The position numbers were made by a program, and so were the translations under genes. The notes under the pieces were generated by a model that had not been told where the DNA came from, ran no database searches, and was given only the letters and a program-made list of their open reading frames with translations. This document shows positions 1 to 62,816 of a stretch of 62,816 bases of DNA, in pieces (within the stretch, counting starts at the first letter, position 1; every line of letters starts with the position of its first letter). Origin of the DNA: Candidatus Methanomethylophilaceae archaeon (lineage in GTDB: Archaea > Thermoplasmatota > Thermoplasmata > Methanomassiliicoccales > Methanomethylophilaceae); the NCBI GenBank assembly GCA_017540825.1, contig JAFYAH010000047.1, positions 1-62,816 of the forward strand, read 5' to 3'.

Positions 1-127
1 CCTAAACAGCTTCCTAAACAGCTTCCTAAACAGCTTCCTAAACAGCTTCCTAAACAGCTTCCTAAACAGCTTCCTAAACAGCTTCCTAAACAGCTTCCTA
101 AACAGCTTCCTAAACAGCTTCCTAAAC
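1..127. repeat. 12-bp tandem repeat array (CCTAAACAGCTT, 10.6 copies)
   Basis: Ten perfect copies of CCTAAACAGCTT followed by a partial seventh-base copy fill the left edge of the window; the array may continue beyond it. It ends 43 bp before the start codon of the AlbA_2-type regulator. The copies are identical, so the array is young or kept homogeneous. In the gene's own frame the array contains TAA, so it is upstream DNA rather than N-terminal coding sequence; other plus-strand frames read PKQL or LNSF repeats, and an upstream gene ending here cannot be excluded. Confidence 0.95.
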
Positions 128-170
128 CCACAAGACAACGATTAAGGACTGCCCCTCAAATACAGAAAGC

Positions 171-1817
171 ATGGAGTACGAGAACGATCAGTCGGAGTGG
201 AAAGAATCGTGGTCAGACAGATATCTGAAGACTCTCGCAGCGTTCTATAACACCTCCGGCGGCCTCATGATTATAGGTCGCAAAGACGACGGCTCATACA
301 TCGGATTAACAGATCCGAAAAGCGTAGCCAAGATCGTATCGGATTCCGTTCGCAACAAGCTTCACATCAAAGTTGAAGTGAGCATAAAAACGTTCGATGG
401 ACACGATTGCGTGTGCGTATACGTTCCCAAAGGCGACAAGATAGTTCCCTTCGAAGGAAGGTTCTATATGCGCATGGGAAACACCACTCAAGAGTACGAA
501 AGCGACGAATTGAAGAAAGTCCTCCTGTCGGAGATGAGGATGCAATGGCTGGACCAGGAGTCCTCTGTCGGAATAGATGGGCTATCAGCGAAAGCAGTGG
601 ACTATTTCGTATCGAAAGGTAAGGCTGCAGGGAGAATCCCTCAGGAAGTGGACCCGAGCAACATAAAGGCCATTCTGAACAGATACGGAATGATGTCCGG
701 AAACCGTGTCACCATGACTGCAGCCCTGCTGTTCTCGGAGCAGCCACACCTCCTCAACTACGGCGCCTATGCCAGAATCGGCCTGTTCGATGCGCAAGGT
801 ATACTCATACGCGGAGACGATGTGAAATGCCCGCTCGTCGAGCTTCCGGAGCTGACTGTGGACACTCTGCTCCAGAAATACATCTTCCCGCTATACGAGT
901 ATAGCGACTATTCCGCATCGGTCTTGAGCGTCCGCGAATACCCTGGATCGGCGATTAGGGAACTAGTGACGAACGCCATCGTCCACATGGACTACTCCAA
1001 GCAGCGCCCTGTCACCATAGCCGTATTCCCCGACAGGATACGTATTTTCTGCGCAGGAGGGCTTCCCAGAGGCGTCACTCTGGAATCTTTGAAGGTGGAG
1101 CACGACTCCATAAGGCGCAACAGCGCACTGGCATCGGTGTTCTTCTCTGCAGGATTCATAGAAGCATGGGGTCAAGGGATATCCAAAGCCATGAAGGCCT
1201 GTGCAGATAACGGCAATCCAGAGCCCGAGTTCTACGAGATGTCCGACGGGCTCGCTGTGAGCTTATTCCCGAGACGCGCCTCCGCTCCGGACGTGGCAGA
1301 TGGGCGCGACATCGGAGAAAGGATGCTCGACCTTATGAGGTCCGACCCTCGCATCCGCATAAAGGACATGGCGGAAGCGCTCGGCGTATCGGACAGAGCG
1401 ATTCGCTATCGCCTGACGAAGATGAAGAGCGAAGGCGTCGTCACCAGGTCAGGCGGACGCAACGACGGGCTATGGATAGTAGCGAAGCCCGGCCGCAGAA
1501 GCCGACCGCGACCGCATCGAGCTTGTTCGGAGCGCCTTCTGGGCTTCCCGCAGGAGAGCTTCCCCTCCGGGCAGGGGCCCCTGACGCACGGCGGCCCTGC
1601 GTCTCTGAATATGACCGGCGAGACCTCCCTGCATATCTCCAGCATGCGGTCCGCCATCTCGCGTATCTCCCACTGGGCACGGGAGCAGCACCTCAGCGAG
1701 AAGAAATGCAGAAGCTCGCGGGCGTTCATCGTGACGGTTATGTTGGTGGTGCACCCGTTCGGCAGCAGGTATCTGGCGTCCTCCGCCGGGATCCCCATCT
1801 CCTCCAGGTCGCGATAG
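171..1817 (+). CDS. AlbA_2 (Schlafen-like) domain, GHKL ATPase-like and winged-helix putative transcriptional regulator
   Basis: Family architecture is visible in order: an AlbA_2 nucleic-acid-binding domain at about residues 8-115 (EWKESWSD, then GGLMIIG), a HATPase_c_4-type domain at about 255-380 (RELVTNAIVHMDY near 263 and AWGQGISKAMKAC near 332), and a helix-turn-helix at about 385-435. Proteins of this family are putative ATP-dependent transcription regulators. Recognisable homology ends near residue 440 (base 1495, GLWIVAKPG). The frame then stays open another 320 bases, antisense to thyX, to a TAG at 1815-1817, so the last 100 residues are probably not genuine protein. A tandem repeat array lies just upstream. 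The ATG at 171 sits about nine residues before the domain, as expected. Confidence 0.85.
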   Translation: MEYENDQSEWKESWSDRYLKTLAAFYNTSGGLMIIGRKDDGSYIGLTDPKSVAKIVSDSVRNKLHIKVEVSIKTFDGHDCVCVYVPKGDKIVPFEGRFYMRMGNTTQEYESDELKKVLLSEMRMQWLDQESSVGIDGLSAKAVDYFVSKGKAAGRIPQEVDPSNIKAILNRYGMMSGNRVTMTAALLFSEQPHLLNYGAYARIGLFDAQGILIRGDDVKCPLVELPELTVDTLLQKYIFPLYEYSDYSASVLSVREYPGSAIRELVTNAIVHMDYSKQRPVTIAVFPDRIRIFCAGGLPRGVTLESLKVEHDSIRRNSALASVFFSAGFIEAWGQGISKAMKACADNGNPEPEFYEMSDGLAVSLFPRRASAPDVADGRDIGERMLDLMRSDPRIRIKDMAEALGVSDRAIRYRLTKMKSEGVVTRSGGRNDGLWIVAKPGRRSRPRPHRACSERLLGFPQESFPSGQGPLTHGGPASLNMTGETSLHISSMRSAISRISHWAREQHLSEKKCRSSRAFIVTVMLVVHPFGSRYLASSAGIPISSRSR

Positions 1818-2185
1818 GCCTTCCAGATAGCCTCCATGGTCTCGGCGAACCTCCTCTCCGCCTCGGGATCCCCTTGGACTGTATGAGGCGTGACGTACGT
1901 CGGCTCGGTCAGGGAGACGTACCTCTGGCTCTGCTGCGAGAAGGACGCGACCCTGTGCCTCACCAGCTGATGGGTGAGCGCTCTGGACACGCCCTCCACG
2001 GAGAACGTGAACACCGCATGCTCGATGACGGAATGGTGCCCCATGCCGACTATCCTCGACAGGACCTTCTCCGAGTCTATGTCCTCGGCTATCTCCGAGG
2101 CGGGCCTGCTCGAATAGCATGAGCTCCCTGCGGCGGCGCATATGGCGTCGGCGTTCTGGGTGTGCGCCAGCAGCGTGACCTTCAT
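1406..2185 (-). CDS. thyX: FAD-dependent thymidylate synthase ThyX
   Basis: Makes dTMP from dUMP using methylene-tetrahydrofolate and FADH2. The ThyX signature is clear at residues 76-89, RHRVASFSQQSQRY, in the SQQSQRY variant common in archaea. The C-terminal region retains EGKLSCGKP (about residue 213), where family members normally end. The frame continues about 40 residues more, antisense to the AlbA_2 gene, to a TGA at 1406. The ATG overlaps the TGA of the upstream TraB gene (ATGA), so the two are translationally coupled. The extended C-terminus is either a lost stop codon or a sequence indel. Confidence 0.93.
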   Translation of the reverse strand: MKVTLLAHTQNADAICAAAGSSCYSSRPASEIAEDIDSEKVLSRIVGMGHHSVIEHAVFTFSVEGVSRALTHQLVRHRVASFSQQSQRYVSLTEPTYVTPHTVQGDPEAERRFAETMEAIWKAYRDLEEMGIPAEDARYLLPNGCTTNITVTMNARELLHFFSLRCCSRAQWEIREMADRMLEICREVSPVIFRDAGPPCVRGPCPEGKLSCGKPRRRSEQARCGRGRLLRPGFATIHSPSLRPPDLVTTPSLFIFVRR

Positions 2186-2898
2186 CTTGTCTCATCCCCG
2201 TTGTAGACCATCTTGCGGACGGAGTCCATGCGCCCCTTGTCCATCAGGTCGGCGAGCCGTATCTTCCTGACGACAGGGTCCTTCAGAAGGGCGCAGATGC
2301 CCTCCACGTGGCCGTCACCCACAACGACCACCATATTAGAAAACTTATTCGAGGCATCGTTGATCTGGCCGGCCATGTAGACGTTGCGCTCGTCTATCAG
2401 CTTTCTGACCAGCGTCGGGTACCTGCGGCGCATGTCGTCCATGTATCTGCTCTCGTCCGTTGCGAAGCGCTGCTGGGTCTCCTCGATCTTGCGCTTGCCG
2501 CCTATGGAGTCGCGGAGGCCGGAAAGCCTGTAGCGGATCTTCTCGGACGCGCTCATCTCCGCCCACATCTCGTCCATGACCTGCTGGGCGTTCGTGTCTA
2601 TCGGCACGATCTCGGCCCCGCAGAGCTTGCCCATGTTTACCGCGGCCAGGAACTCGCCGCCCACCTTGTTCCCGTACTCCTCGGACATCTTCGCCTGGTA
2701 CTTCGAGGCCTGCTTGTATATCGCGGAGGCCTTCTTCGCCGTGACGTTTCCGGGCGCCCCGTCCTGGGACCCCATGAGGTAGTTGTAGCGGCCCATGTCC
2801 AGCTCTATCAGGACGGCGTCGGGCCAGGTGTGATGGACGATGAAGGCGACGGGCTCGGCAAGGTTAAAGACGTGCCCTGTGCCTATTATCGTTATCAT
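2182..2898 (-). CDS. TraB/GumN family protein
   Basis: A 238-residue protein opening with MITIIGTGHVFNL, the GTGH/GTAH signature that begins TraB-family proteins, followed by LIELDMGRYNYL and, near the C-terminus, VVVVGDGHVEGI, the second conserved histidine block. The ATG at 2898 places the signature at the N-terminus; the frame is open further upstream only because it runs antisense through the ferredoxin gene. The gene lies 35 bp after a small ferredoxin and overlaps thyX by ATGA, so the three form an operon. The biochemical role of archaeal TraB homologues is not settled; a peptidase-like fold has been proposed for the family. Confidence 0.8.
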   Translation of the reverse strand: MITIIGTGHVFNLAEPVAFIVHHTWPDAVLIELDMGRYNYLMGSQDGAPGNVTAKKASAIYKQASKYQAKMSEEYGNKVGGEFLAAVNMGKLCGAEIVPIDTNAQQVMDEMWAEMSASEKIRYRLSGLRDSIGGKRKIEETQQRFATDESRYMDDMRRRYPTLVRKLIDERNVYMAGQINDASNKFSNMVVVVGDGHVEGICALLKDPVVRKIRLADLMDKGRMDSVRKMVYNGDETR

Positions 2899-2933
2899 GG
2901 CCTTCTGGAAGAGCGAGAGGGCCGCCGGGACCC

Positions 2934-3095
2934 TCAGTGTATGGCGGACGAGGGGCACTCGTCTATGCAAGTCCCGCAGTCGACGCATTTTGACTCGTCG
3001 ACGGTGGCGACATCGTCTATGGTTATGGCGCCTGCAGGGCAGATGTCCGCACATGCGCCGCAGCCGACGCACTCCGACTGGTTGATCGTGACCAT
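2934..3095 (-). CDS. Small 2[4Fe-4S] ferredoxin
   Basis: A 53-residue protein with two CxxCxxCxxxCP clusters, [12 protein letters not shown] and CVDCGTCIDECP, so it binds two [4Fe-4S] centres and acts as a soluble low-potential electron carrier. The start at 3095 is preceded by GAGGATGAT four bases upstream, a good match to the archaeal anti-Shine-Dalgarno sequence, and by a TATA box at 3131-3137. It heads the operon with the TraB gene and thyX. It is about 75% identical by eye to the second ferredoxin just upstream. Confidence 0.93.
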   Translation of the reverse strand: MVTINQSECVGCGACADICPAGAITIDDVATVDESKCVDCGTCIDECPSSAIH

Positions 3096-3130
3096 TTGAT
3101 CATCCTCTGGCAGGTCCTATCGAGAGCCGG

Positions 3131-3137
3131 TATATAA
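3131..3137 (-). promoter_or_regulatory. TATA box of the ferredoxin-TraB-thyX operon
   Basis: TTATATA on the minus strand, about 36-42 bases before the ferredoxin ATG at 3095, which leaves a short leader that contains the Shine-Dalgarno-like GAGGATGAT. It directly follows the terminator-like hairpin of the upstream ferredoxin gene, so the two ferredoxins are separately transcribed. Confidence 0.65.
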
Positions 3138-3143
3138 GGATGT

Positions 3144-3175
3144 AAGAAAAAGGAAGACGCCGGAATCCCCGGCGT
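3144..3175 (-). terminator. Hairpin plus U-rich tract after the second ferredoxin gene
   Basis: On the minus strand a perfect 7-bp stem, ACGCCGG paired with CCGGCGT around a five-base loop (3157-3175), is followed by TCTTCCTTTTTCT. It begins 10 bases after the stop codon at 3185. U-rich tracts are the main archaeal termination signal, and here the hairpin adds to it. Confidence 0.65.
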
Positions 3176-3184
3176 TTGATTCGA

Positions 3185-3346
3185 TCACTCGATAGCGGAC
3201 GAGGGGCACTCGTCGACGCAGGCGCCGCAGTCAACGCATTTGGAAGCGTCGATGACGGCTATGTCGTCAACGGTGATAGCATCGTTGGGGCACGCGTCGG
3301 CGCAAGCTCCGCAGCCGACACACTCAGACTCTTTGACGGTTACCAT
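3185..3346 (-). CDS. Small 2[4Fe-4S] ferredoxin (paralogue)
   Basis: A 53-residue ferredoxin with clusters [12 protein letters not shown] and [12 protein letters not shown]. It is a close paralogue of the ferredoxin at 2934-3095, so the pair arose by a recent tandem duplication. AGAGGTAAT lies a few bases before the ATG at 3346. It has its own TATA box and its own terminator and is therefore monocistronic. Confidence 0.93.
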
Positions 3347-3380
3347 TTAGATTACCTCTATCCACACTAACAGAGGATTA

Positions 3381-3390
3381 GTATTTAAAA
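3381..3390 (-). promoter_or_regulatory. TATA box of the second ferredoxin gene
   Basis: TTTTAAATAC on the minus strand, centred about 40 bases before the ATG at 3346, which predicts a leader of roughly a dozen bases carrying the Shine-Dalgarno-like AGAGGTAAT. Confidence 0.6.
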
Positions 3391-3497
3391 CTTATCAAAT
3401 TGAGTTAAGGAATGGCTAAAATATATGTTATAAATCAATTTTATTAACAAATCGATAATTGTTGTATGATATAATATTACTATGGCATTATTTTTTT

Positions 3498-3612
3498 CCA
3501 ATCGCCCGCCCAGCACTACTTTGTAGGCCGGATGCGCCCAGAATCGAACGAAGAGAGCGGGGATGCTCGGACCGATGGGCAGGGCGCGACGGACCGCTCT
3601 CCGCAGCCTCGG
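3498..3612. other. GC-rich structured block in an AT-rich intergenic region (possible non-coding RNA)
   Basis: The 305-base gap between the second ferredoxin and the HAD gene is strongly AT-rich except for this block. It contains a perfect 8-bp inverted repeat, GAGAGCGG at 3553-3560 and CCGCTCTC at 3594-3601, with a nested TCGGACCGA hairpin. A TATA-like GATATAATATTA at 3468-3479 lies upstream on the plus strand, and the TATA near 3616 could also fire leftward. On the minus strand, TTCGATTCTGGGCG resembles a tRNA T-arm half, but no cloverleaf forms. Strand and identity are undetermined. Confidence 0.35.
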
Positions 3613-3651
3613 AAAGGTATATCATAATACCATGTACGCAATCTCCCACGC

Positions 3652-4308
3652 ATGAGGAGATACGACTTGGTCTGCTTCGACATGGACGGGGTCCTGACCA
3701 GGGTGAGGAGCTCATGGTCGTGGATCCACGAATGCTTCGGAGTGGACAGCGAGCCCAACTACAGGGCGTTCTGCAACGGAGAGATCGACGAGCCGGAGTT
3801 CATGAGGAGGGACATCGCCCTGTGGAAGAGCGCCAAGCCCGACCTGAACATCAGGGACATAGCGGTGCTGTTCAAGGACATGCCGCTCATCGGAGGGATC
3901 CAGGAGACTGTCGCATGCCTTAGGGACTGCGGGATCAGGAGCTACATCGTCAGCGGAGGCATAGACCTCGCGGCGAAGATGCTTGCCGACGAGTTCGGAT
4001 TCGACGGGTACATAGCGGACCACATCTGCACCGACGAAAACGGCAGCCTCACCGGGGAAGGGGTTATGGTCGTGGACCTCGCCGACAAGGGCAAGAGCGT
4101 GAGGCCTCTGATAGAGAGGTTCGGGACCACGAAGGAGAGGACCGCGTCCATCGGCAACTCCTTCACAGACATCAAGATGTTCGAGTCCACGGGGCTGTCG
4201 ATAGCCTTCAACCCCAGCGACCCTTACACGGAGGAGGCCGCCACCTGCGTGATAAGGTCGGACAACATCTCCGACGTCCTCGACGTCATACTCGACGAAG
4301 AGCCGTGA
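3652..4308 (+). CDS. HAD-superfamily phosphatase, SerB-like
   Basis: A 218-residue HAD hydrolase with motif I DMDGVLT (the nucleophile Asp is residue 10), motif II SGG near residue 103, a motif III lysine, and motif IV GNSFTD near 163. Order and length resemble phosphoserine phosphatase (HAD-IB), so a small phosphorylated metabolite such as phosphoserine is a plausible substrate, although specificity cannot be read from the motifs. A TATA box (GGTATATCA, near 3616-3624) lies about 30 bases before the ATG, giving an essentially leaderless transcript. Confidence 0.82.
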   Translation: MRRYDLVCFDMDGVLTRVRSSWSWIHECFGVDSEPNYRAFCNGEIDEPEFMRRDIALWKSAKPDLNIRDIAVLFKDMPLIGGIQETVACLRDCGIRSYIVSGGIDLAAKMLADEFGFDGYIADHICTDENGSLTGEGVMVVDLADKGKSVRPLIERFGTTKERTASIGNSFTDIKMFESTGLSIAFNPSDPYTEEAATCVIRSDNISDVLDVILDEEP

Positions 4309-4329
4309 GGGGGTGCCTCCCCCTCGGAT

Positions 4330-4995
4330 TCATTCCTCGTCGTCTATGTCGTAGTCGCTCTCGTCGAAGTCTTCGGAGAGGTCTAGAACGTCGTACCTCT
4401 TCTTGCGGATCTTCCCGTAGATCCTGGTTATGTCGCGGGCCTCGGCGGAGCCCCTCTTGACCAGGCTGTTCTTGGTCTTGATGGCGTGGATCAGGCAGTC
4501 GAACTCCTCGAACTCGATCTGCGTGCCGACCACGAACTCGTCGTCCGGCTCGGCCTGCACCCTCAGGGAGTAGGTCTGCCTGTCGTCGTTGACCGAGACC
4601 TTGACGCTCAGGACGTCGAACTGCTTGACCCATAGTTTCTTGATCCTGGTCGCCTGCGCCTTCCTCACGTTGGTGCCGTCCTCGACGTCCATGTGGGTGA
4701 CGCACGCCCTCCTCCCGTCGTCCAGGAAGAACTCGTCGTCTATGGCGAGGATCTCGTTGCTCTCGAGCGTGGTGGTGGTCGACTCGGTCACGTCGCCGTC
4801 GCTGTAGACGACAGGGACCTCCAGAAGCTCGGGTATGTTCACCGTCTCCGAGGTCACGCGGCCGCACTCGTTGCATCTGAACGTCCCCTCTATGGTGGAC
4901 CTCCCCATCCTCCCTTTCAGGATCTGGTGCTCGGTGTAGTCGTCGCATACCGGGCATTCGTAGTACAACGTGTCAGGCATAGGTCTCTGAATCAT
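4330..4995 (-). CDS. HVO_0476-type zinc-ribbon protein
   Basis: An acidic protein of about 221 residues with an N-terminal zinc ribbon: YYECPVCDDYTEHQIL, then FRCNECGRVT (two CxxC knuckles about 28 residues apart). The remainder is hydrophilic and ends in a D/E-rich tail. This matches an archaeal family of unknown function named after HVO_0476. I chose the ATG at 4995 because AGGTGA lies five bases upstream; a GTG at 5004 overlapping the previous stop is the alternative. It is cotranscribed with the metallo-beta-lactamase gene. Confidence 0.72.
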   Translation of the reverse strand: MIQRPMPDTLYYECPVCDDYTEHQILKGRMGRSTIEGTFRCNECGRVTSETVNIPELLEVPVVYSDGDVTESTTTTLESNEILAIDDEFFLDDGRRACVTHMDVEDGTNVRKAQATRIKKLWVKQFDVLSVKVSVNDDRQTYSLRVQAEPDDEFVVGTQIEFEEFDCLIHAIKTKNSLVKRGSAEARDITRIYGKIRKKRYDVLDLSEDFDESDYDIDDEE

Positions 4996-5000
4996 GCTAA

Positions 5001-5579
5001 TCACCTGTCCGTCATAAACGGGAACCCATGCCCCGGAATGACTACCTGTGCGTATTGCGCGATGTTCTTAATACTTTGCAGAGCGAGCGCAGGATCGGTG
5101 TTGAGCCTGGGCGGGACCATCTTCCTGAGGTTGTCCTCGAGGGGTATCGCGTCCCCTGCGACCACGTAGCGGCGATCTGCGTCCACGAAGACGGAGCAGT
5201 GCTCCGGGCAGTGCCCGGGGGTGTGGACCATCCTCACGCCGTCGCATATCCTCCTCTCGGGGCCGTCGACCACGATCGCCCCCGGGACCTCGGACTCCGC
5301 GCCGGAGTGGATGTAGACCTTGGCGTTCTGGTAGAGGTCGAGGTTCTCCAGATGGTCCCGGTGGGAATGCGTCAGTATGACCGTGTCCACGTCCTTTGGG
5401 AAGACGCCTATCTGCCTGAAGGACGTCTTCACCGCAGGCCTCATGTATCTGGTGCTGGGGTCCACGACGATGGTGCGGCTTCCGGAGCGTATAAGGACGG
5501 AGGTCGAGTCCGCTTTCAGAACGTTTCCGTCCGGGTCGCGCTGAAGGTCTCCGACGGCGAGGATGTCCAGCTGTATCAT
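5001..5579 (-). CDS. Metallo-beta-lactamase-fold hydrolase
   Basis: A 192-residue MBL-fold protein. The metal ligands are visible: THSHRDH near residue 71, HTPGHCPEH near 118, the Asp of VAGDAIP near 141, and IPGHG near 185. These form a dinuclear zinc or iron site. The substrate is unknown; members of this compact class include glyoxalase-II-like enzymes and nucleases. A TATA-like AAGTAAATAC lies about 25 bases before the ATG. The downstream zinc-ribbon gene begins within a few bases of its stop. Confidence 0.85.
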   Translation of the reverse strand: MIQLDILAVGDLQRDPDGNVLKADSTSVLIRSGSRTIVVDPSTRYMRPAVKTSFRQIGVFPKDVDTVILTHSHRDHLENLDLYQNAKVYIHSGAESEVPGAIVVDGPERRICDGVRMVHTPGHCPEHCSVFVDADRRYVVAGDAIPLEDNLRKMVPPRLNTDPALALQSIKNIAQYAQVVIPGHGFPFMTDR

Positions 5580-5614
5580 GCCCTTTCCATCAGGGACGAG
5601 TATTTACTTCTTGT

Positions 5615-6748
5615 TCAAGGGATGGCAGAGCCGGGATCGCAAGGGAAGGCGCGTCCGCCGCTTGTGAAGGGCCGAGGGCCGCTAGACTGGCGGACGGGTC
5701 GTTCCTCGTATGCATGCCGTTCGCTTCGGCTGTCTCTCGAAGTCGCTTCTTCGATTTTGGAAGATGCTATGGCTCTGGCCTTGCCGGCGATGTCCTCAGG
5801 TACCGCCATCATGTCCATGGCTTCGTCCAGCGTGCAGCCGCTCGCGCGCATGACACTCAGGATCGACCGGGCATAGTCCTGCGCCATGCGCTCTGCGGCA
5901 ATCTCCATTCCCCTCTCCATGCCTTTCTCCATTCCCCTCTCCATGCCTTTCTCCATACCTTCCTCTATTCCTTTCTCCATCCCCTCCTTGATGCCGGCCT
6001 CTCTGGCGACCCTCATCCTTCCTCTCATGTAGTCTTCGTCCAATGTCGCGAGCGTGCTGATCACCTTCCTGTAGTAATCATCGAGCAGGTCGATATTATA
6101 GTCTGCCTTCGTGCGTCTGATACGGTCTCCGAGTCCCAGGGCTTCGCAGAATACCGTCCCCAGGAACCTGGTCAGCTCGTCCGGGGCCTCGTCCGGATTC
6201 CCCACGTTGATCTCCACCAACCGTCCGATCCTCTTGTCGAGAACTGCGGAGAGGCTGCCGCCGATGCCGATCGCTAGATCCGGCGAGGCGTGGACCACCA
6301 CCGTATTGCCCAAGCCTTCGCGCGGGTTCAGGATGATCCATATGGAGTATGCCGAGAACATCTCGTCGTATCCCCTGGACAGCGTGAAGCGCTCGTACCA
6401 TAAGAGCCCCTGGGCGTATGTCGACTGCCTCCAAAGCATGCCCTTCTCCGGCTCGCCCTGGACCTCGAAGTCTATCAGGACCCTCTTCCCGTCGATGGTG
6501 AGCTCCGTCAGCGCGTCGTAGATGATCTTGCCCTTGAAGGTCACGATCTCCGGGTACAGGTTCTTGACCGTCCTGCCGTCCTCTTCCAGCGCGAGCCCTG
6601 CGGATATCTCTTCCAGAGTGTGCCCTTTGGCCTCCTCCACGACCTCTTTGACAATCCTGGATACGAACTGGGAATCCGACAGGAGCGTCTTCGCCATCCC
6701 GTCCATGCCCAGCTTGAAAGCCGCAGGAAAGCCCTTGTTGCGATTCAT
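5615..6748 (-). CDS. Rpn-family PD-(D/E)XK nuclease / putative transposase-like protein
   Basis: The start was set at the ATG at 6748 because the preceding open frame has low complexity. The core has a PD-(D/E)XK-like site, VLIDFEVQGEPE, with the Asp and the ExQ that replaces ExK in the Rpn/PDDEXK_2 family, followed by QSTYAQGLLWYERF. Such proteins promote RecA-independent recombination or resemble transposase nucleases. A stretch of near-perfect 8-residue MEKGMERG repeats (bases about 5907-5995) is predicted to be helical and occurs in relatives with variable copy number. The tail after IASSKIEEAT is low-complexity. Confidence 0.75.
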   Translation of the reverse strand: MNRNKGFPAAFKLGMDGMAKTLLSDSQFVSRIVKEVVEEAKGHTLEEISAGLALEEDGRTVKNLYPEIVTFKGKIIYDALTELTIDGKRVLIDFEVQGEPEKGMLWRQSTYAQGLLWYERFTLSRGYDEMFSAYSIWIILNPREGLGNTVVVHASPDLAIGIGGSLSAVLDKRIGRLVEINVGNPDEAPDELTRFLGTVFCEALGLGDRIRRTKADYNIDLLDDYYRKVISTLATLDEDYMRGRMRVAREAGIKEGMEKGIEEGMEKGMERGMEKGMERGMEIAAERMAQDYARSILSVMRASGCTLDEAMDMMAVPEDIAGKARAIASSKIEEATSRDSRSERHAYEERPVRQSSGPRPFTSGGRAFPCDPGSAIP

Positions 6749-6862
6749 GCAGGGCCATCTTCCGGGAGGGGATATGAACCGAGCGCGTGCGTGTACGCGA
6801 CGACCGCTTCTCCCTCGGAGGCGCAAGAACATTATACATTCGCGCAACCCCATCCATGCTGC

Positions 6863-8275
6863 ATGGGAGCCTCGGCTGAGAAGGACCTCGGGACCATGCT
6901 CGGAGACCCGAGGAAGGCGGTGCTGACTATGTCGGTGCCCCTGATCGTCTCGTACCTCGTGGTGCAGGCGAACAGCTTCGCGGACGCGTCCTGGTGCTCC
7001 GGCCTGGGCGTAGATGCGAGCTCCGCCGTAGCGGCCATCTGCCCCATATACTGGATACTCAACGGGCTCGGGGCCGGGATCGGGGTGGGGACGTCGGCCG
7101 TAGTGTCGAGGCGCCTCGCCTTGGGAAGAAGGGGATCGGCCGATGGCGCCGCCGCCAGCGCGCTAGCGATATCCCTGCTGATGGCCCTGGCATGCATCCC
7201 CGCCATGCTGGTGCTCCTGGACCCGTGCATCTCGTGGCTGGGCGCGGACGATATCCGCGAGGAATGCGCCAGCTACATACTGCCGGTGATCGCCCTCTCC
7301 CCGTTCAACGTCCTCTCGGGGACCTTGGCCGGGACGCTTAGGGGGGAAGGCGCGGCCAGGAAGACCATGCTGATGATGTCGGCGGCCGCGGTGGCGAACA
7401 TGGTCCTCGACCCCCTCCTGATATACGGCCTGGGCATGGGGCTCTTCGGCGCCGGGCTCGCCACGGCAGCGTCGTCCGCCGTTTCGTGCGCCATGTGCGC
7501 GTTCTGGTACCTCCGCGGCAGCCTGGTCATCAGGCCGGGGCTGTCGGGCATCTCCGGACAGGAGGCCGCGACGATACTCCGCGCCGGGGCGCCGCGCGCC
7601 GTGGAGTACTTCCTGGTCTACTTCATGTCCATGGTGCAGAGGGTACTGATAATATCCGGGAGCGGCACCACCGCCGTGGCGTACTACTCCATGACTTGGA
7701 TGTACGTGTCCCTGGCCTGCGTCATATCCCTGGCGATCGGCGCCGCCCTGGTACCGGTGTGCTCGGCCGCGCTGGCCAGGAAGGACGCGGCCAAGGCGGA
7801 CGCCGCCATCCGGTACTCCTGCAGGATCTGCGTCGTCTCCATGGCCGCCATAGCCGTGGCGCTCTTCCTCGTGGCGGAGGCGGCCGTCGTGCCGTTCACC
7901 TACTCAGAGACCATGGCTCCCCTCCGCTCGAAGTTCGCATGGGTCCTCAGGGTCTACTGCACGTTCATCCCGGTCATAGGGCTCATAGACGTGGGATCGT
8001 CCATGCTGCAGGCCATGGGCAGGCCGAACGTCTCCTTGGCGTCCTCGTTCGTCAGGAACCTGATCATCATCGCGCTTCTGGCGGCCACCGCGGGGATGTC
8101 GCCCCATTCGGTGTTCTACAGCCTCGCCGCGTCGGAGCTGATAGGGACCGCGATCATGATAGTGCCCGCCTGGCTGCTGTTCGAGGAGTACAAGAGGGCC
8201 GGGAGGCTGCGGCGCAGGGTCTGGCGACGACGATGTCTGCCGGCGGGCAAACCTTTTTCGAACCGCACAGGCTGA
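6863..8275 (+). CDS. MATE-family multidrug exporter
   Basis: About 470 residues with roughly twelve hydrophobic segments in two homologous halves. The first begins KAVLTMSVPLIVSYLVVQ and includes a VDPLLI-like segment (MVLDPLLIYGLGMGLFGAGLATA), both typical of MATE transporters, which exchange cationic drugs or metabolites for Na+ or H+. The ATG at 6863 lies 25-35 bases after a TATA box (ATTATACAT, 6831-6839), supporting a leaderless start. The SIMPL-domain gene follows after 21 bases. The Arg-rich tail after EEYKRAGRL is unusual. Confidence 0.88.
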   Translation: MGASAEKDLGTMLGDPRKAVLTMSVPLIVSYLVVQANSFADASWCSGLGVDASSAVAAICPIYWILNGLGAGIGVGTSAVVSRRLALGRRGSADGAAASALAISLLMALACIPAMLVLLDPCISWLGADDIREECASYILPVIALSPFNVLSGTLAGTLRGEGAARKTMLMMSAAAVANMVLDPLLIYGLGMGLFGAGLATAASSAVSCAMCAFWYLRGSLVIRPGLSGISGQEAATILRAGAPRAVEYFLVYFMSMVQRVLIISGSGTTAVAYYSMTWMYVSLACVISLAIGAALVPVCSAALARKDAAKADAAIRYSCRICVVSMAAIAVALFLVAEAAVVPFTYSETMAPLRSKFAWVLRVYCTFIPVIGLIDVGSSMLQAMGRPNVSLASSFVRNLIIIALLAATAGMSPHSVFYSLAASELIGTAIMIVPAWLLFEEYKRAGRLRRRVWRRRCLPAGKPFSNRTG

Positions 8276-8296
8276 CAGGGCCGAGGACTGAAGCGC

Positions 8297-8980
8297 ATGT
8301 GCAGGACCATCAAGCTGACAGGAGAGGCGACGGTCACCGCCCCGGCGGACATCACCGTGGTGAGGGCGACCATAGAGGGCGTGGAGGAGACGTTCGAGAA
8401 GGCCATGCAGTCCCTGGCCAGATGCACCGGCCAGGTGAAGGACGCGATGGAGGCCGCCGGGATCCCCAGGAAGGACCTGAAGTCGTCCCAGCTTTCGGTG
8501 CAGCAGAACTACAGGGAGGAGAAGATAGGCGAGGACAGGCACGGCAACGACAAGTTCCGGATGGTGCCGGACGGATTCTCCTACGTGCAGAACGTCAGCT
8601 TCGAGTTCCCTAACGACAACGAGAAGCTGTCCAGGGCCATCGGAGGGATAATGGGATGCGACGTCACCCCCAAGATAGCTTTCTCCTTCAAGAGCAGCGA
8701 CCCGGGCTCCATGAGCGACAGGGCCCTGGAGGAAGCGGCGGAGAACGCCCGCAGAGAGGCGGAGATCATCATGAAGGCGGCCGGGACCAGGCTCGGGAGG
8801 CTGGTCAGCGCCGAAAGAGGCGACGGGTTCGAGAGGCGCTTCGCCGAGAACGACGTGGCGTACGCCCCGAGGATGATGAAGGCTGCCGGAACTGTCCGCA
8901 TGGACTTCGACCCGGAGGACGCCAGCTGCACCAGGAGCGTCACGCTGGAATGGGAGATCGACGGACGACCGCGCCTCTGA
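8297..8980 (+). CDS. SIMPL domain (DUF541) protein
   Basis: A 227-residue protein with the SIMPL/DUF541 fold: an N-terminal GEATVTAPADITVVRATIEG strand pair, a KDLKSSQLSVQQNY segment, and a central helix ending RLGRLVSAERG. There is no signal peptide or membrane segment, unlike many bacterial members. Function in archaea is unknown; bacterial relatives have been linked to envelope or oxidative stress. It lies close behind the MATE gene and is probably cotranscribed. Confidence 0.82.
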   Translation: MCRTIKLTGEATVTAPADITVVRATIEGVEETFEKAMQSLARCTGQVKDAMEAAGIPRKDLKSSQLSVQQNYREEKIGEDRHGNDKFRMVPDGFSYVQNVSFEFPNDNEKLSRAIGGIMGCDVTPKIAFSFKSSDPGSMSDRALEEAAENARREAEIIMKAAGTRLGRLVSAERGDGFERRFAENDVAYAPRMMKAAGTVRMDFDPEDASCTRSVTLEWEIDGRPRL

Positions 8981-9023
8981 ACGGCTGCGATACCGTTATA
9001 CCGCCCTTGGCCGTGGACCTGAC

Positions 9024-9692
9024 ATGGAGTACGACCCAGACATCCGCGTCCTGGAGGATCCGGACGTGTATCCGCCCTCGGACGACAGCATCCTCCTCAT
9101 AGAGTCCTTGGACGTGAGGCCGGGCGAGAAGGTGCTGGAGGTAGGATGCGGGTCCGGGGTGGTGTCGCTCCACTGCGCCCGCAACGGCTGCGCGGTGGTC
9201 TCCGGGGACATCAACCCGAAAGCCGTGGATCTGACGAGGGGAGGGTTCGAGGCCAACGGCCTACATGCCACTATAGTGATGACCGACGTGTACAGCGCCA
9301 TAGACGGGATTTTCGACACTATAGTCTTCAATCTTCCGTACCTTCCCGTGGACGAGGATGGACTTCTCGAGAAGGCGTGGTCAGGAGGGCCCGACGGGCT
9401 TGGGCCGCTGCCTAGGCTCCTGGAAGGTGCGCCTGAGCATCTCGTGGACGGCGGAAGAGTGGTCGTGGTTATCTCGTCCCTCATGGACGGCTCCGCCCTC
9501 CGCGAGCTGCTGGAAGGCTATGACGTCAGGACCCTCGGAGAGGAGAGGCTCTTCTTCGAGAAGCTCTCGGTCGTCGAGATAAGAGGCTTCCCGCCCAGAG
9601 CCCGAGGGCATCGCCATATCGAAATAGTGGTCTTCCATCCCGCAAGAAACAGGCGAAAAACCTCGGAGGAGACTTCATGGCACTCGGCTTAG
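9024..9692 (+). CDS. HemK2/Mtq2-like SAM-dependent methyltransferase
   Basis: A class I methyltransferase with the SAM-binding motif VLEVGCGSGVVS near residue 40 and the catalytic-loop variant FNLPYLP near residue 99, corresponding to the NPPY motif of glutamine methyltransferases that modify release factor aRF1. It opens with VYPPSDDSILL, typical of the archaeal HemK2 family. The homologous core ends near residue 190 (KLSVVEIRG); the last 30 basic residues are not family-like and end in TAG, overlapping the next gene by 16 bases. A TATA-like TTATACC lies 25 bases before the ATG. Confidence 0.82.
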   Translation: MEYDPDIRVLEDPDVYPPSDDSILLIESLDVRPGEKVLEVGCGSGVVSLHCARNGCAVVSGDINPKAVDLTRGGFEANGLHATIVMTDVYSAIDGIFDTIVFNLPYLPVDEDGLLEKAWSGGPDGLGPLPRLLEGAPEHLVDGGRVVVVISSLMDGSALRELLEGYDVRTLGEERLFFEKLSVVEIRGFPPRARGHRHIEIVVFHPARNRRKTSEETSWHSA

Positions 9693-10984
9693 GCAAAGCG
9701 ATCCGGAACGCGATAGATTCGATAGCCGGCAAGAAGCATAAGGAGCCTGAAGAACCTCTCGAACCGAAAGACGAGCCCAGTAAGGAGCCCGCGAGCGATG
9801 CCCAGTTCGCCCCTATGACGGACGCCTCCACGTTCTGTGTCGGGAGGACGTACGTTCCCAGCCTCAGCTTCAACAGGATCTGGCGCTTCAACCGCCCTTT
9901 TCTGAAGGAGGAGGACCAGAAGATCTACGATGCCATGAGCGTGGCCATCAAGCAATGCCTGCCGTCCATCAAGTTCGACTGCGGAAGAGCCGCGAAAGAC
10001 GCCCACTACCTGATCAATGTCCTTGCGGCCCTCATGGAGGACGACCCCTCGCTCTTCTACATCGACTCGGAGATAAGCGTGAACAACTACGGGACCTCCG
10101 CGCAGGTCATATTCAAATACAACCGCTTCAAGGATGACAGGGAGAAGTACTACGAGCAGATGAAGTCCGTGGCCAGGCAGATATACAACGCCAGGGTCAG
10201 GTACTGCCATACAGTGTACGAAGCCGAGCTGGCCATCCACGACTACTTCACCAGGAACACGACCTACGACAGCTCGGACTTCGCCTCCGCCCACAGCCCC
10301 GTAGGCCCCCTTCTCACCAACAGGGGAGTCTGCGAGGGGATTTCCGAAGCCTACTGCTTCGTGGCCTGCGCGTGCGGCGTAAAGACGGCGATGGCCTCCG
10401 GGATCCTCAACAAGGACAGGCACCGCTGGAACATAGTGGAGATCGAGGGGCAGCCCTACCATCTGGATGTCACGTCGGACCTCAACGGGATGCATGCCTA
10501 CTTCAACTGCAGCGACGACCGGATTCGCCGCACCCATACCCTCAACCGCAGGTATGGATGCGTCTCCATGGCCCACAACTACTATGTCATGAACGGAGCC
10601 AGCTTCGGGAGCCTGAAAGAAGCGGGGACCTATATCCGTCTGAAGTCGGGAATCGTGCCGGGATCCTTCGAGTTCGCTATAGACGAGGAAACCGACTCGC
10701 AGTCCATAATGGCGGCGGTCCAGGACGGCATTACCAGATCGGCCACCATAACCGTGTCTTCCAACAACGGATGCTTCAAAGTAACTCTGAAGGATATGAG
10801 TCGATGGCCGGAACCCCGGAATGGTCTGACCGAAAGGTCTCCGGACGAAGCCCCGGTGCATTGCATAGGTTCAGCGCCCTGCGATCGAATTCATAAAACT
10901 ATAGCGAAACCCGCGACATCTGAATGGATGCACCATAATTATCACTATAGCCTACATAAATTGATGCTGTCTCGCCTGACGTAG
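9677..10984 (+). CDS. Transglutaminase-like cysteine protease-fold protein (paralogue 1)
   Basis: A cytoplasmic-looking protein with a basic then Pro/Glu-rich N-terminus (residues 15-45) and a transglutaminase-like domain. The catalytic triad is visible: Cys in GVCEGISEAY (about residue 219), His in HRWNIVEIEG (about 250) and Asp in HLDVTSD (about 264). GGAGGAGAC stands a few bases before the ATG. It is strongly similar along its whole length to the protein at 12650-13786, whose stop aligns near base 10797. This copy continues 60 unrelated residues to a TAG overlapping the next gene, so its original stop appears lost. Confidence 0.78.
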   Translation: MALGLGKAIRNAIDSIAGKKHKEPEEPLEPKDEPSKEPASDAQFAPMTDASTFCVGRTYVPSLSFNRIWRFNRPFLKEEDQKIYDAMSVAIKQCLPSIKFDCGRAAKDAHYLINVLAALMEDDPSLFYIDSEISVNNYGTSAQVIFKYNRFKDDREKYYEQMKSVARQIYNARVRYCHTVYEAELAIHDYFTRNTTYDSSDFASAHSPVGPLLTNRGVCEGISEAYCFVACACGVKTAMASGILNKDRHRWNIVEIEGQPYHLDVTSDLNGMHAYFNCSDDRIRRTHTLNRRYGCVSMAHNYYVMNGASFGSLKEAGTYIRLKSGIVPGSFEFAIDEETDSQSIMAAVQDGITRSATITVSSNNGCFKVTLKDMSRWPEPRNGLTERSPDEAPVHCIGSAPCDRIHKTIAKPATSEWMHHNYHYSLHKLMLSRLT

Positions 10985-12470
10985 CAAACCTTCTGGTCCG
11001 GCCGATATGGCTCGTCAGGATACCTGTACACCAGACGACCTTCCTCCATGAGCTCGGATATGTGCCTGCGAAGACTGCTGGAAACGTTGGAATATCCTAA
11101 CGCCTCGGATATCTCCTTGACAGACATGCATCCTCTTTCCTGGAAGAGATGAAGTATGTCGGACCTTAGCTCCTGAGTGCTTCTTCTCCTGGACGCCTTG
11201 CGCTCCAAGCGCCTCCTGTCGACGAACAGAGGGTGTATGGGCATAGTGAGCCTCATGTATGTCCGATCCGAATCGGTCTCGAACACAGGTTCCCCCGAGC
11301 CGTTTCTATCCATCTCCTGAAGGATCTTCGCTATGCCTGTGTTCCTGCTCTCTGCAAGGCGGAGCTCTTTCAAAAACTCGCCCAGCCTCTTATTCCTGCA
11401 ACGGGATGACCTCATGTCGATACGCCCGATCTTCTCATCGGGTATGCTGAGGTCAGGCCCTGGAAAATTCAGCACCTCTATGCAGTCTGGGAGGACCGTC
11501 ACCGTGACCTGTTCGTGCACCTGGTAGCTCTTATGGAAAACAGCGTTGCAGACGGCCTCCTGAAGCGCACGAACAGGATAGCTCCATGCCCTGACGGATT
11601 CTGCCTGCCCTTCAGGTTTTATGACCTTCTCCCGCACAGCCCTTTCCCTGAGCAGAGAAACAGCGCCCCTGATCTGACTGTCCACAGGCCCATCAAACGT
11701 GTATTCCTCCATCTCATTGCCGGCAAGATCGCTTTTGAACACCACATCGACCTGCGCATATGCGAAGAATCTCGACGGCTTATCGCTGAACATCATCAAT
11801 GCTGCGTTCAGCGGCCTCATAGCCTCCTTTGGGCCGCGCAACAGCCTCATGCTAGACAGCAAGTCCTCCTTTGACAAATCGGAATCGGAAAGGCCGCTGT
11901 GGACTTTGGTCAAATATTCTTCGATCAGCTGAATACTCACATCATCGACCGTAGCTGACATGTTCATCAGACTGTCGAAGGAAGGGGTCTCGCGCATTGA
12001 AACGAGCTGCAGTTCCTCCAGTTGGTTAGCACGAACCGTATGATCCATCCGACGTATGTAGTATCCACGCTCCGCTCACCTCCCTTCCTGTCCGAAGAAC
12101 TGAAGGAGACAGGACAAGAGAACGGCCTCATCAAATCGCTCTCTGCCCATATGGCAAGAATCTTCTTGCCCTCTATCTCTTCCACGGAAACTGCCGGAAC
12201 ATACCTTGGCTCGATCGTATTGCAGTATCCGAAAAGCTCATTCTGAGCATACCGCAGTTCGGAATCCGACATCCCCACTACCTCGAAACTTCCATCGATC
12301 TCTTTGATGCCGATCAGTATGTATCCTCCTCCGACATCGGAAATGTCGTTGGCGAAAGCGCATATCGTATGCATGACCTTCTCCGGATTCCAACCTTCTT
12401 TGAATTCGAGCCTTTCGCTCTCTACGATCCTTCCGCGTAGCAGAGCCTCAACGTCGATAGGGATTCCCAT
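10945..12470 (-). pseudogene. AlbA_2/Schlafen-like regulator split by a frameshift
   Basis: Two frames together encode one protein of the same family as the window's first gene. The 5' part (12470 down to about 12060) carries the AlbA_2 domain (RLEFKEGWNPE, GGGYILIGIKE). The 3' part (12048 down to 10945) carries the GHKL-like domain (LQEAVCNAVFHKSY) and winged helices. At about 12050-12070 the 5' frame should pass into GYYIRRMDHTVRANQ but is one base out. The first part instead runs on to a TGA at 11967, and the 3' frame has a TGA just upstream of the join. The 3' part ends TAG-TGA. One missing base restores the whole gene, so it is a fresh pseudogene, a phase-off allele or a sequence error. 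Confidence 0.78.
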
Positions 12471-12483
12471 TTCCACTCCAGCG

Positions 12484-12525
12484 CCTAAGCCTAAGCCTAA
12501 GGCTAAGCCTAAGCCTAAGCCTAAG
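12484..12525. repeat. Hexamer tandem repeat (CCTAAG, seven units)
   Basis: Seven CCTAAG units, the fourth changed to GCTAAG, lie 14 bases upstream of the ATG (12470) of the AlbA_2 pseudogene. Read on that gene's strand they encode a GL dipeptide run in frame from a possible earlier start at 12542. Unit gain or loss would therefore change either the spacing to the start or the length of an N-terminal Gly-Leu tail without shifting frame. Confidence 0.9.
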
Positions 12526-12649
12526 CCTTCATGCTTTACCAAAGAAATAATCGTTTCGACCCCGACCGCCCTTAACCGCTATATCGATATATTCACGGCT
12601 CGTTTCCCACACGTTCGGCTGTAATGCACCCGCATGAGGAGGCGACAGA

Positions 12650-13786
12650 ATGGTATTCAACTTGGGAAAAGCGATAATGGACACGATAAACACGGTCGCC
12701 AACGAGATACAGAAGCAGCAGGCTCAGCGTGAAGCGCCTAAGCCTTCGAACCCTGACAACATGCCTGAGCCTGCGCCTGTCTCGACCCCTTCTGCGCCTG
12801 TTGCTCGGATGGACTCCAAGAACTTCAACACCGGCAGAGCATACACCCCCAGCCTGGACTTCGAGAGGATCTGGCGCTTCAACCGCACGCTGCTGTCCAA
12901 GCAGGACCAGGACCTGTACGACGCCATAAACGAAGCCACCAAGAGGTGCATCCCGTCCGTGAAAATCAGGTGCAGCAGCGCTCCCGACCCGAACCACCTG
13001 ATGCTGGTGACCCTGGCGCTCATAGAGGACGACCCCGCGCTGTTCTATGTGGACTCCGGGATAACCGTGAGGGTCGCCGGCGACATGGCCGAGATACAGT
13101 TCAAGTACAACCGCTTCATGGAAAAGAAGGACGAGTACTACGAGCAGATGAAGTCCGTGGCAAGACAGGTGTACAACTCCAGAGTGAAGAAATGCTCCAC
13201 GGTGTACGAAGCCGAGCTCGCTATCCACGACTACTTCACGAGCAACGTGACGTACGACGGCACCGACGACGTCGCCTCCCACAGCCCTGTCGGCCCCCTT
13301 CTCACCAACAAGGGGGTCTGCGAGGGGATATCCGAGGCCTACTGCTTCATAGCCTGCGCATGCGGCATCAAGACCTCCATGATGTCCGGCATGATGAACA
13401 AGGAGAGGCACCGCTGGAACATAGTGGAGGTCGAGGGGAAGAAATACCATCTCGACGTGACGTCCGACCTCAGCGGGCTGCATGCGTTCTTCAACTGCGA
13501 CGACGCGAAGCTCCGCGAGACGCACTCCTTCGAGAAGAGGAGCGACTGCAGGTCCATGGACATGAACTACTACAGCGTCAACAACGCCAGATTCGCCAAC
13601 ATCGGCGCGGCCACAGGATACATACGCAACAACGCGGCCAGCGCCCCCAGGACGTTCGAGCTCATGCTCGACAGCAAAGCCGACCCCCAGGCCATAGGCA
13701 AGGCGGTGCAGAGCGGGCTCAGGAGGAACGCCAGCATCAACATAACGTCCAGCAGCAACGGGTGCTACAGGATCGTCATAAAGTGA
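12650..13786 (+). CDS. Transglutaminase-like cysteine protease-fold protein (paralogue 2)
   Basis: A 378-residue paralogue of the protein at 9677-10984, with the triad GVCEGISEAY (Cys near 223), HRWNIVEVEG and HLDVTSD. The central YYEQMKSVARQ...HDYFT region is almost identical between the two copies. There is no signal peptide; the N-terminus is basic and then Pro-rich. GAGGAGG lies nine bases before the ATG. This copy ends cleanly at TGA, which makes it the reference for the longer, damaged end of paralogue 1. Function is unknown; such domains act as proteases or crosslinking enzymes. Confidence 0.82.
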   Translation: MVFNLGKAIMDTINTVANEIQKQQAQREAPKPSNPDNMPEPAPVSTPSAPVARMDSKNFNTGRAYTPSLDFERIWRFNRTLLSKQDQDLYDAINEATKRCIPSVKIRCSSAPDPNHLMLVTLALIEDDPALFYVDSGITVRVAGDMAEIQFKYNRFMEKKDEYYEQMKSVARQVYNSRVKKCSTVYEAELAIHDYFTSNVTYDGTDDVASHSPVGPLLTNKGVCEGISEAYCFIACACGIKTSMMSGMMNKERHRWNIVEVEGKKYHLDVTSDLSGLHAFFNCDDAKLRETHSFEKRSDCRSMDMNYYSVNNARFANIGAATGYIRNNAASAPRTFELMLDSKADPQAIGKAVQSGLRRNASINITSSSNGCYRIVIK

Positions 13787-13896
13787 GAATCGATGCGGAG
13801 CCGGGAGGGACGCCCCTCTCGACCCCTGCATCATTTAAAAGCAAGGCCCGGAGTCGCCTCATGCACAGAGCGGAGCTCCGGATTGAAGGCGCGAGG

Positions 13897-15846
13897 TCAA
13901 GCGGCCGCTTCTTCTGCCATCGCAGGGACTCCATGGGAGCCGTTCTTCCCGGAGCTTCCGCGGCCGGCCTCGGCCTTCCTGTCCCCAGGATACTTCCTGT
14001 CGTAGAGCAGCGCGGCAAGCAGGACGACGAAGCACGAGCCCGCGTTGTGGACCAGCGCCCCCGTGGTAGGGTTCAGGATCCCTGCGACCGACGCCAGGAT
14101 GGCGAAGAAGTTGATGGTCATCGATATCGCGATGGCGGTCCTGATCGTCTTCACGGCGGCGTTAGACAGCCACTTCAGGTAGGGGATCTTGGTGATGTCG
14201 TCGGTCATGAGGGCCACGTCGGCGGCTTCGACGGCGATGTCGCTGCCCATCGCCCCCATCGCGACCCCGACGTCGGCGGACTTCAGAGCGGGCGCGTCGT
14301 TCACCCCGTCCCCGACCATGCACACCTTGGACGCAGACTTCATCTCCGATATGCACGAGAGCTTGTCCTCCGGGAGCAGCTCGGCCCTGACCTCGGCCAC
14401 CCCGGCCTTCGACGCGAAGTATTCGGCAGCCTCGCGATGGTCCCCTGTGAGGAGGACGGTCTTTACCCCCATCTTGCTGAGCTCCGAGATGACGTCCCTG
14501 GCTTCGGGACGGATGACGTCCGAGAGCCCCAGGACGCCGATCGTCCTTCCGTCGGACTGGACCACGACGGAGGCCTTCCCTTCGGACCTGAGCCCGGAAA
14601 GCACAGCCTCCACGTCGGCAGGGACCTTGTCCCCGTAGACGAAGGCAGGGTTCCCCACGAGGCACTTCCTGCCGTTCACCACGGCCTCGACTCCCTTTCC
14701 GGCGAACATCCTGAACCCTTCGCAGTCCGGAACCTCCTTTCCGCGCCTCTCGGCTTCGGCTACTATGGCCTTTCCCATCGGGTGCTCGCTCCTGCGCTCC
14801 GCGGATGCCGCCATGGCCAGGAGCTCGTCCTCGGACGCCCCTCCCATGAGGACGATGTCGCTGACCTCGAGGCGCCCGTGGGTTATGGTCCCGGTCTTGT
14901 CAAAGGCTATGGTGTCGACGGCGCCCATGTTCTCCAGGGCGACTCCCGACTTTATGATGACCCCGTGCTTGGTGGCCTGGCCTATCGCGGCCATGATGGC
15001 CGTAGGAGTGGAGAGGATGAGCGCGCAGGGGCAGAACACCACTAGGACGGTGACCGCGCGGACTATCTCCCCGGTCACGAAATAGGCGGCTACGGCGATC
15101 AGCGCGGCCACGGGCACGAGCCAGCTGGCCCACTTGTCGGCTATGCGCTGGGTGTGGGCCTGGTTCTTGTCGGCGTCCTCGACCATGCGGATGAGCTTCT
15201 GCAGGGAGCTGTCCTCCCCTTCCTTCGTGGCCTCTATGTCCACGGACCCGAAGCGGTTGACCGTTCCGCTGAACACCTGGTCGCCGGGAGCCTTGTCGAC
15301 TGGGAGGCTCTCTCCGGTCATGACGGACTGGTCCATGGTCGTCTCTCCGGAAAGGACCTTTCCGTCCACCGGGACCGTCTCTCCGGGAACTATGCGGATC
15401 ACGTCTCCGACGCGGACGTCCGTCACCGGGATCAGGGACTCTTTGCCGTTCTCGATCCTCCTGGCGGTCTCGGGGACCAAGGCGATGAGGTTCTTGAGCC
15501 CTTTCTTGGCCCTCTCCGTGGTCATGTCCTCAAGGATCGCGCCTATCTCCATGATCAATGCGACCTCTCCGGCGGCGAACAGGTCTCCGATGAAGATCGC
15601 CGCGAACATCGCTATCGTGATGAGCAGAGCGGAAGAGATCTTGCTGATCCCCTTGTTGTAGATAATGCGCCAGACGGAGAGGTACAGCAGAGGGATCCCG
15701 CATATGAACACGCAGACCCATGCCAGGAGCTCCCCCTCGGGATACCCTATGCGAGGGAGAACGAACGAAGCTACCAGGAAGATCCCGCCGACTATCGTCA
15801 TCGGCAGGCCTGCCAGGAAATCATTGAAGCGTTTGATCGCCGACAT
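13897..15846 (-). CDS. P1B-type heavy-metal-transporting ATPase (Zn/Cd/Pb-type)
   Basis: A 649-residue P-type ATPase that exports transition metals. Visible elements: actuator TGES (MTGESLPVD), the membrane metal site CPC in VVFCPCALILSTPTA (Cys near 271 and 273), phosphorylation motif DKTGTIT (Asp near 315), the SEHPMGKAI nucleotide-binding HP motif, and the hinge GDGVNDAPAL near 512. CPCALILSTP is closer to the Zn/Cd group than to the copper group (CPCALGLATP). No N-terminal CxxC metal-binding domain is present. It is divergent from a TetR regulator, with palindromes on both sides of its TATA box, so metal-responsive repression is likely. Confidence 0.9.
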   Translation of the reverse strand: MSAIKRFNDFLAGLPMTIVGGIFLVASFVLPRIGYPEGELLAWVCVFICGIPLLYLSVWRIIYNKGISKISSALLITIAMFAAIFIGDLFAAGEVALIMEIGAILEDMTTERAKKGLKNLIALVPETARRIENGKESLIPVTDVRVGDVIRIVPGETVPVDGKVLSGETTMDQSVMTGESLPVDKAPGDQVFSGTVNRFGSVDIEATKEGEDSSLQKLIRMVEDADKNQAHTQRIADKWASWLVPVAALIAVAAYFVTGEIVRAVTVLVVFCPCALILSTPTAIMAAIGQATKHGVIIKSGVALENMGAVDTIAFDKTGTITHGRLEVSDIVLMGGASEDELLAMAASAERRSEHPMGKAIVAEAERRGKEVPDCEGFRMFAGKGVEAVVNGRKCLVGNPAFVYGDKVPADVEAVLSGLRSEGKASVVVQSDGRTIGVLGLSDVIRPEARDVISELSKMGVKTVLLTGDHREAAEYFASKAGVAEVRAELLPEDKLSCISEMKSASKVCMVGDGVNDAPALKSADVGVAMGAMGSDIAVEAADVALMTDDITKIPYLKWLSNAAVKTIRTAIAISMTINFFAILASVAGILNPTTGALVHNAGSCFVVLLAALLYDRKYPGDRKAEAGRGSSGKNGSHGVPAMAEEAAA

Positions 15847-15854
15847 GAATGGTC

Positions 15855-15868
15855 ATTGCTCTAGCAAT
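15855..15868. promoter_or_regulatory. Palindrome downstream of the P1B-ATPase TATA box (operator candidate 1)
   Basis: ATTGCT-CT-AGCAAT is a perfect 6-bp inverted repeat lying between the pump's TATA box (TTTATATT on the minus strand, about 15866-15873) and its ATG at 15846. A protein bound here would block transcription initiation of the pump gene. Confidence 0.5.
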
Positions 15869-15876
15869 ATAAATAA

Positions 15877-15891
15877 TGAACACTTTGTTCA
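15877..15891. promoter_or_regulatory. Palindrome upstream of the P1B-ATPase TATA box (operator candidate 2)
   Basis: TGAACA-CTT-TGTTCA is a perfect inverted repeat with a three-base spacer, just upstream of the pump's TATA box, where the BRE would lie. With its neighbour at 15855-15868 it brackets the core promoter. The divergent TetR protein is the obvious candidate ligand. Confidence 0.55.
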
Positions 15892-16017
15892 GTAACTTAT
15901 ATTGAGTTCTTTTTCAGAGGGCGGAACCTCGACGGATGACGGCCTGACAGGCCCGGTGCCGCATGGATTGGCGTGTAAACAGCCTGAAATCGTAAAACTG
16001 ATAATGTATGCCAGTCA

Positions 16018-16602
16018 TTGCCGGGCGTGGACCGCCGTCAGACGAAGACCAGAAAGGCCGTCTTCAAGGCCTTCGTGGAGCTCTTGGAAGAAAAGGGGTA
16101 CCCCTCGATCACCATCCAGGACATCATAGACAGGGCGGACATAGGCAGGAGCACGTTCTACTCCCACTTCGAAACGAAGGAGGACCTTCTGAACGTCCTC
16201 TGCGAGAGCATCTTCGACCATGCGTTCTCCAGCATACAGCAGAAGGAGAGCACCCATGACTTCACCGGCAGGGAAGACCTCGAAGGCGAGCTCACGCACA
16301 TCCTGTACCACCTAAGGGACAGCAAAGGATACCTCAAGGGGATCTTCGCCAGCGAGAGCGGGGACGTCTTCATGCGCTATTTCAAGAACAACCTCCGCGA
16401 CGTCTTCGAGAAGGACGCCGGCCTCTCGCCGAAGGGGATCCCGGAGGACTACGCGGTGGAGCACAGCGTCTGCTGGTTCGCGGAGACCGCCAGATGGTGG
16501 ATGGACGGCGACAGGGTCGAGAGATACTCCCCGGAAGAGGTCGTGAAGTTCTTCTGGCACTACATGAGAGGCGCGGAACGAGCCCTTTCCGATAGTTTTT
16601 GA
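16018..16602 (+). CDS. TetR-family transcriptional regulator
   Basis: About 190 residues. The N-terminal TetR DNA-binding domain is clear: TRKAVFKAFVELLEEKGYPS, then ITIQDIIDRADIGRSTFYSHF, with the helix-turn-helix at about residues 32-52. The C-terminal half is a helical ligand-binding region of unknown specificity. The start is uncertain: TTG at 16018 or GTG at 16027 both suit the family. It is divergent from the metal ATPase with 171 bases between, where two palindromes surround the pump promoter, so it probably represses the pump. Confidence 0.87.
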   Translation: MPGVDRRQTKTRKAVFKAFVELLEEKGYPSITIQDIIDRADIGRSTFYSHFETKEDLLNVLCESIFDHAFSSIQQKESTHDFTGREDLEGELTHILYHLRDSKGYLKGIFASESGDVFMRYFKNNLRDVFEKDAGLSPKGIPEDYAVEHSVCWFAETARWWMDGDRVERYSPEEVVKFFWHYMRGAERALSDSF

Positions 16603-16633
16603 GATAACCCTTAAGTCGCCTGCTCGTTTAGCG

Positions 16634-18609
16634 ATGGCGTCAACTCTACGAAAAGGCGATACCATCCAAAAGAAAAGCATCATGATCATCGCAGCGTCGC
16701 CGCGATAGCCTTGGCTGTCCTGGCCGGCGCCCTGCTAATCGGCGACGGTGGGAACGAGCCCAGAGAAGCCGATCCCTTCGGAACAGACATCGTCCTGGAC
16801 ACCACCTACCACAAGGCCGTGCCCCTGGACCCTGGCGCGATAGCCGTCGACCTGCCTTCCTCCTACAGCCAGACGGACGAGGGCATCGTGACCTCCGTCA
16901 AGGACCAGAGCCCCTGGGGGACCTGCTGGGCGTTCGCCGGGACCGCAGCCGCGGAGACCGCCATCCTGAAATGCCTCGGGACGACCGCCAAGGAGAGCGG
17001 GCTCGACCTCTCCGAAAGGCACCTCGTCTGGTTCTCCAGCCACCCCATAACCGCCGAGGACAGCCTGTCCCAGCAGGGAGAGGGGATACACATACTCGGG
17101 GAGACCGCAGACAACACCAACATCACCTTCGATGTCGCCGGGACCTCGGACATGTTCTCCTACCTCTACTCCTGCGGCATAGGGCCGGTCCCCGAGGAGG
17201 ACTTCCCCTACCGCGGTATAGTCGGATTCTCCTCGCTCGACTTCTTCACCGACGAAGCTTACGCGGAGAAGTCCGAGGCCGCCCTCGGATCCGTATTCAA
17301 GTCGCTGTACGGAGGCGACTTCGACGCCGTCTACGCCAAGCTCAAGAAAGAAGGGAAGATCCAGAGCTTCATCGACACAGAAACGAAGAGGGGCCTGGAG
17401 TTCCCGGAAGGGACCACTCCTGACAACCTCAGCAGAGAGTCCTGCATGAAAGCCCTGAGGGCTTACGTGGTGAAGGTGTACACGAGATCCGACGAGTACT
17501 CCAAGTACGACGACTGGAGCATCCCTGCGACCGACGAGAGGGGCGAGAGCAACCGCTTCCTCACGACCGGATGCTCCCTGCTCGACGGAAACGTGCTCCC
17601 GGACTCCGTCGTAGTCGCCGACAAGAAGTATGGCGGCATCAACGAGTACACGACCAAGATGATCAAGAAGGAGATCTACGAAGGAAAAGGGATCAGCGTC
17701 GGGTACAAGCACAGCAGCAGCATATACAACTCCAAGACCGGAACGATATACAACCCCGAGTTCGCAGGAATGAACCACTACGTCCAGATAGTGGGATGGG
17801 ACGACGGCTACTCCAAGGACAACTTCCTCGTCGCTCCGGAGAAGGACGGGGCATGGCTGATCAAGAACAGCTGGGGGTCCGAGACGGACGGGCACGGGGT
17901 CAACGGAAAGACCTACTACGACGACACGGGATTCAAGAACGCCGAAGGCAAGGCCACCGGCTTCATGTGGATCTCCTACTACGACAGGACCCTGACCGCG
18001 ATCGAGAGCCTCGAGTTCACCGACAAGCTGAGCGACGAGGAGGGGTTCAACACCTACATGCACGACTACCTGCCCGGGATAGGGCAGCGGTGCTTCTCCT
18101 CGGACACTGCGACGAAGACTGCCAACGTCTTCAAGATCGAGGACGACGAGAAGCTCACCGCGCTGTCCGTCAGCACCACCTGGGTCAGATCCGACGTCAG
18201 CGTGGCGGTGTACCTCCTGGACAGCGGATACAAGAGCCCCGAGGACGGGACCAAGGTCTATTCCTTCAGCAAGGTGATCGAGAACGCAGGCTACCACACC
18301 ATCTTCCTGGACGCTCCCATCGGCATGAAGGCGGGGCAGTCCGTCTCGATAGTCGTCGAGGAGAAGAACACGAACTTCCGCGAGGGGAAGACCGTGTACC
18401 TGATGTCCCCCAGCCTCTGTCCCGACAAGAAAGGAGCCCAGGCCGACGACTTCCCGCGTTATGGGGAATCGGTCGTGAACGAAGGAGAGAGCTTCCTGTT
18501 CAACCTGGGCAAGTGGATGGACTGGTCGAAGGTCGTGCCGAAGATAAGCGACGGCCTGCCCATGGTCATAGACAACTTCAGCATCAAGGCGTTCACCGTA
18601 GACGCTTGA
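16634..18609 (+). CDS. Exported papain-like (C1) cysteine protease, signal-peptide frame broken
   Basis: The mature part has the C1 papain signature: oxyanion Gln and nucleophile in SVKDQSPWGTCWAFAG (Cys near residue 71 counted from 16711), the His in MNHYVQIVGWD (near 355) and the Asn in WLIKNSWGS (near 385). A lectin-like C-terminal domain follows, as in other archaeal and bacterial secreted C1 proteases. The ATG at 16634 gives a basic n-region (MASTLRKGDTIQKKS) and the first hydrophobic residues, but one base is missing near 16695, after which that frame meets TAG at 16706. The rest of the hydrophobic core (VAAIALAVLAGALLIG) and the enzyme are in the other frame. Without the frameshift this is one secreted protein; a TTG at 16711 is the only start in the downstream frame. 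Confidence 0.8.
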
Positions 18610-20521
18610 AGGCGAAACAGGGGGAGGAGGTCTCCCCCATCTTCCCTCGGCTTCGGCCGAGGAGCTTCTTTATGGCTTCGGTCAGCAGCCTGTTGACCTG
18701 CTTCCCGTCCAGCTTCCCCTTCAGAGCGCCCATCACTGGGCCCATGAGGGGGCCGACCGCGGCCATCCCCTTGGAGCGGACGAAGTCCTCGCGCTCCCTG
18801 ACGATGCCCTCTATGATCGCGGACGCCTCGCCCTCGTCGACCGCCTCCAGCCCGAGCTTCCCGATGGCGTCCCCCGGCCTGGTCCCGGATGCCATCTCCT
18901 TGAGGATGGCGGGAAGGGCCTCCTTCGCGAACCTCCCCTGCTTCAGGAGATCGAACGCCTCCGCGAGGGAGTCGTCCGATATCGCCGAGGCGTCGGCGCC
19001 GTCCTTCTCCATCTCGCTGAAGGTGTTCAGAAGGGTGGTCGCCGCGATCGGGGCCATGGACCTGTCCTCGGAGAGCCTCTCGAAGAGCTCGTCCTGGCTC
19101 TGCCTCACGATCTGATGCGCCTGCTGGGCGTTGATGCCGTAGTCCTCTACGAGGCGCCTCTCTATCTGCTCGGGGAACTCGGGCATGTTGTCCCTTATGT
19201 CCGCGATCGTCTCGTCGGTGATCAGGGTGGGCGGGACGTCCGTCTCGGGATACATCCTGGCGGCTCCGGGGAGAGGCCTGGAATACTTCGTGGTTCCGTC
19301 GGGGAGAGGGTCCCTGGTCTCTTCGGGAACGCCTTCCAGAGCCTCGTTGGCCCTGACGACGGCCATCTCCAGCGCATCTACGGCCTTCTTCTCCTTGGCG
19401 GCGCAGATGACGAACGCGTCGTTCTCGCCGGTCATCCCGAGAAGCTCCCTCAGCCTGTCGACGTACTCCTGCTCTATGCCGTAGTTGGGGAGCTCGTCGG
19501 AGTGGAAGATCCCCTTCACCCCTTTGGTGCGTGCGCGCTGGGCCATCTCTGCTCCGAGCCTGAGCGTCTTGTTGTCGCCGTTCATGACCCCGGCGAACCC
19601 GGGAAGGCGGACGGCGATGACCTTCCCCTTGTCGGAGAGGGCCCCCTTGATTACCTTGGACTCGCAGTCCTTGAAGATGTCGGTGGCGTCCACGGTCTCG
19701 AAGGCGGCTGGCTTCGTGCCCCTCCCGTTCAGGATCGACTTCACCCTGAGCAGCATCTTCTGCCTGGCGACCTCGTTCCTCACGTAGTCCGGGATGAGCT
19801 TGAGGTCCCCGACCCCTTTGAGCTCTATGCGGGCGCCGCCCGGGATCGATATGTTCAGGTCCTGGCGGATGGTCCCCAGGCCCCTCTTGACCCTCTTGGT
19901 GGCCCTGAGGAGGGTACCGAGCCTGTACGCGACCTCCATGACCTCCTCGGGAGTCCTCATGTCCGGGCCGGTGGCGACCTCTATGAGCGGGATCCCCAGG
20001 CGGTCCGTCCTCCAGACGACCTCGTCGCTCTTGGTCTCGACGCGGCGGCACGCGTCCTCCTCCAGGCACACTGACAGGATGGAGATCTTCCTGTCCCCCA
20101 CGTCGACGTGGCCGTCTGTGGAGATCAGCGCGGTCCTCTGGAACCCGGACGTGTTGGAGCCGTCGACGACGATCTTCCTCATGAAATGGACCTCGTCCAC
20201 GATGTTGGCGCCGAGCATCTCCGAGAACGTGAGGGCGATCCTCATGGCGTCGGCGTTGACGTCGTGCGGAGGCTCCTCGTCCAGCTCTACCAGGCAGCTG
20301 GTGCCCTCGCAGCACTGGTACCTGTAGCCCAGATGCCTCTGGAACTGGGCCAGCGCGGCGCGGTCGATCTCCCCCATCTCGGAGGTCGTGGGCCTGAGCC
20401 TCCTGTAGTATGCGCCGAACCCCTCCTCGCAGAGCCTGGACTCGCAGCAGCAGAACAGCTTCTTCGTGTCCAGCTGCTGGTGAATCTCGATCCCGCACAT
20501 CATCTCGTAGTCTTCGCTCAT
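18593..20521 (-). CDS. gatE: Glutamyl-tRNA(Gln) amidotransferase subunit E
   Basis: The 642-residue tRNA-binding kinase/transamidase subunit of the archaeal GatDE complex, which converts Glu-tRNA(Gln) to Gln-tRNA(Gln). It opens with CGIEIHQQLDTKKLFC, the GatB/GatE signature, then has RQDLNISIPGGARIELKGV near residue 225, an internal inserted domain, and a C-terminal YqeY-like tail. The ATG is one frame away from gatD's 3' end and the genes overlap. It overlaps the converging protease gene by 17 bases at the 3' end. Length is normal for the family. Confidence 0.95.
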   Translation of the reverse strand: MSEDYEMMCGIEIHQQLDTKKLFCCCESRLCEEGFGAYYRRLRPTTSEMGEIDRAALAQFQRHLGYRYQCCEGTSCLVELDEEPPHDVNADAMRIALTFSEMLGANIVDEVHFMRKIVVDGSNTSGFQRTALISTDGHVDVGDRKISILSVCLEEDACRRVETKSDEVVWRTDRLGIPLIEVATGPDMRTPEEVMEVAYRLGTLLRATKRVKRGLGTIRQDLNISIPGGARIELKGVGDLKLIPDYVRNEVARQKMLLRVKSILNGRGTKPAAFETVDATDIFKDCESKVIKGALSDKGKVIAVRLPGFAGVMNGDNKTLRLGAEMAQRARTKGVKGIFHSDELPNYGIEQEYVDRLRELLGMTGENDAFVICAAKEKKAVDALEMAVVRANEALEGVPEETRDPLPDGTTKYSRPLPGAARMYPETDVPPTLITDETIADIRDNMPEFPEQIERRLVEDYGINAQQAHQIVRQSQDELFERLSEDRSMAPIAATTLLNTFSEMEKDGADASAISDDSLAEAFDLLKQGRFAKEALPAILKEMASGTRPGDAIGKLGLEAVDEGEASAIIEGIVREREDFVRSKGMAAVGPLMGPVMGALKGKLDGKQVNRLLTEAIKKLLGRSRGKMGETSSPCFAFKRLR

Positions 20522-20522
20522 C

Positions 20523-21812
20523 GGCCACCCTCCTGTCGGACATCTCCCCTGCGAGAGGAGTCCTCATGATCGCCTTGGCATCCTCCGGGGAGGACGAGTT
20601 GGCCAGAGCCCACATCAGCTTGACGTAGGCCGTCTCCGGAAGCATGTCCAGCACGGTGACTGCTCCGGCGGCGAGCATGTCCCTCCCGGTGTTGTACACG
20701 TTTAGGTTCGTCCTCCCGTTGAGGCACTGGGAGGTGAGGACCACCACGGTCCCGTTGTCGTTGGCCTTCCTGATCAGGGGGATCATGTTCTCGTTGACAT
20801 GCCCTAGGCCGGACCCGGCGATGACCACGCCCTTGGACTTCATGAACACGTCCTCGAAGAGAGCGGGGTCCATGCCGGGATAGTACTGCAGGAGCACGCA
20901 CGACCTCTCCATGCCTATCCTGGCGACCGCCTTGGCGGAGGAGACGCCCGGGCCGTCCGTCTTGAACTCTATCTTCCCGTCCTTGTCGATGTGCGCGACC
21001 GGAGGGGCGTTTATGCTGCGGAACGCGTCGCGGCGGGAGGTGTGCATCTTCCTGACGCGGGTCCCTGCGTGGACGGCGAACGAGTCGTCGCCCAGGGTGT
21101 CGTGCATCACTACGAACACGCCCGAGCGCTTTCCCTTCGTGCAGAACCTGGCGCATGCGACGAGGTTGCTGGACGCGTCCGACGAGGGCCTGTCCGAGGA
21201 CCTCTGCGCCCCCACGAGCACGACGGGCTTGGGGACGTCGCCGAGCATGAACGACAGGGCGGCCGCGGTGTATCCCATGGTGTCCGTCCCGTGGGGGATG
21301 ATCACGCCGTCCGCTCCGTTGTCTATCTCCTCCGCGACGGCCTCGGCCAGCTCCTGCCAGTGCTCCACGTTCATGTTCTCCGAGAATATGGAGAAGAGGA
21401 CCCTGGCGTCTATGTTCGCTATGTCCCTTATCTCGGGGACGGCGTTGACCATGTCCGAGGTGGAAAGCGCGGGATGGACTGCTCCGGTCCTGTAGTCCAC
21501 GTAGGAGGCTATCGTTCCCCCGGTCCCGATGAGGACCAGCTTGGGAAGCCCTTTCTTGAACTCCACCTCGGCCTCCTTCCTGGACCTCTCGGCGGGCGCC
21601 TCCAGCACGCTGACCTCCGCCGCGTCCGTTATCCTGACCCCGACGTTGTACCCGCTCTTCATCTTCAGGATGAGGACGTCCGGGTCGCTGAACTCGTGGT
21701 GGGGCATAAGGGTCCCCACGAACGTCCGCCCGTCCCTGACGACGGACAGCTTGGACCCTTCGACGGCGCCGATAGAGGCCAAGGTTTCTGAAAGTGCATC
21801 TGAGTAGCTCAT
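20523..21812 (-). CDS. gatD: Glutamyl-tRNA(Gln) amidotransferase subunit D
   Basis: L-asparaginase-type subunit that releases ammonia from Gln for GatE. Visible motifs: LIGTGGTIASYVD (catalytic Thr) near residue 97, IIPHGTDTMGYTA (Thr and Asp) near 170, and the later catalytic Lys region. Homology runs to about residue 430 (TPLAGEMSDRR), directly at gatE's start. No stop occurs there: the same frame stays open across all of gatE to a stop at 18459 (1117 codons from this start). The coordinates given are the end of recognisable homology. The ATG at 21812 suits a TATA-like GATAAACAAA about 35 bases upstream. Confidence 0.92.
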
Positions 21813-21937
21813 GCTGTTCGGACGGCGCATGACAATCTTTGTTTATCACGATTCCGAACGGCCGCAGACCCTCCTCTGCCCCTCTTGCGGCAAAAACAGA
21901 GCATATTCTTTATCCGCATGCCGTCATACCCTCCCTC

Positions 21938-22597
21938 ATGCACATAGTCCAGCCTGGCATGGAGATCGACGTTCTCAAGGAGAACAACAAGATCGCCAAC
22001 GAGAACCGCCGCCTGCTGAAGAGCCATGGGATAAAATCGGTCGATTTCATGGGATCCATAGGCGCAGGGAAGACCGCGCTCATCATAAAGCTGGCAGAGA
22101 AGCTCAGAGCGAAAGGGGTCCGCGTTTGCGCCATAGCCGGCGACGTCACCGGGGCCGACGACTACGGGAGGTTCGAGAGGTCCGGGCTGGAGGCCGTGAA
22201 CTGCAACACCGGCCACGAATGCCACTTGGACGCCAACCTCGTCAGGAAGTCCCTGTCCAAGATCGACCTGGACAGGTACGACGTCATATTCATAGAGAAC
22301 GTCGGGAACCTCGTGTGCCCCGCCGACTTCCCTCTGGGCACAGACTACAGGGCGGTGGTGGTGTCCACTACCGAGGGGGACGACATGGTCCGCAAGCACC
22401 ATGACATCTTCCTGCACTCCGACGTCGCCATACTGAATAAAATGGACATAGCGGACGCCGTCGGCGTGGACCCCCAGGTCATCCTGGATGACTACAGGAA
22501 GCTGACCGGCGGGCTCAAGAGCATGTACACGTGCAGCACGAAGAAGGACGAAGGGATCGACGAGATCCTCAACGCCCTGGGATTCCGAGGTGATAAG
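21938..22597 (+). CDS. hypB: Hydrogenase/urease nickel incorporation GTPase HypB
   Basis: A SIMIBI GTPase that delivers nickel during [NiFe]-hydrogenase maturation. It shows the P-loop GSIGAGKTALI near residue 38, the metal-binding CNTGHECHLDA region near 87, and the NKMD guanine-specificity motif near 167. Length, about 220 residues, is normal. The ATG at 21938 lies about 26 bases after a TATA box (TTCTTTATCC), giving a leaderless transcript. The frame has no stop and passes directly into purD, so a strict reading gives a HypB-PurD fusion (21938-23920). Its usual partner HypA is not in the window. Confidence 0.92.
22587..22594 (+). promoter_or_regulatory. Strong Shine-Dalgarno site for purD inside the open hypB-purD frame
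   Basis: GAGGTGAT matches the complement of the archaeal 16S 3' end over eight bases and stands three bases before the purD ATG at 22598. In the hypB frame it reads Arg-Gly-Asp. It argues that PurD is initiated separately even though hypB has no stop before it. Confidence 0.7.
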
Positions 22598-23920
22598 ATG
22601 AAGTTTCTAGCTGTAGGTGGAGGCGGAAGAGAGCATGCGGCGGTGGAGGCCCTTTACAGGTCCGGCGCCGAGATCTATTCTGTGATGAAGAACGCCAACC
22701 CTGGGATCATATCGAAGTCGAAGAAGCATCTCCTGTGCAACGAGAAGGACATCGAGAAGGTCTGCGCCTTCGCCAAGGAGAACGGCGTGGAATACGCGTT
22801 CATAGGCCCGGAGGCCCCCTTGGAGGCAGGCATCGTGGACGCCCTAGAGAAGGAAGGGGTGAAGTGCGCCTCTCCTACCAAGGCGGCCGCCAGGATAGAG
22901 ACCTCCAAGACGTTCATGAGGGAGCTCGTCAAGAAGCACGGCATCGCCGGGAACCTTGGGTTCGCCCACTTCGACAACGCCGAAGACGCAGAGGAGTACC
23001 TCAAGGGGATAGACCATGAGATCGTCGTCAAGCCAGTGGGGCTCACCGGCGGAAAAGGGGTCAAGGTCCAGGGAGAGCACCTGCACAGCTTCGCGGAGAC
23101 CATGGGCTACATCAACGAGATCTTCGACAACAACATAGGCGGCGCCGGGGTCATACTCGAAGAGAGGGCTGTGGGAGAGGAGTTCACCCAGATGGTCTTC
23201 GTCGACGGGAAGACCATAGTCCCTCTGCCTCTGGTCCAGGACCACAAGAGGGCCTACGAAGGCGACGTCGGGCCGAACACCGGCGGGATGGGCTCATATA
23301 CCGATGCGGACCACCTGCTCCCGTTCATCACGGCGGACGAGAGGAAGGCCGCCCTCGCCATCCTCCAGAGCATCGTGGACGCCATGGCCGAGGAGGGATG
23401 CCCCTACCGCGGGACGATGTACGGGCAGTTCATGCTCACCGTCAACGGCCCCAAGATCATCGAGATCAACGCCAGGTTCGGAGACCCCGAAGCGATGAAC
23501 GTCCTTCCCATACTGAAGACCGGGTTCGCCGACATATGCAGGATGATGGCCACCGGGACCCTCGGCGGAAACGTGGAATTCGAGAAGAAGGCCACCGTGT
23601 GCAAGTACGTCGTCCCCAGGGGATACGGCGTGAAGTCGGAATCGGGACACGAGATCTCTGTGGACGAGGAAGCGATAAAGGGATGCGGGGCGACCGTCTA
23701 CTACGCCAACGTCGACGTGAAGGACGGGAAGCTGGTCACCGGAACGTCCAGGTCCGTAGGCGTCGTAGGGATAGCCGACACCTTGGAAGAGGCCGAGTCC
23801 AACTGCGAGAAGGCTCTGGAGCACGTGAAGTGCGATGCCATAGCCGTCCGCCACGACATCGGCACCCGCGCCCTGGTCCAGAAGAGGGTCGACCACATGA
23901 AGGCCCTCCGCTCCGCATGA
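22598..23920 (+). CDS. purD: Phosphoribosylamine-glycine ligase (GAR synthetase)
   Basis: Second step of purine synthesis: phosphoribosylamine, glycine and ATP give GAR. The 440-residue ATP-grasp enzyme starts MKFLAVGGGGREHAAVEAL (canonical PurD opening), with EIVVKPVGLTGGKGVKVQ near residue 145, a GPNTGGMGSYTDA near 227, and metal ligands in IIEINARFGDPEAM near 287. It continues in frame from hypB but has its own Shine-Dalgarno site. The TGA overlaps the following TruA ATG (ATGA), so the two are coupled. Confidence 0.93.
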   Translation: MKFLAVGGGGREHAAVEALYRSGAEIYSVMKNANPGIISKSKKHLLCNEKDIEKVCAFAKENGVEYAFIGPEAPLEAGIVDALEKEGVKCASPTKAAARIETSKTFMRELVKKHGIAGNLGFAHFDNAEDAEEYLKGIDHEIVVKPVGLTGGKGVKVQGEHLHSFAETMGYINEIFDNNIGGAGVILEERAVGEEFTQMVFVDGKTIVPLPLVQDHKRAYEGDVGPNTGGMGSYTDADHLLPFITADERKAALAILQSIVDAMAEEGCPYRGTMYGQFMLTVNGPKIIEINARFGDPEAMNVLPILKTGFADICRMMATGTLGGNVEFEKKATVCKYVVPRGYGVKSESGHEISVDEEAIKGCGATVYYANVDVKDGKLVTGTSRSVGVVGIADTLEEAESNCEKALEHVKCDAIAVRHDIGTRALVQKRVDHMKALRSA

Positions 23921-24729
23921 AGCGCGTCGCGATGAAGATCGCCTACCTGGGGTCCGGGTTCTCCGGGTCCCAGGCCCAGCCGGGGCTCCGCACCGTGGAG
24001 TCCCAGGTTCTCGAAGACATAAGGAAGGTCCTGAAGGCCGACGACCCGGAGCTGTCGTTCTCCAGCCGCACTGACAAGGGGGTCAACGCCTTGGGGAACG
24101 CCATCGCATTCCGCTCGGGCATGGACGACCTGCTGACGCTCACCAAGGCCCTCAACTCGGTCTCGGACGGGATATTCTACAGGTCGTACTGCGAGATCGG
24201 GGACGATTTCAACATCAGGCACGCCTCCCGTCGCATTTACAGGTACGTTCTGGACGGAGAGGGCATCGACGCGGAAAGAGCAGGCGAGTGCTGCCGCATC
24301 TTCGAAGGGGAGCACGACTTCCTCAGGTTCTGCCGCTACGACGGGAAGCCCACCACGCTGACGATAGACAGGATCTCCTGCACGCCGTCAGGGGAGCACG
24401 TCGTCCTGGAGTTCGAGGCCAGATACTACCTCTGGAACATGATAAGGAGGATCTCCTCCGCCATAGAGGCTGTCGGGAAGGGGAGGAGGAGCCTCTCGGA
24501 CGTGCGGAAGGCGCTGGACGGGGAGGACGTGTCGTTCGGAGTCGGAAGGCCGGACGCCCTCACCCTGCAGGACGTGCAGTACGACATGCTGAGCTTCTCC
24601 GACGCGGACCCGAAGGCTATACAGGCCCGCAAGAGGGAGCACGTCATGGACGAGAGCCTTCGCCTGGAGTTCTACAGGTCCGTCCGATGCATCAGAAACA
24701 AATACGCGGCGACGAATCCTCCCGCATGA
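23917..24729 (+). CDS. truA: tRNA pseudouridine synthase TruA-like
   Basis: A 270-residue pseudouridine synthase of the TruA family, which modifies positions 38-40 of tRNA. The catalytic aspartate is in SFSSRTDKGVNALG near residue 52. RRIYRYVL and the late FEARYYLWNMIRRI segment, which contacts the base and tRNA, are also present. The start overlaps purD's stop by ATGA, and its own TGA overlaps the next ATG in the same way, forming a tight operon. Confidence 0.9.
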   Translation: MKRVAMKIAYLGSGFSGSQAQPGLRTVESQVLEDIRKVLKADDPELSFSSRTDKGVNALGNAIAFRSGMDDLLTLTKALNSVSDGIFYRSYCEIGDDFNIRHASRRIYRYVLDGEGIDAERAGECCRIFEGEHDFLRFCRYDGKPTTLTIDRISCTPSGEHVVLEFEARYYLWNMIRRISSAIEAVGKGRRSLSDVRKALDGEDVSFGVGRPDALTLQDVQYDMLSFSDADPKAIQARKREHVMDESLRLEFYRSVRCIRNKYAATNPPA

Positions 24730-25655
24730 GCGTTCTCGACGGGCCGATGGACAAGGCTGCGAAGGCCTTGGCGTCCATAGAGGAGGAGAGGGAGGAGACC
24801 ATCAGGCTCTCCAGGGCAGTCATTCGCCTGTCCAAGAGCGCCATCCATGCCATCCATACCGGCTGCGACCCTTCCGAGGACCTGGCTTCCATGCGCGAGA
24901 GGATCGGATCCATAATCTCCGCCGCAAGAGATCCGTCCGTCCTGTCCAGCGGGCCTGTGCAGGACTGCATGTGCGAATACTCCGAGGCGGTCATCCTTGA
25001 CTCGATCGTATCGGGATCCCCTGTCCCCGATCACGAGTCCCTCCGCGTCTCCCCTTCCGCATGGGTGCTGGGCGCATGCGACTGCGAAGGCGAGCTCAGG
25101 CGCATGGTCATGTCGAAGCTCATGGAAGGCGACCTTGAAGGAGCCAGGCGCATGTTCGCGCTTATGGAGGACGTCCACGAGCGGATAATGATGCTGGACG
25201 TGGCGGACCCCGTAGCCCCGGTCAGAAGGAAGCAGGACATCGCCAGAGGGATCATGGACCGTACCCGCTCGGACATGCTCAACGCCGTCCTGTCCTATAG
25301 GAAGCGAAAGCCGATGGCCGCCGTCCCGAACGACCGACGGCGGGGTCAGGCATGCGGCCCTGCGTCTTCGTCCGGGAGATCGTCCTCCTTCGGCGCTGGC
25401 CCTTCCCTAGCGAACTCCAGGATATCCCCGGGCTGGCAGTCGAGGACGTCGCAGATGGCCTCCAGCGTGGAAAGCCTGATGGCGCTGACCTTCCCGGTCT
25501 TGAGCTTGGAGAGGTTGACGTTGGTTATCCCCACCCTCCTGGAGAGCTCCACCAGAGTCATCTTCCTGTCGAGCATGACGCGGTCCAAACGTATGATTAT
25601 CGGCATTCTCACACCATGTCCTGGACCTCTGCCTGCAGAGAGGACCCGTGCTTGA
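24726..25655 (+). CDS. Translin-family RNA-binding protein
   Basis: A mostly helical protein resembling archaeal translin: ETIRLSRAVIRLSKSAIHAIHTG (residues 22-44), then VQDCMCEYSEAVILDSI near 80, and a C-terminal RRKQDIARGIMDRTRSDML helix near 165. Translin binds single-stranded nucleic acids and RNA ends. Homology ends about residue 200 (base 25320). The frame continues to a TGA at 25655, running antisense through the whole Xre gene, so the final 110 residues are probably not real. It is coupled to truA by ATGA. Confidence 0.78.
   Translation: MSVLDGPMDKAAKALASIEEEREETIRLSRAVIRLSKSAIHAIHTGCDPSEDLASMRERIGSIISAARDPSVLSSGPVQDCMCEYSEAVILDSIVSGSPVPDHESLRVSPSAWVLGACDCEGELRRMVMSKLMEGDLEGARRMFALMEDVHERIMMLDVADPVAPVRRKQDIARGIMDRTRSDMLNAVLSYRKRKPMAAVPNDRRRGQACGPASSSGRSSSFGAGPSLANSRISPGWQSRTSQMASSVESLMALTFPVLSLERLTLVIPTLLESSTRVIFLSSMTRSKRMIIGILTPCPGPLPAERTRA
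25346..25607 (-). CDS. Xre-family (YozG-like) helix-turn-helix regulator
   Basis: An 86-residue protein that is essentially one helix-turn-helix domain: MTLVELSRRVGITNVNLSKL, with TLEAICDVLDCQPGDILEF after it, typical of the YozG subgroup that pairs with DUF2975 membrane proteins. The last 20 residues are acidic and disordered. It starts one base after the stop of the DUF2975 gene, so they are cotranscribed. The gene lies entirely antisense to the open 3' extension of the translin gene. Confidence 0.88.
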
Positions 25656-26088
25656 ATATGGCATAAAGGAGATAAAGAACCAGCACGACGAGCAGCGCGT
25701 CCACGGAGAATGATATGTTCATGCGGAAGGCAGGATTGGCGCCGGAGATGGCCGCCTGGACCAGGACGGAGACGACTACTTTCACCATCACCACCAGGGC
25801 CATCAGCCAAAACGTGCGCGCGTTCTCCAAGGTGAAGAGGGGCTCTCCGGAACGAAGGCGCCTTATCATCCCGTCCAGGAGCAGGATGGCCCCCGCCAGG
25901 GCTATGCAGCCGGTCAGAAGATCGACATCCGTGGTGGCCGGGAACCCGTATCTCTCCACGGAACGCAGGCATTGCAACACGGCATAGGCGAAGAACACGG
26001 CTGTCGCGACAAGAGCCGCAGAGAGGAGCCAGTGGGCCGCCGAGAGAATCCTGCTCGAGCCGACGGCATTGTCGTTCAATTCTTCCAT
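25609..26088 (-). CDS. DUF2975 family membrane protein
   Basis: A 159-residue protein with four hydrophobic segments (about residues 15-45, 59-75, 91-113 and 128-147). The SGEPLFTLENARTFWLMA loop between segments two and three is the DUF2975 hallmark. Such proteins are typically encoded with a YozG-type Xre regulator, as here. Function is unknown. A TATA box (TTATTAATCC on the minus strand) lies about 30 bases before the ATG in the AT-rich divergent region shared with the secreted protein gene. Confidence 0.82.
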   Translation of the reverse strand: MEELNDNAVGSSRILSAAHWLLSAALVATAVFFAYAVLQCLRSVERYGFPATTDVDLLTGCIALAGAILLLDGMIRRLRSGEPLFTLENARTFWLMALVVMVKVVVSVLVQAAISGANPAFRMNISFSVDALLVVLVLYLLYAIFKHGSSLQAEVQDMV

Positions 26089-26215
26089 AACCGTCTAACC
26101 GTTGATATAGGATTAATAAGTTACGACAATAATATATTGAAATACAATAATTGATTAATGATATACGTTTATTTTTTGCCAAATTACAAATACTGATTCC
26201 GACGATTCTAGATGC

Positions 26216-26824
26216 ATGAAAACTGACAAGCTGATCGCTATAGCGGCCATAGCAGCGATAGTCTCCGTCGGCGTCATAGCCCTGGGATCCATGGCGCTCA
26301 ACCATGAATCCGCAGGGAGCACCGTCCAACACGAGGCCAGGAGCATAGACGTCAATGCCCCGGGCGGCGCCAGCGAATACTGGTACAACGAGGACAGGCT
26401 CTCGGTCCATCCGTCTGCCGATGCGAGAAGGGTGATCGTCAACGGCGTCCCTTCCGACTTGGCCGTCCTATATCTGAGAATCGAGGTCCCCTCTAACGGG
26501 GGGCTGTTCAGATACCTGGAGATCGACTGGAAGGCCGACGACGACGCGTCGGTGGTGTCGTTCTGTAATCCTCCTGCGATATATGGCATGACGCTGTACC
26601 ACGATGCCAGGATGGGACCCACGGGACGCATCGTCTACTCCGAGCCCAAAGGGACGTTCGGGGAAGGCGGCACCCACAATTTCGACAAGATCGAGCTGAG
26701 GCTGACCGGATCGAACGACATCGCGGTTACCCTCAAGCTGGGGATGTCCGAGGACGGCAAGATCAACGAGTACGTCTACCCATACGACTTCCACATGGTA
26801 GTCTCCGAGCCGTCCCAGCGATGA
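26216..26824 (+). CDS. Uncharacterised secreted or membrane-anchored protein
   Basis: A 202-residue protein with an N-terminal signal or anchor: MKTDKLIAIAAIAAIVSVGV, basic then hydrophobic over residues 6-27. The exported part appears beta-rich and contains no family motif I recognise; a single cysteine in VSFCNPP is notable. The ATG is about 26-30 bases downstream of an AT-rich TATA-like stretch (AAATTACAAATA, 26181-26192), consistent with leaderless expression. It is divergent from the DUF2975/Xre pair. No function can be assigned. Confidence 0.7.
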   Translation: MKTDKLIAIAAIAAIVSVGVIALGSMALNHESAGSTVQHEARSIDVNAPGGASEYWYNEDRLSVHPSADARRVIVNGVPSDLAVLYLRIEVPSNGGLFRYLEIDWKADDDASVVSFCNPPAIYGMTLYHDARMGPTGRIVYSEPKGTFGEGGTHNFDKIELRLTGSNDIAVTLKLGMSEDGKINEYVYPYDFHMVVSEPSQR

Positions 26825-27138
26825 TCGAAGCTGCGCTCGGCCTTCCAGGCGCGGCTGGAAACCATTTGTCAGGCGATAAAAAGCGACTCTGGACAGAAGA
26901 AAGCGTCAGCAGTCTGAAGATTGAGCTGCAAGCAGAGTCGCATCGCTTTTCTTCCGTACGAATCGCCTTCTGACAGCTTCGTCCTTCTCCATCGGCTGGC
27001 ACGGCCCGACGATAGCCGCGCCCAGTCCATCGAAGATCCGGCGACCGCTCTGCATCCAATCGATGACGACAAAGAAAAAGAAAGGGCGCGAGGCCCGTTT
27101 GAAAGGGGCGGGGGCATCCCCCCCCGTCTTTTAAAGGA
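26825..27138. other. Intergenic region with a long inverted repeat and a G/C-run hairpin
   Basis: No convincing gene is seen in these 314 bases between two converging genes. A perfect 9-bp inverted repeat, GCGACTCTG at 26883-26891 and CAGAGTCGC at 26933-26941, encloses 41 bases; the flanks extend it imperfectly (AAAA/TTTT). Near the right end, GGGGG-CAT-CCCCC (27110-27122) forms a short hairpin followed on the minus strand by TTTC, a weak terminator candidate for the gene at 27139. Confidence 0.5.
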
Positions 27139-27912
27139 TCAGCGCCTGGACTTGGGCTTCCCGAAGTTCTTCACGGGCTTCCTGTAGACCCAGACCAGGA
27201 GGACGATCGCCAGTATGACGAATATCACGACGAGGGCGATGTAGACGCTGTAGTCGTTGTCCCCGACGAAGAAGTCGTGCTTCTCGTCGAGGCCCTTGAT
27301 GTCGACGACGCCGCCGTTCGCGGACTCGACCCAGAAGGTGTGCTTCCCGCTGGAGGCGTCGGCGACCCAGTCGTACGTGGCGGTCCCTTTTCCGTTGCTG
27401 CTGACGCTGAAGGTGGTGTAGCTGTCGTCCATCTTCTGGCCGTCCACCCAGAAGTACACCCCGTAGCCGGAGAGGTCCACGGTGGGGTCCTTGAGGGCGA
27501 TGGAGGCGGTCAGGGTTATGGGCTCGACAGCCTTGAAGTCGAACCTGTCGACTACCTTGCCTATGTCAACCTCGGCTCCGCTCTCGTCGGTGTAAGTGCC
27601 GGTGTAGGTCACTTCGAGAGTGTATCTGCCGACGGTGGTGGGCGCGGTGACCGTCAGGGTCTCGGGCGTTCCGCTGTCGACTTCCCCGGTCGTGGGGTAC
27701 ACGGCGCTGGACATGGTGTTGCCCTTGGAATCGACGACCTTGGCAGAGTAGCTGATGTCGATCTCCTCGTGGTCGGAGTCGGTGTAGATTATGGTGAAAT
27801 CCGCATCCTCGTCCACTGCGATCACGCTCTTCTCGCCGTCGATGCTGTGGTAGGCCCCGTCGACCCCGATGGACGGGATCAGGACGAGGGCGGCCGCCAT
27901 GACAGCGGCCAT
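27139..27912 (-). CDS. Surface protein with N-terminal signal and C-terminal membrane anchor
   Basis: A 257-residue protein with a hydrophobic N-terminus (MAAVMAAALVLIPSIG, signal-like but lacking an obvious basic n-region), a beta-rich extracellular middle with Ig-like TVTAPTTVGRYTLEVTYTGTY, and a C-terminal membrane segment (VYIALVVIFVILAIVLLVWVY) followed by the basic tail RKPVKNFGKPKSRR, cytoplasmic by the positive-inside rule. The gene begins 18 bases after the stop of the giant STT3-like gene, so it is cotranscribed and may work with it at the cell surface. The start could lie slightly upstream at a non-ATG codon. Confidence 0.72.
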   Translation of the reverse strand: MAAVMAAALVLIPSIGVDGAYHSIDGEKSVIAVDEDADFTIIYTDSDHEEIDISYSAKVVDSKGNTMSSAVYPTTGEVDSGTPETLTVTAPTTVGRYTLEVTYTGTYTDESGAEVDIGKVVDRFDFKAVEPITLTASIALKDPTVDLSGYGVYFWVDGQKMDDSYTTFSVSSNGKGTATYDWVADASSGKHTFWVESANGGVVDIKGLDEKHDFFVGDNDYSVYIALVVIFVILAIVLLVWVYRKPVKNFGKPKSRR

Positions 27913-27929
27913 GATCAGTGCTGCTTTGC

Positions 27930-30900
27930 TTACCTGCGTGAGAACACCCCCCTCTTGCTTCCGAGCCAGAACACAGCTATGAGGAGCAGTATTCCGACAG
28001 CCAGCATGAACCAGATGCCCACAGGCACTCCGGACCTCTGGTTGACGATGTTGTCGCCGCTCGCGCTCATGGAGTCCATGGTCACGTCGACGCTGGCAGG
28101 CGTCAGGCTGAGGGTCTTGGAGGTTCCGTCGCAGTCGACCACGACTGTGCTGGAAGGCACGGTCATGCCGGTCGCATCGCCGTTGGGCATGTACTTGACG
28201 TAGAACACGGCGGTCTCCAGCCCGTACAGGGTGAAGGACTCGCCGCTCTTGTGTATGGTGTAGCCGTCCTTGTCGGACACCAGCACAGACCATCCGGTGG
28301 CGGAGGGCAGGCTGAAGGTGACCGTCTTGGCGTAGTTGTCGTTGTTGACGATGGTTATGGCGTACATGTACTCCACTGCGGAGACCTTGTCGAGGCTTCC
28401 CTCGTGCTCTCCGGACCTCTCTCCGGAGGTGAGGATCTCGATGCCCTTGGATCCGGTGTGGACCGCGGAGTTCTCGGTTATCTTGAGGGTCTTGGAGCTC
28501 GAGTCGGAGATGTTGGTGACTACGACGTCCATTCCCTTGGACCCGACAGCGACGACCCTGTCGTCGTAGATTCCGGTGACGGTCACGGCCTTGGAGGATT
28601 CCGCGGGCACGTTGACGCTGACGGTCTTGTTGAGGGACCAGGCGGAGCCGGCGGTCACGACGTAGGTCGCGGCCCTGGTCGTCAGGTTCTCGATGTTCAG
28701 GGTCACGGACCCGTATCCGTCGGAGAAGGCGGCTTCGGATATGGCGGCCTCGAACTTCGCGTCCTCGTCCACCGCGTCGGACCCGTCGCCGGCGACAGCC
28801 ACGTTGACGACGGAGCCGTCCGCGAGGCCGGTGACGTACCTGCTGGCGGAGTACTTGTACTCGGTGCCGCTGGAGGTATGGTCGGCTTCGACCGCGAAGG
28901 TCGCAGACGTCATCGTGTAGGGCATCTTGACGGAGAACTGCCCGGAGGTGATCTCGGAGCGGATGCCTATGTTGTCGTTGGTGACGGTGACGTATCCGTC
29001 AGCGGCCACTCCGATGTATCCGGTCACGGTCATGGGAGCGACGTTGGCGGTCATGTCGAGGGTGCTGGGAGCGGTTCCCGACACGAGGTCGATCATGTAG
29101 TTCTTCACGTCCGCCGTCGAGGTGGCCCCTGCGGCGGAGGTGAGGTAGTAGACGTATCCGTCCTTGAAGTAGTAGGTGTCGCCGTCCTCGAAGTACTCGC
29201 CCTCGTCCTCGTTGGCCACGATGGTGAGCGTGTCCGAAGCTCCCTTGGTTATGGTGACGGCATGGGCGTCGACGACGTCGAGCCCGACGAGCTCGGCCTG
29301 TCCGGGGTACACGTACACGGTTGCGTCGTTGTACTTGCCGGCGGTCGTGATCTTGGCGGTGTACTGGCCGGGGTTGACGCTGGCGCTCTCGCCCGCTGTC
29401 AGGACCACCTCGTCGCCCGTGCTGTAGGGAGCCAGGGTCATCGAGTACTCGGGCGTGATGCTGACCTTCTTCACGTAGTTGGTCGGAGCGGTGGACGAGG
29501 TGTACTGGGACAGGGTGACGTAGACCGTGGTGTTCGAGGTTCCCGAAGAGACGGTAGTGGACAGGTTGCTTCCATAGAACATGGAGTTGTCTATGGTACC
29601 GTCGTTGAAGGTGACCTTGCACTCGGTCTGGTCGGGCATGTAGAACTGCCACTGCCCGGAGGAGTTCGTCATGCCGTACATGACGTAGCTGACGTCCTTG
29701 TAGGTGAACTCGGCTTTGGCGGCCACGTATCCGAGGCCGACGTTGCTGGAGCTGGTTCCGCTCGCGTACCTGAAGTGCGCGGTGACCCTCCTTCCGTCGT
29801 CCATGCTCAGATCGCCGAGGTCGGTGGCGGAGGAGACGGTCTTGGACCCGACGTAGACGCTGTCGCTCTCGTCGTTGGCGAAGATCGTGTAAGTTCCAGC
29901 GGGGAGGTATGTGGTGAACACGCCGTCCTCCGCGACCGCCTTGATCGTCTGCTTGTCGCTGTTGACGAAGAAGACGACACCGGAGGTCTTGGCGTCTCCG
30001 GACATCAGGGTTCCGGTCACCTTGCACGACCCGTACTCGTTGAGCGTCAGCGTGCCGTCGTAGGTTCCCAGGACGATCTTGCCGGCGTCGATGCCGTAGA
30101 CGGTGTAGAGCTGGGAGACCGTCCCTGCGGACCTGGGGAGGCTGACCTTGCCGTCGTGGGAGACGGTGCTGAAGGTGCCTGCGCTGAACGTCAGCGGGAC
30201 GCTGCTGGAGACCTCGACCTCTTCCGCGGGATAGGCGGTGATGGTGGCGGTCCTGTTGCTGCTGGATATCGTGTAAGTGGTGGTCAGCTCGGAGACGTAT
30301 CCTCCGGTGAGCTGCAGGGAGTAGGTTCCTGCAGGGACGCTGACGACCGCGGTGCCCTCCTTTATGTCGGCGTAGTACTGGACGCCCGAGGAGGTGTTGG
30401 TGGCTACCACGCGGCCTCCGTCGATGGCCACTCCCTTGGAGTCCTTGACGGTGGCGGTTATCGTCTTGGTGGTTATGGCCACGGAGAGCCCGGTCACCTT
30501 GTTGCTGTCGTCGCCTGCGACGGTGAACTTCGAGGTTCCGATGGATGTGGCCGAGGAGTCGCGGACGGTGACGTCGTACTGACCCTCCAGCATGTTGGCT
30601 ACAGAGAAGCTGCCGTCGGAGGTGTCGAACTCGTACTTCGCGTCGGACACGTCGCTGTTCTGGAAGACCACCCTCAGCGGGTTGCCGGTGATCGCGTTGT
30701 CGCCGGCGACTATCTGTCCGCTGACGTCGACCGCGGGTATGTTGCAGACGGCGGGGACCGAGTTCTTGAACGCAGCGAGCTCGACGTCGCCGGACTTCAG
30801 GAGCACGGTGTATCCGTAGGATCCCGAGGGAACGGCCAGGCTGTACTTCCCGCCCCTGACGGTGTCGGAGGAGACCAGGACGTCCTTGCCGGTCTCGCTG

Positions 30901-33452
30901 TTGTACGTGTAGAGCTCTGCGGTGAGCCCGTCGAGGTTGACGTCGCTCTCGGACACGACGCTTCCGGATATCGAGGTCGCGCCGCCGACGCCGGTGTACT
31001 CGTATACCATGTATGAGGAGAGGTAGTTGATGCGACCTCCCTCGGACTTCTGCAGCGCGATAGCGTCGGAGCAGTCCATGTACTTCCAGTCGCTGTCGGA
31101 GCTGGGGTTCTTGTCGGAGGTGTACCTGACGATCCACTTCTTCAGGTCGAACCCGGCCATGCCGACAGGGCTGGCGGCGACGGTTCCGTCGCTGGAGGAG
31201 AGCTCGTAGAGGTAGCTGTAGGAGCTGGACTGCCCGGCTTCGGACGCTGAGGGCCCTATGAGGGCTTTCCAGAGGAAGGTCTCGTACATCTCGTCGGTGT
31301 AGACGGTGTATCCGTAGTATGTGTTGTAGGTGAAGAACTGGGTCGCCGCGCCGTAGCCGTCGATTGCGTAGTCCGCGAAGTAGGCCATGGTGGAGAACTG
31401 GTCCCCGCTGCCGTACTGGAGGGCGATCATCGAGGGGTCGAGGAGGACGTAGGATATCTTCTGTCCAGCTCTGGCGCAGACCTTGTCGTAGGTGTTCGCG
31501 AGATCGACGGTGCTCATGTTGTCGGTCATGCTCTTGACGCATGCGAAGTACATCGCGTTCTCCTTGTTGACCTCGGACTTCAGCTTGCCGTAGTACTCGG
31601 AGTTGTTCCTGAGCTCCTCGTAGAGCGCGTTGGAATCGGTGGAGTACTTCTTGATGTCGTCGAACGCCTCGGAGCTCGAGAAGTCGGACTCGAAGTCGCT
31701 GATGTTGTTGGACATCATGATGCGCAGGATCATGGACGCTATGGCGCCTGAAGACCCTTCGGAGAGCAGCGTATGGGCGACGGCCGAAGCGCCTTTTCCG
31801 GTGGAGTCGGACACGGTCTTGAACCCGCCGTAGGTGGCGGCGTCGTAGGTGTAGTCCATGCGGCTCACGAGGGCGCCGGACTTGGCCTGGCCGTCGAAGG
31901 CCTCCCATACATCCTCGACGGGATAGCTGTCTCCGGTCTTGATGGTGTACTGGGTGTTGCCGTTGTACAGGACGTTCTTGGAGTCGTTGGTGGGGACCCC
32001 CGCATCGAGCGCGTAGACGAAGTTGGGGACGATGACGAGGAACGCGACTATGATGACGGTCGCGAAGGGTATGGGGGAGATCATCTTCCTGAAGGCCTTG
32101 GGGATGCCGGCGGACTTCATGTCCTTGTACCACTCGCCGAGCTTAGCGTACTTGACGAGCTTGACGAGGGCCGCTCCGGACGCGACGCCGAAGACGCAGC
32201 CGACTGCCGCCGCGGTCCCGTAGGAGGACCAGACGGCGAAGAACATCATGTAGAGCCAGACGGTGACGAACAGCCTGGCGCTGGAACGGTCCTTCCTCAG
32301 GAACACGTAGGTCTCGTAGATGGCGAGGCATATGGGGAGCCACATCGTGAGCCATCCGTAGTAGGAGGCGACGTTGGACATCGACACATGCTCGTTGACG
32401 ATGTTGCCCATGAGGGCGGTGAACACGGAGTTGCCTCCGACGAGGTCGTCGAAGAGGTCGGCGGAAACAAGGTAGATCACGCCGAGGACGACGACGAAGG
32501 CTATGACGAGGGCAGGGATCGTGATGACCCAAGACACTTTCTTGAGCGCCACGAACGCCGCTCCGAACACACATGCTAGTATGACGAGGAGGCAAGGTCC
32601 GGAGAAAACCGCGTCCCAGAGTCCAGCGGGAAGATAATATGCGGCGGCCATGGCAAGAGCGATGACCATCATTATAGCGTACGCCATGAAGGGCTGGACC
32701 ATGTCCTTATCGGACAGGCGGCGGACAGCGATATGGACGACCATGGCTGCGGCGGCCACCGCGATGAGGACGCCGAACCCGTTCCAGGTGAGGGCTGCGA
32801 GGCCCATGAACACTCCGGCGATGACGCTGTTGACGATCACGGTCTTGCGGCCGTCCTCCTCGTCGAGGGCTTTGGCGGCCCTGAACATGAAGAACGACAT
32901 GAACGCCACGAGGAACGCTGCGAGAGCGTACTCGTTCCCGTTGGAGAACACGGACGAGGCTATGGGGAGCGGAAGGAACGCAAAGACCAGAGCCGCGACC
33001 ACGCCGATGGTCTTGTTGCCGAACATCTCCTTGGCAACAAGGTACACGGGTATGCAGGTCAGGGCACCGATCACAGGGTTGAGTCCACCCAGAGCCGCCG
33101 AGGGGGTAGTGAACGACGCGACGCCCGCTGCGATGAAGTCGAGAAGGGGCGGATTGACGTTCAGTCCTCCGACAGGATAATTGACGGCGGAGTCGGCGCC
33201 GATGGCGTAGCTGCCGTTCAATATGCTTTCGATCACATGCAGGTGATATTGTGCGCCGGAACCTCCGGACAGCGCGAAATCGCTGCCGGCGGAGATGCCG
33301 TATGCGAACACCGTCCTCAGCAATAATGCTATGACGACGATGACGCAGACGGAAAGGGCGCACCAGTGGTCTTTCAACCACGAGTTGCCGCTTGAATCGC
33401 GGCTTACCTCCTTTCCGGAGGCAGAGGCTGACTCTTTTCCTGATTTGAGCAT
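27930..33452 (-). CDS. Giant STT3/AglB-like oligosaccharyltransferase-related membrane protein
   Basis: An 1840-residue protein. The first 480 residues hold about a dozen membrane segments and STT3-like landmarks (YHLHVIESILNGSY, VNYPVGGLNVNPPLLDFIA). AglB enzymes transfer lipid-linked glycans to Asn-X-Ser/Thr. The long exterior part has an STT3-like soluble region (LVSRMDYTYDAATYGG, VLLDPSMIALQYGSG), then roughly 900 residues of Ig-like and carboxypeptidase-regulatory-like repeats, then a C-terminal membrane anchor (IWFMLAVGILLLIAVFWLG). Two catalytic signatures look altered: the first-loop Asp is Gly (GSGAQYHLH) and WWDYG reads RMDYT. Catalytic activity is therefore uncertain. The AT-rich upstream region contains a TATA box (TTATTATATAGG). 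Confidence 0.78.
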   Translation of the reverse strand: MLKSGKESASASGKEVSRDSSGNSWLKDHWCALSVCVIVVIALLLRTVFAYGISAGSDFALSGGSGAQYHLHVIESILNGSYAIGADSAVNYPVGGLNVNPPLLDFIAAGVASFTTPSAALGGLNPVIGALTCIPVYLVAKEMFGNKTIGVVAALVFAFLPLPIASSVFSNGNEYALAAFLVAFMSFFMFRAAKALDEEDGRKTVIVNSVIAGVFMGLAALTWNGFGVLIAVAAAAMVVHIAVRRLSDKDMVQPFMAYAIMMVIALAMAAAYYLPAGLWDAVFSGPCLLVILACVFGAAFVALKKVSWVITIPALVIAFVVVLGVIYLVSADLFDDLVGGNSVFTALMGNIVNEHVSMSNVASYYGWLTMWLPICLAIYETYVFLRKDRSSARLFVTVWLYMMFFAVWSSYGTAAAVGCVFGVASGAALVKLVKYAKLGEWYKDMKSAGIPKAFRKMISPIPFATVIIVAFLVIVPNFVYALDAGVPTNDSKNVLYNGNTQYTIKTGDSYPVEDVWEAFDGQAKSGALVSRMDYTYDAATYGGFKTVSDSTGKGASAVAHTLLSEGSSGAIASMILRIMMSNNISDFESDFSSSEAFDDIKKYSTDSNALYEELRNNSEYYGKLKSEVNKENAMYFACVKSMTDNMSTVDLANTYDKVCARAGQKISYVLLDPSMIALQYGSGDQFSTMAYFADYAIDGYGAATQFFTYNTYYGYTVYTDEMYETFLWKALIGPSASEAGQSSSYSYLYELSSSDGTVAASPVGMAGFDLKKWIVRYTSDKNPSSDSDWKYMDCSDAIALQKSEGGRINYLSSYMVYEYTGVGGATSISGSVVSESDVNLDGLTAELYTYNSETGKDVLVSSDTVRGGKYSLAVPSGSYGYTVLLKSGDVELAAFKNSVPAVCNIPAVDVSGQIVAGDNAITGNPLRVVFQNSDVSDAKYEFDTSDGSFSVANMLEGQYDVTVRDSSATSIGTSKFTVAGDDSNKVTGLSVAITTKTITATVKDSKGVAIDGGRVVATNTSSGVQYYADIKEGTAVVSVPAGTYSLQLTGGYVSELTTTYTISSSNRTATITAYPAEEVEVSSSVPLTFSAGTFSTVSHDGKVSLPRSAGTVSQLYTVYGIDAGKIVLGTYDGTLTLNEYGSCKVTGTLMSGDAKTSGVVFFVNSDKQTIKAVAEDGVFTTYLPAGTYTIFANDESDSVYVGSKTVSSATDLGDLSMDDGRRVTAHFRYASGTSSSNVGLGYVAAKAEFTYKDVSYVMYGMTNSSGQWQFYMPDQTECKVTFNDGTIDNSMFYGSNLSTTVSSGTSNTTVYVTLSQYTSSTAPTNYVKKVSITPEYSMTLAPYSTGDEVVLTAGESASVNPGQYTAKITTAGKYNDATVYVYPGQAELVGLDVVDAHAVTITKGASDTLTIVANEDEGEYFEDGDTYYFKDGYVYYLTSAAGATSTADVKNYMIDLVSGTAPSTLDMTANVAPMTVTGYIGVAADGYVTVTNDNIGIRSEITSGQFSVKMPYTMTSATFAVEADHTSSGTEYKYSASRYVTGLADGSVVNVAVAGDGSDAVDEDAKFEAAISEAAFSDGYGSVTLNIENLTTRAATYVVTAGSAWSLNKTVSVNVPAESSKAVTVTGIYDDRVVAVGSKGMDVVVTNISDSSSKTLKITENSAVHTGSKGIEILTSGERSGEHEGSLDKVSAVEYMYAITIVNNDNYAKTVTFSLPSATGWSVLVSDKDGYTIHKSGESFTLYGLETAVFYVKYMPNGDATGMTVPSSTVVVDCDGTSKTLSLTPASVDVTMDSMSASGDNIVNQRSGVPVGIWFMLAVGILLLIAVFWLGSKRGVFSRR

Positions 33453-33547
33453 TCTATAAGTCTCCGTCTTTAGAATGGCGGTTGATGAACCGTCCTATAT
33501 AATAAGTTTTAGCCCATAATATACTATAATATATAATGCGAGAAGTT

Positions 33548-34225
33548 TCAAACAGTATATGGGCGGTACTGTCCAGCTCGGTTAGCCGTCTTGATGTCGT
33601 CCAGGAACGATCTGGCGGACGCGCGAGGGTCGTCGGAGCCGTATATCGCCCTTCCGACTATGGCGTAGTCTGCGCCTGCGCGTATTGCGTCCGAGGCCTT
33701 CCCGCCCTGGGCGCCCACCCCTGGGGACAGTATCTTCTTCCCGGGCCCGACCACGGAGCGTATCGCGGATATCCTCTCGGGACGCGTAGCAGGGGCTATG
33801 AACCCCGCGGCCCCGCATTCCGAAGCCATCCTGGCCATCTCCTCCGCATGGATCGCGGTGAACATCCTCGCCCCGGGATGGCTCATCTCCGTGACGGCGT
33901 AGATCTCCGCCCCTCCTGCGGCCTCCACTGCGGCCCTGAGGGAGTCATCCCCGGTGAACGCATGGACGATCACTGCGGAAGCCCCCCTGGAGACAGCGTT
34001 CTCGACTATCAGGCGGACCGTGTTGGGTATGTCGGCGACCTTGAAGTCGCATATGACCTCCGACGTCTCCGCGAGGCGGGTGATCATCCTGGGCCCCTCG
34101 GACAGGACCAGCGGCCAGTTTATCTTGATGGCGTCGACCAGGTCCCCGACCTTCTCGGCCACGGCCATAGCCTTCGCGCCGTCCGTCTCGTCCAGGGCCA
34201 GGACGAGCCTGCTGTCCTTTCTCAT
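33548..34225 (-). CDS. pyrF: Orotidine 5'-phosphate decarboxylase
   Basis: Final step of UMP synthesis. The catalytic DFKVADIPNT tetrad motif (Asp-Lys-Asp) is present near residue 60, with LVLALDET at the N-terminus and GVGAQGG and GRAIYGSDDP near the C-terminus for phosphate binding, as in archaeal OMP decarboxylases. I chose the ATG at 34225 because a TATA box (TTTAATATGT, 34249-34258) lies 25-30 bases upstream, giving a leaderless transcript; an ATG at 34234 with GGAGG before it is the alternative. It is divergent from the radical SAM gene. Confidence 0.92.
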   Translation of the reverse strand: MRKDSRLVLALDETDGAKAMAVAEKVGDLVDAIKINWPLVLSEGPRMITRLAETSEVICDFKVADIPNTVRLIVENAVSRGASAVIVHAFTGDDSLRAAVEAAGGAEIYAVTEMSHPGARMFTAIHAEEMARMASECGAAGFIAPATRPERISAIRSVVGPGKKILSPGVGAQGGKASDAIRAGADYAIVGRAIYGSDDPRASARSFLDDIKTANRAGQYRPYTV

Positions 34226-34278
34226 GAGCCGCATGACGCCTCCCGACACATATTAAACCATCGTGGCGATGGACGGGC

Positions 34279-35325
34279 ATGATCGAAGAGATGGAATGCG
34301 GCTCGGCGTGCTCCGGCTCCCTGGCCAAAGGATGCGAGCACTGCATCAACGGATCCAAGATGGTCCTCCTAGTCACCGGGAAGTGCCCGTGCGGCTGCTA
34401 CTACTGCCCCGTGTCCCTGGAGAAGAAGGGGAAGGACGTCGTCTACGCAAACGAGCTGCGGGCGCAAAGCGACGAGGACATCCTGGCCGAGGCGGAGTCC
34501 ATGGAGGCCACCGGGACCGGGATAACCGGAGGGGACCCCCTCATTTGCATGGAGCGCACTGCGCATATGATACGCATGCTGAAGGACAGGTTCGGGCCGG
34601 AGCACCACATCCATCTCTACACCGCCACCATGGACCTGCAGAAGGCCAAGGCCCTGGAGGATGCTGGGCTGGACGAGATACGCTTCCACCCGCCCAGGGA
34701 GATGTGGACGCGCATGGGCGAGACCCAGCTGGCCAGGATAGCCGAGGAGTGCGGGATGGACGTCGGGATAGAGGTCCCTGCGCTACCGGGCTCCGAGGAC
34801 GAGCTCTGCGCCCTGGTCGATTACGCCATGTCGGTCGGTGCGGATTTCGTCAACCTCAACGAGCTGGAGTTCTCGGAGAGCAACTGGGACATGATGGCTG
34901 CCAACGGCTACGAGGCCAGGGACGAGGTGTCCGCCGCAGTGCTCGGGTCGGAGGAGGTCGCCAGGGCGGTCATGGAGAGGTGCGAGGGGAACATACACTT
35001 CTGCTCGTCCCCCTTCAAGGACGGGGTGCAGCTGAGGAGGAGGCTCGTGCGCAAGGCGGAGCGCGCGTGCACAGACTACCAGGCGATCACCGAGGACGGC
35101 ACCATCGTCCGCGGGTTCGTCTACGCCAAGGACCCTTCCGCCGCCGCGGAGAGGCTCAGGGAGCTGGGCGTGGAGGAGGACATGATGCGCGTGATGGACG
35201 ACAGGGTCGAGGTCGCCCCGTGGATCCTCGAGGATATAGCCGAGGACCTGGAATACAGATGCTACATGTCGGAGCAGTATCCGACCGCCGACGCCCTCGA
35301 GGTCGAGAGGACGCCTCTGAACTGA
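34279..35325 (+). CDS. Radical SAM protein
   Basis: A 348-residue protein with an N-terminal zinc or extra-cluster knuckle (GCEHCINGSK) and the radical SAM cluster motif CPCGCYYCP (CxxxCxxC) near residue 36-43. GTGITGGDPL near residue 78 is the GGE-type SAM-binding segment, and EIRFHPPREMW and EVPALPGSEDE follow. It belongs to a conserved archaeal group of radical SAM proteins whose substrate I cannot name. It shares the short divergent promoter region with pyrF. Confidence 0.85.
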   Translation: MIEEMECGSACSGSLAKGCEHCINGSKMVLLVTGKCPCGCYYCPVSLEKKGKDVVYANELRAQSDEDILAEAESMEATGTGITGGDPLICMERTAHMIRMLKDRFGPEHHIHLYTATMDLQKAKALEDAGLDEIRFHPPREMWTRMGETQLARIAEECGMDVGIEVPALPGSEDELCALVDYAMSVGADFVNLNELEFSESNWDMMAANGYEARDEVSAAVLGSEEVARAVMERCEGNIHFCSSPFKDGVQLRRRLVRKAERACTDYQAITEDGTIVRGFVYAKDPSAAAERLRELGVEEDMMRVMDDRVEVAPWILEDIAEDLEYRCYMSEQYPTADALEVERTPLN

Positions 35326-35409
35326 GAGAAAGGAGGGACGAGCCCTCCATGAAACCGTTTTATCTGGTTTTCCCCAAACCGCGCCTAGGCTGCCGAAGGG
35401 GGACCGGGA

Positions 35410-35838
35410 TCAATCCACGCTGAGGCTCTGGATCTCGTGATGCCTGTTCACGATGTCCCTGGCGATGCGCAGGTTCTTTCCGGCTTTGCCTATTGCACGG
35501 CCCTTGAGCTTGGGGTCGACGGTTACGGTGGCGTGCGTGATGTTTCCGCGCTGCTCTATGACCACCTTCTGAGGGCCGTAGATGTGGAAGACGTTCTTCA
35601 CGAACTGCTCGGGATCGTCGGAGTACTCGACGACCTGGATGTTCTTCCCCGTCTTGTCCTTCAGCTTGATGACGTGCTCGCCCTTCTTTCCGACGGCGAT
35701 GTTCCCCTGGCCCTTCTCGACGACGAACACGAGCTTGTCCTCGGTGTCCATGCAGTCGATCGCGTTAGCCTTGGTGATCTGCTCGAAAAGAGAGATGTAC
35801 CTGAGCGTGTCCTCGGTAAGCACTATTTCGTTGGACAT
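35410..35838 (-). CDS. nusA: NusA-like transcription elongation protein (KH domains)
   Basis: A 142-residue archaeal NusA, consisting of two KH RNA-binding domains without the bacterial N-terminal and S1 parts. IAVGKKGEHVIKLKDKTGK is the first GxxG loop (near residue 48) and GRAIGKAGKNLRIA the second (near 120). The ATG at 35838 follows the rpl30e stop by five bases. In most archaea rps12 and rps7 follow nusA; here the operon ends and a converging gene follows, so the ribosomal part has been separated. Confidence 0.92.
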   Translation of the reverse strand: MSNEIVLTEDTLRYISLFEQITKANAIDCMDTEDKLVFVVEKGQGNIAVGKKGEHVIKLKDKTGKNIQVVEYSDDPEQFVKNVFHIYGPQKVVIEQRGNITHATVTVDPKLKGRAIGKAGKNLRIARDIVNRHHEIQSLSVD

Positions 35839-35843
35839 GTCCC

Positions 35844-36131
35844 TCACAGCGTTAAGATGTTAGAGCTGCCCTTGTCTATTATAACCAAGGCAGACACGGA
35901 AAAAGGCTTTCCACAGAGAGCTCCGAGCTCCATGTTGTTTCCCTCGAAGACATGGACCTTTACTCCGATGTCCCCCTTCAGCTCCGCAGAGGGGCAGTTC
36001 CTGGACAGGACGACCATCTGGGCCTTCCCCTCCTTGACCGCCTTCTGCGTCTGGCTGACGCCGAACTCGACCTTTCCGGTCGTTATTGCCGTTTTCAATG
36101 CTCTGCCTATGTCGATCTTCTCATCGCTCAT
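35844..36131 (-). CDS. rpl30e: 50S ribosomal protein L30e
   Basis: A 95-residue L7Ae/L30e-family RNA-binding protein: IGRALKTAITTGKVEFGVSQ, QMVVLSRNCP and a C-terminal GKPFSVSALVIIDKG, the normal L30e order. GGGGGATAGAA precedes the ATG. It lies between rpoA2 and nusA as in other archaea. It is separated from rpoA2 by an unusually long 224-base structured spacer. Confidence 0.93.
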   Translation of the reverse strand: MSDEKIDIGRALKTAITTGKVEFGVSQTQKAVKEGKAQMVVLSRNCPSAELKGDIGVKVHVFEGNNMELGALCGKPFSVSALVIIDKGSSNILTL

Positions 36132-36355
36132 TTCTATCCCCCTTTGTCTTTCGGGTTGTTCGGGCTCTGCGCCCGGGGTTCTGCTATGGTGTTCTCGCCA
36201 GGCACTCAAGGCGAGCCTGCCTCTCCCACCATTGCAGCGTGAAGGAGATTCGGGGTCTGCCCCCGTCCCGCCCCATCGGATGGGACGCCCGGTGGTCCCG
36301 GGATTTCTTCCGGCGTCGGCCGGTGAGGGGAGGTGCGCCCTCCCCATGAGTTTGA
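36132..36355 (-). other. GC-rich structured spacer inside the RNA polymerase operon
   Basis: These 224 bases separate rpoA2 from rpl30e, in an operon whose other junctions overlap or are only a few bases. No gene-like frame is present. Several hairpins are visible: CTCGCC with GGCGAG around 36200-36222, CCCATC-G-GATGGG near 36272-36284, and GGGGAGG with CCTCCCC-type pairing near 36330-36348. It could hold a terminator or attenuator, a processing site, or a small RNA. Confidence 0.45.
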
Positions 36356-37846
36356 TCAGGCCTCCTCGGTGCGCCTCTTCTTGGGCTTGTACTCGAGGTT
36401 GACCGCTCCGGTTCCCAGCGTGACGGGCTGTCCGACTATGATGTTCTCGGTGACTCCTTCCAGGTGGTCCACCTCGCCCACCATCGCCGCGTGCAGCAGA
36501 TGCGCCGCGGTGATCTCGAACGCCGCCCTTGCGAGGACGGAGGACTTCTTTCCGGATATTCCGTGCCTTCCGATGGCCTTGACGTACCCGTCGTTGGTCA
36601 TCAGGTCCGCGACCAGCATGATGTGCCTTATGTCGACGTTGAGACCGGCCTCTCCCAGGGTGCCCTTGGCCTCGCGGATGAGCGCGTTCCTGGCGGCCTC
36701 TATCCCGAGGACGTCGGCGACCTCCAGGATGCTGTTGGTCATGACGTTCTCGACCTCGACGCCCCTCACCTTGAGGACCTCCCTGAGGTTGCTCCCCTCG
36801 GTGATGATGGTCCATCCGCCGGACTCCTTGGAAAGGACGGCCCTGGTTATGCCGTCGATCCCTTTGATCTTGGTGCTCTTTATGGAGTCGTACATCTGCT
36901 GGAGCTTCTTGAAGGAGGGCTCGTCGGACCTCACGATGATGTTTATCTTCTTCACGGGGTCGATCTCGACGTTGCGGACGCCCTTGGCCTTCTTCAGCCT
37001 GTCCCTGATGTCCTCGGAGGTTATCCCCTTCTCGGATATCTTCCTGGCGTCGGGAACGATCACGAGCTCCATGTTCGTGATGTTCGTCTGTATGCTGGCC
37101 ACGTCCAGGAGGGTGGTGACCTCTATCTCGGAAGCTATGTGGCGGGCCACGCCTTCGTCGACCGGGCCGCCGTCTATCTCCGCCACCAGGGGTATCTCCA
37201 TGGACGGGGTCGCGGGTATGCGCCTGGCGTCCACGATCTCGATCAGCCTGGGCAGACCCTGGGTGACGTTGACGTTGGCGACTCCCGCGTAGTGGAAAGT
37301 ACGCATGTTCATCTGGGTTCCGGGCTCTCCTAGGGAGTGGGCGGCCATGACTCCTGCGGACTCGTTCTGGTCCATGGTGTGGGAGACGTACATCCTGTGG
37401 GCGGTCCTGACGAGGTCCTCTCCCCTCTTCTCGACGTACTCCAGGCACTCCTCGTCGTGGTAGACCCTCTTGATGCGCGCGGCGATGTCCAGGATTATCT
37501 TGACGGGAAGCTCCGGGTCCAGGCCCTTCCCGAACTCCTAGAGCCTCTTCTCGGCCGCGTCGCAGTCGTTGAACTTGGCGTAGGCCTCGAAGATCTGCAC
37601 GGGCTCGGGCTCCTGCACCGCCACCTTCTTGGCCCTGCTGGACCCGGAAGAGGAGGACGAGGGCTTCTCGCGAATCGCCTTCAGTATCCCCTCCGCGCGG
37701 TCCTCGGGTATCCCGCATGCGGCTATGTCCTCCACGCTGGCCTCGCCTATGGCGCCTATGGTGTTGTAGCTCTTGACGAGCATCTCGGCGTCCTGCTCGC
37801 TCACGCCTCTCCTGACGAGAGCCTTGATTGTGTCCTTCTTTGCCAT
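36356..37846 (-). CDS. rpoA2: DNA-directed RNA polymerase subunit A'' with an in-frame UAG codon
   Basis: C-terminal part of the large polymerase subunit. The conserved block ESAGVMAAHSLGEPGTQMNM and FHYAGVANVNVTQGLPRL (bridge/trigger-loop region) follows an N-terminal helix-hairpin extension of about 100 residues. Codon 103 (37538-37540) is TAG. The frame is open on both sides: 102 codons before and 393 sense codons after, and the conserved core lies after it. Translating through UAG gives a 496-residue protein. Re-initiation at the next internal ATG (37393) would remove the extension and about 47 further residues of helix. The start follows rpoA1's TGA by two bases. Confidence 0.9.
37538..37540 (-). 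other. In-frame UAG in rpoA2 (candidate pyrrolysine or suppressed amber codon)
   Basis: The codons read AAG AGG CTC TAG GAG TTC GGG, that is AEKRL-UAG-EFGKGLDPELPV. The sequence on both sides forms one helical region in the same frame, and no indel is needed. A CAG-to-TAG change would explain its origin. Confidence 0.8.
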
Positions 37847-37848
37847 GA

Positions 37849-40794
37849 TCACTCGCCTCCGTCGTCTCCGTAGTCGTCTCCGCCGTCCTCGTCGCCTTCC
37901 GATTCGTCCGGGTCGGTGTACTCCATCTCGTCCTTCTCGCGGGTGGCGTAGTCGTCTCCGTCCGCAGCCTTGGACGAGGTCGGATGGATGAGCATCTCTG
38001 CCTCGTCCTCCGGGAGGACCTCGTAGAACAGGTCGTCCAGGTCGATGGCCTTTCCGCCGACCGTCCTGGAGGGGTCGATGCCGTCCTCGCCGTACTTGAA
38101 CTGGATGACGGTGCCCACGGTGTTCCTGACGGTCCCGTCGGACGTGAGCTTCAGGTCCTCCAGGGCCGACACGAGCCTCCTCTGCATGTATCCTGACCTG
38201 GACGTCCTGACCGCGGTATCGACCAGCCCCTCCCTTCCTCCCATGGCGTGGAAGAAGAACTCGGTGGGGGAGAGCCCGGTCTTGTAGGAGTTGGAGCAGA
38301 AGCCCCTGGCGTAGGCGCCGAGGTCGTCCCTCTCGAAGTGGGGGAGCGTCCTGCCGTGGTATCCTCTCGAGAGCCTCTCTCCACGGACGGCCTGCTGCCC
38401 GACGCACCCCGCCATCTGGGACAGGTTCAGCATCGAGCCGCGGGCTCCGGACTTGGCCATGATGACCGCGGGGTTCTCCATCCCGAGGTGCTTCTCGGCG
38501 ATCTCTCCCGCATGGTCACGGGCGTCTCCGAGAATCCCCATGACGTTGACCTCCAGGGTCTCCCTGAGGGAGCGCCCGGGCATGGCCTCCAGGGTGCCGT
38601 CGCGGTAGGACTCGACGTTCTTGGCCACCTTCTCTATGCACTCCTGGCTGTAGGTGAAGATCTGGTTGGCGGCCTCCTCGGGGATGTCCTCGTCGCCGAT
38701 CCCCGTGCTGAACCCGTGGTTCATGAGGGCGCCCAGGACCAGCCTGGTGACCTGGTTGATGAACTTGGCGGCGCGGGACGCCCCATAGTCGCGGGCTATG
38801 CGGTCGAGGATCCTGCCCTTGCTGTTGCCTATGCCCCTGACGTCGATGGTGCCGCACTCGAGGTTCCCGTTGCGGATCTTGACGTACGCGTCGTATCTGC
38901 AGTTCTCCTTCTGGCATCCCTCGCGGCAGTTGCGGCATATGTTCGCCTTGAAGGTGGCGTTGAAGTCCTCGGGGAGGATGATGGAGAACAGCTGCTTGCC
39001 GGTCCAGTAGGGCTCGCCCTTCTCGTCCGTGCCGGCGGGCTCGGGGATCTCGACGGACCAGTCCCTGGAGTCTGCCTTCTGGCTGTGGGCCCTGTCATCA
39101 GGGATGGCGCTCTCCCTCTGGGAGGCGGACCTGACGGGAAGCTTGAACAGGATGTTGGACGTCTGGAACCTGTCGAAGCGGGTGTCCCCGTGGGTGAGAT
39201 AGTACGCCCCTGTGATGTGGTCGTGGATGGCCCCTATGATGGGGCCTCCATACCTGGGCGACAGGATGTTCTCCTGGACCTGCATGAGTATGCGGGCCTC
39301 GGCGCGGGCCTCGTCCGACTGGAGGACGTGGAGGTTCATCTCGTCCCCGTCGAAGTCCGCGTTGTACGGAGGGCAGTCGCAGAGGTTGAACCTGAACGTC
39401 TTCCCCTCCATGATCTTGATGCGGTGGGCCATCATGGACATCCTGTGCAGCGAGGGCTGCCTGTTGAACAGGACGACGTCGCCCTCCATGAGCTGCCTCT
39501 CGACCACGTAGTCGATGTCGATGTTCTCGGCGACCTCGAACGCGTTCCTCTCGGTGACCCTGATCCTCCTGCCGTCGGCGCGTATGACGTAGTTCGCGCC
39601 GGGCTTGTAGGGGAACTCCATCTTGTCCATCATGGGGCCGCGCCTGATGATCTTCCTGACCTGCTCGATGTTTCTGGCGTTGACGTGCAGGGGGACGGTA
39701 AGCTCCCTGGCCGCGAAAATCGGCACCCCGACGTCGTTGATGGACAGCAGGGGGTCGGGGGAGATGACCGTACGCGCGGAGAAGTTCACGCGCTTACCGG
39801 ACAGGTTCGACCTGAAGCGCCCCTCCTTCCCCTTGAGCCTCTGGGCCAGGGTCTTGAGCGGGCGTCCGGACCTGTGCCTGGCCGGAGGTATCCCCGAGGT
39901 CTGGTTGTCGAAGTATGTGGTGACGTGGTACTGCAGGAGCTCCCACAGGTCCTCCACGATCAGCTGGGGTGCGCCCGCGTCGCGGTTCTCGCCCAGCCTC
40001 TGGTTGATCCTCAGCACGTCCACGAGCTTGTGGGTGAGGTCGTCCTCGGACCTGTCCCCGGAGTCGAGTGTGATGGAGGGCCTGACGGTGACGGGCGGCA
40101 CAGCCAGGGCGGTGAGCACCATCCACTCGGGCCTGCAGGTCTCGGGGTCCATCCCGAGCGTCCTGAGGTCCTCGTCCGGGATCCTCTCCAGCCTCTCGCG
40201 CACCTCCTTGGGGGTGAGCTTACTGCTGGCGGAGGTCTTGTTCGCTCCCGCTGCCACCTTCGCGGACTTGTCGCCGTTGTCCAGCCTGAACGTGGTGGGC
40301 TTGTCCAGCTTTATCTTCACCTGGGTGGCGCCGCAGTAGGGGCAGACCACGCCTTTGGAGGCGTCCTTGGCGGTCTCCTTGGAGAAGTTCTTCAGGTCGA
40401 TGGTGCCTCCGCCTAGCTCCTCCATCTTCTCCATGCTCTCCCTGCGGGCCTTCACCTGGTCGGCGCTGAGCATGAGCCTCCCGCACCTGCTGCAGGTGGA
40501 CTCCAGCATCATCTTGATGTCCTTGATGAACCCGACGTGGATGACGGGCATCGCGAGCTCTATGTGCCCGAAGTGCCCCGGGCACTCGTCCACCTTGCAC
40601 CCGCAGGTCTTGCAGCGGAGCCCGGGCTCGATAACGCCCATGTGGGGGTCCATGAGGCCCCTGGATATGGGGTATCCCTCGTCGTCGTAGGTGTCCGCTG
40701 TGATGATCTCGATCTTGGACATCTTCCTGATCTCTTCAGGGGAGACGCAGGAGAACTTGATCGATCCGATCTTCTTCGTGATTTCGTTGGTCAT
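37849..40794 (-). CDS. rpoA1: DNA-directed RNA polymerase subunit A'
   Basis: N-terminal two-thirds of the archaeal large subunit, 981 residues. Zinc sites [17 protein letters not shown] (near residue 55) and CSRCGRL are present, and the catalytic magnesium-binding [13 protein letters not shown] motif is near residue 470. The start at 40794 overlaps the rpoB stop (ATGA), which is firm evidence for this start over the longer open frame. The C-terminus is acidic ([16 protein letters not shown]), longer than usual. rpoA2 follows after two bases. Confidence 0.96.
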
Positions 40795-43700
40795 CTCAGA
40801 TCCTCCAGCTGGAGCCTCATGGCTACCCCGAGGGACAGCAGCTCGTCCATAAGCAGTTTGAATGCGTAGGAGGTCTGCACGAGATAGACGTTGGTCTTCT
40901 TGCAGACGGGACAGAACAGCGACCCGTTCTTGTCCATTATCGCTATGTGCCCGCACTTGGGGTTGCCGCAGATCCACTGCTTGGTCCCGTCGGACTCGTC
41001 CAGCAGACGGTCTTTGATGACCATGGCGGCGCCGTGGCCGATAAGGCAGTCGCGCTCCATCTCTCCGAACCTGAGCCCTCCCTGCCTGGAGCGCCCTTCC
41101 GTAGGCTGCCTGGTGAGGATCTGCACCGGCCCTCTGGACCTGACGTGCATCTTGCCGCTGACCATGTGGTGGAGCTTCTCGTAGAAGATGACCCCGGTGT
41201 AGACGTCGGCCTCGATCATGCGCCCGGTCCTCCCGTCGTACATGACCTCCTTCCCGGAGTCCTTGAAGCCGTTCCTCTTAAGCCCGTCGCGGATGGACGT
41301 CTCGTTCTCTCCCGAGAAGGCCGTTCCGTCGATGATGCGGCCCTCCATGGCCCCGACCTTGCCCGCGATCATCTCGAGCACGTGCCCGATGGTCATACGG
41401 GAAGGTATACCGTGGGGGTTGACCACGAGGTCGGGGGTGACCCCTTCCGCGGTGAAGGGCATGTCGCACTGGTCCACCAGCCTCCCGACGACTCCCTTCT
41501 GCCCGAACCTGGAGCAGAACTTGTCGCCGAGCTCGGGGATCCTCTCGTCCCTGACCTTCACGCGTACGAGCCTCGACCCGTTCTCCGACTCCGTGATCAT
41601 GACCGAGTCGACGTACCCGTTCTCTCCGGGCCTGACGGTCACGGACGTCTCCCTCCTCTTCTGGTTGGAGAGGTAGTTGTCGGTGCCCTCCTCGAGGAAC
41701 CTGGGCGGGGACGTCTTCCCTATCAGGACGTCGGAGCCCGTGACCTTGCTCTCGGGGGAGATGAGCCCGTCCTCTCCGAGCGAAGCGTACGCGGAGTCCA
41801 TGCGGGCGCCCATGATCTCGGGGCTGGGGATCTCGAAGTGGTCCTCCTGCCCGCCGGGATAGCGGCGCTCCTCGGTGCGGTAGGACCTCATGAAGGTGGA
41901 CCTCCCGAGGCCCCTCTGGACGGAGCTCTTGTTCATGACGAGCGCGTCCTCTATGTTGTACCCGTGGTAGGAGAGGACGGCGATGCAGAAGTTCTGCCCT
42001 GCAGGCCTGTGCTCGTACTTCATTATCTTCATTGACTGGGTCTGGACCATCGGGACCTGCGGGTACTGCATCAGATGGCCCCTGGTGTCAGGCCTGATGC
42101 GGTAGTTCGCGGTGGGTATCCCGAGGGCCTGCTTCCCCATCCCTGCTCCCATGGTGACACGGGGCGCGGAGTTGTGCTCCGGATACGGAACGATCCCCGA
42201 AGCGACCCCGAGGATGATCATCGGGTCGAGCTCCATGTGGGTGTGCTTAGCGTCGAACTTGCTGGGGACTTCGAAGTCGCCGCCGCACCAGACGCACTTG
42301 AGGATGGCGTCGGAGCCTTTCCCGGGGTTCATCCAGTCGGCGTCCTCGGGGGACAGCGCGTGCCCGCAGCAGGGGCACCTGCGGGGGACGTCGTACGGGC
42401 TGACCAGGATGAAGGCGTCTTCCTCCTCCTCCGCGTCCACCCACTCCACGATCCCCTCGCGGAACAGGTCGTCCCATCTGATCCTGCTGCTGTCTCCGCC
42501 GGCGGCGTCCAGGCTCTCGCGTATCCTCTCGATGTGCTTCCTGGTCAGGCAGAGCCTCCCGTTCTTGACGATGAGCAGGGGCCTCCTGAGGCGGCCCTCG
42601 TCGCAGTTGATGATGACCTCGTTCATGTCCTCGTCGAAGCGGATGTTGATCTGGCTGGATATGAGGCCGCAGCGCCTCCTGTCCCTGATGTCGTCCACCA
42701 GCTTCCTGGCGTCGGAATGCATCCCGCGGAGGTCCCCGTTGACGAACACGCGGGTGCCCTCCCCGGACTTCACCTCGTCGACCTCGAAGTCTCTGAGCAT
42801 CCAGTTGATGTCGTTCTCCGGGAATCCCTCGGAGACGTTGATTATGAGCGCTGCATTTTTGACGAGGCCGCAGTTCTGGCCTTCGGGGGTCTCGGAAGGG
42901 CAGAGCCTCCCCCACTGGGTGGGGTGCAGGTCACGCGCCTCGAAGTGGGGCTGGCTCCTGGTCAGGGACGAGGTTATCCTCCTGAGGTGGGACATGGCGG
43001 ACAGGTTGGACGTCCTGTCGAGCAGCTGGGAAACGCCTGCGCGGCCTCCGACCCAGTTCCCGGTTGAGAGGGCGTGGATGAGCTTGTGCGTCAGGAGGTC
43101 GGGGCGTATGGACGACCTGATCGTGGGGGTCTCGTTCTTCTTCCTGTTCCAGTTCCTCTCGAGCTGGTACTTCAGGTCCTTCATCAGGCTGCTGAAGCTG
43201 GTCCTGAAGAGGTCCTCCATGAGGTCGCCGGAGAGCTTGAGCCTCTTGTTGGCGTAATGGTCCTTGTCGTCCTCCTTCCTCTTCCCGAGGGAGAGCTCCA
43301 GGACGGAGCGCGCGACGCGGCCGAGGAATATCGCCTTCTTCTTGCGGTCGTCGACCGTGTCTCCCAGGTGGGGCAGGAGGGAGCGGTCGAGGATGTTCTC
43401 GACCTTCTTCGTCCTGTACTCCTTTGCCTGGCCGGCGGCGAAGTTCCTCTCGAGGAAAAGGATCGCGTCGTCCTTGGTGTGGAACCCGTTGGGGACGTAG
43501 GTCTTCTTGTCGTAGGACGACTCGATGTTGGCGTAGACGATGTTCTCCATCTGCTCGTCCGAGACTATGGCCTCGAATATCTCCTGGTCGGACTCCATGC
43601 CGAGGGCCTTCATCAGGGCGACGAGGGGTATGGAGCTGGACGTGACTGGGACGGACACCATGAGCGTGCCGTCCTTCTTCTTCTCCACGAGGGTGAGCGC

Positions 43701-44423
43701 GCGGTAGCCGTCCTTCTGGGAGAACACCTTGGCCATCTCGACGGCGGTCCCGTACCTCTCGTTGTACTCGACCATGACCCTGTTGGGCGCGAGGTCCTCC
43801 AGCGTTATGAGGACCCTCTCGGACCCGGCTATTATGAAGTACCCTCCGGGCTCCTCCGGGTCCTCCATGTTCTTGACGAGCTCCTGCTTGTACTCGGCCT
43901 CGGTGATGTTGTGGCCCTTGTGCTTCTCTATGACCGCCTTGTTGAGGTTGCATCCGGCGGACTTGACCATCATGGGGAGGTCCCCGACGTGGACCCATTT
44001 CTCCTCCTCGGGCATCTCGACCTCTTCGCCGTTCCTCTCGATCTCGAAGCGGACGTAGACCGGGGACATGTAGTTGAGGTTCCTGAGCCTGGCCTCCATC
44101 GGGGTCAGCTCGTGGCTGTAGCCGTTCGCCTCGGCGGTGCAGGGCTCCTCGATGCGGATGGTGGGCTTGGCCTGGGAGTCGATCTTGCCCTCGCTGTCCC
44201 TCTTCCTCCCGAGGCGGATGACGACGTCGGCGCCCCCGGTGCGCTCGGGGTCCAGCCTTATCACTCCGCGCTCGGAGTCGTCGGTCGGGACCCTGATGTC
44301 GTCCACTATCCTCTGCATCCTGCTGTTGGGGTTGTCGGGCGTGGCTAGGAAATCGTTGAAGGACGAGGTGTGGTGGGAGACGATGTCGTGCTCGGAGAAA
44401 TACAGCTTCACTAGATCCCTCAA
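40791..44423 (-). CDS. rpoB: DNA-directed RNA polymerase subunit B
   Basis: Undivided 1210-residue second-largest subunit; many methanogens split it into B' and B''. Landmarks: [20 protein letters not shown] (fork region), zinc-binding CPCCGHAL...[18 protein letters not shown]-like [13 protein letters not shown], the [15 protein letters not shown] active-site lysine region, and a C-terminal zinc ribbon CGNPKCG...CPVCKKT. The start codon is TTG at 44423, with GGTGAG just upstream, four bases after the rpoH stop. Undivided B agrees with Thermoplasmata-type lineages. Confidence 0.96.
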
Positions 44424-44427
44424 CGGC

Positions 44428-44718
44428 TCACCCCCTCGTGACGAGCCTGTACCCGACGAACCTGTGGGCGGTCTCGCTCTTCCTGACCACCTCTATGACG
44501 CAGCCCTCCTCTATGGAGGTCTACGAGCCGAGTATGGCCCTGGCCTCGGCGGTCTTCTCCAAGGCCTTGATGCCGGGATCGTTTTTCCTTATCTTGGGAA
44601 GCTTGTCCTTGGTTATTCCTTTGGCCTCGAGAACGGCCTTCTCCTCGTCCAAACTGAGAAGCCTGTGCTCGGGCACCAGATCATGCTTCAGAACATTAAA
44701 CGTATAATCGGTTGCCAC
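44428..44718 (-). CDS. rpoH: DNA-directed RNA polymerase subunit H with an in-frame UAG codon
   Basis: RpoH (Rpb5 C-terminal-like) opens [20 protein letters not shown], as in other archaea. Codon 66 (44521-44523) is TAG. The essential conserved end, [20 protein letters not shown], lies after it in the same frame and finishes at TGA (44428), four bases before rpoB. Without UAG readthrough the protein would lose its most conserved segment. I chose GTG at 44718 because GGGTGAG lies four bases upstream; GTG at 44727 is possible. The leader contains a CCCGG-TCAG-CCGGG hairpin (44738-44751) after a TATA-like TTTTTTAA. Confidence 0.9.
44521..44523 (-). other. In-frame UAG in rpoH (candidate pyrrolysine or suppressed amber codon)
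   Basis: Codons read CTC GGC TCG TAG ACC TCC ATA, that is [20 protein letters not shown]. The frame is unbroken on both sides, and the invariant VRKSETA...YRLV part of RpoH follows. No frameshift is needed to connect the two halves. Confidence 0.85.
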
Positions 44719-44828
44719 GTGTCTCACCCTTTTACGGCCCGGTCAGCCGGGAATTCGTTTTCGTTAAAAAATGTGACTGTCATTCCTGCCTCATACTTGA
44801 TCCGCCGTCGATCGCTCATGAAGTTGAT

Positions 44829-44905
44829 TGGCGGGCCTGAAGGGATTCGAACCCTTGACCACCTGATTAAAAGTCAGATGCTCTACCTAGCTGAGCTACA
44901 GGCCC
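44829..44905 (-). tRNA. tRNA-Lys (anticodon TTT)
   Basis: A complete cloverleaf on the minus strand: acceptor GGGCCTG with CAGGCCC, D-arm AGCTCAGCTAGGTAGAGC, anticodon loop CTTTTAA (TTT, Lys), T-arm GGGTTCGAATCCC, and an encoded CCA at 44829-44831. No intron. A TATA box (TTTATATA, about 44944-44952) lies the expected distance upstream. Its acceptor and T-arm are identical to those of the second tRNA-Lys in the window. Confidence 0.97.
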
Positions 44906-45001
44906 CTGATAGCTTAGCGCTAGTAAAGTCGGGCAATGCGTGATGATATATAAAACTTATCGATGCCGCATAGGCTGTGCGGACGAGGCCGCCGGCGCCC
45001 C

Positions 45002-45766
45002 TCAGGACCTCTTCCTGGCGAAGACCATGTATCCCGTGTGCCCGAGCATGTCGAAGGCCGGCCTGACCCCTCCGGGGTGGACCTCGAGAGAGCGCTGCAG
45101 GTTCTCCAGAGCGCGGACGTCGCGGAACCCCCTCTCGCGGAGGGCCAGGACCGTGGACTCCACCTGGTTCATGTTGGGGACGTAGGCGCAGACCCTCCCT
45201 CCCGAGCGCAGGACGGGGGACAGGTTGTCGATCGCGAGCCAGGGGTCCGGCATGTCCATGGTCAGGACGTCGAACGGGCCTTCGGGAGGCTCCATCGAGC
45301 GGGCGTCGCCTATGGAGTAGGACCAGCAGGCGTCCAGCCCGGTCCGGGAGGCGTTCTTCCCCGCGCGGACCGCGTTCTCCTCCTTCAGCTCGAGGGTGTG
45401 CACGCGCCCGGAGGGGGCCACGGCGTGCAGGAGGGCGGTGGTGAGGCCTCCGGAGCCCGCTCCCACCTCCAGCACCCTGTCGCCGCACTTCACGTCGCAG
45501 TGCATCAGTATGGTGGCGGCGTCCTTGGGAGTTATCACCTGCGCCCCGCGGTCCAGCGAGGACATGAGCTCCAGCGCCCCGGGGCGGAACACGACGTACT
45601 CCCTGCCGACCACCGAGAAGGAGTCCCCGTCGTCCAGGTCCTTGAGGCGGGACCCGTCTATGGCGCCCAGGGACTGGACCTTGACCATGCCGTACGCGAC
45701 CTTCAGCCAGTACCTCTTCCCGCCGTCGTCCTCTATGTAGACGGTCTCCCCCTCCTGGAACGGCAT
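45002..45766 (-). CDS. trmI: tRNA (adenine-58-N1)-methyltransferase TrmI
   Basis: A 254-residue archaeal/bacterial-type TrmI that makes m1A at position 57/58 of tRNA. The N-terminal beta domain is followed by the SAM site VLEVGAGSGGLTTAL near residue 98 and the catalytic MDMPDPWLAIDN near 172; ITPKDAATILMHCD is the family-typical segment before the SAM site. It starts four bases after proS ends and is the last gene of the prs-proS-trmI operon, next to the tRNA-Lys gene. Confidence 0.93.
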   Translation of the reverse strand: MPFQEGETVYIEDDGGKRYWLKVAYGMVKVQSLGAIDGSRLKDLDDGDSFSVVGREYVVFRPGALELMSSLDRGAQVITPKDAATILMHCDVKCGDRVLEVGAGSGGLTTALLHAVAPSGRVHTLELKEENAVRAGKNASRTGLDACWSYSIGDARSMEPPEGPFDVLTMDMPDPWLAIDNLSPVLRSGGRVCAYVPNMNQVESTVLALRERGFRDVRALENLQRSLEVHPGGVRPAFDMLGHTGYMVFARKRS

Positions 45767-45770
45767 GGGA

Positions 45771-47174
45771 TCACATCGTGTGGGCGGCGTAGGCGGGCCT
45801 GTCCACGGGCTTCCCGCAGACGATGCACCTGCCTTCGTACTTCTCGGGGTGGTACGGCGTCCCGAGGATCTTGAACCCGTGCTCGTCCTCGAACCTGTGC
45901 CCGCACTCGGCGCTTCCGCACCATCCGAACCTGAGGATCTTGTCCTCCGGGATGTTCTCGAGCGAGTCGATGTCCTGGATGCGCGACCTCTGGACCTCCT
46001 CGGCCTTGGCGAGCATGGACTCCGATATGACGTCGAGGAGCATCCTCACGCCGGGGACGACGTCGTCCGCGGATATGGTGCCCTTCTCCTCGGTGTCCCT
46101 CCTGTAGAACGAGACGACCCCGTTCTCCAGGTCGCGGGCGCCCACCTCGAGGCGCACCGGGACCCCTTTGATCTCCCAGTCGTAGTACTTGCTGCCTGGG
46201 CGGGCGTCGCGGTCGTCCAGCTTGGCGCGGATGCCGGCGGACGCGAGGCGCTTGAGGAGGGCCCTGCAGGCTTCGGTGACCTCTTCCGAGCTCTTCTTGG
46301 ACAGGATGGGTATGATGACGGCCTGTATCGGCGCTATCCCGGGAGGCATCACCAGGCCCTTGTCGTCGCCGTGGACGCCTATGAGGGCACCGACCAGGCG
46401 CTCGCTCATCCCGAACGTGGTCTGGTGGACGTGCTTGTGCTCCCCGTTCTCGTCCTCGTAGGTTATGTCGTAGGGGACGGAGAAGTTGGTGCGGTAGTGG
46501 TGGATCGAGCCCATCTGGAGCGTCCTGCCGTTGGGCATGGACGTGTCTATGCCGACCGTGTAGTGGGCTCCGGGGAACTTGTCCCACTCGGTGCGTATAA
46601 GAAGCGAGTAGGGGAGGCAGATCTTCTTCGCGATCCTGGCGAGGATCTGGATGTCCTCCTCGATCTGGCCCTGCGCGTCCTCCTCGGACACGTGGCAGGT
46701 GTGGGACTCGAAGAAGTGTATCTCGCGGACCCTTATGAACGGGCGGGTCTGCTTGGTCTCGTAGCGGAACGTGTTGACGATCTGGTACATCTTCAGGGGG
46801 AGGTCCTGATGAGACCTGACCCAGAGGGAGAACATGGGGTACATGGCGGTCTCGGACGTGGGCCTGACCACCAGCCTGACGTCGAGCTCGTTGGCTCCGG
46901 CATGGGTGACCCAGTAGACCTCCTCGTCGAACCCTTTGATGTGGTCCTTCTCCTTGGCGAACTCGGTCTCCGGGATCATCAGGGGGAAGCAGACCTCGTC
47001 GTGCTCGGTCGCGTCGAACTCCTCGCGGATGTATCCGTCGATCTGCCTCATTATCTTCCATCCGTATGGCGTCCACACGTTCATTCCCTTGATAGGGTAG
47101 CGCTTGTCGGACAGCCCGGCCTTCTCGACTATGTCCAGGTACCAGTCTGCGAAATCGTCCTCTTTCAGAGACAT
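45771..47174 (-). CDS. proS: Prolyl-tRNA synthetase (archaeal/eukaryotic type)
   Basis: A 467-residue class II synthetase. Motif 2 is TRPFIRVREIHFFE near residue 140, motif 3 is GIAPIQAVIIP near 285, and RPTSETAMYPMFSLW lies before motif 2. The C-terminal zinc-binding domain, CGSAECGHRFE...CIVCGKP, and final aromatic-containing end are those of the archaeal/eukaryotic form, which lacks the bacterial editing insertion. It begins one base after the prs stop. Confidence 0.95.
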   Translation of the reverse strand: MSLKEDDFADWYLDIVEKAGLSDKRYPIKGMNVWTPYGWKIMRQIDGYIREEFDATEHDEVCFPLMIPETEFAKEKDHIKGFDEEVYWVTHAGANELDVRLVVRPTSETAMYPMFSLWVRSHQDLPLKMYQIVNTFRYETKQTRPFIRVREIHFFESHTCHVSEEDAQGQIEEDIQILARIAKKICLPYSLLIRTEWDKFPGAHYTVGIDTSMPNGRTLQMGSIHHYRTNFSVPYDITYEDENGEHKHVHQTTFGMSERLVGALIGVHGDDKGLVMPPGIAPIQAVIIPILSKKSSEEVTEACRALLKRLASAGIRAKLDDRDARPGSKYYDWEIKGVPVRLEVGARDLENGVVSFYRRDTEEKGTISADDVVPGVRMLLDVISESMLAKAEEVQRSRIQDIDSLENIPEDKILRFGWCGSAECGHRFEDEHGFKILGTPYHPEKYEGRCIVCGKPVDRPAYAAHTM

Positions 47175-47175
47175 C

Positions 47176-48033
47176 TCAACCCTTCCTCAGCTCTTCGGCG
47201 ATTATCCCTGCGACGGATATCTCCGATGCAGGGGTCTCTATCGTGTTGCAGCACAGCACGCCTTCCAGGGCGCTGCCGCGGAGCCTGTTCAGGGCGTCGT
47301 TGACGAACACCCCGTGGGTGCATGCGACATGGACGCTGACCGCTCCGGCCTCCTTCAATGCGGCGGCGGCCGCGATTATGGTCCCGCCGGTGGAGATCAT
47401 GTCGTCCACGATCAGCACCCTCTTCCCGGCGCAGTCAGCCTTGGCCGGGGCGATGCGGACCTCGGTCCCGGACAGCCTGGTCTTCTCCAGGTGGTCGTAC
47501 GGGACCCCGAGGCGGTCGCCGACGTCCTTCGCGCGCGCGGAGGCGCCCACGTCGGGAGACAGGACCATGTCGATGCCTTTGCCTTTGAAGTACTCCGCTA
47601 TGGGCTTGGCGGCCTTGAGGTCCACGTGCTCATGGCTGAAGTTGTCCAAGGTCGACTCCTTGTGGAGGTCTATGGTGACCACCTTGTCGCAGATCCGGTC
47701 CAGTATGCCGCACATGACCCTCGCCGACATGGGCTCGCCCGGCTTGAACTGCTTGTCCTGCCTTGCGTATCCGAAATAAGGGACGACCATCACTATCCTC
47801 TTCGCGCCCAAGGATACGACCGCATCGCATATCAGGAGCATCTCGACGAGATTCCCGTCCGGATAGGTGTTCTGGATGACGACGGCGTCACCTTCGATCG
47901 ATTCCCTCTCTATCCTAGTGTAGCATTCACCATCTGGGAATCTGGTGGTCGATGCCTGTATGAACTCGCATCCGAGGATGTCAGCCACATCCCTGGCCAA
48001 CCCGACGGACGACGACCCGCCGATGACAATCAT
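47176..48033 (-). CDS. prs: Ribose-phosphate pyrophosphokinase (PRPP synthetase)
   Basis: A 285-residue enzyme making PRPP from ribose 5-phosphate and ATP for nucleotides and amino acids. It shows RFPDGECYTRI, PYFGYARQDKQFKPGEP (ATP loop), VVTIDLHK near residue 122, and the PRPP loop VLIVDDMISTGGTI near 205. A TATA box (TTCTATAAGAA on the minus strand) lies 25-35 bases before the ATG, consistent with a near-leaderless operon start. Confidence 0.95.
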   Translation of the reverse strand: MIVIGGSSSVGLARDVADILGCEFIQASTTRFPDGECYTRIERESIEGDAVVIQNTYPDGNLVEMLLICDAVVSLGAKRIVMVVPYFGYARQDKQFKPGEPMSARVMCGILDRICDKVVTIDLHKESTLDNFSHEHVDLKAAKPIAEYFKGKGIDMVLSPDVGASARAKDVGDRLGVPYDHLEKTRLSGTEVRIAPAKADCAGKRVLIVDDMISTGGTIIAAAAALKEAGAVSVHVACTHGVFVNDALNRLRGSALEGVLCCNTIETPASEISVAGIIAEELRKG

Positions 48034-48229
48034 GATGCGCTGTAAACACTTCTAGTTCTTATAGAAAAGGGAAAGTAATAGGAACAAAGAGCAGGAAACC
48101 CCCTTCTTTTTCTGCCGCCTGTAGGCTTTCCCGGCCCCGGGATCCACAGCGTCCGTCCCAGAACGACAGAAGGGCCTGGCCTGCGAAGAGACCGTCACGG
48201 TTTTAACGGCGGCAGGGCATGGAGCGGGC

Positions 48230-48622
48230 ATGGCGGAGAAGACGAACGTGGTGACGGACGAGAAGATCGAGAAGTACCTCGACATAACAGGCAGGGCCCT
48301 CGGCAAGCTCAGGGTGGCGGCCCCGGAGAGGTCTTTCAACCGGAGGCTGGCCGACAGCTTCCTTGAGATGGCGAACTGCTACTACTCCGACGCCAAGCAC
48401 TTCAAGGAGAGCGGGGACGTCGTCACGGCCTTCGCCGCGGTGAACTACGCCCACGCCTGGCTGGACTGCGGGGCGAGGATCGGGCTGTTCGACGTGGACG
48501 GGGACGACGTCCTGTTCACGCTGTACGAACGATGCGGGCAGGCTCCCCGCACGGGGCGCACGAGAATCCTTTCGTCCTCGGGCCGAGCAGCCTGCGGGCC
48601 TCCATCAGCGGGGCGTCGGTGA
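48230..48622 (+). CDS. DUF357 family protein
   Basis: A small archaeal helical protein of unknown function. The conserved C-terminal segment YYSDAKHFKESGDVVTAFAAVNYAHAWLDCGARIGLFDVD is nearly complete by residue 95. Homology ends about DDVLFTL (base 48525). The frame continues antisense into the 3' end of the pantoate kinase gene for another 100 bases to TGA, so the last 30 residues are doubtful. A TATA-like TTTTAA lies 25-30 bases before the ATG. Confidence 0.82.
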   Translation: MAEKTNVVTDEKIEKYLDITGRALGKLRVAAPERSFNRRLADSFLEMANCYYSDAKHFKESGDVVTAFAAVNYAHAWLDCGARIGLFDVDGDDVLFTLYERCGQAPRTGRTRILSSSGRAACGPPSAGRR

Positions 48623-49376
48623 ACACGCTGTTCCCGAGCATGCACATCCCCGCCCTGAACCCGCGCGAGCGAAGGGCCGAGAGGGCTTCGGACACCTGCT
48701 GGCCCTCGACGCCCGCTTCCTCGGAGAACTCGTTCGAGAGGCGGTACAGGGAGTCCGCCGAGGGTCCCTCCAGGAACCTCTTCATCGCGGATCCGGCCGC
48801 CTCGCATATGGACTCGAAGCGGACGGGGTCCGAGAGCACCGATCCGGTGGCCATCTTCGGCCCCAGCACCAGCAGGGACACCCTGCCGAGGTCTATCCCC
48901 GCGTCCTCCACGACTCCCCAGGGGGGCATCCCCGGAGCCTTCCTCACAGGGACCGGCACGTCCCCGGCGATGGCCGCGACGTCCCCCATGCCGCCTCCTC
49001 CCCTTATGTCGGCCTCGTGGGCGGCCATCATGGCCTCATCTCTGGGCAGCCCCTCGATCTCGGCTATGCAGAGGGCAGTCGCCACCGCCCCCGCGGCGCT
49101 CATCCCGAACCCCTGGCTGACCGGCAGCTCGTCCTCTATCCTTATCTCGTAAGCCCTGTCTGGGGCCAGGATCTCGGCGACCAGGCGGGTGACCGGCGCC
49201 TCCGATGCGACTCCGTCTATGAGCACGGTCGTCCTGCCTTCCGCGGGTAGGACGCTGGCGCGGGCCCCGAGGCCCAGCCTTATTCCCACCCCCCGGGATC
49301 CGGTGGAGGCGACGTCGGACGAGCGGGACGGCTGGAATATGCACGAAACGTGCCCCGGGCAGAACGCTTGCGTCAT
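48516..49376 (-). CDS. Pantoate kinase (archaeal GHMP kinase)
   Basis: A 286-residue GHMP-superfamily kinase that phosphorylates pantoate, the first archaea-specific step of CoA synthesis. ELPVSQGFGMSAAGAVATAL near residue 96 is the GHMP phosphate-binding motif, preceded by GVGIRLGLGA, and GGGGMGDVAAIAGD near 142 is typical of pantoate kinase. Its ATG overlaps the stop of the CoaBC gene (ATGA); two CoA-pathway enzymes in one operon supports the assignment. Phosphopantothenate synthetase is not in the window. Confidence 0.88.
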   Translation of the reverse strand: MTQAFCPGHVSCIFQPSRSSDVASTGSRGVGIRLGLGARASVLPAEGRTTVLIDGVASEAPVTRLVAEILAPDRAYEIRIEDELPVSQGFGMSAAGAVATALCIAEIEGLPRDEAMMAAHEADIRGGGGMGDVAAIAGDVPVPVRKAPGMPPWGVVEDAGIDLGRVSLLVLGPKMATGSVLSDPVRFESICEAAGSAMKRFLEGPSADSLYRLSNEFSEEAGVEGQQVSEALSALRSRGFRAGMCMLGNSVFTDAPLMEARRLLGPRTKGFSCAPCGEPARIVRTA

Positions 49377-50554
49377 AGCATGCCGGCTATGCGCTCGAGG
49401 ACCGCCTCGGCGACCTCGTCCTTGGTCCCTTCGATCCTCTCCGCCGAGCCTCCGGTGACGAGCAGGACGGACGACTCCCCTCTGCCAGCGGCCGATATGT
49501 CGTTGGCTACGACCGCGGAGAGGCCGTACGACTCCAGGCGGGAGCGGGCCTTGGCGGCCAGAGCATCGTCGTCCAGGCCGGACTCGGCCTTGAACCCGAC
49601 CACGAACGGGCACCTGGCGCTGATCTCGGGCAGGAGCTTCGGGACGGGCTCCAGCCTCAGGTCCAGGCCCGAGTCGCTGGGGATCTTCCCCTCCGCCTTC
49701 CTCGCGGGCGCGAAGTCCGCTAGGGCGGCAGGCACGAGGACCGCGTCGTGGCGGATGTCTGGAACCTTCTCCCTCAGCTCTGCCACCGACGAGAAGCGCG
49801 CGGTCTCGATGTGCTGGGGCAGCGGGACGTCGCATCCGCCCATCCAGAGCTCCACGTCCGCGCCCATCTCGAACGCGCGCGCAGCGAGGGCGACCGCCAT
49901 CCTCCCGGAGGAGCGGTTGGTGATGAGCCTCATGGAGTCGATCGCCTCCGAGCTGCGCCCGCCTATGACCAAGACCCTCCTTCCCGACAGGCGGCCTCCG
50001 GAGAGCATCCTTATGACGGTCTCCACGACCTCCTCCCTGGAGGCGACCTTCGCCCTCACGCCGTCGGTGCGCGGGCCGATGAAGACGGCGCCCCAGGACC
50101 TCAGCCTCTCCACGTTCGCGACGACCGCCGGATTCCTGTACATGGACTCGTGCATCGCGGGCGCTATCGCCATCGGGACCCCCGAGCCTATGGCCACGGT
50201 AGCCATGGAGGTCACCGTCGTGTCGTCTATCCCGTTGGCTATCTTTGACACCGTGTTGGCCGTCGCCGGGAACACCAGCAGGAGGTCGGCGCCAGACATC
50301 GCCTCTATGTGCTCCGTCCTCCCGGTGAGCTCCACCACCGGCCTGTGCCCGCTGGCGAACTCCAGGGCGTCGGCGGCGACCAGCCTGGTGGCGGCCTCCG
50401 TGAGCACCGGGAGCACGTCGGCGCCGTGGCGGACGAGCTCGCGGACGACCGCGAAGCATTCCACGGCCGCTATGCTGCCCGTTATCCCCATGACCACCTT
50501 CTTTCCTTTCAGCTTGCAGCTCTTCTCGCAGAATATCTCTTCCGACGGATGCAT
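49373..50554 (-). CDS. coaBC: Phosphopantothenoylcysteine synthetase/decarboxylase CoaBC
   Basis: A bifunctional enzyme of CoA synthesis: condenses phosphopantothenate with cysteine and decarboxylates the product. The N-terminal flavoprotein part has VVMGITGSIAAVE, FPATANTVSKIANGI and APAMHESMYRNP (PxMNxxMW variant). The C-terminal synthetase part has ITNRSSGRMAVALA near residue 205 and the KxKK-like FVVGFKAES end. MHPSEEIF at the N-terminus is typical of archaeal versions, which supports the ATG at 50554, overlapping the tmk 3' end by 46 bases. Confidence 0.93.
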   Translation of the reverse strand: MHPSEEIFCEKSCKLKGKKVVMGITGSIAAVECFAVVRELVRHGADVLPVLTEAATRLVAADALEFASGHRPVVELTGRTEHIEAMSGADLLLVFPATANTVSKIANGIDDTTVTSMATVAIGSGVPMAIAPAMHESMYRNPAVVANVERLRSWGAVFIGPRTDGVRAKVASREEVVETVIRMLSGGRLSGRRVLVIGGRSSEAIDSMRLITNRSSGRMAVALAARAFEMGADVELWMGGCDVPLPQHIETARFSSVAELREKVPDIRHDAVLVPAALADFAPARKAEGKIPSDSGLDLRLEPVPKLLPEISARCPFVVGFKAESGLDDDALAAKARSRLESYGLSAVVANDISAAGRGESSVLLVTGGSAERIEGTKDEVAEAVLERIAGML

Positions 50555-51150
50555 CGAAGCACCTCCTCCACCTTGGCCGCGACCTCCCGTGCCACGGATT
50601 CCGGGCTCCCGGACGCGTCTATGACTGTGAATCCGAACTCCTCGGCCAGGCGGAGGTACTCCTCCCTGACCCTGCCGAGGAAACCCAGCTTCTCGAACTT
50701 GCTCTCCCCCTCCCCTCTGGCGGAGACGCGGGCCAGGCTGACCTCGGGGTCCAGGTCCAGGAGGATCGTGAGGTCCGGCCTGTCCGCGAAGCGCCTGTTT
50801 ATCGAGAGCAGCCAGTCACGGTCCACCTCGGAGCCGTCCAGGCCGGACGACTGGTACGCCACCGTGGAGGCGAAGTACCTGTCGCAGATGACGACCTTCC
50901 CCTCTTCGGCCCACCGCTCCATGGCCTCCGTGTGGTCGCTGCGGTCCGCCGCGAAGAGGAGGGCCTCGGTCGCCTGGGAGATCCCCGGTATGGAGCCGGA
51001 GCGGATCAGCGCGCCTATGCGCTCGTGCGTGGGCTCCGCCGTGACCACGATGCTGAAGCCTCTTTCCGAAAGGATCTCGCCCAGCCTTGAGCATGCCGTG
51101 CTCTTCCCGGACCCGTCTATGCCCTCTATGACCACTATCTTCCCTCTCAT
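50509..51150 (-). CDS. tmk: Thymidylate kinase
   Basis: A 213-residue dTMP kinase: P-loop IEGIDGSGKST near residue 8, the DRY-type CDRYFASTVAYQ near 88, and the LID region RVSARGEGESKFEKLG. With thyX elsewhere in the window it supplies dTDP. It is in frame with, and not separated by a stop from, the toprim protein upstream, so the literal product is a toprim-Tmk fusion (50509-51579). GAGGTAAT lies six bases before this ATG and suggests independent initiation. Confidence 0.92.
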   Translation of the reverse strand: MRGKIVVIEGIDGSGKSTACSRLGEILSERGFSIVVTAEPTHERIGALIRSGSIPGISQATEALLFAADRSDHTEAMERWAEEGKVVICDRYFASTVAYQSSGLDGSEVDRDWLLSINRRFADRPDLTILLDLDPEVSLARVSARGEGESKFEKLGFLGRVREEYLRLAEEFGFTVIDASGSPESVAREVAAKVEEVLRCIRRKRYSARRAAS

Positions 51151-51579
51151 GCGATTACCTCGCTGCTCCTCCAGTATCTGCTTCTGCAGGCGCAAAATTA
51201 CAGAGTCCAGGGACTCCACGTCCTTGGCGTACGGCCTGCACAGGAACGCCAGGTCGGAGCGGATCTCCTCGTCGAACCTGACGCCCAGCGACGAGAGGTT
51301 CGCCCTGAGGTCCTCGGCGAGGCTGTTGCCCCTGCGGTCCCAGTCCGTGAGTATGACGGCGGACCTCCCGGACTTCCACAGAGCCTCCGCGGCCCTCACC
51401 GGACCTCCCCCGGACTGGACGCAGTAGAACTGCGCCTCCACGCCGGAGTTCTTCAGGGCGGCGATGTCCTTCACGCCCTCCACCAGCACGGTGTGCGTGG
51501 CGGCGAGCTCGTTCATCCTGTCCAGGGCCTCGAATATCTTGTCGAGGCGCTCCTGGTCGCCTAGCGGCTGCGGACTCAT
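51151..51579 (-). CDS. Small toprim-domain protein
   Basis: A 143-residue toprim protein: the catalytic Glu is in TVLVEGVKDIAALK near residue 35 and the DxD in VILTDWDRRGN near 78. Small stand-alone toprims of this kind are widespread in archaea and resemble the DnaG/RNase M5 catalytic core; their role is unclear. No stop precedes tmk. Its own start lies where the DUF167 gene should end. Confidence 0.83.
51154..51161 (-). promoter_or_regulatory. Shine-Dalgarno-like site before tmk within the open toprim-tmk frame
   Basis: GAGGTAAT on the minus strand, just before the tmk ATG at 51150. It reads Arg-Gly-Asn in the toprim frame, like the Arg-Gly-Asp reading of the purD site. The TAA within it is out of frame. 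Confidence 0.5.
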
Positions 51580-51580
51580 C

Positions 51581-51862
51581 GAGCGCCTCCTCCGCCCTTG
51601 CGGGATCCCCGTACACGGTGACCGTCTTCTGCCTGCTGGTATGGCCCGCCGTGACCTCCGACCTCATGCCCGTTATCTCCGCGAACGTCTCCTCGACCTC
51701 CTTGTTGGCCCTGCCGTCGAGAGGAGGAGCCCTCACGCGGAGCACCAGCCTCCTCCTCCACTGGTCGAAGCCTTCGGGCCCGGACCTGTTGGAGCGGGGA
51801 GAGACCAGGACGTCCACTTCGAGGCGGCCGTCCTTCTTCCGGGAGACGTCGGCGATTCTCAT
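51581..51862 (-). CDS. DUF167 (YggU-like) protein
   Basis: About 94 residues with the DUF167 features VDVLVSPRSNRSG, LRVRAPPLDGRANKEVEETFAE and SRQKTVTVYGDP. Function unknown. Homology ends at the toprim start (51579), but the frame does not stop there and stays open across the toprim gene to 51155. The coordinates given mark the end of homology. Confidence 0.8.
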
Positions 51863-51936
51863 GCTTGCTAATGTATTTTCATCTAATTAGATATCCCTGT
51901 CCGATGTTTTATTTATGAATCCCCTTATGAGGGGCG

Positions 51937-52899
51937 ATGAGCCCGGTAATGGAGCACATGACCTTCGACGACCTGTCGGCACTCTACAGGGTGGAGATGA
52001 ACGGCAGCTCGATCTCCCAGGTCCGCCGGGACCTTTTCAAGGCCATGGCCGACCTGCTCACCAGGCTCCGCGGGGAGTACGAGAAGCAGCTCGCCCTGGA
52101 CCCGGACTCGGTCATGTGCGAAGGCGCCGAGCACCGGAGGAAGAGCGCGGAGAGGCTGTGCAAGGACATCGTCCGCATCAGGGCCACCAAGATATGCAAC
52201 ATGGCCTTCCTCGGGGCCCTCGGGTCCAAGAACCACACGGACATGCTGACCGAGGAGGAGAAGGCCTACTACTACAAGGTCCTGGAGGCTTCGAAGGCCC
52301 ATCTCTCCGAGGTGGACAGGCTCAGGGGGAAGCGGGTGACCGTGGCCACCCACATAGACGAGATACCCGCTCGCGACATCCCCGCGCCCGAGCCTCCGGC
52401 GGAAGAGGGGCGGCAGGAGGAGCCTGCGCCAGGGCCGGCGGAAGATGCTGCGGAGCCGCCGGAGTACGAGCCCTTCCCGGAAGAGGGATTCCCGGACATC
52501 GACGAGACGCATGGCGAGCCTCCCGTGCGGCAGGATGCTCCAACGGAGGCGCCGAAGACGGCCGTGCCTCCGGAAGCGGAAGACGAGCCTTTCCCGGACG
52601 ACGTCCCGATGGACGACTTCGACGACATACCCGACCCGATGGACACTTTCGGCCCGGACCTGCCTCCGGAAGAATGGGACGAGCCCGAAGCCCCCATAGC
52701 CCAGGCGGAGATGCCACGCGAGGACGAGGACGAGTCCCTGAAGCCGGTCCTCATAAGGGTTCTGGAGGACCTGCCGGAGTTCGCCGGTCCTTCCAGGGAC
52801 TACAGCCTGCTGAAGGAGGACGTGGTCACGATCCCGAAGGCGATGGCCGACATCCTGGTGAACACTGGAAAGGCGTCCCTGATCGACCCTTCGCCTTGA
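51937..52899 (+). CDS. GINS complex subunit, GINS51-type
   Basis: A DNA-replication GINS subunit, part of the CMG-like helicase with MCM and GAN. The N-terminal alpha domain (residues 1-130: LSALYRVEMNGSSI, VRIRATKICNMAFLGAL) and the C-terminal B domain (VLIRVLEDLPEFAGPSRDY...LKEDVVTIPKAMADIL, about 270-315) are in the Gins51 order. They are joined by an unusually long acidic, Pro-rich linker of about 130 residues. A TATA-like TTTTATTTA lies 25-30 bases before the ATG. It overlaps the converging metallo-beta-lactamase gene by 74 bases. Confidence 0.85.
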   Translation: MSPVMEHMTFDDLSALYRVEMNGSSISQVRRDLFKAMADLLTRLRGEYEKQLALDPDSVMCEGAEHRRKSAERLCKDIVRIRATKICNMAFLGALGSKNHTDMLTEEEKAYYYKVLEASKAHLSEVDRLRGKRVTVATHIDEIPARDIPAPEPPAEEGRQEEPAPGPAEDAAEPPEYEPFPEEGFPDIDETHGEPPVRQDAPTEAPKTAVPPEAEDEPFPDDVPMDDFDDIPDPMDTFGPDLPPEEWDEPEAPIAQAEMPREDEDESLKPVLIRVLEDLPEFAGPSRDYSLLKEDVVTIPKAMADILVNTGKASLIDPSP

Positions 52900-53641
52900 A
52901 CGACCTGGTGTCGCCCTGGAACTCCAGGCAGTCTATCTTCATCCTTCTGACCCCGGTTATCTGCGCCACGGTCTCCCTGGCCACGTCGGGGTTGTTGTTG
53001 TTGCGGCTCAGGTGAGCCAGAAAGATCTTCCTCTTGTCGGAGGAGGTGCGCTTGAGGGCCATGCCGGTGTCCTTGTTCCACATGTGGCCCTTCTCTCCCT
53101 CTATCCTCCTCTGGAGCACGGGCGGGTAGGGCCCGTTGTGGAGCATCTCCAGGTCGTAGTTCGCCTCGACGACGGCCGCGTCGCAGGTCCTGAGGGCGTG
53201 CTCTATGCGGAAGTCGAACTTCCCGGTGTCGGTGACCACGGCGACCTTGCCCTTGTCCGTCTCGACGAAGAACGCGTTGGGCTCGGCCGCGTCATGGTAC
53301 GTGGGAAGTGGTGTCACGCGCATGGGGCCGACCGAGAAGGAGTCCTTGAGGCCGTACGGGATGAAGTCCACCGACCCCATCGCGGAAGCCTTGTAGGTGC
53401 CGACGGTGCACATGACAGGGACCTGCAGCTTGCGGGCCATAGGGCCCACCCCTTTCACATGGTCGGAGTGCTCGTGGGTGACCAGGATGGCCTTTATCAT
53501 CCTGGGGTCCACCCCTTCCTGGTCCATGTAGGAAAGCAGAGTGCGGCAGCTGAGGCCCGCGTCTATCACTATAGCCTCGCCGTCGCACTCGAGAACGGTG
53601 CAGTTGCCGTCGCTGCCGCTGGCGAGAACGTGCACCTCCAT
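52826..53641 (-). CDS. Metallo-beta-lactamase-fold hydrolase, YycJ/WalJ-like
   Basis: A 271-residue MBL protein: VLASGSDGNCTVLECDG opening, THEHSDHVKGV metal site near residue 55, TDTGK near 137 and AHLSRNNNNP (final His) near 218. The SGSxGNxT opening is the YycJ signature; relatives are 5' nucleases acting on DNA. Homology ends near IDCLEFQGDT; the final 25 residues overlap the GINS 3' end. It starts 5 bases after the CBS-domain gene, with which it is cotranscribed. Confidence 0.85.
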   Translation of the reverse strand: MEVHVLASGSDGNCTVLECDGEAIVIDAGLSCRTLLSYMDQEGVDPRMIKAILVTHEHSDHVKGVGPMARKLQVPVMCTVGTYKASAMGSVDFIPYGLKDSFSVGPMRVTPLPTYHDAAEPNAFFVETDKGKVAVVTDTGKFDFRIEHALRTCDAAVVEANYDLEMLHNGPYPPVLQRRIEGEKGHMWNKDTGMALKRTSSDKRKIFLAHLSRNNNNPDVARETVAQITGVRRMKIDCLEFQGDTRSFKAKGRSGTPFQCSPGCRPSPSGS

Positions 53642-53646
53642 CGCGC

Positions 53647-54132
53647 TCAGACCTTTTTCTTGTAGAGGGCGAAGACGATGTCCGCCCTGGAGATTATTCC
53701 GATCACGACGCCCTTCTCGACGACCGGGACGCGGTTGACGTCCATCTCGATCATGGACTTCAGGACCTCCATTATGAGCGCGTCTGGCGAGGTCGTCAGG
53801 ACGGTGCGTATCATTATGTCCCCTATGGCCATGTTGGATATCTCTTCGGATATCTTCTTGAGCTCGTCGTCGCCCTCGTCGCTGTTGTCCATAGCATAGC
53901 TGAGCATCATCGAGCCGCGGTTCTCCTTGTCGAGCTTGAGCTGGTATGTATAGAGGATGCGCAGGATGTCGTTCTCGCTGACGATCCCGAGGAGATGGTT
54001 CCTGTTGTCTACCACGGGGGCCCCGGAGATGTTATCGATAGCGAACTTTATCGTCGCCTTCTTGATAGTGTCCGTGGGCTGAAGCGTCACCACCTGAGTG
54101 GTCATCAGGTCCCTTACCTTCAATTTAGACAT
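53647..54132 (-). CDS. Two-CBS-domain protein
   Basis: A 161-residue protein made of a CBS pair: VRDLMTTQVVTLQPTDTIKK...GIVSENDILRIL (residues 5-65) and IGDIMIRTVLTTSPDALIM...GIISRADIVFALYK (100-160), joined by an acidic segment. CBS pairs bind adenosine nucleotides and regulate partners. The ATG at 54132 lies about 25 bases after a TATA box (CAATATAAG on the minus strand), giving a leaderless transcript. The downstream nuclease-like gene may be its partner. Confidence 0.9.
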   Translation of the reverse strand: MSKLKVRDLMTTQVVTLQPTDTIKKATIKFAIDNISGAPVVDNRNHLLGIVSENDILRILYTYQLKLDKENRGSMMLSYAMDNSDEGDDELKKISEEISNMAIGDIMIRTVLTTSPDALIMEVLKSMIEMDVNRVPVVEKGVVIGIISRADIVFALYKKKV

Positions 54133-54263
54133 CGGACTCGGTATTATGAAGAGCACTTATATTGGTTGGGGTCGTAATCGGAAACGATGCCAGACATCGA
54201 ACGGCGAAGAGGCTGATCATCAGAAATATATTTATATGACGAAATTATACTCGGATTTCGTTG

Positions 54264-54340
54264 GGGCCTGTAGCTCAGCTAGGTAGAGCGTTCGACTCTT
54301 AATCGAACGGCCAAGGGTTCGAATCCCTTCAGGCCCGCCA
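54264..54340 (+). tRNA. tRNA-Lys (anticodon CTT)
   Basis: A complete cloverleaf: acceptor GGGCCTG/CAGGCCC, D-arm identical to the tRNA-Lys(TTT), anticodon loop CTCTTAA (CTT, Lys), T-arm GGGTTCGAATCCC, and an encoded CCA at 54338-54340. A TATA stretch (ATATATTTATATGAC) ends about 25 bases upstream. The tyrosine integrase gene begins the mobile island directly after it, so the 3' half of this tRNA is the likely integration target. Confidence 0.97.
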
Positions 54341-54442
54341 CCTTCTTGTCCAGATGCCTCAAAAAAATTTCTATCATTTCGCTGGCCATGGTAGATTTCG
54401 TGACGATCTCCGCTCGCGGCGGTAAATCGGCGTTCGAGGAGG

Positions 54443-55450
54443 TCAGCAGGTGTTACCTCGGAAGGTAACGCCTCGCTGGATGTGACCTCCATTAGCATTC
54501 CTCTTCTCGCGCCACTGCTCCAGCATGTCGCGGGAGGCCCTGCGCTCGTCCTTGTCGCAGTAGTGGCGCTGCGTAGTGACGACCGAACTGTGGCCCATCA
54601 CAAGGGAGACATCGTGTATGTCCTGGCCGTCGTCTATGGCCATCTGCCCGAAGGTGCGGCGGCATCCGCGGAGGTCGAACTTCTCTCCCACGTCTTTCTC
54701 GACGGCGCACTTGAGCTTCTCGACCTGCCCGTATCCGATGAACTCCTCCTTGCCCCTCAGCGGCGGGAACAGGGCGTCGGACTCTTTGCCGCACATCCTG
54801 AGCTTCATCTCCCTGGCCTCTAGATAGTTCTCTATGACCGGGACCCCAATGGGGACGAGGGGTATCCATCTCGGCGATCCGTAGGACCCTTCGCCCTTGA
54901 CGTGCTCCGCGTAAACCTCGCCGACTTCGCCGGTTATGCGAACATTGTAGACATACATCTGGCGGAGCTCCTGGGGACGGAGGCCACCGCATAGGGCGAG
55001 GGTCACGAGGGCGTATCCCTCGGTGAGCTTCCAGTCCAGCGGGGAGATCTCCAAGGCCCTCGCCACTATCTTCTCCGTCACTTCGTCGTCGATTGAGGCC
55101 TTGCGCTTGACATACTTCTTGGGGGCGTGTGCCGCGAACTTAATCTTGAAAGCGGCAACGACGTCGTTGTCGAAGAACGAGGTGATCTTCTTGAGGGCGG
55201 CCAGATCCTTGCGGAGGGTCGAGTCGTCGATCCCCTCGGATTTGCGATACCCTATGAAGATGTCCACGTCCTGCGCGGTCAGCTTGCGGGGGTTGTCCGT
55301 GGACACGCTGCCCTCTTCCTTCAGATCCTTGAAGATGCGGCCGAGCTGGCGGAGCTTCCTGCCCAACGTATCATAGGTCGAGGCGGCCAGGTGCCCCCTC
55401 TCCGTCGGGAGGTACTCCTTTATGCAGTCGGTGAACGGGTAGCGCGTCAT
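54443..55450 (-). CDS. Tyrosine recombinase / integrase
   Basis: A 335-residue phage-type integrase. Catalytic residues can be placed: R158 in LCGGLRPQEL, K185 in EHVKGEGSYGSP, the box II arginines in DLRGCRRTFG (261-265; the usual His of HxxR is Arg), H287 in MGHSSVVTT and the nucleophile Y297 in RHYCDK. A core-binding domain fills residues 1-115. The gene is 102 bases from tRNA-Lys(CTT) and reads toward it, the usual layout of an integrated element. A GTTACC/GGTAAC hairpin lies in its last codons. Its start overlaps the preceding stop (ATGA). Confidence 0.9.
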   Translation of the reverse strand: MTRYPFTDCIKEYLPTERGHLAASTYDTLGRKLRQLGRIFKDLKEEGSVSTDNPRKLTAQDVDIFIGYRKSEGIDDSTLRKDLAALKKITSFFDNDVVAAFKIKFAAHAPKKYVKRKASIDDEVTEKIVARALEISPLDWKLTEGYALVTLALCGGLRPQELRQMYVYNVRITGEVGEVYAEHVKGEGSYGSPRWIPLVPIGVPVIENYLEAREMKLRMCGKESDALFPPLRGKEEFIGYGQVEKLKCAVEKDVGEKFDLRGCRRTFGQMAIDDGQDIHDVSLVMGHSSVVTTQRHYCDKDERRASRDMLEQWREKRNANGGHIQRGVTFRGNTC

Positions 55451-55683
55451 CTGCTTATCCCCGCCTTTTCGAACTCCTTCGCCTCCATGCGGACCGCGAA
55501 GCTCTGGAAGGCCACGAAGACCCTCCTCTCGTCCTTGTCCAGGTACGTCAGCGGGAACTCGCGCATGAAAGTGGCGAGAATGCTCGCTGAAACCAGGCGT
55601 CCAATATCCTCAACGGTCCGAGGGCCCGCTTCAAGCGAGGATCCTTGCCGTCCGTTGCTATCAATAACATTTGAGGTATCCAT
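55447..55683 (-). CDS. Small uncharacterised protein coupled to the integrase
   Basis: A 78-residue protein ending in a helical segment, TVEDIGRLVSASILATFMREFP, and FVAFQSFAVRMEAKEFEKAG. No family is recognised. The ATG at 55683 is preferred over an upstream one at 55773 because a TATA box stands about 34 bases before it. The stop overlaps the integrase start, so it is coupled and may regulate or assist the integrase. Confidence 0.6.
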   Translation of the reverse strand: MDTSNVIDSNGRQGSSLEAGPRTVEDIGRLVSASILATFMREFPLTYLDKDERRVFVAFQSFAVRMEAKEFEKAGISR

Positions 55684-55712
55684 GTTATCAATAGCATTAA
55701 TGCTAAGAATTC

Positions 55713-55722
55713 TATTTATAAG
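55713..55722. promoter_or_regulatory. Shared TATA-like box between divergent island genes
   Basis: TATTTATAAG on the plus strand reads CTTATAAATA on the other; it lies 34 bases from the ATG at 55751 on one side and 34 bases from the ATG at 55683 on the other. One near-symmetric element could therefore serve both the integrase unit and the regulator/defence unit. Confidence 0.5.
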
Positions 55723-55750
55723 TTTTCCATCGATGTCATTAGTGATATTC

Positions 55751-56074
55751 ATGGTAATGATAGGCCGCACCAAATTCGGTCAGAACAACAGGATCAGCTT
55801 AGTAGAGGGGCTTCCGGACATTCTGAACCTGGAGCTCGGGGACTATGTCGAGTTCCATGCCGAGAACGGGAACATAATAATACGCAAAGACACCAGAAAA
55901 TACAACGGATACGACTTCGAAGGGGAGGAGATCCGCGAGAAAGTCCTGAAGCTTGAGGATGAAAAGCTCGATCACATCGCGGACGAGGACCCCGCGGTAG
56001 CCCTGGAAAAAGCGAGACAAGAATACCTCAAAGACAAGGCCGAACGCGAAGGGAGGAAAGCTTCCAAACATTGA
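55751..56074 (+). CDS. AbrB/SpoVT-like DNA-binding protein
   Basis: A 107-residue protein. The N-terminal swapped-hairpin AbrB domain is at residues 3-45: RTKFGQNNRISLVEGLP, then LNLELGDYVEFHAENGNIIIRK. The rest is a charged helix (EEIREKVLKLEDEKLD...). AbrB-like proteins are transcription regulators or antitoxins; no toxin gene is adjacent. It lies 39 bases upstream of the DUF262 gene and divergent from the integrase unit, so control of the island is plausible. Confidence 0.82.
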   Translation: MVMIGRTKFGQNNRISLVEGLPDILNLELGDYVEFHAENGNIIIRKDTRKYNGYDFEGEEIREKVLKLEDEKLDHIADEDPAVALEKARQEYLKDKAEREGRKASKH

Positions 56075-56113
56075 TGGAATTACTTCCATCAACAGTATTT
56101 CAGCGGTGAACCA

Positions 56114-57877
56114 ATGGCCAACCAATTTTCATCCAAAGACATCGAGCTGAAGAATCTCCTAGTGGCTATCGACAAAGACAAATGTCAGCTGCCCGACTTC
56201 CAAAGAAAATGGGTGTGGAGTGACGATCAGATACGCTCGTTGCTATCGAGCGTCGTGAAATATTATCCGGTCGGGGTTTTGATGACTTTGAAGTACAATC
56301 CTGACAACCTCAGGTTCAAGTATCGTTCCTTCACAGGAGTCGCTCCGCAGCGCGTTCCCGAATGCCTTGTCCTGGACGGGCAACAAAGGCTAACCTCCCT
56401 ATATCATGCACTATACTCCAAGAATCCTGTAGAGACGAAGGATTCCAAAGGAAAGGCCAAGAACGTCTATTATTACATGAACATCAAATCGTACTTAGAA
56501 AAAGACGACGAAAATCTCATCGTATCTGTTCCCGAAGACAAGGTGATCAGAGCCAATTTTGGCAGGGACGTCGTACAGGACCTCCGCACTCCAAAAGATG
56601 AGATGAAAGAGATGATGTTTCCATTGAACCGGATATTCGACGGCGATGTGACAGTCTGGTTCTATGACAATTATTGGGACGAAACGGACGTTCGCGACGA
56701 TATCCGCAGGATCCATAGTGAGCTGGTCCTCGGATTGAACAACTACAAGGTCCCCATAATCTCACTATCTGATTCGGTTCCAAAAGAAGCGGTCTGCCAA
56801 ATCTTTGAGAACGTGAATACCGGCGGAGTACCCCTGTCAGTTTTCGAGCTTTTAACAGCTATATTCGCAGCAGATGACTACAATCTTGCAGAGAACTGGG
56901 ATGAACAGAAATCAAAGATGAGAGATGCATTGACGCGTGACCTTCTGGAAAACGTTTCCGCAACAGACTTCTTGACGACTGTGACGTTGGTGTCCCGCTA
57001 TTGTACCGAAGGGGCCACAGTGAGCTGCAAAAGCAGGGACATTCTGAAACTGCCCTTGGATGATTATAAGAAATACGCAGACAAGGTCTGCCAAGGATTC
57101 ATCGCGGCATCGCTATTCCTGGAAGAGAACTCAATCTATACTTCGAAGAACCTGCCCTACGACTCCCAATTGATACCTTTGTCTGCAATGGCCACTGCCC
57201 TCGGAGATAGATTCAGGGAGGGACCAGTAAAAGAACGGATCAAGCGCTGGTATTGGTGCGGCGTATTCGGAGAAATGTATGGAGGATCCAACGAGACACG
57301 CTATGTCAACGACCTCACCGAGGTAATCAAGTGGATCGACGGAGCCGAGCTACCCGACACGATCCAGAGGGCGTCTTTCAGCGCTACGAGGCTGTTGACG
57401 ATGTATTCGAGACAGAGCGCCGCATACAAAGGGGTGATGGCTTTGATACTCTCAAATGAAGCCAAAGATTGGCTGGAAGGATCCACGATGAATTTCCAGT
57501 CCTTCTTCAACTTGAACATCGACTTGCATCACATATTCCCTCGGGCCTACTGTGAAAAGATGAACTACCCAAAGGAAAAATACGACAGCATCATCAACAA
57601 GACCCCGATAGCCGCACGCACCAACAAGATCGTAGGCGGATCGGCTCCGAGCAGCTATCTGCCCAAGATTGTAAGTAAAGGAATGGATGAAGAAAGCCTA
57701 AGAATTAACGTCGAATCGCATTTCATCGATTACTCTTACCTCTCCTCGGACAATTTCAATGAGTTCATCACAGACAGAGCATCGAGGTTGTTGGACGCCA
57801 TCGTAGCAGCCACTGGCAAGCCAGTGACCGACAGGGCAAGCGACGAAGTAGTCTCCCTTTATGGAAAAGCATTGTGA
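56114..57877 (+). CDS. DUF262/HNH GmrSD-like endonuclease
   Basis: A 587-residue protein. The DUF262 domain opens with PDFQRKWVWSDDQIRSLL near residue 28 and has the nucleotide-binding DGQQRLTSLY near 88 and FENVNTGGVPLS near 235. The C-terminal HNH/DUF1524-like nuclease is DLHHIFPRAYC near 470 followed by NKTPIAARTNKIVGG near 497. GmrSD and relatives cleave modified phage DNA using nucleotides. The stop is 9 bases before the MmeI-like gene, so the two are one operon. GC content is clearly lower than in the chromosomal genes. Confidence 0.87.
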   Translation: MANQFSSKDIELKNLLVAIDKDKCQLPDFQRKWVWSDDQIRSLLSSVVKYYPVGVLMTLKYNPDNLRFKYRSFTGVAPQRVPECLVLDGQQRLTSLYHALYSKNPVETKDSKGKAKNVYYYMNIKSYLEKDDENLIVSVPEDKVIRANFGRDVVQDLRTPKDEMKEMMFPLNRIFDGDVTVWFYDNYWDETDVRDDIRRIHSELVLGLNNYKVPIISLSDSVPKEAVCQIFENVNTGGVPLSVFELLTAIFAADDYNLAENWDEQKSKMRDALTRDLLENVSATDFLTTVTLVSRYCTEGATVSCKSRDILKLPLDDYKKYADKVCQGFIAASLFLEENSIYTSKNLPYDSQLIPLSAMATALGDRFREGPVKERIKRWYWCGVFGEMYGGSNETRYVNDLTEVIKWIDGAELPDTIQRASFSATRLLTMYSRQSAAYKGVMALILSNEAKDWLEGSTMNFQSFFNLNIDLHHIFPRAYCEKMNYPKEKYDSIINKTPIAARTNKIVGGSAPSSYLPKIVSKGMDEESLRINVESHFIDYSYLSSDNFNEFITDRASRLLDAIVAATGKPVTDRASDEVVSLYGKAL

Positions 57878-57886
57878 GGGCCCATT

Positions 57887-60586
57887 ATGCCTACGAACGC
57901 TCCTTTGGATTGGAAGGACATAAAGACTTCTGCGGCAAAATTTTCCCTCCGCTTCAAGAACGCTGAAAAAGAGGAATCGTACAAGCAGCTGTTTTGGAGC
58001 GAGTTCCTAGCGATGTTCGGTATAGACTCCATCCAAGTAGGAATGTTCGAGCAGTTCGTTAGGAAGCTCGGGAACAGCGCCGGAGAAATCGACTATTTTT
58101 GGCCGGGAAAGGTAATAATAGAGCACAAGTCTGCCGGAAAGAATCTGGAGAAAGCCCTTGACCAAGCACTCGAGTATATGCTAGGTATAGAAAAGAAAGA
58201 CCTCCCGCGCTACATCATCGTCTCCGACTTCAAGCGTATCAGACTCATCGACTTGGTTGATCGTCGCGACGATACGATCAAGCTCGAGGATCTAGCCGAC
58301 AATGTAGAGATGTTCGGTTTCTTAGCTGGATACAACAAGAAAAGAATTGAAGGGCAACATCCCGTCAACGTCAAAGCAGCAGAAATCATGGGACGGCTCT
58401 ACGACGAGCTGAAAGAGTCAAATTATCCTCCGGACAGCCTCGATATACTGATGGTCAGACTAGTATTCTGCCTGTTCGCAGAAGATGCGGACGTTTTCGA
58501 CAGAAGCATATTCTCAGCATACCTGGCATTCCACACCAACGATGACGGCACTGGGATGGCGGGAGCACTCACAGAGATTTTTTCAGTATTGGACACACCT
58601 CTCGAATCTCGTCAAAAAACTATGTCCAAAGAATTGATGAATTTCCCCTATGTCAACGGAGGGCTTTTCGCTAAACAGATACCGGGCCCTTCGTTCAATA
58701 GAGAGATGAGGGACATCCTCCTGGAAGCTTCCAAACTCGACTGGAAATTCATATCTCCTGCAATTTTTGGCTCGCTATTCCAATGCATCATGGACCCGTC
58801 CAAGAGAAGAGAACTAGGCGCACACTACACTTCCGAAGAGAACATCCTGAGAGTAATCAACCCTCTATTCATGAACGATCTAAGAAACGAGTTCGAAATA
58901 TCAAAAGGAAACAAGAAGGCACTTCAAACATTGTGGGACAGGATATCCCATATACGCATAATGGACCCCGCCTGCGGATGCGGAAACTTCTTAATCATAT
59001 CATATCGCGAGATGCGGAGGCTGGAGATGGACATTCTCGACAGCCTTTACGGCACACAGAACATACTCGATGAGTCCCACCTGCACATCGACCACTACTA
59101 CGGGATCGAAATCGGAGAATTCGCATCGATGGTCGCCAACCTTTCCATCATATTGATGGATCATCTGATGAATATGGAAATGAGGAACCGGTTCGGGCTG
59201 TACCGCGATATATTACCTCTGAAAGAAAAGGCGAACATAGTATGCGCGAATTCGCTTCAGATTGACTGGAAAGAGCTTGTAAATCCTTCTGATCTTACAT
59301 ACATCGTTGGAAATCCGCCGTTCCTTGGATATGGCCTTCAAACGAAAGAGCAGAAGGAAGAGATGCTGTCTATATTCGTGGACGAGGCAGGAAAGCCGCT
59401 GAAGACAGCAGGAAAAATGGACTATGTTTGCGCATGGTACAGAAAATCCGCCGAATACATAGCCGGGACCGACATTCGCGTAGCCCTGGTCTCCACGAAC
59501 TCGATAACACAAGGGGAACAAGTCGCTTATCTATGGGGACACCTTCTGAGAATGTTCGACATATGCATCGACTTCGCATACAGGACGTTCAAATGGAGTA
59601 ACGAAGCGAGAGGGGTAGCAGCAGTCCATTGTGTGATTATCGGATTCTCCAGATCAAACAATCGTACCAAACGCATCTATGATGGGACAGAAACAAGAGT
59701 TGCGACGAATATCTCGCCATATCTCGTCGATGCTCCCAACGTGATAGTTGAGAGCTCCAAGGACGTCTTATGTGATGCCCCAAGTATGATGACAGGCAAT
59801 CGTCCGGCGGATGGAGGCCATCTGATAATAGAAGACAAGGACAAAGAGGAGTTTATATCAAAGGATCCAAAATCAAAACAATTCATCAGACCGCTCATAG
59901 GTTCTGAAGAGTTCATAAATAAGAAAAAACGGTGGTGCCTTTGGCTAAAAGACGTTCTTCCTCAAGATTTGAAAACTTGTCCCGAAGTGATGAAAAGAAT
60001 CCAAAAATGCAAGGAGGATCGCGAATCATCGCCCGATGCCGGAAGACGTAAACTTGCCAACACACCATCACTATTCAGAGAACAATTCGAATGCAGTCAC
60101 GACTATGTGGTAATCCCTGCGGTATCATCTGAAAAAAGACAATATGTTCCGATAGGATATGTGGATAGAGATGTTATCTGCACAAACCTCATACTAATGG
60201 TGCCAGATGCTACAAAGTATCATTTCGCAATACTGACTTCTCGGATGCACATGGTTTGGATGCGCTATGTTTGTGGACGTCTAAAAAGTGATTATCGTTA
60301 TTCCAGAGATATCGTTTACAACACATTCCCATGGCCGAATGCAACAGAAGAACAGAAAACAATAATAGAAAGACTCGCCCAGGAGATATTGGACACCAGA
60401 TCAAGATATCCGGATTCATCATACGCTGACCTATACGACCCTCTAACCATGCCCGAAGATCTAAGAAAGGCGCATGAAACTCTAGATAAAGAGGTAGACC
60501 GCCTATACAAATCAAAAGGGTTCGAAGACGATAACGAACGTATATCGCAGTTATTTGAACTTTACAAAAACCTTATTCAAAGATAA
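57887..60586 (+). CDS. MmeI-like single-chain restriction-modification enzyme (Type IIL/IIG)
   Basis: An 899-residue protein with the MmeI order: N-terminal PD-(D/E)XK nuclease (D69 in GEIDYFWPG, E79-x-K81 in VIIEHKSAG), helical spacer (about 160-310), gamma-class DNA adenine methyltransferase with motif I DPACGCGNFL near 360 and motif IV NPPFLGY near 476, then target-recognition and C-terminal parts (KSDYRYSRDIVYNTFPWP near 805). Such enzymes methylate one strand for protection and cut nearby. Length matches MmeI relatives. Late in the gene the base composition becomes strongly AT-rich. Confidence 0.9.
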   Translation: MPTNAPLDWKDIKTSAAKFSLRFKNAEKEESYKQLFWSEFLAMFGIDSIQVGMFEQFVRKLGNSAGEIDYFWPGKVIIEHKSAGKNLEKALDQALEYMLGIEKKDLPRYIIVSDFKRIRLIDLVDRRDDTIKLEDLADNVEMFGFLAGYNKKRIEGQHPVNVKAAEIMGRLYDELKESNYPPDSLDILMVRLVFCLFAEDADVFDRSIFSAYLAFHTNDDGTGMAGALTEIFSVLDTPLESRQKTMSKELMNFPYVNGGLFAKQIPGPSFNREMRDILLEASKLDWKFISPAIFGSLFQCIMDPSKRRELGAHYTSEENILRVINPLFMNDLRNEFEISKGNKKALQTLWDRISHIRIMDPACGCGNFLIISYREMRRLEMDILDSLYGTQNILDESHLHIDHYYGIEIGEFASMVANLSIILMDHLMNMEMRNRFGLYRDILPLKEKANIVCANSLQIDWKELVNPSDLTYIVGNPPFLGYGLQTKEQKEEMLSIFVDEAGKPLKTAGKMDYVCAWYRKSAEYIAGTDIRVALVSTNSITQGEQVAYLWGHLLRMFDICIDFAYRTFKWSNEARGVAAVHCVIIGFSRSNNRTKRIYDGTETRVATNISPYLVDAPNVIVESSKDVLCDAPSMMTGNRPADGGHLIIEDKDKEEFISKDPKSKQFIRPLIGSEEFINKKKRWCLWLKDVLPQDLKTCPEVMKRIQKCKEDRESSPDAGRRKLANTPSLFREQFECSHDYVVIPAVSSEKRQYVPIGYVDRDVICTNLILMVPDATKYHFAILTSRMHMVWMRYVCGRLKSDYRYSRDIVYNTFPWPNATEEQKTIIERLAQEILDTRSRYPDSSYADLYDPLTMPEDLRKAHETLDKEVDRLYKSKGFEDDNERISQLFELYKNLIQR

Positions 60587-60671
60587 AATGACTAATCCAG
60601 ACAAAATCGATATCACCGATTGTGGTGAAATTAAATAGATATCGCGGAACATAATATTTGAATCCCCCCTT

Positions 60672-61805
60672 ATGAGGTTATCTTTTGAACCCATAATAGT
60701 GGGACCAGAACACGGACTAGGATTAAAAGGACAATTATTCATAGAGCGCAGAAAAACAACAACGGATTCATGGCCGATAGAAGTAGATTTTACACGCAAA
60801 TGTATACTGCCTGGAAACTACACATCGTTTGAAATAAAATCAGAGGAACTGAAATCAATTTATGATTACGTAGATTCTTTGCTAAATTTTGGTGGAAAGA
60901 CTTCAGAAAGAATGGGCGGAACATATTATAAAATTGGCTGCAACTATGATGATTTGGCATATTTTGTTAAAAACAATTTATTATTCAAAAGAAGTCATCC
61001 AAACGAGTATAAATTAATCACTTCTGTTCTCTATAATGATGCAGACTTTGTAAACGCCATTGTTAACATAGTCGACAAAGTATCCAATGACGAAAAGAAA
61101 CTATCGTTATTGATCCAATTGGTCGACAGCTTAATGGAAGCAGATCCGTCAACAGTAGATGCAGTATTGAAATCACTTGATCGCAACAAAAAGAAAATAC
61201 TGCAAAACAGAACAACGATTGATTCGTTAATTGATCTACGTAGAAAAATTGAACAGATGGATGGAAATGAAAAAGAAGAAGACTGGCAACAGTTATTCAA
61301 AGAATACGAGTGGATTCTTCCATATGTATTACCAGGCACACGTATTCTTCTTCACAGCAAGGCAAATGTTGGAAACGTTAAAATGGACAGAGATTCAAGT
61401 GAAGTAGATTTTGTCCTGCAAGACATACTAACGCAAAACCTTACACTTGTCGAGATAAAAACACCATCCAAGAGACTATTGTCCCCCTCGAAATACCGTA
61501 ATGATGTATATGCAATAAGTGAAGAACTGTCGGGAGCAATATCTCAAATTCTTAATTATAAGCAATGGCTGATCACAAAACATCCCGACCTAAATAACAA
61601 TGAAAAATATGAGATATTCAACCCCACATGTGTAGTAATAATAGGCACTTTAAAATCATTATACTGCAAAGATGACCCCTCATCAGAGAGTAGTAAAATA
61701 CAATCATTCGAATTGTTTAGACAATCCCTTTCTGGCATCATCATATTGACATATGACGAAATTATCGAAAGAATAGCTGATTTAACAGATTTCCTAGGTG
61801 TGTAA
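60672..61805 (+). CDS. Shedu-type (DUF4263) anti-phage nuclease
   Basis: A 377-residue protein. The C-terminal Shedu/DUF4263 nuclease follows the family order: EEDWQQLFKEYEWILPYVL near residue 201, then the PD-(D/E)XK-like core SSEVDFVLQD (near 242) and LVEIKTPSKRL (near 259), and AISQILNYKQWL near 290. The N-terminal 200 residues are a variable sensor-like region. Shedu proteins defend bacteria and archaea against phage. The gene is very AT-rich, unlike the host chromosome. It is 85 bases after the MmeI-like gene and could share its transcript or use the AT-rich gap as promoter. Confidence 0.88.
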   Translation: MRLSFEPIIVGPEHGLGLKGQLFIERRKTTTDSWPIEVDFTRKCILPGNYTSFEIKSEELKSIYDYVDSLLNFGGKTSERMGGTYYKIGCNYDDLAYFVKNNLLFKRSHPNEYKLITSVLYNDADFVNAIVNIVDKVSNDEKKLSLLIQLVDSLMEADPSTVDAVLKSLDRNKKKILQNRTTIDSLIDLRRKIEQMDGNEKEEDWQQLFKEYEWILPYVLPGTRILLHSKANVGNVKMDRDSSEVDFVLQDILTQNLTLVEIKTPSKRLLSPSKYRNDVYAISEELSGAISQILNYKQWLITKHPDLNNNEKYEIFNPTCVVIIGTLKSLYCKDDPSSESSKIQSFELFRQSLSGIIILTYDEIIERIADLTDFLGV

Positions 61806-62062
61806 ATAGTTTCAACTTTGGTTATCCTCATCAAGTCTATGCGCTCCCCACTCGCTCGCTGCGCTCGCTCGGTGTCGCTATCCCCCCGTCCGCTCGCAAG
61901 CTCGCGGCCGGATATCGCCCCTACGGGGCTCTCGCGCGCATGCCGGCCCTCGTCTACGCCTCGGGCACGCTCCGCTCGGCATGCGCTGCTGTCGGTCCGC
62001 CCCGACGCCGCCAGCCTGGCGGCTACGGCGTCGTCGCGGGCGTCCCGATTGCGATAAGGTGG
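61806..62062. other. GC-rich non-coding stretch with short repeats between Shedu and the Rep-like gene
   Basis: The composition jumps from AT-rich to GC-rich within about 40 bases. No gene is convincing here. CGCTCG direct repeats occur around 61851-61880, CCCCTACGGGG forms a hairpin near 61917-61927, and CCCCTGTAGGGG forms another near 62071-62082, at the Rep-like gene's 3' end. It could be an origin or a junction region of the element. Confidence 0.4.
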
Positions 62063-62816
62063 TTACGGGGATGCCCCTGTAGGGGCTGGAAAAACGGTTC
62101 CCCGAGGAAGAGAATGGATGTCCCAACCCATCCATTCGTAAAGAAAAGGATTCGAGATGTGGACTGTGTCCACCCATATCCAAGGTGAAGGAGGCCTCTT
62201 CTCCTTGATCTTCTTGAGGTCTTCTTTGAATGATTTGGAAAGGATCCATGTTTGAGAGTTCCAGATCAGGCTGTTGAGTATCGTCCATACCCGGGTGCGG
62301 AACTTCATGGGGAGATCCGAGACCCGCTTGCATTTGTCAATGTCCGGTATGCCCTCGAGGTCCAGGGATTTGGATATGTACTTCGCGATGTAGTTGATGG
62401 GGTTGGTGTACCCTTTCATCCCCATGCAGTCCCTGGTGAACGCATAGACGTCCACGAATCCCACGCGCCAGAGAGGGCTCCTGGAGTTCCAGTCGTTGAG
62501 GTTCTTGAGCTTCCCGAGGACGGACCTCGTGTACGGATCGGTCGGGTCGGGGCGGTAGGTGCCGCTCTTATGATGCCACCTGACCTTGAGAGGAGTCTCC
62601 AGGTAGAGGATCACATGGACCGCTGGATAGCCGGAGGTTGTGGACTCCTTAGCGATCACCTTGGAATATCCTCCTTTTATGCACTTCTCGAACCTGGCGA
62701 AGAAGCGGGATATGCCCTTCCCCTTGGCGGTGACGAAATAGTTGGCCTCGTCGCGGGACATCTCCTTGTGGTCGACGGTCAGCGTAAAGAAGAGCAGATG
62801 AGAGTAGATTCCGGAA
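62063..62816 (-). CDS. Rep-like replication initiator, partial (5' end beyond the window)
   Basis: The frame runs open to the right edge, so the true start lies outside; an internal ATG is at 62761. Reading upstream gives LLFFTLTVDHKE, a rolling-circle Rep first strand (FLTLT-like), followed by YPAVHVILYLE (HUH-like second motif with one His) and INYIAKYISKSLD (YxxKY/K-type tyrosine motif). This order is that of HUH Rep proteins of plasmids and small viruses. The assignment is by motif order only; the metal motif is weak. It ends at TAA. Confidence 0.55.
   Translation of the reverse strand, partial: SGIYSHLLFFTLTVDHKEMSRDEANYFVTAKGKGISRFFARFEKCIKGGYSKVIAKESTTSGYPAVHVILYLETPLKVRWHHKSGTYRPDPTDPYTRSVLGKLKNLNDWNSRSPLWRVGFVDVYAFTRDCMGMKGYTNPINYIAKYISKSLDLEGIPDIDKCKRVSDLPMKFRTRVWTILNSLIWNSQTWILSKSFKEDLKKIKEKRPPSPWIWVDTVHISNPFLYEWMGWDIHSLPRGTVFPAPTGASP

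Follow-up and report, generated by a model that had tools for sequence, protein, structure and literature searches.

Pyrrolysine coding in related methanogens

Two of the closest described systems belong to other members of the order Methanomassiliicoccales. For Candidatus Methanomethylophilus alvus, the accessible part of the published study reports that TAG is read through in 16 conserved genes besides the methyltransferases and suggests that a TAG in a major gene renders the pyl cassette essential (Borrel et al. 2014, PMC4153887). The archaeon studied here, from a genus that includes assembly UBA71, shares both the order and the pyl cassette with M. alvus. However, the term RNA polymerase has no occurrence in the accessible part of that study, and TAG stops amount to 1.6% there (PMC4153887) compared with about 6% in a rough sample of our genome. 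For ISO4-H5, a rumen archaeon of the same order, the available part of the report describes 46 genes with in-frame amber codons, including adenylate kinase, but names no RNA polymerase subunit, and the conservation of such codons across species is not its subject (PMC5011839).

Pyrrolysine (Pyl) coding of many genes, some of them essential, is thus known in the order, and the decoding mechanism is therefore not new. A 2025 study by Kivenson et al. in Science reportedly describes an archaeal 'Pyl code' in which TAG is a consistent pyrrolysine codon, with proteomic support. Our genome differs in that some genes seem to terminate at TAG as well, which leaves the reassignment of every TAG to sense as only a possibility here. 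Pyrrolysine is also said to occur in the tRNA-His guanylyltransferase of Methanosarcina, a housekeeping protein for which Heinemann et al. reportedly put forward a neutral evolution explanation in 2009; that case concerns one protein, whereas here two subunits of a universal enzyme are affected, kept over at least seven species. In a comparison that left the 2025 study aside, we found no earlier report of pyrrolysine in RNA polymerase subunits. The novelty lies in the pyrrolysine predicted for core subunits of RNA polymerase and retained in seven species (the rpoH TAG in six, the rpoA2 TAG in seven). This outweighs an ordinary Pyl-containing gene, since RNA polymerase is a universal, essential enzyme and its rpoH and rpoA2 codons have persisted in at least six and at least seven species, respectively.

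In-frame TAG codons in rpoH and rpoA2

The window, that is, the whole stretch of 62,816 nucleotides analysed here, carries the gene order rpoH-rpoB-rpoA1-rpoA2 on its minus strand. The rpoH gene (RNA polymerase subunit H, Rpo5; 44431–44727, minus strand) begins with GTG and has 99 codons with TAG as sense, followed by TGA at 44428–44430, immediately 5′ of rpoB. The plus strand reads CTA at 44521–44523, hence TAG on the minus strand, and translation from 44727 to 44431 with TAG as sense yields a 99-residue RpoH with the putative pyrrolysine (O) as residue 69. A preliminary description of this DNA had placed an in-frame UAG at this point, with the conserved RpoH C-terminus behind it in the same frame and closed by TGA before rpoB. 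Both statements are confirmed by the translation and by Pfam: the invariant block VRKSETA...YRLV lies 3′ of the TAG, and the whole RNA_pol_Rpb5_C profile (PF01191, positions 1–73, E 1.7e-22) spans the codon. The PF01191 domain with its fold, the adjacency to rpoB and the single copy together are all the hallmarks of the RpoH/Rpb5 C-terminal family. An alternative intact rpoH was looked for with the PF01191 profile, and none was found in the genome (2.37 Mb, 95.6% complete), in which the rpoH of the operon is the only match.

The second in-frame TAG that had been claimed for the same operon was located at 37538–37540 (minus strand) within rpoA2 (subunit A'', Rpo1C; 36359–37846, minus strand, read through its TAG) and likewise putatively encodes pyrrolysine. 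No in-frame TAG lies within rpoB (40797–44423), the only PF00562 match in the genome, or within rpoA1 (A', Rpo1N; 37852–40797), both on the minus strand. A second rpoA2 was not found on search either, which supports the earlier view that two polymerase subunits need UAG decoding for full length. The alignment, in which residues were read by eye, shows mostly Lys and sometimes Met at the rpoA2 TAG column in other congeners. The TAG lies between an N-terminal extension and the portion represented in solved Rpo1C structures; the extension (window 37600–37846, minus strand) gives a weak match to the helix-hairpin-helix profile PF14520, below the cut-off.

The comparison of rpoH among relatives, suggested as a check in the preliminary description, covered 147 genomes of the order and returned a match in 131. 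Exactly six of these, all from the same genus, carry the in-frame TAG, at an identical codon-alignment column in every subclade species where rpoH was found (6/6); most of the remaining matches are 27 bases shorter than theirs, and the other 125 genomes lack the codon. The rpoA2 TAG is present in all seven subclade genomes and in none of 19 other congeners, and in the RpoA2 tree the seven species form one clade on a long stem (support 100/99). The subclade assemblies were generated by separate ruminant studies (SIG, RGIG and RUG series). As all of them are metagenome assemblies, one might suspect a decayed gene or a mistake in sequencing or assembly. However, six (rpoH) and seven (rpoA2) species sequenced in separate projects share the TAG at the same codon, amid many synonymous differences; sequencing error is thereby ruled out, in line with the earlier judgement that chance error was improbable, and we regard error or decay as practically impossible.

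The preliminary description had further placed the rpoH TAG before the most conserved segment of the gene. This holds in that the conserved block follows the codon, but the codon itself sits in an inserted loop specific to the subclade. According to the alignment, the segment containing it (44512–44568, minus strand, approximate limits) exceeds that of congeners by about nine residues, with 21 protein letters in the subclade against VLESIHGPIDEG, and the flanking codons are variable (S, P, G or K before the TAG; T, D or E after it). In an AlphaFold2 model of RpoH built from 14 sequences (mean pLDDT 72), the TAG residue lies in a loop that follows a short helix (60–66) and precedes the C-terminal strands (77–83 and 89–97). 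The model matches the archaeal RNA polymerase subunit H (8oki_H, E 8e-8), and PDB homologues of RpoH have no such insertion. In RpoA2, the TAG residue is N-terminal to the region alignable with solved Rpo1C. The positions in a loop and ahead of the Rpo1C part suggest that the pyrrolysine side chains would be tolerated rather than catalytic.

Downstream of the TAG, pairwise comparison of the six subclade species gave dN values of 0–0.11 and dS values of 0.3–1.5; this segment of rpoH is under strong purifying selection. These data bear on whether UAG simply terminates translation, so that a truncated RpoH would work alone or a second fragment would be made by re-initiation, as the apparent ending of some other genes by TAG could suggest. 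Yet the post-TAG segment is the best conserved part of RpoH and forms, in the model, the two C-terminal strands, both of which a truncation at the TAG would remove. Moreover, no start codon 3′ of the TAG is common to the six species and one of them (G092) has none, so re-initiation does not explain rpoH. We therefore consider termination extremely improbable.

Polymerase genes vary in other respects within the order. Two full rpoA1 matches occur only in our genome (G000) and in G080, whereas rpoB and rpoH are single in G000. The additional copies are free-standing paralogues without other rpo genes alongside (L279:2534-5413 on contig C13 of G000, 960 aa; L280:8950-11820 on contig C43 of G080, 957 aa), which share 84% and 69% identity, respectively, with the G000 operon copy, lack about 25 N-terminal residues and have the active-site motif NADFDGDEM replaced by AADFDGDEM (G000) or GADFDGDEM (G080). 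In eight genomes of the same family (G028, G032, G037, G042, G043, G045, G046 and G114), the rpoA1 match to PF00623 is split in two, the parts being either neighbouring or distant; several of these pairs lie within a single open frame, as would be expected of an inserted segment.

Decoding machinery and proposed role of pyrrolysine

The genome encodes a full pylT-S-B-C-D cassette. PylS (255 bits, cut-off 178), PylB (433, cut-off 348) and PylC (296, cut-off 248) score above the curated cut-offs, the PylD homologue matches PDB entries 4q39/4j43 (E about 4e-33), and a tRNA-Pyl(CUA) adjoins pylS (ARAGORN, anticodon cta). As a positive control, MtmB was recovered at full length across its TAG (E 1.6e-228), a codon present in every congener where MtmB was found. 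With pylS, pylB, pylC, pylD, tRNA-Pyl(CUA) and a TAG in a methylamine methyltransferase, the genome has the complete set of features of Pyl-decoding archaea. The tRNA, PylS, PylB, PylC and the PylD homologue, together with the recurrence of the codons, support the earlier claim that UAG is decoded in rpoH and rpoA2. A PYLIS-like stem-loop was not found 3′ of the rpoH TAG (z -0.77); such a structure is not required for UAG decoding (PMC9499178).

A near-cognate or unrecognised suppressor tRNA might instead read UAG and insert a standard amino acid. With a genome 95.6% complete and a covariance-model search that missed pylT itself, because of the odd shape of this tRNA, an odd tRNA could escape detection. 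Nevertheless, of the 42 tRNA matches genome-wide, ARAGORN typed 41, none of which has a CUA anticodon; no extra amber suppressor tRNA was found among them, and pylT is the only CUA tRNA found. The presence of tRNA-Pyl with its synthetase and the TAG retained in MtmB also speak against such a tRNA, which we consider very unlikely.

We propose, with a probability of about 0.9, that UAG is read as sense in both rpoH and rpoA2, which would place pyrrolysine in two core polymerase subunits and make the pyl cassette indispensable for transcription. In this scenario, (i) PylBCD would make pyrrolysine and PylS would charge tRNA-Pyl with it; (ii) tRNA-Pyl would decode UAG, yielding both subunits at full length, with pyrrolysine at residue 69 of RpoH and in the N-terminal part of RpoA2; (iii) both codons would have been fixed in the common ancestor of the subclade, which comprises at least seven gut species, and retained since. 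The rpoA2 TAG would probably have come from a lysine codon (AAG to TAG, one change), and the rpoH TAG sits in the inserted loop. We infer that the inserted residue is pyrrolysine and that readthrough is efficient. Because rpoH and rpoA2 are single-copy genes for core polymerase subunits, the cassette would be indispensable whatever the growth substrate, and transcription without pyrrolysine is probably impossible in these cells.

If this is true, RNA polymerase contains the 22nd amino acid in two of its core subunits in a group of gut methanogens, and an amino acid of methylamine catabolism has become obligatory for life. Cells lacking the pyl cassette would have no complete polymerase, and the polymerase would in turn transcribe the cassette, making this a concrete and testable case of an expanded genetic code that is locked in: if pyrrolysine were no longer made or charged to its tRNA, these rumen methanogens should stop growing, even on methanol. 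In practical terms, standard gene calling in these genomes truncates RpoH and breaks RpoA2.

TAG as probable sense codon and apparent stop codon elsewhere in the genome

The wider use of TAG was surveyed in about 760 kb of the genome, comprising 615 sampled genes, with a rough codon score. TAG is followed by coding-like sequence in 28 of these genes (about 4.6%) and by non-coding sequence in about 38 (about 6%). The gene finder is rough, and the 28 include a few genes counted twice or called in questionable, TAG-rich frames. The corresponding figures for G076, a congener whose polymerase has no TAG, are eight and five of 378 genes, i.e. 2.1% against about 4.6% for internal TAGs and about 1.4% against about 6% for apparent gene ends. 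The subclade uses TAG more in both roles than G076. The eight genes of G076 with an internal TAG include those for MtmB-type and MtbB proteins, present because its sample held the methylamine cluster, as well as for MFS, GNAT, nucleoside phosphorylase-like and pseudouridine synthase proteins; Pyl coding outside methyltransferase genes thus occurs beyond the subclade, whereas the polymerase TAGs are restricted to it.

TAG thus also seems to end genes in our genome, unless extensions are tolerated. The archaeal release factor aRF1 is single-copy with intact NIKS and GGQ motifs; a change in aRF1 as the cause of a lost UAG recognition was considered and rejected, as the only subclade-specific changes are two minor ones (D57E and Y249F). 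Given the intact aRF1 and the roughly 38 of 615 apparent TAG ends, some termination at UAG may persist. Terminal TAGs were not followed by a significant excess of backup stops (p 0.095) in the genome.

A rival idea for rpoH and rpoA2 is dual decoding, in which termination by aRF1 and pyrrolysine readthrough compete, polymerase assembly tracks the supply of pyrrolysine and the codons are selected as a sensor. In its favour, the aRF1 motifs are present, TAG appears to end genes, and the two polymerase TAGs are retained while several others turn over. The TAG of an RPA-like OB-fold protein (L171:11550-13550, contig C1) occurs in this species only, with AAG (Lys) in five relatives, and those of an MgsA-like and a zinc-ribbon protein are common to the nearest relative only, with CTG and AAG in G092. 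On the other hand, the TAG of citrate synthase (L268:642-2003, contig C26) is also widely kept (five of seven subclade species, against AGG in two), so that the polymerase genes are not alone in their retention; both polymerase residues lie in a loop or linker, few sites were compared, and a polymerase shortage would be costly. We consider such sensing by dual decoding unlikely. It is similarly doubtful, and if anything more so, that pyrrolysine in RpoH and RpoA2 has been functionally selected, coupling polymerase assembly or activity to pyrrolysine supply and making the polymerase a methylamine or lysine sensor.

Other TAGs favour the preferred reading of UAG as a pyrrolysine sense codon. TAG interrupts Pfam domains in several further genes (e.g. 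NADAR, integrase and citrate synthase). Where TAG sites were compared, relatives carry a sense codon in the aligned, conserved column, which shows that TAG behaves as a sense codon there. Within this range of turnover, the two polymerase TAGs belong to the most stable; with the few sites compared, we do not claim selection on pyrrolysine itself.

Three minor observations concern individual TAGs. The citrate synthase of G084 is identical to that of G000 over 51 residues while its rpoA2 is only 71% identical, which suggests a transfer or a mis-binned contig. A TAG at window position 7163, initially a candidate internal codon, turned out to precede the start of the gene that follows it and has no value as evidence. 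Finally, a 367-aa gene in the window ends with TAG (10945–10947, minus strand) directly followed by TGA, forming a tandem stop.
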